Below, in pieces: positions 1 to 64,000 of a DNA stretch of 64,000 nt. Numbering within the stretch: position 1 is the stretch's first letter; the number at the start of each line of letters is the position of its first letter. Source of the DNA: Odontesthes bonariensis (taxonomy: Eukaryota > Chordata > Actinopteri > Atheriniformes > Atherinopsidae); NCBI RefSeq assembly GCF_027942865.1, contig NC_134515.1:14609227-14673226 (forward strand). Reading direction: 5' to 3'. Under the pieces are notes generated by a model, which did not search any database, was not told the origin of the DNA, and was given only the letters and a program-made list of their open reading frames with translations. The translations under genes and the position numbers were made by a program.

Positions 1-2150
1 TATGACCTTTATCTCTGTCGTAAATAAGAGTGTATAGTGTGTAACACCAGCTTGTAAGAGAAGCCCCACACTCTTCATGCATGTCGCTTAGCGGGTAGGC
101 TTTCAAACCTTTGCATGTGTCATGATTCCGGTCTGGAGCTGGTATGCTGCGAGAGAAGTCTGATTGACTTCAACAGATGCCAGAAATGGAGAGAGCTGGT
201 TTCCCTTTATCATGATACTGGTCCCAGTGCTGTACATTTTTCTATTTAAAGTCATTTTGAATGCAAATCTTAGTTGTTGACTTTCATGCAGAAAAAAAAA
301 CAAAGCAACATCTCGATCTCCTGTTGAAATAAGGAGTTGTAACAGAAGTGAGGAAAACCCAGCTCAGGCTTGCAGTTGTGTTGATGAAACCTTTTGTAGT
401 TGCTTTGACGCTGTGATGTTGCAGCTTTATGTTGCCAGTGTACATTCCCTGCATTGCCTACACATCATTTTGAGTCTTCTTACCAAGCCTTAACGTGAAT
501 TGATATCTCACAATCAAATTAACATGCTGTCCTTTGCATACATTTGTAATTACTACCTCTAGAGCAGCTTATTGTATACGCTTCTTACAGTATACACAGA
601 TATCATCCTGTCAAGTAAGAGCTGATCTGAGAGTTTCTACAGTTGCAACTTGACAATACGAGGACATGTTTGTAGATTTGAATGCTCTAATCAGAGCTGT
701 AGTTGTCATCTCCTGCAGTTTCATTCATGCATATTTTCGTTATTACGGGATCAGAGCTTGGCAAAAAAGGGGGCTTGCAAAAATGTCTCCATGAACCACA
801 TTAACAGAAGTCCTTACACTTTAATCCTTTGTCACCAAATTTAAAGTTACATATTTGTATGCTTGCCCTATAAATCTGGATTTGTATATCGAAGCAGAGT
901 ATCTTTTTTAGGCTGTATGGATGCCATTTAGTGGCTCAGTGCTTTTGTTCAGATCCATCTTATGTCCGGTGATTCAGGTGTGTCCCCAGCTCTGCAGCCA
1001 CCAGTCTGGGACACTGTGACAGAAGCTTGTAACTGGTTGTCAAGTCGTACCGCTATTCTTCTGTGAAAAATCCTGACCAGCCAATCAGGATAGAAGAAAG
1101 CTGCATGTCAGAGGAGGGCAGTTTATAAATAGATATGTTTGCACTGAATCACTGAATCTTAGGACAAACTAGACCAAAAGCATGCAGCAGCACAGCCACT
1201 CAAGTTTTGCCTGCACACTTAAGTGTGAGAAAGAGTTGATTCTGTGTTTGATTTATATTTTTTGTTTACCATTAATCATAACTGATGTGGATCTGATCTA
1301 GCTCCTCAAAGTTTAAAGAAAAATCTGTTAGAGTTTACACAATTAAATCTTGATTTTCAGATTTGGAAATAGTTAAATACAGTATATGAAGTTTGATTTG
1401 TTAAATTAATTAACTGGACTTGTTCTTTGTGTTAGCCCAACAGGATCCCAGCTTGTAACATGTGAGACCCTCTCCATTCATGTGACCCCTATCATCCTCA
1501 TTTATTACAGCGCCATTGGGCCTGATGCTCTTAATGGCATTAACAACATCTCAGGGCTTGACATTCACAATCATTGCAACCACGTGTCACCACCATTGTC
1601 TTCCTCCTAAACCATGTGATTGCTAATGAACAATCAGGTCTATGTCTCCTTTTTAAGGCTAAGCAAAGGAACGGGGTGACAAATGTGATATTACAGAAAA
1701 TTGTACATATATAAACGGTAACACCTTCATTCTAACATGTGACTTCTAAGCTGAAGTAACCTCTCAGCAGCACCTGGTCAGACCCTACTGTACAGGTTCA
1801 AACAGACCCTCTATTTGACATCCTATTTTATTTTTAAGAAATCTGCATTAGGGGGGAGTATGCACTATGTTGTCACCTGCTGTTTCATTGTCTGATTTCA
1901 ACATATCTGAAATACATGTGCTATATATTGTTAATCTTGTAAGTAAAAGGGCGTGTCATGACACCATAAGATGCACGCTAACCTTGTTCAGAGAAATGCT
2001 TCTTTTATTTATCTCTCTATGCTTACACTGTAGCGTCAACATGATTATGTGAATAATCACCCTGCAGAATATCTGTATATATAGACTCATCATTATGCTG
2101 TACTGTATGTGAACCTCTGTGTTGTAGTAAAAACTTCAATAAACCTGTAA
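1..2150 (+). other. Unassigned; possible 3' UTR of a gene to the left
   Basis: No exon-like ORF on either strand. An AATAAA at 2138-2143 closes an AT-rich stretch with many TGTA motifs, which would suit a long 3' UTR on the plus strand. Nothing identifies the gene. Confidence 0.25.
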
Positions 2151-3844
2151 AAAGTAGTTTGCTGCATCGAATCATTTGGAGTCAGAAAATAGTTTGAATA
2201 TAGCAGAGAAGAAAGTAATATAAAGAAAAGAACTGTGGTGTTTAACAATGATGCCCTCACTATCAGATGAAGATGGTTTCATCTAGTGAATGGAGTTTAA
2301 CTCATCTTTCAGCACATCTTCTTCAAGAAAAATCAGCTGCCATCAACTATATAAAAACATGAAATGCATGCACATGTCCCAGCTCACAGCTTCATTTTTT
2401 TAACTACCAAGAGAGAAAACTGATTGAATTTCTATCAGAGACTGCTGGTGAGTAGATTACATCCTGTCTGCTGCTATTACAACCTCTGACCTAAAGAGGA
2501 ACTTGATATTCAAATTGGATATAAAAGAGACTTCTGTGAAAAAGGATTATATGAAAATGTTGTTAGCAGCAGAAAGGCAGCAGAGAACAGCAAGATTTAA
2601 ATAGTAAATAGAGAAGATTTTACATCTAAATCAGCACATTTTATCAAAGAAGAATACACGTTTGAATGTTGAAAGTAAAGTCATGTTAATATGTATGAAT
2701 ATTTTACTGTTACTCTACACCTTTCAGACTCAAACATTAACTTCATTATTCCTTGTGTTGTTGTTTAGAAGTGCTTTGTACTCTACATGACCGTGGCTAT
2801 CACCAGCATTCGTGAAATTCTGCTGAAGTCATTGAAGCCCACTCTGTAAAGGGACTTCCTTTTCGTCCTCTTATAATAAGCTACTCTGTATCTTTCCCAC
2901 GAGAAAGGAAGCATTGATGTAAACAGCAGTGGCGTGTGAAGCATCTTCAGACCACTGTGGGTGTGTGTCTGTATATACCCATATGCATGATGTACTAACT
3001 GTATAGCAAACCTTCAATTCATATGAGATGATCATGCTGGGAGTAAAAGCCCATTTAATTTTTAATCTATGAAAGACTGTAGTTTTTTTTCATAGTTATT
3101 GGGAGGTATAGAGTTTGTTAGATAAGAACAATATAAATGTTTTGGAGAGGCTAAGCCAGAGTTCAGACCTCAATCCATTCAAGAGCTTTGGCAGCTAGGG
3201 AGGCTTCCAACCTCAAAAATATAGATCATGCAGAGGAGGACTGGTCCAAACATCTGCAAAAATCAAATTAGAATAAACTATCTGATCAGCGTGATGGCAA
3301 AGAAAGGTGTTTTCACACAAATTAATCTAAAGACAGAAAACTAAGAAAAGTTATATTTTCCTCATGAAAATATTTAATTCAACTGCATATTTTATCATTT
3401 GTTAAAGTCATTTCAAGCCAGAGGTAACTTTAAGATCAGACAGAATTAACAATACCACATTTTATTATGAATTAGGTTTAGCTCTATTGTACATTGGACA
3501 GTCTTAACCGGCTTTATTTTACCAGATTAAAGTGATCAAATCCTTTCTAGATGGACTTTTCACAGATTTTTAATAAACATCGTTAACTATCTTTGTACTT
3601 GCACTTGTTTGTGGTAGCCTATGAATATAACAGCTACCTTTAGAGTAACAACATCACACAACAACCAAGGACAGGAATTCGATCAGTAGTACGCGATCAA
3701 TATTTTTCCAACTTATAATAATTTCATGTGAGGATCAATGCCAATTTTGAGTGATTGAGCATTTGACCTATTTATATCCCCTATAAGATCTAAACTGGCT
3801 TACAAACTGGCGTGATCATGCACGGTATCCCGGACCCAGAAAAA
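2151..3844. other. Intergenic DNA, nothing recognised
   Basis: AT-rich sequence with no exon-like frame, recognised repeat or RNA gene. It ends at the CpG-rich block taken as the Rho GEF promoter. Confidence 0.4.
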
Positions 3845-4171
3845 TGTTCTTCCGGAGTTTGCTTTCTCCCACTCAGCTCTCAAAAAGTCATTGATTTACA
3901 TTCATTGCGCATCTCCGTTGCGCGCCCCCGCTACTCTGTTGGACCGATCAGACACCAGTTGTAGCAGCAGTAGGCTACGCTGCTGTGCTGACCTGAACAA
4001 CCGCAGTCGACGGGAGACCCTCCACTCCTCCAGGTGGACACACAGACTCAGACAGACGGAGTTTTATGGCCTCTGATATCTGACGGCGCTGCGGCGGCGC
4101 GTCGTTGCTTAAACTCCAACACGCGCGATCTGAACCAGAGGAGGAAACCGCAAGGTAGAGAGCAACATCAG
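3845..4171 (+). promoter_or_regulatory. CpG-rich promoter and non-coding first exon candidate
   Basis: This is the most GC- and CpG-rich stretch outside the Rex3 copy, in otherwise AT-rich DNA (GCGCATCTCCGTTGCGCG, then GCGGCGGCGCGTCG). It is followed by possible splice donors CAAG|gtagag at 4155 or CATCAG|gtttgt at 4172. A complete six-codon upstream ORF (ATG to TGA) lies at 4066-4083. No long ORF is present, so it fits a 5' UTR exon on the plus strand; its assignment to the downstream Rho GEF is by position only. Confidence 0.5.
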
Positions 4172-6921
4172 GTTTGTGACTACTTTCTCTATGAATTGGC
4201 ATAACTTATTTTTTTATGCTTTACTCCATCTTAGAATGTCCAGTAACAGAGAGTAGATCAAACTGCAGCGGCAGTGAAATATAAATTGGCACTGTAGTGA
4301 TGGACTTGTCGAACGATGGTCTCAAGCTGAGCAAACACTATTTGCCAAACATTAATAGATTAGTTTATTGGTTAGACTAAACATGCATGTCACAGGTTGA
4401 TTTGTTTCGTGGCTGTAATGTGTGCTATCGTGTCTGCAGCCTCCAGGCTCTTGGAGAGGCCCGCCGCTGTTCATTAAAGTGCGCATATCAAAGAAAATGT
4501 AGAAATGAATGGGCGCTACAGTGTTTATTTGGACACAGTGCTTAAAACCACACATTTAATAGTTACAAGGTTACTACATGTGTTGCAAAATGCTGAATCA
4601 GATGATTCCCATCTGATTCTAAATAAATGTTTTTTTTTTGTCAAGCATAAGGTTCATTATATAGAGCAATTGGACTTTGGGATTTGATGATGATTGTGAT
4701 TTATAGATCCAATTTTATCACAAAATACATAAACAGGTGTTAACATGGTATATAAAACACAGCACTACCAGTGTTAAACTTTACATTTCACTGTCTGTGT
4801 GCATAAGCATATCTTGTTAATAGTAATATAATGTTTGGGATTTGTTTATCTTCTATAAGATTATTATGAAGATGATTGCCTAAGGAATACATGTATTCTT
4901 TTTGTAATCAGAAGCCAGGGAGGAAGCTATAATCTTCCCACCTATTTGCCCTGGTCAGTCAGATCAGTTACATAAACTTAAGATGAATGATGTGAAGACA
5001 TGCAGACACACTCACACATGCAGCTTAGTGTGGTTAAGTGTCAGTTGTGGATCAGAATTAGCCTGATTGAAGATTTGATACTCACTGTTCAACACTCCTA
5101 GCAGAGATTTGCTATGAAAAAAGAATTTTGTAGAAAAAAAAGACACTGACTTCTACATGCATTTCTTTGTTGTAGATTATATTGTAAAATAGACCATATT
5201 GTTATGTTGTTTGTTTGTTTTGTGTCCTGGGGGGTTTTCATGACATGATGACTACTAAGCCAACACTACAGTAGCTACAATGTTAATAATCCTAATATAC
5301 AGTTGCAACAGTATTTATAATTTGGTTTTGGTTCATTTTCTTGTACATCAGGTATCATATATACAACATCATCATCCCTTTCTGTTACATGTCAGCTTAA
5401 TTGAACTGATTGTTTGTTTTGGCCTTCCAGAATCTATTTTTTTTCCTTTTAAAGAGAATATCTTGAAATTGTAAATCCTGTACATTACAATTTTTTTTGA
5501 GAGTCAGTTTTAAGAACTTAGCTTATATTTTGGGCCAAATTTTGAAAAACATTTCTAAGCGGCTCTTTCAGTGTAATTCCAAGCCGGATTTTTAACCTTG
5601 CTTCTGTGTGACCTGAACGCTGCGGCTTCACTCCTGTAACCAGCTGTTACTGTCTGTCTGTGTGGCTGCTTCTTCTCTGCTCTGGGTCTTCTTCTTTGCT
5701 GTGTGGGCGAGGATATAAATAAGAGGCTGGAGGCTTTTTGCGTGTGTATGTGTTGTTTAACCAGCTGCCAGGGAGGCTTGTTTGTCTGCCTTTTAGTGCA
5801 GGTGTACTCCGTGGTCTGTAGATAGTTCTCGGGCTTGTTCTCCCTCAGCTGGCACTTAACCACCTAGCTTCTGCCTCAAGTGTGTCAGTCTGTTTGTGTT
5901 GGGTCAGCGTCACCTGTCTCCTTTGTTTTAGCCTTGTGTGTGTACCTTCAAGACATTTCAGTATTTATTTTTCAAAATACTTTCAAGTAGAGCACAAAAG
6001 CTTTAGGTGCAGAAGATGCAGGAAAACAGACTGTCATGTGCTTCAATTTGTGATATAGATGACATATTAAGGTTGTATTTTTTTTTCCTTGTTTTGAGAT
6101 GTAGATCATTCAAAAAGTAATAATCAAAACAGCCAGAAAATTGGGTTTGAAAAGAGTTCCTCTTGAGTGTGAGCTAGAGACTATGAGAAAATGTACTGAA
6201 AATACCCATTGTAGAGAAAAGTTTAGAGACTCCATGAGTATCTAAATTCTTTGCTTGGTTAATTAATATGTTTTTTTATTAGCTTTGAATGAACCATTTA
6301 TATCTATTTGTGTGGTAGACTCGTCGACACACGAGAACAGCCACAACTGTGCTGTCATCTTGCACAGTTTAGGATAACTATTGCCATAAAAGAGGGCGAC
6401 GAAGGAGAAGAAAGTTGGAAAATCAGTGGAAAAAAGTAGGAGAGAACTCATATTATAAAAATGGAGTATCAGAACTGAAGCAAAGTGATGAAAAGTGATG
6501 AAGCAAATTTGGGAAAGGCAAAGGCAGACAGCAGGAATAAACATTGGCATGGGTTTTCCACAATGGAAATTGCTTTAGAAGAAAGTTTTTGAAGTGATGT
6601 TGCAGTTGCTTGTTTTCTTCTCAAGAGGTCATTTAGCCTAAATATATCAATGCAGTTTCTTCTTATATAGTGGGTGGATGGCATTTGACTTGGTTAAGAC
6701 CTCCATCTTGAACACTAGATGTCAGTAATTATTACACACTGTGACTAACAGAGTAAGATCCGGTCTCTGTACTCTGTCTCATATGTAAGGTATACAGTAG
6801 CAGTGAAAAGTTTGCCCATGTAACAGTTCACAACATGTCCATGCTTTTCACTGGCACTGTATGTTTTAAGATGAACTGGCAATAGTGCTCATAGTGTCAT
6901 TTAAAATATAGGCATAATTAT

Positions 6922-7525
6922 TAGGGATGTCCCAATCAGGTTTTTTTGCCCCCCAGTCCAAGTCATTTGATTTTGAGTATCTGCCAATACCGAGTCCCGA
7001 TCCCCATTTTAATGTACTTCTACAGTACATTAAAAAAATGAAGAATGGCGAAGAAACAGATCCAGGATGTCCCTGATTTTTTATTTTATTCACTTATTTT
7101 ATCATTTAAGACTTATAAACAGACACTTCTGTGTGGAAGCTTGAACAACAAAAAGTAATCAAGTAATAATCAAATTCTTCACATTGTAGTTTAGTGCAAC
7201 AATGTCTAATATAAAAACGAGCAGAAGCTCAACTTGAAATACCTGACAGGCATGTAAACAAATAAGCAAATAAAAGTGCCACAGTTTTATAAAGTAAGGG
7301 TAGAGACGGTCTGACTCTACCACCACATAACAGTAAATACTAAGCTGTTATTTTTTTCCATTTGTTTTGAAATATTATAGTTCTGATTAAAAAAAATAAT
7401 GAGAATAAATATACATATATAGATAGGCTACATATCTTATCGCTGATCGGGATGAAATGTCCGATACCGATCGAGTCAGAAACTACGTGATCGACCCCCG
7501 ATTTGATCGGATCGGGACATCCCTA
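6922..7525. mobile_element. hAT-like non-autonomous DNA transposon (MITE)
   Basis: The left end begins TAGGGATGTCCCAATC and the right end is its near inverted copy (GATCGGGACATCCCTA). The exact 8-bp direct repeat ATAATTAT flanks it at 6914-6921 and 7526-7533. An 8-bp duplication with short TIRs is typical of the hAT superfamily. The interior (604 bp in all) has no transposase, only further GATCGG-type subterminal repeats, so it would have needed a helper in trans. The TIRs have diverged by a few bases, so it is not a very recent insertion. Confidence 0.8.
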
Positions 7526-10500
7526 ATAATTATACTATGGTGCAATACCTGGCAATACATGGCTCCAAAAGACCCTCTTGAGTTAGTTTTCACTCCAGAA
7601 ATCCATAATTAAATAATAGGGATCAAAGATTTTTTTCATTTTGTTCCGTCAGATTGCAATTGTGACCTAACAGTTCAACCCTCAAAATATTGTTTCCACT
7701 GGATCTATAAAGGCAAAGACAGCAATGCAGAACTGGTGGTTTCAAGGTGGCAGCTCATCGATCTTTGTAATGCAAGCTATGAGTCCCACAAAAGTTGATA
7801 AAACTATAGTATGTTGTTTAACTTGTTTAGTGGTTTGGATACACTTTTATTTGTTTTCTCTTTCAGTGTGAGAAGAAAAGAATGATAGTTCTCTTACATT
7901 TGTTTGCCAATTCCCAGCTTAGTTTTAATAAAACTAAGAGTAAAGGTTGGGAACTAGGAAAAAAACTGGCCCGGTCAGAAAAGGAAAGATAACCAATTCA
8001 TGTTGTCATAGAATTTTAAAAACAAAAGTGTGCCTGAAACTCTGCTGTAGTTTGTTGGTGATTTGATCAAGAACTTCAGGTCTGATTTGTCGTGACACTC
8101 AGGGTCAGGGTTGCATGTGAATCATATCGCAGTCAGCATTTTATTCAGTCTTGGGAACAATCACTGAATGAGTCAAATATAAAGGTCCATAAGACTTTGC
8201 CAGCAGGGCAGAACTTGTCTAGGCTCTGAACTGAGAGAATGATTTCCTGATAATGGGAAGTAGCTTCAGAAAATCATTTTGAATATAAACCCATTTAACA
8301 CAAATGTTACATGTCAGTGTTCGCACTATTTATGATCAGTCTCCCTTTTTTTTTTTTTGTCACTTTAGATGGATCTCAACTTCTTGTTCTGCCTCAATGG
8401 CTGTTTTGTTTGTAGATGTACCTACTGTCGGTATCATGTTTCAGTCTCAAATGCACACGCACACACACACACAAACACATAAACACATTCATTATATCAA
8501 TAAATTAAAAAAACATCCTGGCAGCCTCCCAGCTCATTGTGAGTATCCCAAACAGTTCATTGTGATTGATGGCATTGACTGGTGACCGGCGGGGTCAGCT
8601 CCAGAGAAGGCTGTGAGGGGTCACACAGACAGTTGGAGGGCCAAAATAGACACCAACCCATCGCTCCCCCACTGGGTCAATTTGTCTCTCAGCTCATAGC
8701 TGTCGCAGTGAACTATGCGTTGAATCACACAGAGTAGATCACTGAGTATGTCCCCGACTGAGATTTTCTGTAGCACAGCAGTTTTGCTGGGCTATGTAGC
8801 ATTCATCAGAATAGTGAAAAGTTTTGTGTGTCACATGAGTGTTGTGACCTTAATGAAGACATTTTCCAAGCCTGTCCACACCTTTTTCAATGTGGGACAG
8901 TTTACACGAGCTCATATTTACTTTACCAATGTGGAACTGGGCTACTTTTATTGTTTAGAGCTAGAAACACCAACCAGAACATGGGTGGAGGCCAACCACA
9001 GCAAGGTAATTCATTGCTAAAGTACTGGCACACTTTGTCCAAAAAGAAACACACATAAATACAAATGATGTAAAAGTGTTCTTTTAGTTCATAGCTCAAA
9101 TGGTTTATATTAGACATACTGAGTCTGAAGGCTATCTCACCTTGGATTCAAGAATCAGTTCTGATGTTAGGACTAAACAGCAACAGGATTTCTTGCCAGT
9201 GTCTTCCTTCTCCACCAACCACAAATTACAGATGAAGGCATACACAAACACACAGGAATGAAAACTATTCAGTTGGGAGCACATTTTTTCTTTAATTTTC
9301 CTTTCTTTGCTTCCTTTTCTTTTCTTTTCTCCTTTTTTCTTTTCGCCAGTGAATTCACATCTTTTCTGATAGGCTGCCACACCCAATCCATTCTCACTCC
9401 CAACTTGTCACAAACAGACACTTGGTCAAAACATTTTCATTCATTTTTCCAACATGCGCTGGAGTCCAATGGACCTCAGTCCCACTCTAGTGGAATACGC
9501 CACCCTGGTCACACATGAACATGGAAGAAGCAACTCGTTGCAGAAGAGAAAAGTGTGACGCTACCATGTGGTTCATGTTGAAATTTACATCTTATCTCAA
9601 ACCATGATGTCGTCATTAACTTTACCAAGTAGTTCTGCTGAAACTTTACCAAATACCAACTAAAAATGACAAATTAAAAAAGTGGCAATAACAGGACATT
9701 TAGTCACATAAGTCTATTTTAAGAATGTTTTTTGTTTGTATCGATAGTTTAACCAAATACGGGTTGGTCTGCATAAAGAAAGACTTGATAAATATCTAGA
9801 CACGTCACAGGATAAAACATCAGACTGTACTCGCATCAATGAGAAATGAGTAAGCCTGTGAATGCCGATTAATATAGGGCCATGAAATATAGAGATTATT
9901 AGTCATTTAATTGAAAAACCTTAAAAAATAGATGAATGGCTTGTTTATAGGTTTACTCCCTGAAAAGACCATTACCCATTTAAACATTTATATTGATACT
10001 TCATTCTGTAGGTGGCTGATATCTATATCATCTTATACCGACAGAGTGCCTGCATCCCACATATTTTTAAGAAAGCTGAAGAAACACAGAAGCAAAAAGT
10101 GCAGTCATAAAGCTGTCAGTTATATGAACTTGTGACCCCCACTTGCTCATTGGAGGAAATGTATCTTGCTTTGCTAACTGCACCACAGAATGGTAATGAG
10201 GTGCTAGGTGCCTAAGCCAGGGCTTGGGACGACGCATGCTCGAAGTGCTGAGGATACTGGAGGTAAAAATAGAAGGCCAAAGCTAGAGGTGCATTTGTTT
10301 CCATCACTGTCTGGGATTAGCAGCTTCTAAACACTCCATTAAGGCTGTTGTAGCAAAGTGCACAGACTCATGAACACACACACCTTTTAAAAAAAAAATG
10401 CACTGACACAGTACTGATGACAATGCTTCCAAATACAGTATTGCCAGTGCTGACATTCCGAACACCAGCCTTGTTTTATTGGTTTATTTTTCCATGTTGT

Positions 10501-11037
10501 GCAGCTGTTAATATTCCACAGACATTTGCAGTGAGGATAAATGGAGAGGTGACAGGGTAGAGTGCAGATGACCTGCAAATTCTTTTTCTGGTAGGTTGCA
10601 TTTGTGAGGAGATGTCAGACAAGCCTTGAACCAGGCAACATTTTGCAAGCTTAGCACAAAGAAATGTCCAGCAGTTAGATTGATCCAGTTTTTTTTTTTA
10701 ATGTTGTGTCAAAGGAACCACATGTTAACACTTTGCATGTTCACACCAAGTGCTAGGGTGCAAATTGTTTTTGGGATGGAGGAGTAGATGAAATGATTGG
10801 GCTTCTTGGCCCTATAAAGTGAGCTTTTTCAGAGGCACACTGCAAGCAGAAGGAGTGTATAGAAAAAATGGGTTAATCAAGCATGAACAGAGGTCAGTAA
10901 TGTTATACCTGCAAACTGGCATTTGGCTGACTACAACAAATGACTTGCTCGTATCTTAGAGGTCCAGAAGAAGGGCTTAAATTTGGATTTGTTATAACTA
11001 AGGACTCTGTGATTTCAGGCTTGCAGTAGGTGCACCA

Positions 11038-11629
11038 CAGCCTGGCGACGCCATCCTACGTACTTCCGCCCAAAGATTTTGGCTCCGCACATAGTCTGGC
11101 CAAATCCCCCTACCTCGGTTCGCTCAGTGTTTTGCCAATCAGCAAACAGTTGTGAGTGGTGACGCAGAACTCACGCGCGGAGTCCATTGTAGTCCATATA
11201 ATTGTAGTTCAACCGCAGCGGAAATAAACATGGCGACGGAAGAACGCTAGAAGCAATCCATGAAGTTGTCTCAACCCTGGAGATCATTACACAATTAAAA
11301 CAAGAGCAAGAGGAATGCCTCGTCAATTTTGTTAGTGGCAAGGATGTCGTAGCTCTCCTTCCAACTGGCTTTGGGAAAAGTTTGATTTATCAAATGGTAC
11401 CGGTATAATGAAAGCGGATGTGGGAAGCGTGATTCGTGAGCTAGAGCCTCGCGAGAGTAAGCATGAACCTCGGCGCATAACCAACGTCATTTCTAAACAT
11501 TACTGATTGGTTAAGGGAACTCCAATGAATTTAAGTTGCTGAGTAAGGTCCCACCCTCCATGGAAACGGATTCCTCTTGGGGTTTTCCAGACTGTTTGAC
11601 GGAGTCAACAGTCGGCTTTCGCCCAGGCT
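11038..11629 (+). mobile_element. Inverted-repeat transposon carrying a RecQ-type helicase fragment
   Basis: The direct repeat AGGTGCACCA (9-10 bp) lies at 11028-11037 and 11630-11639. Between the copies, the left end CAGCCTGGCGACGCC and the right end, read inverted as AGCCTGGGCGAAAGCC, form imperfect TIRs. The interior encodes on the plus strand (about 11231-11407) a start-like ATGGCGACGGAAGA and, after a frame break, a frame with LKQEQEECL and the Walker A segment VALLPTGFGKSLIYQ, ending at a stop just after QMVPV. This is the N-terminal part of a RecQ-like helicase only. The 9-10-bp duplication suits a MULE-type element, but the superfamily is not proven. It is GC-richer than its surroundings. 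Confidence 0.7.
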
Positions 11630-13600
11630 AGGTGCACCATGTCCGAGGGCATAAACTGCAAAGTCTGAATGACATAATTTGATAAACAGTAAATAAAAGA
11701 AGGCGACGTGTCCCTCAGGTCTACAGTCAATTTTTATACAGCAGGCAGAATGAAAAAACTATTAACAATATATGGGTATCTTTATCTTTATGTTGTTGCC
11801 ATTAAAGGAGAGAGTGATAATGCGGAGAAAGAATAACAGAGCTCACTACAATATCAGTAACGACTCTGTCACAATCATGAAGACCCCTCTTGAAAAGTGT
11901 TACAGAAGGCTTTGACATATGTCTGACATGCCTTTTGAAGAAGTCTGTTAGTTTTTCTTTCATTGCCTCTCTCGTTTCTACATGTTTTTTTAAATGTCAA
12001 AGTTTGATGCATGTTCCTAAAAGAATCAAGGCAATAAAGACAAAGACTGCAGGGTAATCCAATTCTCATTCGCTATGATCATAGCTAGGAATTGGTCAAA
12101 TTAGCATCACATAGCTGTGGTGTAATTTACTCTGATATTGCACTCAAACCACCTGATAGTGCAGAGATTTCATGCTCCCATTCTTTAAGGTTTATTTTGA
12201 ACTTGAAATCTCGAGAAAGCTTAATTTTACAGTTAATGGAGGAAAACTGACTCAAATTTTCATTAAAGTTGCAGAATGATTTTGTAATCCAAATATTGTT
12301 TAAGACGGATAACTCCAAATTTGTTCTCCCTTTCTTTCCATCTGCCAGTCACTCAACCGTCTGTCTGTCAGTCTCACATGTATGATTGAAATAAGTAATC
12401 AAGGTTGTCAGTCTGCTCAGTAAAGCCATTAACAGAAAAGGGATTAAGTGGAGCTGTGCTTTATGTGCTGAAGAGAATAAGTGTTAAATCAATAGGAAAA
12501 TAAGGTATTATTTCTCTCATTTACAACTCCATTGTGCGACTTGGGTTGCACAGCTTGTACTGGCAGCCCTGAAGAGGCAAAGCTTGTTTCTTTGTTGGGT
12601 CTACAAGCAGTCACGGAAAAGTGTGGCTTTACATGCTAGAAAAGTGTCAGAATATATATAATTCAAAATTAAGCATCCCCTCATGACAAAGCATATGTGC
12701 AAGGGCTGAGATCAAGAGAGGTCCTATGTTTTGTTTTCCTAGATTAAGCTTGTTATACCTAAAGATGGCGAGGACCTTTTGGAGAGTCTGCAATGTTGTA
12801 CCACCATGTTACCACAATTGCCTGGATTGGACAAACCAATCTTCCTCCTCTTAGAGACATTTTGCATTTTTTGCATGTATAGTGGTCACAGGCTGAAGAA
12901 TTGGAAGAAATATTCAGTTGGTTGCAATCTGCAACATTACCTCTAGATGCCACTATATCCACTATATCCTGTGAATATTTATTTTTACCCAGGCTAGCTG
13001 GTTTTGTGCAGATTATAATTCACAGTGACGACCTGACAAAGAAGCACATGAAGAGGGGGGGGTGGGGGTAGAGATTTAGGATTAAGTAAAATGTCCTGTT
13101 TGTAATATGTATGCACGATGGGCTGAGTAACAAAAGGATTTTGAGAGAGAGAGTGTGAGAGAGAGAGATAAGGACAAGGGCAACAAGGCCTTGACTGTGA
13201 CCAATTGAATCAACAGCTTCTGTCCTCTGGCGAGGACGCACTTGCTCTGCTCAAGCCTAATACCACAGACATGCTGTCACACATGCACATTTTTGTCTGC
13301 CCCCCCTTGCCCCCCTCATTGCTTTTTACTCCCATCCTCCCTCTCTCTGTCTATCTGTGTCCCTTTGTGACTTTTTCATATTTGCTTCGTTACCCAGCGG
13401 ATTCACTGCATTAACATAGCCTGAAGGATGACCACTTAGAGGGAGAAAGAGCAAGGGATTGCACACAGAAACAACAATCGTTTCTCCAGTATATGCAAAC
13501 AAAAAGAAAATTAAAAAAATAACTTCAGCACACATCCTTTTTCCCCGGGCTTGTTCTCATCTGAAGTCGAGGCAGAGAGCACGCGACTCCCAGATTCGTT

Positions 13601-13627
13601 ATGACGAGCAAGTTGTTCTCTCTCAGG
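13601..13627 (+). other. Alternative start-exon candidate for the Rho GEF
   Basis: ATG followed by eight codons ends exactly at AGG|gtaaga, a consensus donor, in phase 0. It could splice to 30295 and give a protein with a nine-residue different N-terminus. There is no other support; listed as an alternative to the 18474 start. Confidence 0.15.
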
Positions 13628-15164
13628 GTAAGACACAGCTGATATTTGCTTCCTTTATGTAAGAGGTCCAACATGTGAGCCATTTACTTATTTTACTGTA
13701 CGGGCCGATTTGAACATTTTCAACGTATGTGATGGCATGAAACTCTAGTTTCAAGACGAATTTATGCTGATGTAAACTGTCAAATTTGCAGGTAGAAAAA
13801 CTAAATGCAACACATTTGAAGCTGAAATGCTAGAAGCTGAATATTCCCAGCATGTTGATGGGTTAAAGGGTTTGTTGAGTTTCCCTGCTCTTATGGTTTT
13901 AGATTTAATGTATTTGGGTGCTTGACTTGTGGTCTGACAAAATTTGCATTTTCAAGACCTTGACCTCTGGAAACTTGAGATAGATATATTTTAGTGATCA
14001 CAAAAGTAATGGGAAACATTTAATTAATTATAGTTATTGCTAGTTGCAGCCATTGTGTCAGATCCAGGTGTATATACATATTTCTGTATAAGTGTATGAC
14101 ACTATCAGGTGAACGCTGCTACACTATAGGATTTATCCAGCAGTCAATCTGCATGATGACCTGCGGGTTATGACACTGGTCTTGATTTAACTGCTGGAAC
14201 CCGAACTGTCTCTTTATTGCCTTTTACAGGAAGCTTGGTCAAGGGATACTGTAAGTGCTTGTCAGAAGTGTGGTCCATGCTAAAGCTAAAAACAAACCCT
14301 AGCCACCCATCTAGTCTCCTGTTAATCCTTCTCCTCGAAGGTCACTTGCCAATTATTCAGGCATTGCAATATTTACTGTTGCAGTCATTCCGTTCATATG
14401 CAAATTTTCAAGTCTCTATGAAATCAAATTTGATATCTCCTATACACCATTTTCTTGGCTTACTATGACAAAAAAAGTAGTTTTGCAGGCATTCTCAAAA
14501 GTATTTTACTGTTACTGGGAAACTATTTAAAAACTCTTAATGTGTCCTGCACTGTTGCAATTAATTTTTGTGTCCAAATAAATGCTTTTATACAATTTCA
14601 AATTTCAGCAGAGCTGATACAGAAAGGTGGGAGGGGCCTGATCAGATCACTGGAGCTGACTAATGAGAGCAGACTGGGTCGGCCCCCTCTGCTTCAGTTT
14701 TCTCAGTTAATTTGTAAATCTGTTAAAGCTAGTAGCTGTGTCATGGGAACTTAAACCAAATTGTCCAAGAATATCAGTAAAGTGAAAGACAAATATAGAC
14801 ATGCTTCCATTCAATAATTTCCTGTGATTAATAACAGTAATTGAATTGATTGATTAGTAGGTGGTGTTAATTCTTGAACCAGAACTGTAGAGGAAGCTGG
14901 GGCAGGAAGGTGACATAACAGAAAGAGCATCAGTCAATCTATTTTTATATATATGTATATATGTATAATAATAGTGTTTTCCATCTAGCTGTGTCTGTGC
15001 AAATTAAAAGTATGAACAAAATTAGTTGGCTGTAAATGTAACTATGAATAAACTATCTGTACTTTAATTACCTTGAAAAGAGGTTGAACTCTTGCTTTCA
15101 TCAAAGTGCTAGAGCAAGTGGATTCATGAAGGCTAAAAACGGTTCAAAAGAAAAGGATGGGATG

Positions 15165-15290
15165 CACTCAGATGCCCTGTGATGGGCTGGTGACCTATCC
15201 AGGGGGTGCCCTGCTTCTTACACAGGCTCCAGCCCCTCCAGTGACCCTGAAGTGGATAAAGGGGGTATAGAAAATGGATAGATGGATGGG
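15165..15290 (+). repeat. Decayed fish LINE/SINE 3' tail
   Basis: Reads GATGGGCTGGTGACCT, then CAGGCTCCAGCCCC and ends in GATAGATGGATGG, the usual tail layout shared by fish RTE-type LINEs and SINEs. Only the tail remains. Confidence 0.55.
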
Positions 15291-16429
15291 ATGCATCATG
15301 ATGGCCCGCGTTGCTGGTAAACAATGCATTGCCATTAAAGAAACATAAAAGAAAACCACACAGTGGTACTGTTCTGCAGCTACACTGAAGGACATTTTAT
15401 CATGCTTCTATTTCTCACTCCCTGTGACATTTACACATTAAATAATTTATCGTACAAAAGTCAGCAAGGCCATGGACATAATGAATCACAGCAGACATTT
15501 AACTGAGTACAAGCAACTTTACAAATGTCAAATAACTAATCACAACAACCAACAGTGACATGCTGTCCCTGACTGTACATGTAAGCTCCCGATCTATGAT
15601 ATCGGCAACATATTTTTTTCCATCGGCTGCCCTGCTTTCAAAATAATTGACCACAGCAAAATGTTATGTAGTATGTCCTAGATAAAAGAGACTGAAATTG
15701 ATATTTCCCTTCATGCAAACAGATAGAGATGAGCCGAGTGCAAAAAACTCTTTAGAGGAAAATGCCGCATGGATTCTGTCTGCCATAGTCTGGGTCAGAG
15801 TGAGTTCTCACTGTCCATCTTTCTCTGTCACTCTTTGATGTGACCAGGTCAAACATAGAAACAAATTGCTGCTGTTTCACAACAGCTGTTTGTGACATTT
15901 CACCCAGTAGTAACCCCTCTCTTTTTCAACATTTTTTTTTCTTCTTCTCTCACATCTTCACCTCTGATCTTCTCCATTTCATCTGTAGTTTCAGCTCCCC
16001 ATACCAGCTATAATCATCCTATACCCTGTGGAAAAGATCCATCTGTGCTGCTTTTGCTGAGTTATCAAGTGTACAATATTACAGTCTGCAGTTGTAGCTT
16101 TGTTTGTGTGGTTAGCCCTCTGGGAAGCTGGTTGGTTCCCTCCTGACACTGAAGTTTAAGACTTTTTCATTCCTTCTTATTTTAGGTGAATTTCAAGTCT
16201 TTGTCATGTTATAAGATATATTACTGTCTATTTATGTCAAGCCTCCATATTTATTAAACCATTGTGAATTCTTAAAAGAAAAAGATGTTAGAAACTCGGT
16301 CGGTTTACCTACAGAATCTGTCACTGTCTTCAACGTACATACATTGTATTCATTGAATCATTTGGAGCTATTGGGAGTTTAGTTGTAGTGTGGACATTTT
16401 AAAACGTGTTTTTTTTTTGTGAAGGTGTC

Positions 16430-16560
16430 CCAATATGGCAGCTGGGATAAGCTCCAGCCCTCTCACAACCCTGAATTGGACTAAGCGTGCATATAAAATG
16501 AATTAATGGATATCTTTATGCTATTGTCCATCCATCCATCATGTTATTGTCAATTATACT
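16430..16560 (+). repeat. Second decayed LINE/SINE 3' tail
   Basis: CAGCTGGGATAAGCTCCAGC followed by a decayed stretch and CCATCCATCCATC. Older and more diverged than the copy near 15165. Confidence 0.4.
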
Positions 16561-18115
16561 AAAATAATTGGGGATAAAAGCAACTTAGTCTCATGACGGA
16601 ACATAAAATGTGTACATTGGTCCACAATTTACAGTTTCCCAACAAGGTTAAAAAAATTGTGCCAGGACGTTTTTCACACTCATTTCTTTCTGTTTTTATG
16701 GAGACAAAGGAAAATGATTTTGTCAGTGGACAATAAATGGATTTATATTCTTAGAGCTGTGGCCTCATCTTGATGAAAAGCACCACGTGTTTAAGCTCAG
16801 CCCTATTCTTATGGTAAGATCAAAGTGATTGGTAGCTGCATTTCGGTGCTTCAGCGGATGCAGTTTGATCAGATTTACTGTGTCTACAACTCGAGTTTTA
16901 CAAAGACACACACACACACACACTGAATTTATATTATAGTGTTTCAGTTAACGGTGGATTGGTTGTATCAAGGAACAAGTTAACTGTTGGAATTTTGAAT
17001 TAATTATCATATTAATGAAGGTATGGTGGCTCTGTATTAGACTGTTTCTATACAAGCATGTGTGTGTGTGTGTGTGTGTACTTTGTGCTGGGTAATGTTA
17101 CTTTTAAAAATAACTTGTTACATTAAAAGATTCCTGCCATGAAGAACTAAATAGTTTCATGTTGCAGTGTTATCTACAGAAAAAGGACTTTGTAAGAGTA
17201 CTTGTCTGACTCCAAATCTGATGATGTCATCACAGTTTCTTGTACATTTTGGTTATATTGTTCAGAGGGCAAGTAGAATTGCTATAGATCATGCTCTAAA
17301 TGGAGCTTCCCCTCCACTAAACCCACAACAAAATTGTTAGTTAACCAAGTGAAACTTTAGCTTAATTTTTCAGCGCTGTGGCAACAACATCATTCTCTTC
17401 CTCCAAAAGCCTTACCAAATGTGTTGTGCAGCTGTACTTAACTTAGACGTAAGCTAAGTTACCTGAACTTGGCTTATTCAGACTTAAAGGAGAACTCTTA
17501 ACAGATGAGAGACACTTATTATCTCCCAGAGATTTGGACTTTGTTGTGGGTGTTTTTCTGGTTCTCTCCAGCTACAAATTCAAGATAATGCAGTAAACAA
17601 AAGCTGATGTATTTGCCATCTTGCTCACTGGATACCTTATACCAGTTCCACCTGCTGTGAGAAACAGAGACAATGTTAATTGGTTGGGAATTTCTCTTTT
17701 TGGTTGTTGTTTCCTCTCCGAAGGAGGTTTTTCTGATTTATGTATGGTTGTTTTTCTTATTGTTAGCAGGACGACTCAGAAAGAAGTGATTAGATTTGCA
17801 TGGCGTAGCATGGCTAAATCCATGTCTGACTTCCGTTTATTATTCAGCTTTGCTGGAGGTATACATCTCAGACTGCTCTTTGTAACAACAACAGAAACAG
17901 GGGTTCACATTCGCCTTTTAAACAGTAGATTTTTTAGATAAAAAAGAGACAAAAATAACTGATTAATTGCAATACTCACATGTTGTGTTACTCATTGAAA
18001 CAAAAAGTAATTTGAGTACTCAAACTAGTTACTTTGAAACAAATCACCACCTCTACTGCATATACTTTGATTGAGTGTGAGGATCGGTTTCTTTCTGTCT
18101 CCCTCTCTCTCTCAG

Positions 18116-18476
18116 CTCTCCTCGTGTTTGGTCACATTCCCACTCTCAGACAAACATAGCACTCGGCACTTGAGGTGCTCTGACAGGCAAACAACAAACA
18201 CCGAGAGACAGAAAAACAGAAAAAAAGGAAGAGTGCTCAGTAACCCGGAGAGATAGAGGGACACAGTCTCTTTTGGACTGGCTGAAGACTTGATGAATGC
18301 TCATCAGCCCTCTGTGACTCAGCTGTGCATGAGTGGCTGAGCAGAATGGATTTCATTTTGGTTCAGCAGCTACTGAGCAGGAGCAGCTCTGTGGATCATT
18401 GTCACTCCGTTTGGATTATTTCAGAAAATGCAGCTCTTGTGATGAATGGGAAAGACAGCAAGCAGAAAGGAAGATG
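18116..18476 (+). other. plekhg4b: Candidate 5' UTR exon ending in the Rho GEF start codon
   Basis: A strong pyrimidine tract ends in CTCTCTCTCAG at 18115, an acceptor-like site. At the other end AAGATG|gtaaag gives a good donor at 18477. If spliced to 30295, the ATG is followed directly by AAC CTT GAT in phase 0. The resulting protein start lines up with the initiator Met position I recall for ARHGEF40 (ten residues from Met to the conserved Gln). The acceptor is a guess; other AG sites exist further right. Confidence 0.45.
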
Positions 18477-21400
18477 GTAAAGTGGCAATCTGTTCTGTTT
18501 TCTGTGAGATGTGTTAACATTCATCCCGTTCTTGGTGAGACTGAACACATGATTTTATCTCTGTAATTTCCAGTGGTTATTTACAATAACTGCCAACCCT
18601 GGGTCATATTTACACTTAAATCTGCAGTTGTTATGTAGCATCTTCATTGTTCTCTGTCTTATTTCCCAGTCATTTTCATAACTTGGTATTTCCTGCTAAA
18701 AGTTTACATGTTATTACATAAGGTTCCTGATAGTTATTAGTTTCAGCCTCTAGGAAGTGAACTCATATAATTTCCTGTTACATCTGTGATTTGAGGTGAC
18801 AGACCAGAACTTAAGGACTTTAACATCAACTAAAATACTGAACCTTAGATGGTTCCAGATTCTAAAATGTGGGACTTGCTATTCATTTTTAATATATTTG
18901 TGTTTTGAATATGTTTGTTTAACTGTAAAACTCTGAAGGTCATTCCTATCAGCCCTACACATCTTATGATACACACCTGGCTCTGGTTAACATACCTGAA
19001 ATGATTCACACATGTAGTTTTGCCTTGTAACATACAGAGGACATGACAGTTGCACCCCTGTCTCCCTTTTAAAATAGCACCATAGAGTCATTTATTTATT
19101 ATGCCCTGACAAGAGGCCCCTTTATACTGTAACACCCATTACTCTGACTGGGTACTATACATGCAGCATTTTTCCCATAGCTTACACTGACTGCTGCCCT
19201 GCCTGAGCGTTTTGACTCAAGGTGAAAGTCTCGGGTTACTGAGCATTAAGGCAGGTTTCACAAACCAGCCACTGTACTGTTTCTGCCTCCTTCCTGTTAC
19301 TGACATGTAAGATGTGAGTCATGCGATATCTGACAGAAGGCATGTTTTAGCCTCCGGAAGGTGACGGATGGAAATCACTTCTTTTTGAAATTTGCAATTT
19401 AATCTGGACCTAAATACTTTCCTAGTTTTATTTTGTTTGTTGTCAGAGTCTTAGCCTGCATATCCAGATGAGGAAACTCCTCCATGAATGTCTTTTCTAT
19501 GTGTTGTCACACCTACGTGCATTGCAGAGAGGGTGTGCCTCATTTGTACATAAAGTCGATTTTGTTTGGCACTCACTGGCTGTTAGGAGCTGATTTTAAA
19601 ATGCCCGCCCAGCTCTCCTGTAGGTTTGATTTGGCATGAATCTGTTTATGTGTGTATGTGTGTGTGTGTGTGTAAATCTTCCCGCCCTCTTTCCTGCATA
19701 TTTGCCATGTCGTCAAAGCCAGGGTCCATTAACCCGACTATTCCTGTTTTCAGAGTGACCTCAATGTTTGGGTATTTGTTCCTGTGCCGACCAGGTTACA
19801 CAGAGCATCTTTTTCTTTCTGCAGAAAGACATCTTGTCCTGTCCCGATGATTCAATGGAAAACACACAACAGTCAGGCCAACATCTTTGCTTGCTAAACT
19901 ACAAATCACCACCTGCCTTTTACCTGGAAAGCTCACTCCATCGTGTTGCTTTGGCTGAGGTGCCATGTATACTTAGAGGACACTGAAACATTTTTAAAGA
20001 TACAAGAAGTCAGTCAGTTGGAGTTGACTGAGCTGACACAGCCACATGGCAGCAGTTCAAAGTGTTTAACTGATGGGTGTGCAAAATGTTGATTTTTACT
20101 CTACAAGACTCTACAAGACACAGTCTGATCACCTTCCTACCTTCCTGCCTATTTACAAGCTCCATCTTATTAATGGTTTTTAGAATATTTTTCAGCAAAA
20201 ATGTTTGCAGTGATGCACTTTGTATAAATATATCCAAACATGAAAGAGTCCTAATTGGTGCAGTAGTATTTGTATGTGTCTGAACACATTTAGGATTCAG
20301 TGTTACCTGTTTTAATGTTTTCTCTTATCAGTACAAGGGTGTCTTCACCTGTTTGTCCTGTATCTAAGTGGTTGGTTCTGGTTGTTTGTCATGAAATCTG
20401 CCAGTATGAGTTACATTAAGCACAGCTGTGAGCTAATTACAGATGAGATGAGCATGTCAGTGAAAGCTAAGCCACACTTTGATATAATAACACACCACAT
20501 GCACACACAACACGGATACGTCAGCCAACTCATGATTATTTTAAAGATGTGCTCAAAGGCTCAGCTCATTCATAATTCCCTGACGTGTTTTTAATGGCTT
20601 AAAGACAGGCCTCGCTACCTCCTGATTGACACTTTCCAGCCACTGTCAAACCGCTGTGCTGATCAAGGCAATCATGATTGGTGTTTGCCTTCTGCAAGCT
20701 TCGATTTGCTGATCCCAGTGAAGCTACTAAATGTACTGTCTGGCCATTTTTGAGCCTCTGTGGTTATGTAGTGTTTATGACTCACACCAGGTGTGGTGAG
20801 TTGGTGGAGGGTTAATATGTTGTACCCAAGAAAACAGACAGATGTAGAGAAAAATAACTTGTGACTATTTGTAACTTTTAGATTGGAAGTGCAGCTTTTA
20901 GACTAAAAGGTAAATTTTACTAAATCCATTTACCTAGAAAAAAATAGAGCTGTTATGACAGAAGATGGAATTTAGTACCTTTTCACTGAGTAATCTCCCC
21001 TTCTGCTGCAGATTTCCAAGCTGAAAATTGCACAGAAAGGTAAATTATTTATAAAAAATGCTTTAAAAAAAACCCAGGGACGTCTGGGTTTCTCTGCTTA
21101 AGCTGCTGCCCCCGCGACCCGATCCCCGGAGAAGAGGAAGATGATGGATGGATGGATGGCTTTAAAAAATGTGTTTTTGGGGAAACAGGATATGGTGTGG
21201 ATTTTCATCTCGTGTTCTAACTTTGGTTGTTATGTAAGACAACCACAATCCAGGAAAGTTACAGGCAAACATACTAGTAATAAAAGAAAAAAAATTAACA
21301 AGGATAAACAAGAATGTTTATTTGAAAATCTGCATTTTAACATCTTCTGGTAGAGAAAGGAGAAAGACAAGTTAAGGGGAACATTTAAATGGATTTTGTA

Positions 21401-24400
21401 AACACAAATGATGCTTTAAAAGCTAATATTTCATGATGAAGGATTAGTGTCTTTTGAATCATTTGAACACGTTGCTTTCTTTCTTGAAATTATTCAGTAT
21501 ACACGTGTTTTAACAAAAAATGTTTCCCCATCCTGTTCCATCAAATCAAATCAAATTGATTTGTATAGCACATTTCATGTACAAAACAATTCAAAGTGCT
21601 TTACATAAAATAAAAGCATTGCAGCAGGGAGTGTAAGAAGCATACATACATACAAGCAAAAATACATAAAAGAATATAAAGAGAAACAAATAAAATAATT
21701 TAAATGAATTTAAAAACAAGCAACCATCAAGATAAGTTCAAAGATAGCGTGCAGATTTCATGCATAGACACATGAGAACAGAAATGTTTTTAACCTGAAT
21801 TTAAAAATGTCTACATTTGGTGAAAGTTTACTGTCCACTGGCAGTTTGTTCCACTTGTTTGCAGCATAACAGCTAAATGCTGCTTCTCCATGTTTAGTCT
21901 GGACTCTGGACTGGACCAGCTGACCTGAGTCCTTGGATCTAAGAGCTCTGCTGGCTTTATATTCTCTGAACATATCACAGATGTATTTTGGGCCTAAACC
22001 GTTCTGGGATTTGTAAACCATCAGCAGGCTTTTAAAATCTATTCTGTGACTGACTGGAAGCCAGTGTAAAGATTTTAAAACTGGTGTGATGTGTTCAGAT
22101 CTCTTTGTCCTGGTTAAAACTCTAACAGCAGCGTTCTGGATGAGCTGCAGATGTTTAATGCTCCAGATGTGATAAAGTCCAGTTAAAAGAGCATTACAGT
22201 AATCGAGTCTACTGGAGATGAATGCATGGATGAGTTTCTCCTGGTCTTTTTTGGAGAGAAAACCTTTAACCTTTACCATGGCTCATGTGAAACTCTGTTG
22301 TGCTTTATTTATTGTTCTGTGGTTTGTCACCATCTCTGCACAATTGAATTTTGCTCAAAATTACATCTCTGTAAGGAATGGCTCACAAGAGCTTTTCTTG
22401 AGGGTAATTTTTTGTTGAATGACTCCACAGAGCCGCAGACAGGAGTCCTCTCACCTCAGAGGAAAAGTGCAGTCTCAAGTTGTGACCCTGATATTTTGTT
22501 TTTGAGGTCTTGCATAGTGTGATCTTAAAGTACGTGAATCCGGTTAGCTATGAAATGTGAAATTCAAACTGAGTTTCACAGTAATACATTTTGTCTCTAT
22601 TGGCAGCCGTCACCTTGTGTAACAGCTCCATTGTGGGGAGATTTGACGGCTTATAATTATGTAAAACAGCTCTGTGTTCATGGCTGTTGAAGATGCATGT
22701 GAGATTTAGGCTTGACGACAGACATTTGGTTCTTATATCCATCCATCCATCCATCCATTATCTTCCGCTTGTCCGGGGGTCGGGTCGCGGGGGCAGCAGC
22801 TTGAGCAGAGAAACCCAGACGTCCCTGTCCCCGGCCACTTCCTCCAGCTCTTCTGGGGGGACCCCGAGGCGTTCCCAGGCCAGACGAGAAACATAGTCTC
22901 TCCAACGTGTCCTGGGTCTTCCCCGGGGCCTCCTTGACTACGCCAACAGAACCACATCGTCCGCAAAAAGCAGAGACCCGATTCTGAGGTCGCCAAAACG
23001 GACCCCCTCAACGCCCTGGCTGCACCTAGAAATTCTGTCCATAAAAATTATGAACAGAATCGGTGACAAAGGGCAGCCCTGACGGAGTCCAACCCTCACA
23101 GGAAACATGTCCGACTTACTGCCGGCAATGCGGACCAAACTCTGACACCGGTCATACAGAGACCGAACAGCCCAAATCAAAGAGTCCGGCACTCCATACT
23201 CCCGGAGCACCCCCCACAAGAGTCACCAAGGGACACGGTCGAACGCCTTCTCCAAGTCCACAAAACACATGTAGAACTCTCATGCACCCTACAGGCTCCT
23301 GCCGAGGGTATAGAGCTGGTCCACTGTTACAGGGCTAGGACCTCCTGAATCCGAGATTCGATTATCCGGCGGATCCTCCTCTCCAGTACCCCAGAATAGA
23401 CCTTACCAGGGAGGCTGAGGAGTGTGATCCCCCTATAGTTGGAACACACCCTCCGGTCCCCCTTTTAAAAGAGGGGGACCACCATCCCAATCTGCCAGTC
23501 CAGAGGCACTGCCCCCGATGTCCACGCAATGTTGCAGAGGCGTGTCAACCAAGACAGCCCTACAACATCCAGAGCCTTGAGGAACTCAGAACGGACCTCA
23601 TCCACCCCCGGGGCCTTGCCACCGAGGAGTTTTTTGACCACCTCGGCAACCTCGGCCCCAGAAATGGGAGGCCCCACGTACGAGCTCCCCAACCCTGCTT
23701 CCTCATCGGAAGGCGTGTCGGTAGGATTGAGGAGGCCCTCGAAGTATTCCCCCCACTGACTCACGACGTTCCTAGTTGAGGTCAGCAGAGCCCCGCCCTC
23801 ACCATACACGGTGTTGACGGTGCACCGCTTTCCCCCCCTGAGCCGCCGGATGGTGGACCAGAAACTTCTCGAGGCCTTCCGGAAATCATTCTCCATGGCC
23901 TCCCCGAACTCCTCCCAAGCCCGGGTTTTTGCCTCAGCAACCGCCGAGGCCGCGTTCCGCTTGGCCTGTCGGTACCCATCAGCAGCTTCCAGAGTCCCAC
24001 TGGCCAAAAAGGCCCGATAGGACTCCTTCTTCAGCTTGACGGCTTCCCTCACCACTGGTGTCCACCAGCGGGTTCGGGGGTTGCCGCCACGACAGGCACC
24101 GACCACCTTACGGCCACAGCTCCGGTCGGCCGCCTCAACAATGGAGGCACGGAACATGGCCCATTCAGGCTCAATGTCCCCCACCTCCCCCGGGACATGG
24201 TTGAAGCTCTGCCGGAGGTGGGAGTTGAAACTCCTCCTTACAGGGGATTCTGCCAGCCGTTCCCAACAGACCCTCACAATACGTTTGGGGCTGCCAGGTC
24301 TGACCGGCTTCCTCCCCCACCAGCGGAGCCAACTCACCACCAGGTGGTGATCAGTTGACAGCTCCGCCCCTCTCTTCACCCGAGTGTCCAGGACATGCGG

Positions 24401-27400
24401 CCGCAAGTCCGACGATACAACCACAAAGTTGATCATCGAGCTGCGGCCTAGGGTGTCCTGGTGCCAAGTGCACATATGGACACCCTTATGCCTGAACATG
24501 GTGTTCGTTATGGACAGTCCGTGATGAGCACAGAAGTCCAATAACAAAACACCACTCTGATTCAGATCGGGGGGGCCGTTCCTCCCAATCACGCCCCTCC
24601 AGGTCTCACTGTCATTGACCACGTGAGCATTGAAGTCCCCCAGCAGGACGAGGGAGTCTCCTGGAGGAGCACTCTCTAGTGCCTCCTCCAGGGACTCCAA
24701 AAAGGGTGGGTACTCTGAACTGCTGTTTGGTGCATAAGCACAAACAACAGTCAGGACACGTCCCCCCACCCTAAGGGGGAGGGAGGCTACCCTCTCGTCC
24801 ACCGGGGTAAACCCCAATGTACAGGCGCACAGCCGGGGGGCAATAAGTATGCCCACACCTGCTCTACGCCTCTCACTGCAGGCAACTCCAGAGTGGAAGA
24901 GAGAGCAAAGGTCTCCGCCTTCGGCTGCCACCTAGCTCACAAGGCACCAGACCCCCTTCGCCCCTCCCACGGGTGGTGAGCCTGTCGGAAGGGGGACCTG
25001 TGTAGTTTCTTCGGGCTGTGCCCGACCGAGCCCCACGGGCACAGACCCAGCCACTAGGCGCTCGCCGGCGGGCCCCACCCCCGGGCATGGCTCCAGGGGG
25101 AGGGTACACGGTGTCCATGGTTCTTCTAAACAGTTTAATAAAGACACTTATAGCATCAGTAATGTCAGTATTTTTCCTTTGAAAGAAGTGCAAAGGATGA
25201 TACCCAAGGCTTTTTTTTTTCTGTGTAGAATATCATTTCACACTTCTTGAAACCAGTTTTGGCAAACGTTTGAATTAATCGGTACCAATTGTTGAGCTTA
25301 TTGATAGATTCTAACTCATGATTGATGGTTATAGACAGATGGTTCCTCTATTCACCTGTAAAGTGTTTTTGAAAGCTCTTGCCCTTTTTTTAACAATGTC
25401 CATTGACAACACCTCTGATGGTTCTGTGTGACATTTGGTGCATCAGGTTAGATTAACTGATCTTAAAGATGAGGAAAGACACCAGTGAGTTGATTTGTTT
25501 TGCTTTGAACAGCCACTTTTGGTGGGAGAAAAGCACTGTTAAAAGGTTTTGTCTTCTCTGCTAATATCTTCCATGAATATATCCCTGTTATATCCTTTGT
25601 CAGTGATTTGACAAATTGTGCATTCCCATGACTGGAGGCATATGTTGGTTGATCATCTTCCACATAAAACCTTTGTAGCTCCAAAACATATACCATTGTT
25701 GAAGTGATATTTTTATTTCAAATTGACTGGAAAATTATATATACACAGCCATCTGTGCCAGTGTAGACTCATTAAAAAACCTTTGAAGAGTGTATATATT
25801 GTCCTTTTAAGCTAACTGTCATTAAAACTTCCTAAAAAGAATAAATTGTTAGGGATATAGAATTGCATGCTGTGGCTGTGATAATCAATCGGACGGGGAG
25901 GGCTCCTTCCTGTAAGATAACTGACATAAATCAATATTCCGTATTTGTGTGGCAGCAGAAAAACCATTTGAAATAGTTTGTGTAATCCAGTAGGGAATCT
26001 GTGTGTGTTAGCTCAGATGAAAAGAAGCAGACATAAACACAGGAAATTGATGCTTCTCATGCTTATTTCAAGGCTGCATGAGTGTTGACATTTTGAAGTT
26101 TGGCCAAATCTGAACATTGTGCTTATTGTGTTTCACATATTTCTCAGGCATTTTGTTTTTGTAATATTAAGAGACTGAATGTTTGATGGGATTTTTTCAT
26201 CAGACTTGTAATCTGAGAAGAAGTGTTGTTGTGATGTAAATAAGAGGAAGTAAAGAGGGAATTTCTGAAGTGAAGTTATGAGGGCTACAATTTTCAAACT
26301 AAATACTTAAAAATATGGACAGTTTATTGTCTTTTACTGTCTCCTGTTTTTTTTTGTTTTTTTTTAAATATGAGCTAAGTATATTATTTGCATGTTTTCA
26401 TTTTATTTTATTAAAAGGGTTTTCTTATAATGGCATATTTAGGGTTATCCTGGTAGCGTAGTTTAGGGGACCTTAAAGAGCACCATATAATTACAGTGAC
26501 CCAGTTTATATCCGGCCTGGGATGACATCCACTATCCCTGCATTTCCTGTCACTCCCAACCAGATAACATCAGCTGAAAGAGGTAAACTTCAGATTAAAG
26601 AAATAAAAAAATAAAAAAGGTCACGTCACTGTACACAAGTTTAAATGTGCCACTGGAATGTCTAAAGCCACACTGTGTGCTTCCCAATTTTTTCATTGTT
26701 GAAGATTTTTCTTGCCCAGGCAGGAGCCTGCTTAACTTCAGGAATGTCCAAGGACTATTTCTGTTTCATAATGATACTGGACAGAGATATTCAAACTGTC
26801 CTCAGCTGCAGCACTGAGACATCTTATCCACAGTAATGTGAGCATCGTCATTTATTTCAGTGGTTGAGTGAGAGAGATCTGGGTGTTTATATAGAGCCGT
26901 GTGAATCTGCAGCGACGGTATGCTGGCCAGCGCACAGAGACACACTTGCACACCACGAGGCAGACAAACAAGTATTCACATGGATTTAAAAAAAAAAAAA
27001 AAAACAACAACAATCACTTCAAAAGAATGTTAAATGATTCCTGCTTCTGATTCACATAAATGACTCATATAAATAATAATGTGTATAATGTGTAAGAAGG
27101 CAAACACTTCCTTTACTTTGCATGTATCACTGCTGCCAGGAGACCCAAACCAACATCTCTCTTAACTTTTTATCTTAAGGTCACAGGCATTTAGAATTCT
27201 GCTATTTCCAAGCTGCCCTTTGCCAAGAATCAGAAGCCCAAATATACGGACTCCTTTCACTGATGTTTTTAAAGAGCTGATGAAGCAGGTGTTCAATTGT
27301 CTTCAGGAAAACCTTTAATTTAGAATTTATGTGAGCTGTGATCTAAATTTATTTACTCTATATTATGTGCTACTGAGCTACCTGCGAGCATCCTCATCAT

Positions 27401-30400
27401 GCTCTCGTTTGACATCTCCCCAACCACTGTTTCCATAGTTACGGTAATGTTATCATGTTATCATGATAGTTGTTGTTGGGTTTTGCCCCAGCAGGGTGTG
27501 GCAAACTGACCAAAAAGTTCTGATAATGTTAAAAAAAAGTTATAATGTTGTTTCCGGACCTGTTGGGCCTGTGGCCCGATGGAGAGTCAAGAGTTTTTAG
27601 ATAATAATGTAAGAGGATGAGATTCTGGAGAGGGTTGACAAGGAAAAAAAGGAGAACATGCAGTGGAAAATATAAAAACAACAAACCTCGAAGGAAATAA
27701 TGCACAGAGCAACCTTTAAACAGGACAAATCCACAAGTGTTAAGGCTTTATATAAAGCAAAGGTGCTGCAATTTCCTCTTAAAGCCAGAGTGGAGGAATT
27801 GGTAGCAGAGCTGAACTGGCAGAAGTCAATTATGGTATGAGCAAATATTATTCCCCACACCCTGACATAACTTTCCCTGTTTCTATCTCTTTATATGCAT
27901 GTTTTTGTTGTTGTTGTTTTTTATCCCTACATTTTGGAACACCTCAGCTGTGTGTAATCAATTACTCAAACATAATATCAATAAGGCAAAACAGTTTTGT
28001 CCTCATCTCCTGGCCGTTTGGTAAATAAGATTATCAGATCCCCAAAACTTGTGTCTTTGTGTTAGCGTCACAGCTAGCAGCCGATCAGCCTAGGTCAGCA
28101 CAGTGGCCACCGGAAATTGGGAGAAATAAAAGTAGAAATGTCGACATTACATATCGACATATTACATATCTTGAACGTACATTTCTCCCTTTAGAGTCTC
28201 AGCCATGTATATACATGCTGCTGTGGCCTTTGCTAGGCTAAATAAAGTAATGCCTTAAAGTGGGTTGGAGGCCATGAGTTCAGGTCAAAGGGAATGTGAA
28301 ACCATAAACCAGGAGTCTAGCTAGCCTTGGAAACAGTCATCACACTGTTTACTTGTGTGTGTTGTCAGGCTAGCTTCCTCTACATGTAAAGCCAAGCACG
28401 GCGTGTCTGTGTTTGTACAGGTTTTCGACACAGCAAACATTGCCACTGTCCTTTCATATAATTGTCCAAAAGCAAAAATTGTCCAACCTCCACCTCTTTT
28501 AACCACTCCAGCTTTAAAACAAGAGTTAAGGTAATAGTCTGGCAATGTGATTTAGAAACTGTAACTACCAAAAACAAACAAAAAAAAGTCATTTTTGGAG
28601 CCAACACCAGCTGTACATACACTCAGCTGAGTGGCAACAGTGGCGCAGGTCACAAAATGCTTAAAAGCTGAGCACATAAAACCATCTCTGTTACATTTAG
28701 TTCACACAGTATTAGAATGCACTCACAAGAAAAACACCAGTAATCACATATAAGTAAATATATCAACAGATATTAGATTGGAAAACCAGCTTATTAAATG
28801 CATGTCATGTTTTATTTAGAAAAATGCTTGTGTAGATTTAAGGTGAAAGCAATTGATGAACTTGGTAATTTAATGACTGATTAAGCATAAGGACTGCTTC
28901 CCCAATAGACTTTAACACAGGCTACAAAACAGTTGATGCAGCAATCAGAATAAAAGCAGCTGGCACAGCGGCCCATGAAATTTTTTTTATCACTTTTCAT
29001 TTAATGATGCCATTACATTACTTGGGAGTTGATGGTAATAGACTGACTTGGATACACTCTTCAAATTAGAAAACCCTTATTTCCAAATGGAAAACAATCC
29101 CAGGAGCTTTTGCGATTGATCCTGGATTGATTGAGGAGTACTGGGCAGAGCTGGTGGAGTGTAAATGCTTCACAAAAGTCTTGATTTTCTGCACCACATT
29201 CATCTCAGTGTAGGTCTTCTTTTAGTGGTTAACTCCAAGTTTGCATTAAAAGTTATCTTCAGAAATACACAGCTAATAAATTGACATTTATGTCCTTCTC
29301 ACTGGCTGAGTAACAGGCCAGCTGGGTAGTCTTTTGTTCTGTTGTAGTTCTGAGATGTTTCCCAATTTAAAACTGCTGAAAAGCCTTCAGGTATCTTGTT
29401 TGTCATGGTGCCACAACAAGCAGAACTTGTGTTTACCCAGTCCACTCATTTCAGTAAAACATATGACTGGTTAATTTAACTTTCATTTGAAATAGATCCC
29501 TCACTGCATTAATATTGTGTTGTAATTCTACAGTGGCTCCACCAATCACAGAGCTCAACATATTTTAGAGAGCTGGAAAAGATCTGGAAGGCTGACAAAC
29601 TGGCATCTATCTATTAACCCTTTTTACATTCCTGCACAAACTAATTGGTTTAATTAAAATCAGGAATTTGTCAGACAGTATTACAACTTTAAAAAGTTCA
29701 TTTTTAGAATGTATTTGGCTCTCTTTAAAGGCCTAGATGTCCCAACATTTTGTTTAAAACTGTTTGTTCAGCATCTTGAATCTGAAATAAATCTGCCTTC
29801 TTATTATTTGTCTGTTTTATGTAATTATACATAAACCATCATTGGACCATTGGTAGGACAGAAAAAGGTAAAGACATGTTCTTAAAGTTTTCACTGACTG
29901 ATCATTTAAACATCTGCTGATAAATGACAACAAATCTAATCACCTCAGGACTTATTCTAAATGTTTAATTTGAATTTCAAACTATTAAAGTTATAACAGC
30001 GAATCATGACCTTTTTTTGAATGAAACATTAACTGCTGCAGGGCCTTGTCTGTCATCACTTTCCAGTTCCCAGCAGCTGCACATGAATATATATGAGATG
30101 ACATACAGTATATATCTATAAAGTCACAAATGACATCATTTTGCAATATATTCTTAAGGTCAGTGAAGTTTGGATTTGAGAATGTCAGTTTTTATCCAGG
30201 TAACATGTCTTTACGATTGGCAACTTGGCTATTTTGTGATAAGTGAACAAAGCTAAATCTTTAAATCTTTGCTTTCTACTTTTTTTGCTTGCAGAACCTT
30301 GATTCCGTGGAAGGCTCAATCCAGAACCTTCTATCAGTGCTGTATCCGCCCTTCGATGCCACCGCTCCGACTCTGCTCAGCCAGCTCTTCCAAATCATTG

Positions 30401-33400
30401 GCAGTCGTTACCAGGGAGATGCCCTGCGGTGTTACCTGGACTTTCTGGTTCCAGCCAAGCACATCTTAGACACTGTGCAGCAGGCTGCATGTGTAAGTCA
30501 TGCATGTGCACTACAGTTGTGTATCTAAACATTAAAGTATTTCTCTTATTTATACTTTAATGTTGATTGATGGAGACTGGGACTGCAAACCTAATTGCCC
30601 ACTGATGGGATAAATAAAGTTTTCTGAATAAACAGACATTTGTTAAAATGGAGTATTAATTGCTCAAAGTAAAAAATGTGCCTGTTTAAGTCATGTATTG
30701 TCTATGCCTTTGTTCCCTCTAGGCTCAGTACTCTGATGGTCTGTTCCTCTGTGAGGGCTGGCCTCTGTGTTTACGTGACCAAGTTGTTGTCCACCTTGCT
30801 CCCATCGACCCCCTGTTACTTCGGCCTGGAGACTTTTATCTCCAGGTGGCACCATTCTGTGACCAATCAGCTCGCATCGTGGTCTGCAGCCTCCTGGAAG
30901 AGGCGGGGTTTGCAGAGGAGACCCCAATTGATGAGACCTCTTATCCTTGTATATTCAGCCATGACTGGTTAGATGACATCAACCACGACCGCAGTGGAAC
31001 GCCTCTCAGACAATGTTTGCTTGCCACCGAACAAGGCTTGGTGAGGTTACCATGGGAACGGGTGGCCGTGCCTGAATTTGTGGATGTTCCCCGAAGTGCT
31101 GGGAGTAGTATGGCCTCTGCTCCTCCATCATATTCTCCATTACCGCTTCCTCTTCCTCCTCCTCTTCCTAATTTTCCAGAGAATTGCTCATATGATAAAT
31201 CATCACCTCTTTCTTCTTCAAAGGAATCTGCAGTAAAACAACATCCTGTTACTATTCAGAATTCAACTTTAACATCCTCGTCACAACCGTTTGCCTTCAC
31301 TGTGGAGACTAGAATTTGTCCAGCAAAGCACGGCATTGCTGTGTCACTTTGCCTGGTGGATACTAGTGCGGCTACATCACAACTGGTTAAAGTTAAAGAA
31401 ACTGACACAGAGAGTAAGCCAATAGGCTGGGTGTCCCCTAATACATGGGACAGCCGCTTCACTGGGATAAATCCAAATACAACCACAAAAACAAGCACTG
31501 TTTCAGAGACACGAACCACTGCAAATAGTAGTATAACTGAATGTAAAGATGAGAAAAAAGGTGTAATTGTTCCTGAAAATACATTACAAGATAAACAGAA
31601 AGATACAAAGGTGCAAGATATGAGCAGATGTGGGCCAGTAGCCCACACTGTTGCTGAAGGGGAATACATAGATATACTGCAGGCCAGCATGCTTTTTGGA
31701 AATGATCAGTCACTCACTGAACAACAGTCACTTGTGCAACAACGTAGACAAAGTGACTCACAAATGCAAAGATATCCACATAGACAAAGTCAGCTAGCCA
31801 CACAATTGCCGCTGTCCACGGAGACACAAGTACATGGGCCATTACCCACAAAATCACAAAGTCATTCTAGATCTGTGGATCCTTTATCATTGAGTCCCAA
31901 CATGTCTGCCCAAGCGGGACCTCCATCCATTAATCACCATTCCCAAACACATCTCTCTTATTGTGACCCCCTCGAACCTTCCCAGTGTGTCCGCACTGTT
32001 CGCTTTGCAGAGAAGCCCTGCACCCCATGCATGGAAAGGCGACAGGGTGGAAAGGCTACCAGAGCTCAAGACCTGAGATGTCGATACAGGGACTCCTACC
32101 AGGCTGCTATTCAAAACCCTGTCTCTTTTAGAACTGAGAAAGACAGAGGGAATTTGTTAGCTGTGGTGGAGGAGGATGGTGATTTCTCACAGTGTGATAA
32201 AAGACGGGGACAACTTGGGACTGAACCAGAAGATCCATGGTGTGATGTTCAAGGAATAAGATGTGACCAGCATCCTCCCTCTCTCACTGAAGACATTTGT
32301 GAGGAGTCTGGGGAAATAAACACTGTTTCACACTGGAAACCAGGAGATTCAAACCTTTCTCCATCTGTGGAATACAGGAAAAGTAGTACTTTGCAATTTG
32401 TTGGGCAACCAGACCATGTATCTGAGAAGAATTCTGCAGCATTTAGTGATGCACAATCACCCAAATCTTATGGCACCATACACAATGTGAACAGAACAAA
32501 TCCAGCAGCAGAAGCAAGAATAAACGCCAATGTTGTGTCAGGTACAAATGGTCTTATACATTCAGATGTGTCTTCCAAGCACCATAGATTACCACTGAGT
32601 TCAAGGGAAATTTCCGGGATGCATTTGACCTTCAAGACTCATGAAAAGCTACAAAACAGAACCAGTTCAAACTTAACATCTCTAACAGCACCACAAAACG
32701 GAGGAGACACTGTATCAGACAGAAGAGGTTCTTCCCTCTCCACAGCAGTGGTGGACACCTCAGAAAAGTGTGAACTGGTTATTGTTGAAGGTCAAAATGT
32801 CAGGAGAAAAGAAAACCTTAAGTCACGCCCAGAGGTTCCCCAGCTACATGTGGTTAAATGTAAAAACAGCACAGCATTTCGACTGGTTTCGCCCAAGATT
32901 AACAGGAAGATGACTACAGGTACAGAGTTCTGTTCTGTTCAGTTTGCTATCAGATTTGGACCAGTTTTTATTATCTTCATTCTAACTAAATGAAAAACAC
33001 TTATTACAGTTGGTGAGCAGCCTGGCAGTACACCTATATCAAGTGGAAATGGCCATCAAACGGAGAAGCCGTCAAAGACCGATCCTCCTCCCATGACAGA
33101 AAAGCAGAAGGTCTCCCAGCGTGCCTCTGCTCGTCCCAGACCTGACCATCTGCCCCTGGGACCCCCAGACCCCAGAGCCCACCCTCTTTATCTAGGTGTA
33201 GCATCTCTCACAGGTAATTTTAGATTCACTAAATAAGATCAGTAATTAATTGTGCATAGTACAAAATAGTTTACATTGCACAATAAGAAATCATGTGAAA
33301 ATCCTCCTGTATCATATTCTTTGATGTGCTGCGATCAGTTGGTAGATTCACTGTCTTTTGATTACCACATTAAACGAAAGTTTCCCTCTTTCTGACTTTG

Positions 33401-36400
33401 GTGGAAGGGTCGCATGGCTTATGGAAATCTTCATTTACAGAGAACATCATTTTAGATGTTTCCTTTCTGTAATTCCTCTAGGCTGCAGAGACAGGACCGG
33501 CAGGGCAATAATTGAACTTTATGGAGAGCACCAGGGATGGCGATCGGCTGTAACAAGCCAGGAGCTCTTCCAGATGCTGATCTACTTCCACTCCATCACC
33601 AGGTAAGGAAGAAGTAAATCAGTTTGCACATAAAAAAGCTGCAGGACAGTTTTTCTATTTCTGTGGTTATCTCTGTTGTATTTTAGATACTTGAGTCTTT
33701 TTGCAATAATCCAATTATATCTTCTTATGGGATGTTTCCAAACAACTTGCAAGAAGACAAACTTGAACAACCTTTTTAAGAGTAGGACGGTTTACATGGA
33801 GCTTTAAGCATCAGAAAGTATCAAGAAGTATCAAGAAGATCTCTCAGGCAATATTGTAGAGTGTAGGTGTAGAGCTGGTTTACCGCACTAAAAAAAGGTG
33901 TACATATTAGAATAGTTTATTTCAAATCTGAAGAAACATCTGCAATCTGTAGACAACTTTTGAGCTTGTTGCCTTATTAAAACATTCAATAGAGACGTCA
34001 TCAAAATGCAGTTAAATGTAATAAGTTAACTTCCTTAAGAGACAGTTTGAATAATTACATTAATGAATCTTTGTGAATCTTAAGGATTCATGTAATCTTT
34101 GACAGAGCCACTTGTAAGGTTTAACTTATTTAAAAAGTCACCTTTTCCCACTCTGTGTCTGTATTCAGAAAGGAGATCAGAGAAGCTGGGATGACGCTCA
34201 TTTTTGATGCTAGGAGGACAAATCCACAACCACAGCTGTATAAGGCTTTGATGGCTCTTCAGGTAAAAGGCAAACTGACTTCTGCATTTCAACAGAGCAC
34301 AACAGCTCTGAGTTAGTTGCTGTTTGCATGTTAACATCTGGCGTGACCGCTGTGTTTTGCATATTAGAAATTGTGAGTGAAAAGTCAGGTCATTAATTAT
34401 GTATCAGCTTCTACGAACAATCCGTGCTTTACGTTGCTCTGGTCTATTAATAGTTATGTGTATTGTAAAAACATTTTTTTCATTAAATTTACTTGTAATC
34501 ATGATTGCAGTGCATTATATCATGAAAATAGAATAATTACTATTATTCTAACTACATGATACAGTTCATAAAACATTTGCAAGTGTTAGAATTATCAAAT
34601 CAGCATATTAACATGACTAGCTGGACAGTGGTGTGATGGTTAGCATTGTCATTTCACATCAAGAAGGTTCCTGGTCCAAATCTCATCTGGGGCCTTTCTG
34701 TGTGGAGTTTGCATTTTTTCTCTCTGGGTACTCATGCTTCCTCCCACAGACCAAAAACATGCATGTTAGAGTGTCATGAGTATGAGTGTGCATGGCTATT
34801 TGTCTCGTTTGTTTCTGTGTTGTCCCTGTCATGGACTGAAAAGCAGCCCATTTTGTCAATATATGTCTGTTCCCAGTCTCTCGAAGCATTTCCAGACTGT
34901 CACTCAACCCGGTTTAAAACCCTGATTTTGTGGCCGCAGTGACATTTGACAAAGAGCACCATTTCCATCAAACCACTTAAAGATAACGTCTGTCCAATGA
35001 ATTTGGCTATATTTACTTGAAAGATTATCCCTCACAGAGAACAAATGAAGCAGCAGTATGTCATGAATGATCTTCACCACATTTCACAGCATCATGGTGT
35101 CAGACATACTTTAGTCTATAGCTCGACTCCATTCCCACATATGTATTCTGGGACAAGGATGGTGGTCCAGTTAAACTGCCGAGTTTAAGCTGTGACCACC
35201 GTTCGCCTCAACCGTGCATGTAACTGTTATGATTGTTGACATTGCTTTTATTTATCTAACAAAACTGCTATTTGTTTCGATAATGTGTGGATGGATTTAT
35301 TTGTTATGATGAATAAAAGGGTGTAACTCAAAATCAAGTAGTATACGTACACGTAGATGGACTAAATTCTTTCTATTATTCTAATATTCTAGTATGAATT
35401 ATATTATGTATTATTATTGTTATTATAATTCATTAATCACTTTAGTATCATATATCAATCGATTATTGATTGATTTATTGTTAACTGGTTTCAGGAGCAG
35501 TGTCCCAGTGCAGTGAATAGTTTTGTACTGCTGGTGGACAAAGAGAACAGCCTTCGGCCAGAAAGATGTCCTGGGATACAGGTCAGCTTTTTTTTAGCTC
35601 ATTATTAAAAGACATTGCATATGTTGAAACATCTATGTTTGGATTACCAATGAAGGGCAATTATTTAGAGTTGTCTCTAAATCTCCTTAACCTCTTTTAT
35701 CAATATGTGTTTCAGCCATAGAGGTTATCGACAATGAATGAAAAAATATAATTTGCTTTGCACTGTAATGGGTTAATCTAGTTGGTAAAGATATAAGGAT
35801 TTTCCTGTAAATCTGGGATGTTTAATCTTGAGGCAGACTGATGTGGTGACATCGATGAAAGCCTTGCTTAAACTGGCAGAGGTGAATCAGCTGAGCTCCC
35901 GCCTGGATGGCACGCTGTCTCACAGCTACTGTGACTGGATGGAGCTGCACCAGGTGAGACACTTACACTAATAGATTACCTGTTTCTCCTTGAATTTTCT
36001 TGTTTTTTCTCTAATAAAGGGATGCACAAATTCCTTCTTCACTGCTTACAATTTACACTTGTCAAAATCATTTATTCTTAGAGACTCTTCCCATTTGTTA
36101 ATGATCTTCATGAGGCATCCAGCCTGCTACTAAGAGCCATTTGGAAATTAGAGGAACCCCAGATGACAGACACTGTACAGGTAACTTAACACCATCCTTC
36201 AGCTGATTTCTCATGTTACTATTTAGCGCTTGAAAGGTTAGTTTATCCCAAGTTATATACTCTGTCATCACTGATAACATGATATGTAGTTAATAGCTTT
36301 TGTAGACGTCAAGAATATCAGTGGAGGCACATGGTAAACAATAAGAAAACAGAGGCATCAACTGTATCATTTTAAAATAGTTTTTGTCTAACAGACTGTG

Positions 36401-39400
36401 CAGCAATGCATGATGGACCAGAGAACTCTGATGAGAGATGTCTTGGAGGATATCCGATTGGTCAGACTGCAGAGGGAGGGTGGGGCCATCCTGGCGAGAC
36501 TAAGGAAAGAGAGTGACTTAAAATACCCTCACTGTGAGGACCTAAGGTATACATCAAAAATCCTGCTCTCACACTGTAGGTTTGCAAAGAAAAATCTGAG
36601 GTGTTGCTGTGACTTGATTCAATGTTCTGCTTTTATAAGATTAAGACTTTATTGAAAGTGTAAATGATAACTTTTTAAATCAAAATGCTGAAACATCACA
36701 TTTGAATCTGCACAGAAGCTGTAGAGTCAATAATACATATGATAAAAGAAGTGAAAAGAGGTGCAGCACCTTTTAAATAAGCCAAGTATTTTCTCCCAGT
36801 CAGAGTAAAACTAGCCATTTTCCACATAACTTTTCTTTTATCAGGTAAGTAAGTCAGAGGAGTTTCGGAGCACACTAAGAACAATTTATGACTACATGTA
36901 TTAGTTGTATTTTGAGCTTTTGATGTCATTTTCCCCTTCATACAGTGATGCAGTGGACTCAGTGACCAGCCTGTATAACCACGTGGAGGAGCAGGCTCAT
37001 GTTCTCGTGCAGAGAACCAACATGTCACTGGAACACCTGGAGTACCTGATGCAACTCAGAGAGATAGAGGGACACTTCAAACAGGTTCATTATTTTTTAC
37101 ATATACAGTAACAAATGGTTCAGATGAGACATTTCTCACTTTTAAAACATTTTAAAATATTTGAAAAATGATGAAGAATGCAATTTTTGAATTTGTGTGA
37201 ATCAAAATCTTAAATCAATAGTTAAATGAAACACACAATAATTTTGTTTTTCTAACACCTAGATCATGGGATTGATATAATTAGTTCAGAAGTGTCTAGA
37301 AATATTGACAATATTTGGAACTTTTTCTTTCTTGCCTTCACTGTATTACATCATATTTTGGTACTGATGGTAGCTTACGATCTGTATCGTGTTAAAGTTT
37401 AAGTTTGATTATCTTCTGCTTGTGCAACATCTACAATAAAACACTATAGTATTGATATTTGTATTTAGTAAAAGAAAGAAAACAAGGACAATTTGAATAC
37501 TTCTTTCAAAGAAAACACACACATAATGAAAAGACATTAAACTACATGTAAAACAACAAACACAGCCACTAAAGTGCTATCATTGAGCAGTTTATTAGAG
37601 TATTATAGTCTGTACTACTGTATACAAGCCAAGAGCTTCAATAAGTAATACTGGATGTCAGACTGTAACAGATATCGTTGTGAATACATGCATCACATCT
37701 TAAAGTTCTGTACTGAATATAGTATTGTCATCCTTCATCTCTCTGTGCAGATTCTGCAGTGGTTTACTGTCGAAGGAGAGCGCCACCTGCTGGAAGCTGA
37801 ATCAGTCGAGGAGTCTGGAGACAGGATGGAGCAGATCCTCAACAGCTTCACTGCTTTCCTGATTGAAGCTAATGTGAGTCTAAGTTAGTGTATTTTATCT
37901 TCTCTTTGTATTTGTGTCCGTCTGTTGATCTAGCTGTCTGAATCTCTCTGTCCTTCCTCCTCCAGGACCGCAGACACCATTCCATGTCATTAGTGTCAGA
38001 GGCAGAGCGACTCCAGCAGAGTGGGCTCTCCTACCCAGAAACAGACCTTTTCAGGAATTTTGTCTGCACCTTCAAATCGGGCCTGGAGGACTTCCTGTGT
38101 AGGGCAGAGACATGTGGCCGAGAGCTTCAGATCATGGTCAACGTGTGTGATTTTTGTGAGCAGGTGAGATAAGTTTTCAAATTTAAGTTTAAACGCAATC
38201 TTGGCTCCACTTGAGAAGTATTTGACGTAAGTTGCAGCTCTTTTGATTGTCTGCTGGTATTATATAGAATATTTCAAATCTCTTACAAACAGGCTACGGC
38301 ACTGGCCAGTGAATGCATCGTATACCTGAACCAGAATCCATCCAGATTTCACCCAAAGCAAGACCATGACAGACCCTCACAGGTCAATCAACCAATCTCC
38401 CAGCCAGTACAATACCAAAACCAAGATTCCAGCCCCAACACTGCATCCCTTTGTCAGTCGGATGTTCATGCAGCACACTGCTCAGGTTCAACCACCGCCA
38501 GTGTTTCGCCATCTTCTACTGACAGCTTCATTCTCCAGGCTTTCAAAGAAAGGTTCCTCCACTTCAGCCCAGAGAGATTCCAGGAGGTAAAGGCCCAGGC
38601 CAGCGCCCTGCGGGGCTCTCGGGGGATGCGAGTCTGGAATGTCGCTTGGCTGAGATGTCAGGAGGCTCGGCAGCAGCTTCAGGAGAGGATGCAGGATGTG
38701 GATGAAGTTTACCACCAGCAAGCAGATTGGAATGAAGGTCATTTTATCGATGTGGTGAGCACCAATGTTGAGACAGCATCTCCTGGTGGACAGAATTTGG
38801 TGGTACAGTCAACTCCTGGGCCTGGGCATCCTCAGTGGGAGAGAATCGTATCAGGAGTGGTGGATTTAGAGAGGAGAAGGCCAGCTCTCACCAAACCTGA
38901 GGATAGCAGTGATGCTGGGATGAGCAGGGAGTCAACGACCACTCCAAAGCTTCCTCACAGGTAATACTTTGTTGGTCCATTCATTCTACTTATTTGACCA
39001 GAGAAGTTAATTTTGCTGCGCTCTCCAGCTGTTGTGACACTCTCATGTTAAAAAGCCTTTCTGTGACCTTTGAATATGATACTGATTATTGTAATTAGAG
39101 CAAAAATGATATTGCGATTTTTTTTTTTCTGGTATTACATCTTCAGTATTGTTTATAATGTCCCCTACATAATGCTAAGTCATATAAATCTTTGAATCCA
39201 ATCAGTTTTTAGGCCTGACTTGACAAGAAATAAATATTTTAAAGAAAAGATTATCTTGTATGAGACTTGATCACTTGACATCTTGAAAAGCAATCACATT
39301 TTAGTAGTATATTGTCAATTTTTGTGTCCAGATTTTTTTGATATAACCCTCCATCAGAATTTAAAATAAAGTCCTGTTGTCTGACCAAAGTTTCGAGATG

Positions 39401-42400
39401 ATACTGTGTGATCTCCGCTGTCTTACCTTTTACTCAGTTTGAGATCTGGTGTCTTTTTGTCGTTTTTTAAAAGGTCAACAAAGAAAACAGAAAGGGAAGC
39501 GAGGAGGAGACAGACGAGCAGGGCCAGGAGCGACAGAGATGCCGCTGCTCTGTCTCAGTCCCAAACTGTCGGCTGCCAGTGGTTTCCATGGGGACGGGGT
39601 CTTGGCGCGAGGTCAGTGAGCGAGGACTCATGCGCTGCAAGAGTCGCAGCAGTTGGATCATCGACTCCTCCAGAGCAGGGGACTCGACCGCCTTCGTCTT
39701 GTTCCCACCGCGGTCAGCCGTCATGTCGAATCCTCCAGGAAGCTCAGAAGTTTCAGATCTCCCGACACGGAAGCTTCTGCTCAGACGACTCCTGTATGAG
39801 CGACCAGGGGGCTGCAGGGGGTAATGGGACTGTGTGCTGCAAACACTCCAGCCTACCCATCAGGAAATATGATGGAGCATTTTGTGCAAGTCCACTGGAG
39901 ATTCCCAGCAGTGCGCTGTAAGTTTACTCTGTCAGGATGAGGGTTGGCTTTACTTGCTGATAAAAATAATCTTATGAGATTTTAATAAGATAGTTGCTTT
40001 GCAAAGAAGTATTTGATGCTATGATCATTATTTTACAACTCCTGGAAATTTTAATGAGTGATATGTCTTGGGCTCTTTTTTTTTCCCTCTAAGCTGACAA
40101 CGAAGAGGTACAGGTATTGTCTCTTTCCTTTCCTTTCTATTTATTTTTTCATCATGGGTTGATTACAGAACAGGCTTACCAGGCTTTAAGGCTTTTTTTA
40201 ACATTGTTGGGATAGTTTGAGATGTAGCTGTTGCCTTTGGGAATTAAGCATGTTTTCTTTTTATAATTTACTATGTTAAAGGGGAACTCCGGGGCATTTG
40301 AAGCGCATTTCCATTGCTAGAGGTTGTCAAATACTGACAGTAGGACACAGACAGGTGCAAATCGGCGCTCCCTGTGCGGAGATTGCGCTGTTCGCGCAGC
40401 CTGTCATGCGAGGCTAATACGTGGTGGCTAAGGGGCAAGTGCTAACCCTTCCACGTAAAACAACAACTTGCACACTGCAGAAACGTCACACCACTTTATA
40501 AACCATCCGACAATAAAGTCACAAGCCTTACCATCAAAACCATATGCATGGTTCTCACATTACTGGCATGGGGACGTTACAAAACAACTTTATAAACAGC
40601 ATGTCACTTACCTCTTGTTGGTATGCTCGCGCATGTGAAAGCCCAAAAGAGTCAATGGACGATAATCCCATGTACAAAACAATTATCTTCTCTAGAAAAA
40701 CTGCGTTCAAGTATTTAAAACATTACAACAATACATGCCCAGTAATATTGTTGTAATGTTTTAAATACTTGAACGCAGTTTTTCTAGAGAAGATAATTGT
40801 TTTGTACATGGGAGTATCGTCCATTGACTCTTTTGGGCTTTCACATGCGCGAGCATACCAACAAGAGGTAAGTGACATGCTGTTTATAAAGTTGTTTTGT
40901 AACGTCCCCATGCCAGTAATGTGAGAACCATGCATATGGTTTTGATGGTAAGGCTTGTGACTTTATTGTCGGATGGTTTATAAAGTGGTGTGACGTTTCT
41001 GCAGTGTGCAAGTTGTTGTTTTACGTGGAAGGGTTAGCACTTGCCCCTTAGCCACCACGTATTAGCCTCGCATGACAGGCTGCGCAAACAGCGCAATCTC
41101 CGCACAGGGAGCGCCGATTTGCACCTGTCTGTGTCCTACTGTCAGTATTTGACAACCTCTAGCAATGGGATTGCGCTTCAAATGCCCCGGAGTTCCCCTT
41201 TAATGGTTTTACGAGTGTTCTGTACAAGTGTTTTGCTCATAATGAAATCTAGCTGTCAAAAATTGTCTTTAAAACAGCTTTTTCTGTCTTCAATAAGACA
41301 GTAAGTCAAAATATGTAAACCTGTTCCCTCCCATAATCCATCACACTGCTTGTTTCTTTCATATCACAATGCAAGTAGAGCGTCAAAGGATTAAGGGTAT
41401 CTCTGTCTCATCTATGGAAAATCCATCTATGGATTAAGGAAATTTTAAAGAAAATATCAGGGATAAGTTCTGTGTCTTAACAATACCATACAGAAAGTTT
41501 TCATTTTGTACAGAGAATAACTAAAAGAACACTCACAGAGTCCACAGCCAACATTCTTCTATGACATACGAGTTTGTAAATAAAATCATCAGGTTTTGAA
41601 AGTCCACTCTATTTCCAGAAACGTTGACACAAGTACTAAACTAAAACTAAAATGACATTCAGTGTCTACACTGACCAAATTCTACAATTTAAATGTTTGA
41701 TGCTAGCAAAACACTTAAAAAAGAGTTGGTAGAGGCAAATAGAGACTAAAAACAGTGTTCTGGAAGATTTTACAATAAGCTGATTTATTGGTGACAAGTG
41801 AGGGTGTCAGGATTGGGTATAAAAGAACCATCATCCTTTCCAAGCAAAGATGGTTCATGGCTCACTGCTTTGTGCAAAATTCTGTCAGACTCAAAAAAAA
41901 GATTTCTAAATGCAAAACTGCATCGAACTTTGCTCTTTCAACAACTACAGTCTGTAATGCTGTGAAAAGATTCAAGGAGTGTGAAGACATCTCATTATGT
42001 AAGTATTAAAGATGAAACCACTGTTGAGTGTAAGTGACCTTCGGGCCCTGAGGTGTCACTGTATGAGAAACAGTCCGCCACCATGATCAATATAGCCACA
42101 AGGGCTTAGGGGTACCTTGGAAAACTATTTTCACTCCTCAGAGTCCGCCAATGCATACAGAACTGTAACCTGAAACTGTATTACTAAAGGAGGAAGCCAA
42201 GCCATATATCAACTCTGCTCAGAAATGCCGCCGAGTTCTCTGGTCATGAGTTCACCTCAGACGGTGTATACATGTTCTGTGGTCAGATGAGTCCAGGTTT
42301 CAGTAGATTTAATGAAAAACTGAAATCCTTTTCCACGCGCTAAACACGTGCCAAAGCCAATGTATGTTGTGGTATCGGAAGAAGGGGCATGGATGATTTG

Positions 42401-45400
42401 CATATGTGGAAAGTTACCATTGATACAGACGTATGCAGGGAAATTGTGGAGAAACTTAGCTTTTAAGGTGCTGCCTTTTCCCAGGACTTAAGTGATTATT
42501 TCAGCAGAACAATGCTAGATCTGTATTATGTGGTGTAATTTACACAGTGCGGGTATCCTACTGAAAAAGTATGGCACACACCACAGACTGCTGAGCTGTT
42601 AGATCTGATCTAGAGTATGGACACAAATTTCTCTAACAAAACTGCAACAGCGAGTATTTCCTCAATTCTCAAGCAAATGAGAACTGTAACTAAAAGGATG
42701 GATGCAGTAACACAATGGTAAAATTGCCTCCGTTTCAACTTTTTTTGAGCTTGTTGCTGGCATCAGATTTCAAACTTGTTTATCTATTTTTTTTTTACAG
42801 TGAAGTTGGTCAGTTAAAATGATTTCTTTTGTTTTTGTTTCTGTTAAATTTTCTGTAAATAAGATTTGTTTTTGAAAAAAGATCATGGTTGTAATTTGCC
42901 AGTACTATGAACTAAAGACTACATGATTTTAAGAATACTGGTCAAATGCTTTTGTGTTCTGTATACTAAGTATCGTTCTGCTGGAGTTAATGGATCCTTG
43001 CTCTCTTTGTGTCAACAGGAGGCTGCAGCGTGTCATGGAGGAGCTGGTGTTTACAGAGAGGGAGTATGTGCGCTCACTGGGTTACATCCTGACTCACTAC
43101 CTTCCCCTGATGGACAGGCTGGACATTCCCCAAGACCTCAGGGGAAAGCGAGGAGTCATCTTTGGCAACCTGGAGAAGCTTTATGACTTCCACAGCCACT
43201 ATTTCCTTCCAGAGCTGGAAGCCTGTGAGAGGGATCCTGCCATGATAGCCCGCTGCTTTCTCAGACATGTGAGGATTCACATTTACATTTGAACTTTTAT
43301 GTTTGAAAATTCATAGAGATTAATTATTTGATTTGACGTTCTGCAGAGTGAGAGTTTTGGCCTGTATGCTTTGTACAGCAAGAACAAACCTCAGTCAGAT
43401 GCTCTTATTCTGCACCGGCGCCATGACATCTTCAAGGTGAGTTTATATTTGTCTTATCTGTCTGTCAAGTGAAACATATGAGACGAAGAGTTCTAACACT
43501 GCAAATGTGCCAAGGCATATTTTTTTTTACCACTAATATTTCATGGATACTTTGCAAAAGCTTTATTTTCATTTCAAATGTCTGAAAAACTATTTAAACA
43601 CAATAAGAACAATGAAATTTGTGGCTGTTCTCATTAAAAACATATGTCAGACTGAATTTAGATACTCAAATAGAAAAACAAAACTGCAAACTATATTGTA
43701 CATCAGAAATGGCTGCCCTTTTTACATTACATTTATTTAACTAGTGTTGCATGCTATTTTGCTGCAGGACATCAGTTTCTTTAAAATCCTTCACATCTTG
43801 ACTGCACTTCATGACAAAGCTCTGAGCAGTTTGCGCAAGTTTTGTTGGTACACACACCAAAGGGTTTTTAAGTTTTCACAGAGAAGTTTTAAGTTTATGT
43901 GTCATTTGAATCATCTTAGCTTTACAGTCCCACTTTGTTTCACCCAACAGAAGAAGCAGCAGGAGCTGGGAGACATGATGGACCTGTCATCCTACCTGCT
44001 GAGGCCCATCCAGAGGATCAGCAAGTACAGCCTCCTGCTGCAGGACATGCTTTCCTTAGCCAGATCATACAGGCCAAAGGATGTGAATCAGGATACAGCG
44101 TCTGCATCTGGCCTTAATACATATGTGCCTGATCTGACGAGCAATGAGAGGGAGAAGGCTGAGATCCAGGCTGCTGCGGACCTGGTTCGATTTCAGATGC
44201 GTCATGGCAATGATTTGCTCACCATGGACGCCATCCAAGACTGTGATGTAAGATACTAAAATTGTGGATGACTTGTATTTGAGTTACAATAGTTGGTATC
44301 AAGCCCCTTCTTTTATTTTCTGCACCTCCCTCCTCTGCCAGGTTAATTTGAAAGAGCAGGGGCAGCTGATCCGCCAGGATGAATTCACAGTTTTCTTCAG
44401 GAAGAAGAAATGTGTCCGCCGCATCTTTCTCTTTGAAGATTTAATTATCTTCAGCAAGCCCAAGAGGACGGATGTTGGAAATGATGTTTATGTCTACAAG
44501 CAGTCATTTAAGGTCTGTTTTAGAGTCTGTAATAGAGTTCTGTTCTGTTTAGAGCAAAGGCACTTTTCAAAGTCGCACCTCAGAATGGGAAAGGTTTTCT
44601 AGTGAAGCCAAAACACAGCAATCTGTACAGATTTCCTGAAAGGTAAGGGGAGAAGGTCCTTGTTGGTCTATCTCTGAAGTCTAAATTCTTGGTTTACAAA
44701 TGCTTCAAGATTACAGCTATAAAGTTTGAAAAAAAAAACACTCCTCTGTTGCGGTGGGGTAGATGAACTGGCTGGGCATGCATGTTAGTGCATGTGAGTC
44801 CCTTACATGCAGCTTAGTACAGGCTAACATTTACATTTTCCTCCACTAAATAAGCCATATTCTTCAGCTGAGAGAAGTAAGACTCGGGTAAATCTTTTTC
44901 TGGCTTTTTTCTGAGATGGAGAGAGCTTTGAGCAGACTTAAGGGCTCCAACTCTCAGTGTAGTTTTAAGGTCCTATATTGCAGCTTTACATATTGAACAC
45001 AAAAAATAAAGAATAAAAAAAATGCATTTAAGATCCGACTATTGAAACGGATTGCGTGCAGGGCTTCCTAATATATTTTACTTGCTACGTGTGATTATTT
45101 CTGTCAGTGTAATTTTAGGTTTATCATTGTGTTTTCCAGACAAATGACATCGGAATGACCCACAACTCTGGTGTGAGTGGTCTGTGCTTTGAGATCTGGT
45201 TCCGCAGGAGGAAAAGTGAGGACACCTACACTCTGAAGGCTGCCAGCATGGAGGTGAAGAAAGCCTGGACCACTGACCTGGAAAGATTACTGTGGGATCA
45301 GGCCGCTCACAGTAGAGGTTGTCACAACAACAACTTACACTGTATATATATATATATATATATATATATTTAAGCATATACCTAGACAATTTGCAACAAG

Positions 45401-46948
45401 CTTTACATGTTTAAAAACAAATCCTTGATATAAACTATCTTCCAGAGCTACGTTTGCAGGAGAGGGTGTTCATGGGAATGGGCCGCAAACCTTTCATGGA
45501 TATTCAACACAGTGATGCCGCAATTTGTGATAGAGCCATCAGCTGTGTCCCGCCGAGGAGAAGTAAGGCGCTGCACTCCCAACATTTTACTCCATTAAGA
45601 CTCACAATTTGTAAGACTCACTCCATTAAGTGTTTACAAGTTAATACATTCCGCTAAAACTTAAGCTGAAAACCATTTAAAAGGTTAAACCTTCAGCTTT
45701 TGTTTAAAAGTGTTGACTATGTCCTTATGTTTATCACTATTTAGAGAAAAAAAAAGAATTGTTAACTTGTCTTGAAAATGTTGATCATCACAATCAGGCT
45801 TGAGAGGTAAAAGCCTGCATGTTGCACCAGGGCTGAATGGTTTGAACTTCAAACTCATATTTAGCACTGCTTAATTACGGATATTACCGAACATGACTGT
45901 CGATATACTTACATTTCATTCTTATTGCCAGTTGCATAATTAACCCATCCCTGAACTTTTTCTAGTAAATTACAAGATTTTTGTGAATAACATGTTTTCA
46001 GTGTTCGTGAGGCTTCGTGACTGGTTGTAGATCAGTTCACTCCTCTCCGATTACTCTAACTAAGAATATAATTGACTGTCATGAATTTGTTGCAACCATT
46101 AATTACTAAACATGACATTTTTTGACTTACTTAAACAAAATCTAGCTAACAACAAAATCACAACAGTCCTCATTTCTCACTAATGTAGCTTAATCATTGA
46201 TTGCATCTATCTATGTGTGTCGTCAGTCCCTGTGACGTATTGTTCACACAGGGGTTTAGAATATCCTCGACCTCACTCCATTGGTTCCGGCAGCACCGCC
46301 TCCACCACCCTCAGCCAGTCATCTTCCTCGTCTGGACGCGGCTCGCTGCCCCCTGCTGGTTACCCCGGGAACGCTTCCCAGGGCACAGACATGAATCCAG
46401 CTATCTGCTCCTCCCCTGAGGCTGTGACTGACAATGAACTCAACAATCATCATCTTCATCATCACTGTGAACCATGGAAAGCTTACTGTCCACTGAGTGG
46501 GTTCATTTTGCTGCTTTAGATCAATATTATTTTAATTTACAGTCAACTACTTAGCTCGATAGCGCTTAATACTCTTAATCAACACCTGAATTCATCCCAA
46601 AGTTACGGTCATTTTAAACATGAGAAGATGGTTTAAAGACTCTACCCTCCATGGATTTTTCTATCAATAAAACCTTTCTGTCTTTGTGTTTTAGTGGACA
46701 GCACTGAGTCATCTGGGGAAAACATGACTCACATGTTCAGCAGCTCAGACCACAGCTGTCTGTCTGCCATCAGTGGAGAGGTAGTGGACGACTCCTCGGT
46801 TTTATCCGAGAGCCCACAGCAACAGTCGCCACTTTGTCGGACCTCCAGCCTGAGGAAAAACAGCTCGCCAGCAGTTACCAGAAAGAAACCTGGTGTCCCC
46901 CCCAAACCTCTGCAACCAGCTAAAGCTCAGGTGCAGGAGAAAGTGTAA
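18474..46948 (+). CDS. plekhg4b: Rho guanine nucleotide exchange factor, PLEKHG4/PLEKHG4B (puratrophin-1-like) family
   Basis: Likely a cytoplasmic activator of Rho-family GTPases. Exons read from splice sites: 18474-18476 (inferred ATG), 30295-30492, 30723-32919, 33010-33213, 33482-33602, 34169-34262, 35495-35581, 35837-35953, 36082-36180, 36395-36546, 36946-37084, 37751-37873, 37966-38163, 38293-38960, 39438-39917, 43019-43268, 43347-43436, 43951-44247, 44342-44512, 45140-45317, 45446-45562, 46227-46496, 46695-46948 (TAA). All phases agree and the sum is 6507 nt (2168 residues). Domain order: conserved N-terminus (1-110), disordered region (110-800), Sec14/CRAL-TRIO-like (about 860-1000), spectrin-like helices (1040-1460), basic linker, DH (1627-1839), PH (1840-1955), Ser-rich tail. 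The DH and PH text and the RPHS...SSSS tail resemble PLEKHG4B more than PLEKHG4 or ARHGEF40, as I recall those proteins; the paralogue name is therefore less certain than the family. Longer than I recall for the mammalian relatives, mostly because of the 2.2-kb exon. Confidence 0.88.
21073..21158 (+). mobile_element. 5'-truncated Rex3-like retrotransposon stub
   Basis: Only about 86 bp of the 3' end remain (GGGACGTCTGGGTTTC ... CTGCTGCCCCCGCGACCC), ending in (GATG)n. The same text, reverse-complemented, is found at about 22745-22830 at the end of the larger Rex3-like copy. GCTTTAAAAAA occurs on both sides and looks like the target-site duplication. Such extreme 5' truncation is usual for target-primed insertion. 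Confidence 0.8.
21537..22285 (-). mobile_element. L2/CR1-like LINE, 3' fragment with reverse-transcriptase C-terminus
   Basis: A 173-codon frame at 22279-21758 (minus) has [35 protein letters not shown] and [14 protein letters not shown], the classic end of fish L2-type ORF2. It is followed by a 3' UTR containing AAGTGCTTT-type text (read on plus as TTCAAAGTGCTTTACAT) and a short TTTGA/GATTT repeat tail at 21537-21560. The RT core and endonuclease are missing, so this is a 5'-truncated, inactive copy. The frame is still open, so the insertion is fairly young. Confidence 0.8.
22735..25117 (-). mobile_element. Rex3/RTE-like LINE, internally deleted
   Basis: Flanked by the 8-bp direct repeat TGGTTCTT (22727-22734 and 25118-25125). 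The 488-codon frame at 24931-23465 (minus) holds most of an endonuclease ([20 protein letters not shown]) and the start of the RT (GKAPGVDE). After a frame break the RT continues at 23219-22938 ([14 protein letters not shown], then the catalytic FADDV). Sequence then jumps from FADDVVLLA straight to the 3' terminal text and the (GATG)n tail, so the RT thumb and C-terminal part (several hundred codons in relatives, from memory) are gone. No autonomous activity is possible. The copy is strongly GC-rich compared with its surroundings. Confidence 0.88.
30295..32919 (+). CDS. plekhg4b: Rho GEF N-terminal exons: conserved head plus a 2.2-kb disordered exon
   Basis: Exon 30295-30492 encodes the family head, including [14 protein letters not shown] and [10 protein letters not shown]. 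After a 230-bp intron, exon 30723-32919 continues it with LCEGWPLCL and [11 protein letters not shown], then runs for roughly 690 residues of low-complexity Ser/Thr/Gln/Pro-rich sequence. Two islands stand out there: an EGEYIDILQ motif at about 31660 and a Cys/Arg-rich block at about 31985-32120 ([14 protein letters not shown], then [15 protein letters not shown]). I recall similar motifs in ARHGEF40 and fish puratrophin-like proteins, which suggests they are binding motifs within an otherwise disordered region. The donor after 32919 is ACAG|gtacag and leaves phase 1, matched by the next exon at 33010. Confidence 0.88.
30590..30635 (+). repeat. LINE 3' tail remnant
   Basis: AATTGCCCACTGATGGGATAAATAAAG resembles, after decay, the conserved LINE tail in which AATTTCCC is followed by GGGAT and AATAAAGT. 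It lies in the 230-bp intron between the first two large coding exons. Confidence 0.4.
33010..38163 (+). CDS. plekhg4b: Rho GEF Sec14-like and spectrin-like exon block
   Basis: Eleven short exons (33010-33213 to 37966-38163). The segment with [20 protein letters not shown], then LTIL-type strands ([10 protein letters not shown]) and [11 protein letters not shown], matches the divergent CRAL-TRIO/Sec14 domain of the Trio/Kalirin/PLEKHG4 group. The following exons are helical, charged and heptad-like ([41 protein letters not shown]), as expected for spectrin-like repeats. Every acceptor and donor is canonical GT-AG and phases match throughout. Lipid binding is a family-level inference; no lipid-contact residue was identified by eye. 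Confidence 0.85.
34617..34850 (+). mobile_element. tRNA-derived SINE
   Basis: Begins with an A-box-like TGTGATGGTTAGCATTG and, about 30 bases on, a B-box-like GGTTCCTGGTCCAAATCTC. These are followed by the fish SINE body (GTGTGGAGTTTGCA, then CTTCCTCCCACAGACC and AAAAACATGCATGTTAGA). The 3' tail is decayed. It lies in an intron of the Rho GEF gene. Confidence 0.75.
40280..41199. mobile_element. 920-bp near-perfect palindrome flanked by TTAA (foldback element)
   Basis: Two arms of about 454 bp (40280-40733 and 40746-41199) are inverted copies around a 12-bp centre (40734-40745). Reading both arms I noticed only about four mismatches (for example ATAATCCC against ATACTCCC, and GTTCGCGC against GTTTGCGC), so identity is near 99 percent. 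The ends read AGGGGAACTCCGGGG inward, and TTAA stands directly outside both ends, as for piggyBac-type insertions. No transposase is present. Each arm shows a 70-codon frame, one the mirror of the other; these are by-products of the palindrome. It lies between the exons ending at 39917 and starting at 43019. Confidence 0.85.
41610..42790 (+). mobile_element. Decayed Tc1/mariner transposon
   Basis: The order of recognisable pieces matches a fish Tc1-like transposase gene. These are GGTATAAAAGAACC, CAAGCAAAGATGG, TGAAAAGATTCAAGGA, CTTCGGGCCCTGAGG, TGTTCTGTGGTCAGATGAGT (the WSDE region), CAGCAGAACAATGC (QQDNA region) and, at the end, AACACAATGGTAAA with CAACTTTTTTTGAGC. Many stops and indels make it a fossil. 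TIRs are only faintly visible (GAAACGTTGACAC near 41620 against the right end near 42745). Confidence 0.65.
43019..45562 (+). CDS. plekhg4b: Rho GEF catalytic DH-PH exon block
   Basis: Exons 43019-43268, 43347-43436 and 43951-44247 encode the DH domain: [18 protein letters not shown] (CR1-like), [34 protein letters not shown] and the CR3-like helix [20 protein letters not shown]. An insertion of about 30 residues lies between this helix and the segment ending [20 protein letters not shown]. Exons 44342-44512, 45140-45317 and 45446-45562 encode the PH domain: [29 protein letters not shown] and [20 protein letters not shown] performs nucleotide exchange; PH usually tunes it or binds membranes. 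A (TA)n run begins only 26 bases after the 45317 donor. Confidence 0.93.
45343..45369. repeat. (TA)n microsatellite beside a PH-domain exon
   Basis: 27 bases of alternating TA, starting 26 bases after the donor of exon 45140-45317. Confidence 0.95.
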
Positions 46949-48225
46949 CATCGCAACCTGGTGAATTACCATGTGATTAAAAGGACAGGGCTCTCATTCA
47001 CTGATGAGTACAGCTTTTAAAAGACTGAAAAGGTTTCAACAGAGCCAGCAGAGCTACCTTATCAGTCTATACATCTATTAAACCAAGACACAGGAGCTTA
47101 AATTATTGAGTTGTTTGACTGTTTTATTGAACTTTAATATACCATTTGTTACTTTGCATTGCAGGGAAATGAAATTATAATTGGAAAATCTACAGAAGTT
47201 TAACTCTGGATCTACAGCAGAAGGTAAAGGTCCTACATTCAAATAAAGTTTAAAAGTTTAAATTTTAAATTTAGTTCAACTGAATTGATAAATGTTACTT
47301 TATTACTTTTATTATATTTTCATCATCATGATACATCATCATAAGTGTGTATAGAGGTAGCCTACATACGAGTGTGTGAAGCATTATTCATTGTACCAAA
47401 ATCAAGAAACCAAGCCCCAAATTAAAGAGATACAGAATTCAGGCTTAATATCTGGCCTTAATATTTAAGTAAATATTCTCTTTAAGTAATAAAAAACAGT
47501 TGTCTTAAATTGTCTTAAATTGTTTTACTTCATTTGGTGTCCTTGTCTCTTCAGAAAGAGTCATTTTGTGCTTTAAACGTTGTTGCAGATGAGCTGTCAT
47601 GTCCTGCTGAAGTTGCCATGCAGACAGAAGGATCACCTGACTGAAAACATTTTTCTTGGTGCCTCACAGGGATTTTTTTTTACATCATAAGGACTTATTT
47701 TTAATGTTGAATGGTTTATTTATGCAGTTGGGGTTCACTGTGTGCATTTTTAGATATGCATTGTGGGATCTTCTGTTCTTTACAACTTGTACACATACTG
47801 ATTTTGCAGGGATCAAACAGGAGAGGGTTTATTTATAATTATTATTACTGTCATGGAACCAGGACCAGCGTCTAGATCCAGAGTCAGCTTTCTCAGTTCA
47901 GTGTTTTATGCTCCTTTTCACTGGCTGGCCGTCAAAGGATTACCTAAGAAGCTACTTGATGTTGCTATTTAGTAGAACTGTACTGTTTAGATAACCAGGT
48001 CACAATGAAAATGTTTTTGACTTGATACCTAAACAGTGCAGTGCAGCAAGATATCAGTGATGAGTTCCAGTAGAGCCATTTATTTGCCAAGAGCTCATAA
48101 CAACAAGCTGCAGGCTCAGACTCAGTGGTTGGCCATAAATGGAGAAACATGTGAATATTGTACAAACTTTGATTTATTTGATATACAATATAAAGATGTT
48201 TCTACTTCTTCTACACCTTAATAAA
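46949..48225 (+). other. plekhg4b: Probable 3' UTR of the Rho GEF gene
   Basis: AT-rich sequence without coding features after the TAA. Poly(A) signals AATAAA occur at 47242-47247 and 48220-48225; either could end the transcript. From 48226 to about 50100 I see only AT-rich intergenic DNA, including a short (TATTC)n run at 49745-49762. Confidence 0.45.
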
Positions 48226-50144
48226 GTCTTTAATGAATATTTACTTTTATTGTTTTCAAACTTAGATTTTTGTCTGTATAGTTGTTACATGGTTTTAATT
48301 GTCCCCCTATTGATGATTTGTCTCAAAGGACAGACCACTAACCTGTGAGTTTGAGTTACTCTGCTGCATATAATACAAAGAGACGCCGTCCTAAACGACA
48401 GGGCTGCCTTCCTAATCATTATGGACTAAAAAGCAACACACAATACAGCACACTAATGGACACACAGTCTATGAAAATATACAGAACTGCAGATAAAAAC
48501 CACTTTCATTTAGGGTCCACTAATACTGATCAAGGTAACAGCTTCACTTTTATGAAAATGACCATTACAAGAAAGTATTTTCCAGATTATTTGAATGGTT
48601 TTTAATTTATGTTTTCTTTGTTGAATGTGTACATTTTTTTTGTAAGCTTTGTGATTTCATTTTATTGTATGTGCAACATGTAAACTATACAAATCACAAC
48701 AGGAACATTTGTGGCCTCAGTGTTTCTCTCTGGTGTGTTTTATTCTGAAGCCATCAACTTTTTGTTTGACACAGCCAATCAATGTGTTTAAACGTGTTTT
48801 TCCACCCTTTTCTTTATTGCTTTTCTTTAAGTCTTTTTTCTTTTGTTGATATATTTGGTTATTACATGCAGTGCCAGTTCAGTTGTTTTAATTTTTCACT
48901 GAAATCAGAGGGGTTGATTGCAGTAATATGAGGATGTGGTACCAGGCTTGTTGTGATCCACTTCCCTAATACACAAACAGTTATTCCTGAGTGGCGCAGC
49001 TAAAAGGCTCTGTCAGTATGTCAAGGTTTTCATGAAATTGTCGTAAAAGACTCCTGATGTTTCCGCATTTTTATTCTTCTATACATTTTTTATTTTAATG
49101 GCTTTTCTGTCACTATATTACCACTAAAACTGAAGTGAAAAAAAACTTAATCTTTATTTGATTGCTGTACATCCTAAATTGAAGAAACAAATGCAATCGG
49201 TTTGCATTGTCGTGATTGTACCCACACACCCCACCAATAACCTTTTACAATAAAACAACTGTGACATTAATTCAAGAATGAAATAATATCTTTCTTTCTT
49301 TCCTTTCTTTTTTTTTGCCTTCCTGAGAAAAAGGCCAAATGTGTGCTTGATTTTGCATTGTTGCATCTATTTTTTTGTTTTTGTTGAATCATGAAATGAT
49401 TTATGACATAAACAATTTGAGAAAACACTTTTGTCCCCAGTTTTATTTTTGAGGTTACAGTGTGACATTACATTTCCAAAAATGTTGACAAGCAAAAATG
49501 TTAACCAAAAACAAAGAACGCACCAATCATTTAAACTTTATATTCAATGGAAACAGGAGACAAACAGCATTTGAACTGTTGAAACAGAGTAACTTTTCTA
49601 TGTAATTTTAGTGACAGCATATGTTGCTCCAAAACCTATTTGGGATTAATGGTGCCTTCACGGATATGCAAGAGCCATGCAGTGTGCACTATCAATTCAT
49701 TTGAATTTCCCCCACAGGGGAATACTGCTAAAGTATTTCCTTTTCTATTCTATTCTATTCTATATATTAATGCTGCATCAGGGTCCTGCAGTTTACAACC
49801 ATCAAGTGCTGTTTGTATGCAGATATTCAGGATTTTAAAAAAAATGATGTAATGTAAGTGATTAACTCAAATTTCCAATTTCATGTTGCGAAATGTAGTC
49901 TGTATAGAACTAGAGGGGTGAAACTTTGTTTTTTTTCACAGTTTTGAATTGATTTAATAATGATTTGTTTTTTACATTTGAGTTGACAGTGTTCATTGTT
50001 TTCAGCAGAAATCTTTCTAAGAAAACTTTGCCACTTTGTAACTCATTAATAAAAAAGGAAGGAGTGTCGTAAGTCTGTCTGCGCTCTGTGACTAAAAACA
50101 GAATTACTGATGTGAAGACCAGACAGAGGGGGGCGTCTGTATCA

Positions 50145-50233
50145 AGTTTCACTTGCTACAAATATCCCACACTAGCTGTTACACTGCTGGGTCATCGGCC
50201 AGTGAGCACGGCTGCAGCTGAAGTTTCACTTTC
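50145..50233 (+). promoter_or_regulatory. ISRE-like elements upstream of the transglutaminase start
   Basis: AGTTTCACTTTC at 50222-50233 is an exact reverse-strand match to the interferon-stimulated response element core GAAANNGAAACT. A weaker copy, AGTTTCACTTG, lies at 50145-50155. They sit 38 and 116 bases before the start codon, in the promoter or 5' UTR. The transcription start was not located; an AT-rich TATA-like run (TTAATAAAAAA) lies near 50046. Confidence 0.45.
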
Positions 50234-50270
50234 CACACAGAAGTTGAGGGACAAGAACTTCAGCACAGAC

Positions 50271-53200
50271 ATGAGTGAAGGTGAGCAGGAAAACTTTTCT
50301 GTCACATATTGTGGTACTGGTGTTTTCATTCTGCTGCTTATGAATACGGCTTCTCTTTGGGTTACTGCACACAAACTATTTTGAATTATCGAGTATCTAA
50401 TGAGAGTCATAACTGAAATGTCATGTGCAGGAATGGTGGGTGACATGAGATATCTCAGATCTAGAAAACCGAATAACATTGACCCTGCAGTGAGGAATGT
50501 TTGCTGGTGATTTCTTGTGATTTATCATCTGCGATGGAAATGTGAGCAGGGGGGGTTCAGTTTGAATGAAGTCGTTTGACGTCAGATTTTCATGGTTTTA
50601 GTTATACATGTTTTTTATCTGATGTGCCACCAAGCTGTGTTTTCATTCTATCCACATACAGTCTTGGACATTGAGCGCTGTGATCTGAATATTAAGAGCA
50701 ACAGCAGCAGCCATCACACAGAGCTGTATGGAGAGGAGCGTTTGATTGTCAGAAGGGGACAGCCCTTCAGTGTTATCTTACACCTGTCACCGGGCAGCAA
50801 AGAGTTCAGATTGGGTGAAACAAGCTTCACATTCATTGTTGAAACTGGTACTACTCACTCATTACATTTTCCTTTGATTTTATGTGCCAGAAGATGTATT
50901 TGGATGCAGTGTATGCATGCATTTGAAACATTCCCACATGGATTTGTGTCATTCACCTCTGTCTCTAGGTCCATTACCCCGAAAAGAATCTGACACAAAG
51001 GTTTCCTTCAGTCCACAAGACTCCACAGTGGACACTGAGTGGAGTGCATCTGCCACTAATGATCCCACTGGAAACACCTTAACTGTCTCTATCAGTTCCT
51101 CCCCCAATTCCCCCATTGGGCTGTATTCTTTGACTTTAGACCAGTTGGGTCAGAAGACCAGCTTAGGACAATTCACTCTGCTCTTCAATGCTTGGTGCCC
51201 ACGTGAGTCCATAAAACTGTCTTCTGTGATTTACAATGAGTTCAATTAAATTGGCACATTTCACTCCTCTTAAAGTGTGCTGTGTTTCATCTCTGACTTG
51301 TACTGTGTTACCATATACAGTATATACAAAGGAAATAGTTTGAAATGGTCTGAAGGTTTTGGTGTTTTCTCTGTAACAACTAACAGAAGATGCTGTTTTC
51401 CTGCGGAGTGATTTGAAGAGACAGGAGTATGTTTTAGCACAATATGGGCAGATTTACAGAGGAACATATAAAAGGATCAAAGGGAAACCCTGGAACTTTG
51501 GACAGGTATATAAGTATATATAATATATAAGGTATATATTACTTTTTGTCTGTTCGTCACTAATTCTATGTTGAGGCGGTTAATTATCAAATATAATTTT
51601 AGATCTTGAATTTACATAAACCACTTGTGACCTTATTCAAACATTGTTATTCAGCGAGTGGAAAATGTGATCCTCACTTTCTGCTGCACTGATCTTAGGT
51701 CTAATACTCTGTTTTTCTGCAGTTTGAACCAGGAATATTGGATATCTGTCTGAAGATTCTGGATGACAACCCCAAATTTGTTTCTGATGCCGATAAGGAC
51801 ATTTCTGGCAGGAGAAATCCGATCTATGTGACCAGAGTGCTGAGTGCCATGGTAGTACTAATTCATTCATTCATTTTCCTTCTCTGCTTGATCCTGTTGA
51901 GAAGCTGCCTTAATGTGAGAGAAAGGGTACACCCTGGACAGGTTCATCACAGGGCCAGCTCAAATACAAATGATACAAAGCAGTGCCCTAACATGCACCA
52001 ATAATAACACAAAAAAGTCTGGTAAGAAGAAAAAGATTAAGAATTAACTTTATAATGATTATTTACCTAATTGAGACACTAAGGACAGAAAGTAACAGGC
52101 AGTTATAAGGAAAAAAGAGGAAAAATAGAAAGTTTTAATGGGTCGAATTTCAACTTTAGATATGTAGCGATACAAAATTCAACTGCAATTTCATAAATAA
52201 AGTTATGACTAATAGAAATACGTCAATTTAAAATCTACAGAAAGACTTCCGATACAAATAAGCTTTTGAAAGTGACATAAAGAGGAAACTCACTTAGCAT
52301 GCTGCACAACCAAAGCACTTTGTCCCCTTTTGTGTTGAGATGTGAGGTGGAAGCATATAGAAGGTTTGTAAAATGACTGCATTTTCATTATATTCTAGAG
52401 TCTAACAACTGAAATCTTAAAATAAAACCTAAAACTAAGTGTATAGGGTTATAAAAAGGAGACAGAGAAACCAAGGATGCTATCCACGTAAGCCATGAAT
52501 AGCCATCTTTTAACTAAAGATTACCATGGTGCACCAGAAAAGTCTTCTTGCTTTTCTGTATTCAGAGTTTTTGTCACTCTGTAGGACAGCTTCTCTCCTT
52601 CTTTGGGAACTTTCTCTTTCACCCCTGGCAACATTTGTGATAGAAATGAGCAGAAACAAAAGCAGGACTGCTATCAAAATAACAAAACAGCCATGAGCAC
52701 TCTATTACTGCTGCTTGTCAAAAAATAGCCAGAAAGAGAGATTTTTACTGAGTGTTCAAGATTCAGAAGAAGTCATTTTACAATATATTAGACATATTTT
52801 TAGACAATATGATCAAATGCTATATGTAGGTTATGGGAGGTATAGTGCTGAGAATATACTCACAAAGCCAATATCATTAGCATGTTGCAATGTTGTTTTT
52901 TTTCCTTGGTTCTTTGGTTAATGGACTATTCTATGTCTTTCAAAGATAACTTGAACTTAGTTTTCCTTTCACATTGTATTTCTATCTATATGGATTTTTG
53001 AACCTTTTTATATCAACACACAACAGAAACCGCAATAAAGATTAGAAAGTGCTGGCTAATCAGATCACAAACAGAGTTTCACTTCTAGAGTCCTGAAACA
53101 GAAGTTACTGAAACTCCCTCAAACCACTCCCCCAGTCTGCCCTAATTGGTCAGCTCCAGTGTCCTTGACACCCACCGCTGAGCTCTGTTTTTGGAGGCAT

Positions 53201-56200
53201 TTTTTTGGATGGAAAATTATTCTGACTGCAAATTAAATCATGAACATTTAAAACTGCTTTCCAAGAAATACCAAAGCATTTCCACAGGTCCTGACTCTCC
53301 ATGAGACTGTTATCGGAAAACAGAGTCTCTTCAGTCAAAGGCTTCTTCAGTTTGGATGCAAAACGGACCGCTACAGGAAATCTTTCCTGCCCACAGCCAT
53401 CAGCATCTATAATAACTCCTTGATTTAATTGAGTTACATCAACATTTAATTTCCCTCTGGGAAAAATAAAGTATTTTTGAATTGAATTGAATTGAATTGA
53501 ACTACCATTCACTTGTGATCCTCCTCTGGTGTGATTCCTCTTTTCTCCCCTCTGCCTTTGCCCACAGATCAACAGCAATGATGACAACGGTGTGCTGGTG
53601 GGAGAGTGGGAAGAGTTTTCAGGTGGGACTCATCCTGGACAGTGGATCGGTAGCGGGGACATTCTGCGTCAGTGGGCAGAAAGTGGTCCAGTCTGCTATG
53701 GCCAGTGTTGGGTCTTTGCTGCCATAGCTTGCACAGGTTGTACAGTGTACACTGCATTCATTGCATTTGAGGTGACTGTATGTGTATTCAAACAGACTGT
53801 TCCATCCATTTATTCTTGCTTTTCTTGGGGTTTTAATCTTTTAGTTTTGTTTTTCAAAGATAACAATCATATTTCATAATGCATTCTTTTTAATTAAAAC
53901 ATAAAATTCAGAGATTCTTTTTCTATTTTACAGTCTATATAATAAGTAAAACATCCATCACACAGAACCAAGAAACTTCATACTACTTTAATCCTCCACA
54001 CCCCCTGCACTGCTAACAAATCCCAGCCTTCTAATCGAAAGCCTAAATTTAGAGTCTTATCTCACAGCTTAATTTCTGTCTGCTCTGTTTAACATTTTAG
54101 ATAATGTCTTCATTGTTTCTATTTGATGACAGACACTATCACAAGAATGTGCTTTAATGTGGTGCATTGATGTAAAGTGGCTCTCCTCCTCCTCCTTCAG
54201 TGTCCCGTGCTCTGGGCATCCCGTGTCGAGTGGTTACTAACTTTGGATCAGCTCACGACGGTAATGCCAACCTGATGATAGAAAACCTTTATGATGAAGA
54301 TGGTGAAAGGATTCATGGAGAAGACTCAGTATGGTGAGTGGTTACAGGTTGTAACACATACTGTATACAATAATACAAGTTAGTGCATCCCGTTTGACAT
54401 ATTTTCATGTGCCTTTAATCCTACATCATGGAATAAAATGGTGATGTCATGGACCTTTGTCTTACAATTTTTTTTCAGGAACTTCCATGTTTGGGTGGAT
54501 AGCTGGATGACTCGTCCAGATTTGGGGAATGACTTTGATGGATGGCAAACCAGTGACCCAACACCACAGGAGAAAAGTGATGGTAATAAAGAAACAAAAG
54601 ACATTATATTAAAAATAAATCATCCCAGGATTAATTATTCAATTCCTCCATTAAGATTGCACATGATGAGTTGCATGCAATGTCACAGTATTTGACCACA
54701 GCAGTCACAGGTATGGCATACATCAGACTTATGATAGATGTGTTTGGCATGTCCACATGGCTCTGCTCAGACTGCTGTCCTTGACTCTGTGAAAACATTC
54801 AGTTTTATTTTTACTTCCGACCCTGACACAAATCATCGGTCCTCTCTACTTGACTCACACACAAAATATGACATAGATGTACCCATTTGCTAAATGTTTA
54901 TATTTGGGATCTTGTGACCTTTTACTACTACCTCATTTGGTATTGATATGCTGACAGCTAAATGTTCCTTTTCTGGATGTGTGATGCTGTTAGGTGTTTT
55001 CTGTTGTGGACCTGCCTCACTGAAGGCCATCAGGGAAGGAGAGGTGACCACGAAATATGACGCACCATTTATTTTTGCCGAGGTGAGTTTAGGCTCCTGT
55101 CTTACTCTTACACAATAAAAAAATCCAACATGTGAACACAGTTCTTGTTCACACTGTTGACTCTGTAAACTTTGATGGTTTCATTCAGTCCTAGTGTATG
55201 GTTCCAATTACTGCCACATATTTTAAGCAACACTGTGTTTGTGCATGTGCTGCATATTTAGAAAGATATCTCTTTCTGATGTTGTTAGTTTAATGCTAAT
55301 TTAAAATTGAGTACAATTGTTTTATTCAGCCTACTGCCTGTTAGCAGTAAAGTCTGTATATTCATATATTGTTTGGTGCCATCTTCTGTATGGACTCAGG
55401 TGAACGCTGATGTTGAGGACTTGGTGCGCCTATCTAATGGAAAGTTTGTCGCGTTCAGTGGATCGACGAAGTCTGTTGGACGTTTTATCAGCACCAAAGC
55501 TGTTGGCTCAAATGAGAGACATGACATCACTCATCAGTACAAGTATAAAGAAGGTACAGAAGTGTCACATACACATGCCATGACTCCAAACCACAAATTA
55601 AGTTAAAACCACGGCAGTTAGATCAACATTTTAATTAGATTATTATACTATACCATTACTCTCTTTCATTTGTGCTGGTATGTTATAGTTTTGCCCCAGC
55701 ATGATATTATCCTCCACCTGATGTGAACACCACATCAGAATCTCACAGTGCAGCCAGGGATACAGACACATGGCATACTAACAATATTCAAAGATGTAAA
55801 TCTTTATTTTCTCTCAACAGTGTGCAGATACACAAAAATAGACTTTTTTTTTTCTTTTGTCTAAAAATGGGCTTACTCTCACACGAGCAGGGAAATAGAG
55901 TCCAACACATCTAGTTTCAATTAAAACTTTTTTGTAAACCTGATGGTTTTCAGGCTCGAAAGAGGAGAGGAAGGTGTATGAGAAGGCCCGGCACCACAAC
56001 AAGCTACAGCAAAAAGGAGAAGAACCAGGAATTCATCTCAAGGTTTTTGTACAGTTTATTTACGTACTCGGAGCAGGGAAAATATTAAAATAGATGTTTA
56101 TACAAATAATAGAAGATAACCTGAATTGATATTTGCTTGACACACCAATAGAGCTACAGAAACAAATGTACCCACACTCCAAAAAAACAAAAAACGTACT

Positions 56201-58657
56201 AACATATACTGTAGGTACGGAAATTACACAGAGTATGCTACCCAAAGGCAAATGCCTTGTTTCAGATATTAAAGAAACAGATTATGCTGCTTTAGCTTTA
56301 ACACACTCCCAAAACTTTGATGTGGAAGTTTTGATAAGATTTGGTTGCATGTATATATTTTCCTGAATATTAACAAACCATTTCTGTAATATTCAAGAGT
56401 TATTTGCCTGTATTTAGTCTAGATGTATTAAATATCAAAATATATATTCTTATGGATTTTTGATCAATTTGACATCAACATTTCTAATTCTCATCTAAGA
56501 TCAAGCTCGCTGACAACATGATCGTGGGCTCAAACTTTGAGGTGTACACTATTATCAAGAACAACCACATGGAAGCAAGAGCCTGCACCTTCCTCTTCTT
56601 TGCCAGAGCAATGGGCTACAATGGAAAACTTGGAGACAACTGTGGATTTTTGTCAGAAAAAGTAGAGGTTCCATCTGAAGGAGGTTTGTTCTTGGCCAAG
56701 TGTGAGCTCTTGACTCTGCCTCATCTGTCAAAAACACTGTAAACAGTAAAAATATATACATACTTGTACGTGTGTGTCTGTGTTTTCAGAAAAGCGTATT
56801 TCCCTCAAGCTGGAGTATGACCTGTATGGAAAAGCAATCACTTCTGACAGGATGATCCAGTTGTCAGCCATCACCATCGACAAGCAGACCATAGATTACA
56901 ATAAAGCTGAGAAGACTATTGTGCTAGATGAGCCGGAAATAGAGATCAAGGTAAGAATAGACAAGATGTCCTTTTTTTTTTACATTTATCACAGTAATCG
57001 AAAAAACTAAGCATAAGAGGGAAGAATTGTCCACATAACTCATGGCATCAATAAACTGTTTATTCCATTTTCTATTTGACATACAAATAGAAAATGTGTC
57101 ATTACACATCTTAATTTGAATGGCTCAGAGGCCCAAACATCGTTTGGGCTATTTTACCAAAACTGCATAGCTTTTCATGTGATTTCTGGGTCTATCAGGC
57201 GTCTAATTCACTCTAAATATCTGTTATAGCTTCCACAGATAAAGTTTCTGAATCGTTAAGTCAATTTAATCATTTAATTTTCTCGCACATATCCAGTTAG
57301 AGGTCCACAATGTAGGATGCGATCAAATCAAGCAAACATAAATAAATACACATAGTGTACCACCCCTCTCATTCCAAGTTCCCCCAAGCATGTAGAACTA
57401 TGTGGGCACCAAAATACTCAAAACTCTCGTAAAGGTTTGCTCTAGAACAAGTGTTTTTGTTCAAGGGGTATTTAAGCTAAATTAAAATGTGATGGAAAAA
57501 ATCATATGGACTCAAAGGGGCTGCCTTAAGGTAACTTTTTGCAAAAATTTTCAGAAAAGTCTAAAGTGTGACATACTGTATACAAATTCAATCAGACCTT
57601 AACGACCAAAGGAAAAGATCAAGTCCTCCAGATAGATCAAACTATAACTCTTGCTTCAGCGGTAAATGTCACCAGTGTCTGGGTGACAATACAGTTACTG
57701 TCTGTCGTAGCTATATAGTGTTTTATCGTCCCTTAATTTTCCATTACAGGAAACACAACAATTCTCATTTTCACATATCTGTTCAAATCATAGTTATGTG
57801 TTGTATTGTATTTTTGCTAACAGATTGACCTAAATGTTGCATACTGTAAAGGTTATTTATCATTTTCTTCAATCTCATCTAGCTGTATGTCACTGGACCC
57901 TGGATGCAATTTGTCCTTTATATGCTCGTCCACTTCCACTAAAGATTGCATCTGTCTGAAAGTCAGTTATAAAGTAAAAGATAAAATTTATGTAAGGAGT
58001 CCTATATGCTTTGACTCACCTTCTTAAAGTATTGATACTGATGCTGTTGTTAATAGTACAACTCAAAAAAATATTTGAGCATAAGCATTGATCCGTTCTT
58101 TTTTTGTCTGGCAAGTTATTTAATTGCACAGTCTTTAATGAGGCTTTAATCAGTTGCAGCACTATATAATCCCTGATATAATGTAACCTGAACTCTTCTC
58201 TGCAGCTGGTGGGTGAAGCCACATTGAACGAGCCTGTGAAAACAGAGCTGACACTGTTGAACCCTTTACCAGAACCACTGCAGGACTGCAGCTTTACTAT
58301 AGAGGGTGTTGGACTCACAGATGGCAGACCCATAACAGCAAAGTATGCAATCCAACAACAGGGTTTTTTACACTGTTTTTGTCACATTTAAATCAGATTG
58401 AAGTGGATGATTAGTTTCATGTATGGTCGTATTTGTATTTTGATTAATTGAATTTCTTTATTTGTTCTGGATGCAGTTGCTCATTGTAAACTCGGTTTGA
58501 TTCTTACAGGATTGGGACTGTGGACCCCAAACAAGAAGCCAAGGCCAACATTGAGTTCAAGCCAACCATTGCTGGCTCTGGTGCACTCCTGGTGAACTTT
58601 GATAGCAATAAACTGAAGAACATCAAGAGCTTCATCAGTGTTGTTGTGAGAGAATGA
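50271..58657 (+). CDS. tgm2-like: Transglutaminase 2-like (protein-glutamine gamma-glutamyltransferase)
   Basis: Calcium-dependent enzyme that joins protein glutamine and lysine side chains. Fifteen coding exons in agreeing phase: 50271-50280, 50662-50847, 50969-51202, 51387-51505, 51723-51851, 53568-53736, 54201-54333, 54479-54582, 54994-55082, 55400-55553, 55954-56042, 56500-56683, 56790-56950, 58206-58342, 58510-58657; total 2046 nt, 681 residues, near the usual 680-690. Domains: N-terminal beta-sandwich (1-135), catalytic core (135-455), two C-terminal beta-barrels. Catalytic residues are Cys273 (YGQCWVFAA), His330 (NFHVWVDSW) and Asp353 (SDPTPQEK), with Trp240 as the oxyanion Trp. No signal peptide, so cytosolic. 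Cys365-Cys366 form the FCCGP pair, but the redox partner equivalent to human TGM2 Cys230 is Ser229, and residues that bind GTP in TGM2 look changed. Paralogue identity within fish tgm2/tgm2l/tgm5-like genes is uncertain. Confidence 0.93.
51862..51990 (-). repeat. Inverted LINE/SINE tail remnant in a transglutaminase intron
   Basis: Starts with ATTCATTCATTCATT and continues with text that, reverse-complemented, contains GGCCCTGTGATGAACCTG and TCCAGGGTGTACCC, the common fish tail. Only part of it remains. It begins about ten bases after the donor at 51852. Confidence 0.6.
53297..53503 (+). mobile_element. LINE 3' terminus with GAATT microsatellite
   Basis: The plus frame contains [19 protein letters not shown] and ends soon after YNNSLI. 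It is followed by TTTCCCTCTGGGAAAAATAAAG and (GAATT)n at 53478-53501. This is the C-terminus and tail of an L2/Rex1-type LINE. It lies only 64 bases before transglutaminase exon 53568-53736, which carries the catalytic Cys. Confidence 0.7.
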
Positions 58658-58701
58658 GCCAGTATACAATCAAACAGAGCTAACAGATTTTATTTTATTT
58701 T

Positions 58702-58722
58702 CCTTTTCCTTTTCCTTTTCCT
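58702..58722. repeat. (CCTTTT)n tract in the transglutaminase 3' UTR
   Basis: Three to four tandem copies of CCTTTT, about 45 bases after the stop codon. Confidence 0.9.
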
Positions 58723-58839
58723 TGTTTTTTTTTGCTAATATTTAAACGATTAACAGTGTTAAATAATTAGCCAATGTCTTTTTATCTTTTTATCTACTTA
58801 TAATTTGTATCCACTTAATATACTGGAACATGCTACATT

Positions 58840-58845
58840 ATTAAA
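58840..58845 (+). terminator. Poly(A) signal candidate of the transglutaminase gene
   Basis: ATTAAA about 180 bases after the stop codon, followed by a GT-rich stretch near 58890. A canonical AATAAA at 59253-59258 could serve as a longer alternative. Confidence 0.4.
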
Positions 58846-60938
58846 CTATCCAAACTAATAACCTTTGAGTAATTTTCTTTAAAAAGGTGCTGTGCCTCTG
58901 CAGTGAGCTGCAACACAACAAATCATTTGCAGAATAATCAGATTGTGTTATGGACTCAGTACTTTCACTTCTATGAATAATGATAAAGGTTGAATTTATT
59001 TACATTTGGCAAGAATCCATTGTGAATTTAAAGACACTGACAAAGTTGTGCATACTGTACAATTGCTGTTAGGCACAGTGTTTAGTTGTTTTGTGGGTGT
59101 TTGTGAACCTGCAAAGTAAAAAAAAACAAAGTGTATATCACCCCCTCTTGGACAGTTAGTCACATTACATTGCCTACATTAATGCTAAAATTTTACACTG
59201 TAGCATCTCTGTATAATTTTTGGCATTTTATATCACCTAGAGTTTATATATAAATAAACCCACTCATGTCTATCTAACTATATACAATATCTATGTACAT
59301 TAAACAGCATAAATGCTCAATATCTTAATTCTACAGTCCAGAAAAATACCTTGCAAGGTAGCATGCTTGTGGCCTACAATAAATGATAGAAACTTGAGTA
59401 TGTGTTGAAATTACAGTAAATCTGATCATGAACTATGACTTATGAGTCCAAAAGTGTCACTTACATCAACAGAGTCCTGCTCTCTGCATAGTTTATCTAC
59501 TCTGTCATTCCTCAGATGCGATTATTAGCGATTATCATTAGTGTTGAATAAACCAATGAATAATTCTTTTACGCATAAAAGAGGGCTGAATGTTTCCAGT
59601 TGTGTTTTCCTGAAATGGTAAAGGAAGAGAAGAGAGCTGTCTGAGAGTCTCTACGAGATTACAACTAAAGAAAAAAATTAAACAAGAACCTTCCAGATGC
59701 CAACAGGAAACCTTTTTAAGCTGTCATTTTTCTCAAAGGTTTTCCCATCGAGTTTTAGTAAAGGATGTCTGGGGTACATTTTGTGTTTACATTTGTTCTT
59801 GTGTACTCTAAAACATAAATAATAATTTAATTAATATTATTAGCAGCATTTTGGTCAACTAGAAATTGCTGATACGTCAGATCATCTGAGGCTAATTCTT
59901 AATGATAATGATAATGAGAGACTTTATTAATCCCCAATGGGGAAATTAAAATGCCACCTGGTCATCCACACAGCACATAACAAACACATTGACAAACACA
60001 TAATAAATAAATAAGAGCTAAAAATAACTAAGAAACAAGAAACAAGAAACAGTCCATCATAAAAACACACAAAGAATCACCACAACAAGTAAAGACACAT
60101 AAAACCACTAAAAAAGCGCACTCAGCAGCTGTTGTTCTTCCTCATCAGTATGCCTATAGCTGTTTACAGTTGTGTGATAAGCAGGACTTGACCTAATTTT
60201 TACTTTGCATATTCATTTTGACCTCATCCTGGCCAATGGCCAGGTCATCCTGTTTTGCACTGGGGACAGGAAAATTACCTAAAGAGGTGAGATGAGCTGA
60301 TGGAGCTGAAACCACAACAGAGTTTGCTTCTGGGCTGGATGGACGTTGACTGTTAGCTGGCTGACAGTCATCCTTTTTTGGTTAAGATTTGTTATTCTGA
60401 GGCTGAAAGCGCTCACTGATCTCTTCTTCTGCAATATCAGTAATGGTGTTTAATAACTGCAGCAAAACAGTTAAAGCCTTTTCACTCAGACTTCTTCAAG
60501 ATAAGCCAGTCTAACCTTTTCCTGGATAGACTGGGCCATGTGTGTGTAGGAAGTGATGACATCTTGCAGGATAAAGTGCAAATAACTTCAAATTCCATAC
60601 ACCCACCTCTCCTTCTCCTTCCAAACATGTAGAAAAAAAATTATGGTGGCCAAGAAAAATGCCTCGGAGCTTGTATTGGTTCATTCGATTTGAAGTACAC
60701 TGGTAAAATTGCTTGATCTAAGGGTAACAAAAACAACTTTTTTTTTCATGATTCTATGCAAATACAATGATAGTTATGAATATTATATTGCATTTCTGTC
60801 TACATCATCATCCTAAATGTAACACTAGACCTTCTCTGAAATCTGAAAATAATCGCAGATTGAATTCCTGATGAGTTAAACTTGATGGACATCGACAGGC
60901 ACGAAGACCAATTCATTTTGCTGGACACTAAAAAGTAT
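58846..60938. other. Intergenic DNA between the convergent transglutaminase and actinoporin-like genes
   Basis: About 2.1 kb of AT-rich DNA, possibly including a longer transglutaminase 3' UTR (AATAAA at 59253) and the inverted LINE tail near 59900. No exon-like frame was found. Confidence 0.45.
59900..59965 (-). repeat. LINE 3' tail remnant, inverted
   Basis: Reverse complement reads TTTCCCCATTGGGGATTAAT then AAAGTCTCTCATTATCATT, a typical fish LINE tail with an (ATTATC)-like end. The AT-rich stretch to about 60115 may be older parts of the same insertion. Confidence 0.55.
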
Positions 60939-60944
60939 TTTATT
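60939..60944 (-). terminator. Poly(A) signal of the actinoporin-like gene
   Basis: AATAAA on the minus strand, about 155 bases downstream of the TAG at 61098. Position and orientation fit; not otherwise tested. Confidence 0.45.
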
Positions 60945-61097
60945 TTTGATTTGGTGTCAAATTTCTAATACCACACCTGAGATCATCAGTACTGCATATA
61001 CAATCATCTCTTTCAACTTTGCTATTTGACCATCACATGTTTATCAAGTTTACAGCTGAACATGTGGCTCATAACTGTACAATCGTCCTTCTTTTAA

Positions 61098-62647
61098 CTA
61101 GTAGAATCCAGCATCACTGATGTCCACCCTCAGGTCTGCTTCACCAGAGTCTGACATGGAGGCACTGACAATAATAAAGTCACCCTCATAAGAAATGCTG
61201 GAGCCGTCAGCCTTTCCCCTTACAAAGCTATTTTCACTTCCATTGTACATCGTACGATAAAGATCGTGGTCACAGTTGCTTCCTTTGTCAAAGATCCCCA
61301 CAGCACACCAGTTGGAGTAAAGGATTCGGTCATAAGGCACAGAGAACATGACAGCCATGATGTGGCTGTAGTCATTCAAGTCAGCGTTGAAAAAATCATA
61401 TGTGAAGACGCCAACAGCTCCCGTGGCAGCGCCAGTGGTCTTGTTGAACAGCGTTTTGACAGCCGAGCAGGGACCAACCATGGATGGCAAAGGGGTTTCA
61501 CAGTAACCACTCTCAGTAAACACCCTGAAAATAGAGACCAAACAAATCAGATTGGTCTAAAGAAAGTGTTTTACAGAGAAGCATCTTGTAGGTTGTGCAG
61601 TAATATCAACTGAGGATAAAAAATTATTTGGACACTTGTGTATTCTACCTGCACTGTACATGAGAGTTCATTCTGCTACAAGAGCTTTATTGCAGATGGT
61701 AATTCATTCACAATCAGTATCCTGTTTCCAAAGTGCTGAATGTGGTCAAAGCTATGGTTTAAGATGCCTTTTAATGAAACTGACAAAGTTGTCATTTGTG
61801 ACAACTTTATCCAAAAGTTTCAATGAACTCTCGCAGACCTGTAGTGTAGTCATTGTAACATGGAAAATGGGTAGTTTTTGACTAACATACACTGATGTGG
61901 ACTTCAATTAAACTGCATGATGATATTAACATGTCAGGAGGATTGGAGGCATTCAGGATTCTCCAGTAAAATTAAGTTTAAACAATGGTCAATATTCTTC
62001 TTGAATTCAACAATGATTAACAAGCAGTAACAAACAGTTTACTGAAGTAGCTACGTGGCTTAGAAATAAGATGTGTGTGACCTTCTGCAAGTAGCTGGTG
62101 TGTGTTTAGTGAATGTGCCCAACTTGATAAATGGGCTGGCTTGTTTTACTTGCCATGACGTCAGAGTGGTTCTTTGTGTTCTCTTAAGCTACAGCTTGTT
62201 GAGCTTTCTGTTGCAAAGTATGTTAAAGCCGTATACATCAAGGCCAAATATCTGTTAATTGTATTGTTGGAGTACTACATTGATCAAGGCAGATTTTTAC
62301 ATTTGTAAGCTTAACTGAGACTAATAATCGCTGCTTGATGAAAGATTGCATCAACTACGATGCTTGATCCTCTCAACACAGGGGGGAAACCAGGAAATAG
62401 TCAGACCCTGACTAAAATACAGAATAACAAATACTCAGTGATCCACTTTCTGCTTTTGTTTGTCATACATGTCACTGCATGCTATGGGCATCACAGAAGT
62501 ATTTCTACTTAAGTTACGCTTGAATGTACTGCATCTTTAATTCTTTAAGACTGTTAGAGATAGAAAAGCAACACGTCACCTTGGGTTGGCCAGAGTGTAG
62601 CAGTTTGAGTTATTGGTAACCTTAACAGAGCAGTGGCGATGAGGCAT
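61098..62647 (-). CDS. Actinoporin-fold (actinoporin-like) protein
   Basis: Two exons on the minus strand: 62647-62580 (inferred Met, 22 codons plus 2 nt) and 61524-61098, joined through good GT-AG sites (AAG|gtgacg; ttttcag|GG) in phase; about 164 residues, stop TAG. The fold is recognised from TESGYC near the exon 2 start, TGAVGVFTYD, and the segment SVPYD..LYSNW, which in sea-anemone actinoporins forms the aromatic phosphocholine-binding cluster. Those toxins insert an N-terminal amphipathic helix into sphingomyelin membranes. Here the second Trp of the NWW motif is Cys, and an RGK stands where actinoporins have RGD. The C-terminal beta-strand (ADLRVDI) is intact. Vertebrate members exist in fish; their function is poorly known, and this sequence does not show pore formation. 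Open frames upstream suggest further 5' exons. Confidence 0.8.
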
Positions 62648-63105
62648 CGTGCTGAGGCGGGGGGAGTGGTGAGAAGACAAGATGGTAGCTGCAAACTACA
62701 ATCAAGACAGAAACATTTCAGTGACATACAATGAATTAGAAAAAGAGCTATTCATAAGTAAGTGGGAAACAGTTTTAAAATGCTGATATTTGGAGGGATT
62801 CATATAGACTATTATGTTGGCCCTGAAAGACTAATTATAAAGGATGTATTTGCATTTTTTAATTAATCATGTATGGATCTATTAGACTAGACCCATCAAA
62901 CATTTAAAGTCACCAGCAATCCCTTGAATCTTAAAGAGATAAATGTGACTAAAACACAACTCTCAGGAACTCTCAGATCTAAGGCAAAGGAAACTCTAAA
63001 ACAAGATGGATGAAAACATTCACCTGATAAGATGTAAAACTTTGTGATGTCAGCAACCTCAACTCACACTTATAAAGACTACACATTTAAGAGCATACTA
63101 CTTAC

Positions 63106-63245
63106 CTTCGTTTGGTCTGCCAAGTCAAAGAAGCCTGAACTAGTAGCCTGAGCTGACAGATTGGTGCTCTGGGTTTCAAACAGAATGCAGTCAAACAGCA
63201 CATGAGTTCCCTTCCCACCAGGTTTTATTGACCCAGGTAATCAGG
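63106..63245 (-). other. Possible upstream coding exon of the actinoporin-like gene
   Basis: On the minus strand an open frame ends at ACGAAG|gtaag, a strong donor at 63106. It can join in phase to the 62580-62695 exon if the acceptor is the tgtag just beyond 62695; that acceptor also keeps the frame open through the inferred Met at 62647. The upper boundary is unclear and no convincing Met is seen, so the true start may lie to the right of the window or in a further exon. Confidence 0.35.
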
Positions 63246-64000
63246 GCACAGGGCTTTTAGGTATCAGCTGACTCCCTCCTTATCACACATTGAATATCAG
63301 TCTCCTACACCTCTGTGTTGCCAGACTTTTTCTTCCACTTATCACCAGGACAAGATTGGATCAGGGTGATTAAATCAAGGTATGCTTTTGTTAAAACCTT
63401 TATTTTGTTTGTTTTTTGGAGTTGTCTGGATGGCAGACTGGTCTGCCATGTTTACAGAGGGATGCTTTGAGCATATAGCCATCCACGTAACAATCCATAG
63501 ATTTAGTAGTTGAGGACGTTTCCCTGATCAATGACAATGGAATTGTGTCGCTGGCCCTTAATGTGTAAATTACAGTCTGTTACAAATAATTAGAGTGATT
63601 AATCTTTAAAAAGTAGACTAACTCACCAGCCTGCCCTAATAGAAAATAAGAATAATAAAAGCAAATGGAAAAACAAAACAAATTTACACTATTTTCCAAA
63701 ACCTCCTCTGAATGGTCCAATGAAATAAGACTAATCTTTAAAATGTTTGTGAAAAACTAGTAAATTTTCATTTATTATCAAAACAGAGGAAGCCATATTT
63801 TCTTTTTTTTAAAGCATTCATTGTCTTATTAGAAGTTTACTTTACTTTTGATTAAAATGTATTAGTTTTTTCTGTCACAAAGTGCTAGCTCAATGGAAAT
63901 TGTTGGGTTTATCTCAATAATACAGGGCAGAGGATCAAATCACAGGACACAAGATAGGTTACCGTCCAAAAGTTTTAAGTTTAACAGAAACAGGTCTGTG
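63246..64000. other. Right edge of window, unassigned
   Basis: AT-rich DNA without a clear exon. It may contain the first exon and promoter of the actinoporin-like gene, whose start was not found. Confidence 0.3.

Follow-up and report, generated by a model that had tools for sequence, protein, structure and literature searches.

This analysis indicated that a 593-bp element in the window, the 64-kb stretch of DNA under study (C15:14609227-14673226 within a 945-Mb genome), is very probably a miniature derivative, shaped by an internal deletion and a 4-bp deletion, of a transposon of about 8.1 kb which encodes a RecQ-like superfamily-2 helicase on its plus strand and a DDE-type transposase on its minus strand. 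The initial annotation had placed an inverted-repeat element of 592 bp at 11028-11639. The element itself was recovered, whereas its span had to be redrawn (11038-11630, 593 bp; Table 1). Likewise, nine base pairs of the 9-10-bp target duplication proposed then were retained, while the tenth base proved to belong to the element, as its final base. The family terminus, determined on 28 copies, is TAGCCTGG...CCAGGCTA, the window copy having C as its first base where the family has T, and the exactly matching terminal inverted repeat is 8 bp long. A generic inverted-repeat scan of the region found nothing, because this repeat is shorter than the 12-bp minimum of the scan. CpG observed/expected was 0.91 in the element versus 0.34 in the window, in line with an earlier remark on GC-rich sequence; scattered copies of so CpG-rich an element could serve as small CpG islands.

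Table 1. Features of the miniature element in the window (positions counted from the first base of the window).
Feature	Position	Strand	Remarks
Nonautonomous (MITE-like) transposon copy, 593 bp	11038..11630	+	oriented as the helicase gene
Left target site duplication GGTGCACCA, 9 bp	11029..11037		
Right target site duplication GGTGCACCA, 9 bp	11631..11639		
Left terminal inverted repeat	11038..11045	+	family TAGCCTGG, window copy CAGCCTGG
Right terminal inverted repeat	11623..11630	-	reads CCAGGCTA on the + strand
5' segment, corresponding to the left end of the ~8-kb transposon with the helicase	11038..11402	+	95.7-96.8%, 5/5 long-copy places
Helicase exon 1 remnant, from start codon to Walker A (GFGKS)	11230..11402	+	truncated at the deletion junction
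3' segment, corresponding to the right end of the long element	11403..11630	-	94.8-97.8%, 4/5 long-copy places

The window also holds a LINE-like remnant (23465-24931, minus strand) with an endonuclease/reverse-transcriptase match (Exo_endo_phos_2, E 5.4e-9), to which an ORF at 21758-22282 (minus strand), devoid of any Pfam match, perhaps belongs. An actinoporin-like ORF of 152 aa at 61098-61556 (minus strand) matched Pfam Anemone_cytotox (E 1.7e-15) in this fish genome, and ORFs at 42933-44259 and 50580-51249 (both plus strand), with RhoGEF and Transglut_N matches, respectively, resemble exons of host genes.

When the genome was searched at the DNA level for the element, 991 first-look candidates emerged, and the best 40 of these, which were scored and include the window copy, were all near full length with 98-100% identity. 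Twenty-eight copies, including that of the window, were examined (8 loci from the first search and 20 more), all taken from these best-scoring 40, which are ranked by likeness to the window copy. Every one was 593 bp long, with T as the first base in 27 and A as the last base in all. The reading of the element as a transposon, which predicted other copies with the same ends, is thus borne out, since both ends and the length are common to all the copies fetched. The 9-bp duplication was exact in 25 of the 28 and showed one mismatch in the other three. Mean divergence from the majority sequence was 0.66%, the window copy being the most diverged with 9 differences. To judge from these sequences, it looks like one miniature element was amplified in a recent burst, and the remaining copies may be older, since the best 40 were picked by similarity to the window copy. 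The features of MITEs of the internal-deletion type were indeed observed: the element is short, high in copy number and devoid of coding capacity, and has its ends in common with a longer coding family. It differs from them in that its exact inverted repeat is short (8 bp) and a coding remnant is still visible.

The longer family is matched by the first 368 bases of the element, which align with five long-copy places at 95.7-96.8% identity, each match starting at the terminus. Long elements were delimited in 10-kb stretches around these places, with lengths of 8143 bp (L040), 8361 bp (L041 and L042) and 8114 bp (L043), and all four have TAGCCTGG ends; the fifth, L044, contains large insertions, and its right end is absent from the stretch taken. 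The 9-bp duplication was exact in all four long copies having both ends, three of which are independent insertions. Indeed, L041 and L042 (C23:30512861-30536417) are 99.98% identical over 10 kb including their flanks, inverted, and share the same 9-bp duplication; being nearly identical and facing away from each other, they point to one insertion within a (very recent) inverted duplication, or to an assembly effect. A 1.5-kb internal piece of L040 recovered the same five places and four distant ones, which indicates that long copies are few and miniature copies many. The suggestion that full-length relatives with the same termini should exist was thus confirmed by copies of about 8 kb flanked by 9-bp duplications.

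In these long copies, the plus strand contains open exons for a RecQ-type helicase (spliced model of 577 aa) and the opposite strand a gene with a DUF6589 domain, so that both the helicase and the transposase-like gene looked for in intact copies are present. Exon 1 of the helicase continues through LVLERLGRPNTIAIVV to a DEAH motif. DEAD and Helicase_C are the only Pfam domains above cut-off, a scan that gave no match of this grade for the RQC winged helix and HRDC domains of RecQ helicases. The two RecA-like domains and the zinc-binding cysteines that mark RecQ helicases were found, the fold having been tested on the relative P0031, with a C-terminal part barely covered by the fold comparison. 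The predicted structure of the DUF6589 protein gave its best fold alignments with the P element, Hermes and ISCth4 transposases, together with integrase cores, and a Foldseek search of this model against the PDB returned no significant match. The DUF6589 protein, with its predicted DDE-like fold, is presumably the transposase of the long element. Synonymous and nonsynonymous counts between long copies were too few to argue selection; the single helicase stop among them is read as the natural stop codon, and the transposase comparison with L041, which goes out of frame in the last exon, was set aside.

Comparison of the two size classes points to the way in which the miniature element arose. 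It consists of the left 365 bp and the right 228 bp of the long element, joined. The deletion junction falls within helicase exon 1, right after Walker A and ...IYQMVP, which explains why the helicase appears to stop there; what had been taken for a complete first exon is an exon truncated by this junction. In the long copy, the 3' segment lies upstream of the modelled start codon of the transposase, where it may have a promoter or leader role. Of the origins envisaged at the outset, internal deletion is the one upheld, since long copies that share its termini, and likewise lie between 9-bp duplications, hold the whole helicase and the transposase-like gene. The status of the element as an internal-deletion product of a helicase-coding transposon is thus strongly supported.

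Regarding classification, a 2020 work by Kojima (Mob DNA 11:15) reportedly deals, by its title, with AcademH as helicase-coding DNA transposons of animals and fungi. Passages of PMC10045372 and PMC10799480 present AcademH as a DNA transposon encoding a helicase (DEAD and Helicase_C), and passages of PMC12210899 and PMC8290104 also name it. Target duplications are given as 9 or 10 bp for AcademH and 3 or 4 bp for AcademX in the passages of PMC10045372, according to which this difference seems tied to helicase versus nuclease. The elements described here likewise encode a helicase and are flanked by 9-bp duplications, in miniature and long copies alike. This comparison covers the helicase and the duplication length. 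The group is best filed as AcademH-like and, given the agreement in duplication length and helicase, most likely adds a new family, notable for its striking miniature burst, to a kind of helicase transposon that is already known. AcademX has an XPG nuclease where AcademH has its helicase. No XPG family appeared among Pfam matches with E<=1 for nine ORFs of L040, including its five of at least 150 aa. A profile search for XPG-linked DUF6589, with 7996 candidates scored, yielded three proteins, none with XPG, and no mention of DUF6589 was found in the literature searched. KolobokH is another source of the DEAD and Helicase_C pair, besides AcademH, in passages of PMC10799480; according to passages of PMC9587614, it encodes a RecQ helicase and is reported only from fungi, and Kolobok target duplications are TTAA, 4 bp. 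Although KolobokH is, like the present group, a DNA transposon encoding a RecQ helicase, it was rejected, as the duplications here are 9 bp of mixed sequence. With AcademH and KolobokH already in print, a helicase-coding DNA transposon is not the unusual, novel system that had been supposed.

Helicase and DUF6589 transposons could instead form a non-Academ superfamily near P, hAT and MULE, with its own uptake of a RecQ helicase, which we consider unlikely. The fold alignments with P element, Hermes and ISCth4 transposases and the termini TAG...CTA with 9-bp duplications would suit such a superfamily, whereas AcademH is already placed in animals and fungi by the title mentioned above. The AcademH description, with its helicase and 9 or 10-bp duplications, also fits as it stands (passages of PMC10045372), and Academ counts among the 17 DDE/D superfamilies (passages of PMC10294476). 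We would give a similarly small chance to a fuller proposal, in which the fish and lancelet helicase and DUF6589 transposons make up a separate superfamily, marked by TAGCCTGG ends, strict 9-bp duplications and a RecQ helicase that takes a working part in transposition. The miniature burst (991 first-look candidates) would then be its natural reporter, mobilised in trans by the two proteins together.

The helicase remnant of the miniature element is very probably a relic at the protein level. The peptide LKQEQEECLVNFVSGKDVVALLPTGFGKSLIYQMVP, present in a single frame of the element, matched Pfam DEAD with E 1.3e-5 and 25.4 bits, just short of the 26 set as curated cut-off, and its top hit in the PDB was E. 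coli RecQ (E 9.8e-4), in agreement with the helicase N-terminus through Walker A recognised at first. A 4-bp deletion at 11244/11245 breaks the helicase frame, however. The same 4 bp, directly 3' of MATEE, are missing in 28 of 28 miniature copies by comparison with L040-L043, and, as they follow the start codon, the frame is lost at once: the ATG is followed by a stop after 6 codons in 27 copies, the remaining one continuing out of frame. The ATG context pointed out earlier therefore holds for the start codon and fails for an open frame. It is accordingly very improbable that a helicase stub, acting for instance as a dominant-negative peptide, still gives the miniature element a function: Walker A and the context of the start codon are kept, and the CpG ratio of 0.91 is high against the window, but the early stop and the shared deletion speak against it, as does ORF length, since on both strands of all 28 copies no ATG-started ORF exceeds 54 aa.

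The origin of this helicase sequence was also examined in relation to host genes. A genome search with the RecQ model TIGR00614 (35 of 1583 candidates scored) gave 40 matches, none over the curated cut-off, among which were host-like RecQ loci as well as many helicases whose coding sequence is divided between two long exons. The host-like comparison set is among the 30 loci fetched with this model, the label being our own reading. Read in the long-copy frame, the fragment has 93-95% protein identity to the five long-copy places, versus 50-56% over 16-22 residues for host-like RecQ (L038, L010, L029) and no match in L011 and L019, so that the idea of a captured host exon is not supported. As for DNA, L010, L011, L019, L029 and L038 showed no match to the element (E<=1e-3); the genome DNA search scored 40 candidates, all miniature, among which a weaker host-gene match would not appear. 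Walker A reads GFGK or GYGK in transposon families and GRGK, GAGK or a gapped GG-GK in host-like loci, so that the GFGK form, regarded early on as a transposon clue, was a good one. Pack-MULEs have 9-bp duplications and are short elements with gene-like sequence, a resemblance which the present element shares; here, by contrast, the gene-like part belongs to the transposon itself, its internal sequence being derived from the long transposon and not from a host gene. Capture of a first exon from a host RecQ gene by a Mutator-type element, in the manner of a Pack-MULE, was consequently rejected and has hardly any probability left, in spite of the small size, the 9-bp duplication and the RecQ-like fragment, as the fragment and its flanks match long helicase transposons up to the termini (94.8-97.8% DNA identity), the host-like loci compared show 22.9-45.2% protein identity over 41-249 helicase residues, and the junction lies inside an exon, not at a splice site.

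More distant relatives were found as well. Diverged helicase families, with proteins 48.6-54.5% identical over the long final helicase exon, occur in eight stretches; in four of these (L047, L048, L051 and L052, of which the last two may be two copies of one family), the helicase gene lies between TAGCCTGG-like ends flanked by 9-bp duplications, and no such pair of ends and duplications was found in the other four (L045, L046, L049 and L050). The public helicase record P0028 from Odontesthes bonariensis and the transposon helicase share 98% identity across 90% of the sequence. Fish and lancelet proteins near this helicase (P0028, P0031-P0047 and others) are named RecS, Q1, RecQ-like, BLM or WRN-like. 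Such sequence likeness points to transposon genes, perhaps misnamed, among the fish and lancelet genes called RecS, DNA helicase Q1, BLM or WRN-like.

Mechanistically, the DUF6589 protein, as the transposase, would recognise the ends common to long and miniature copies, and the helicase would act beside it as an accessory motor. The miniature element, its helicase frame lost, would be mobilised in trans, being excised and then inserted at a 9-bp staggered cut. We infer recognition in trans and the accessory role of the helicase; long and miniature copies share the same termini and the same 9-bp duplications. One vertebrate genome thus offers a matched pair with the same ends, namely a small number of long copies whose helicase and transposase-like exons are open, and a miniature family of young age, through which the need for a transposon-borne RecQ helicase in transposition becomes testable.
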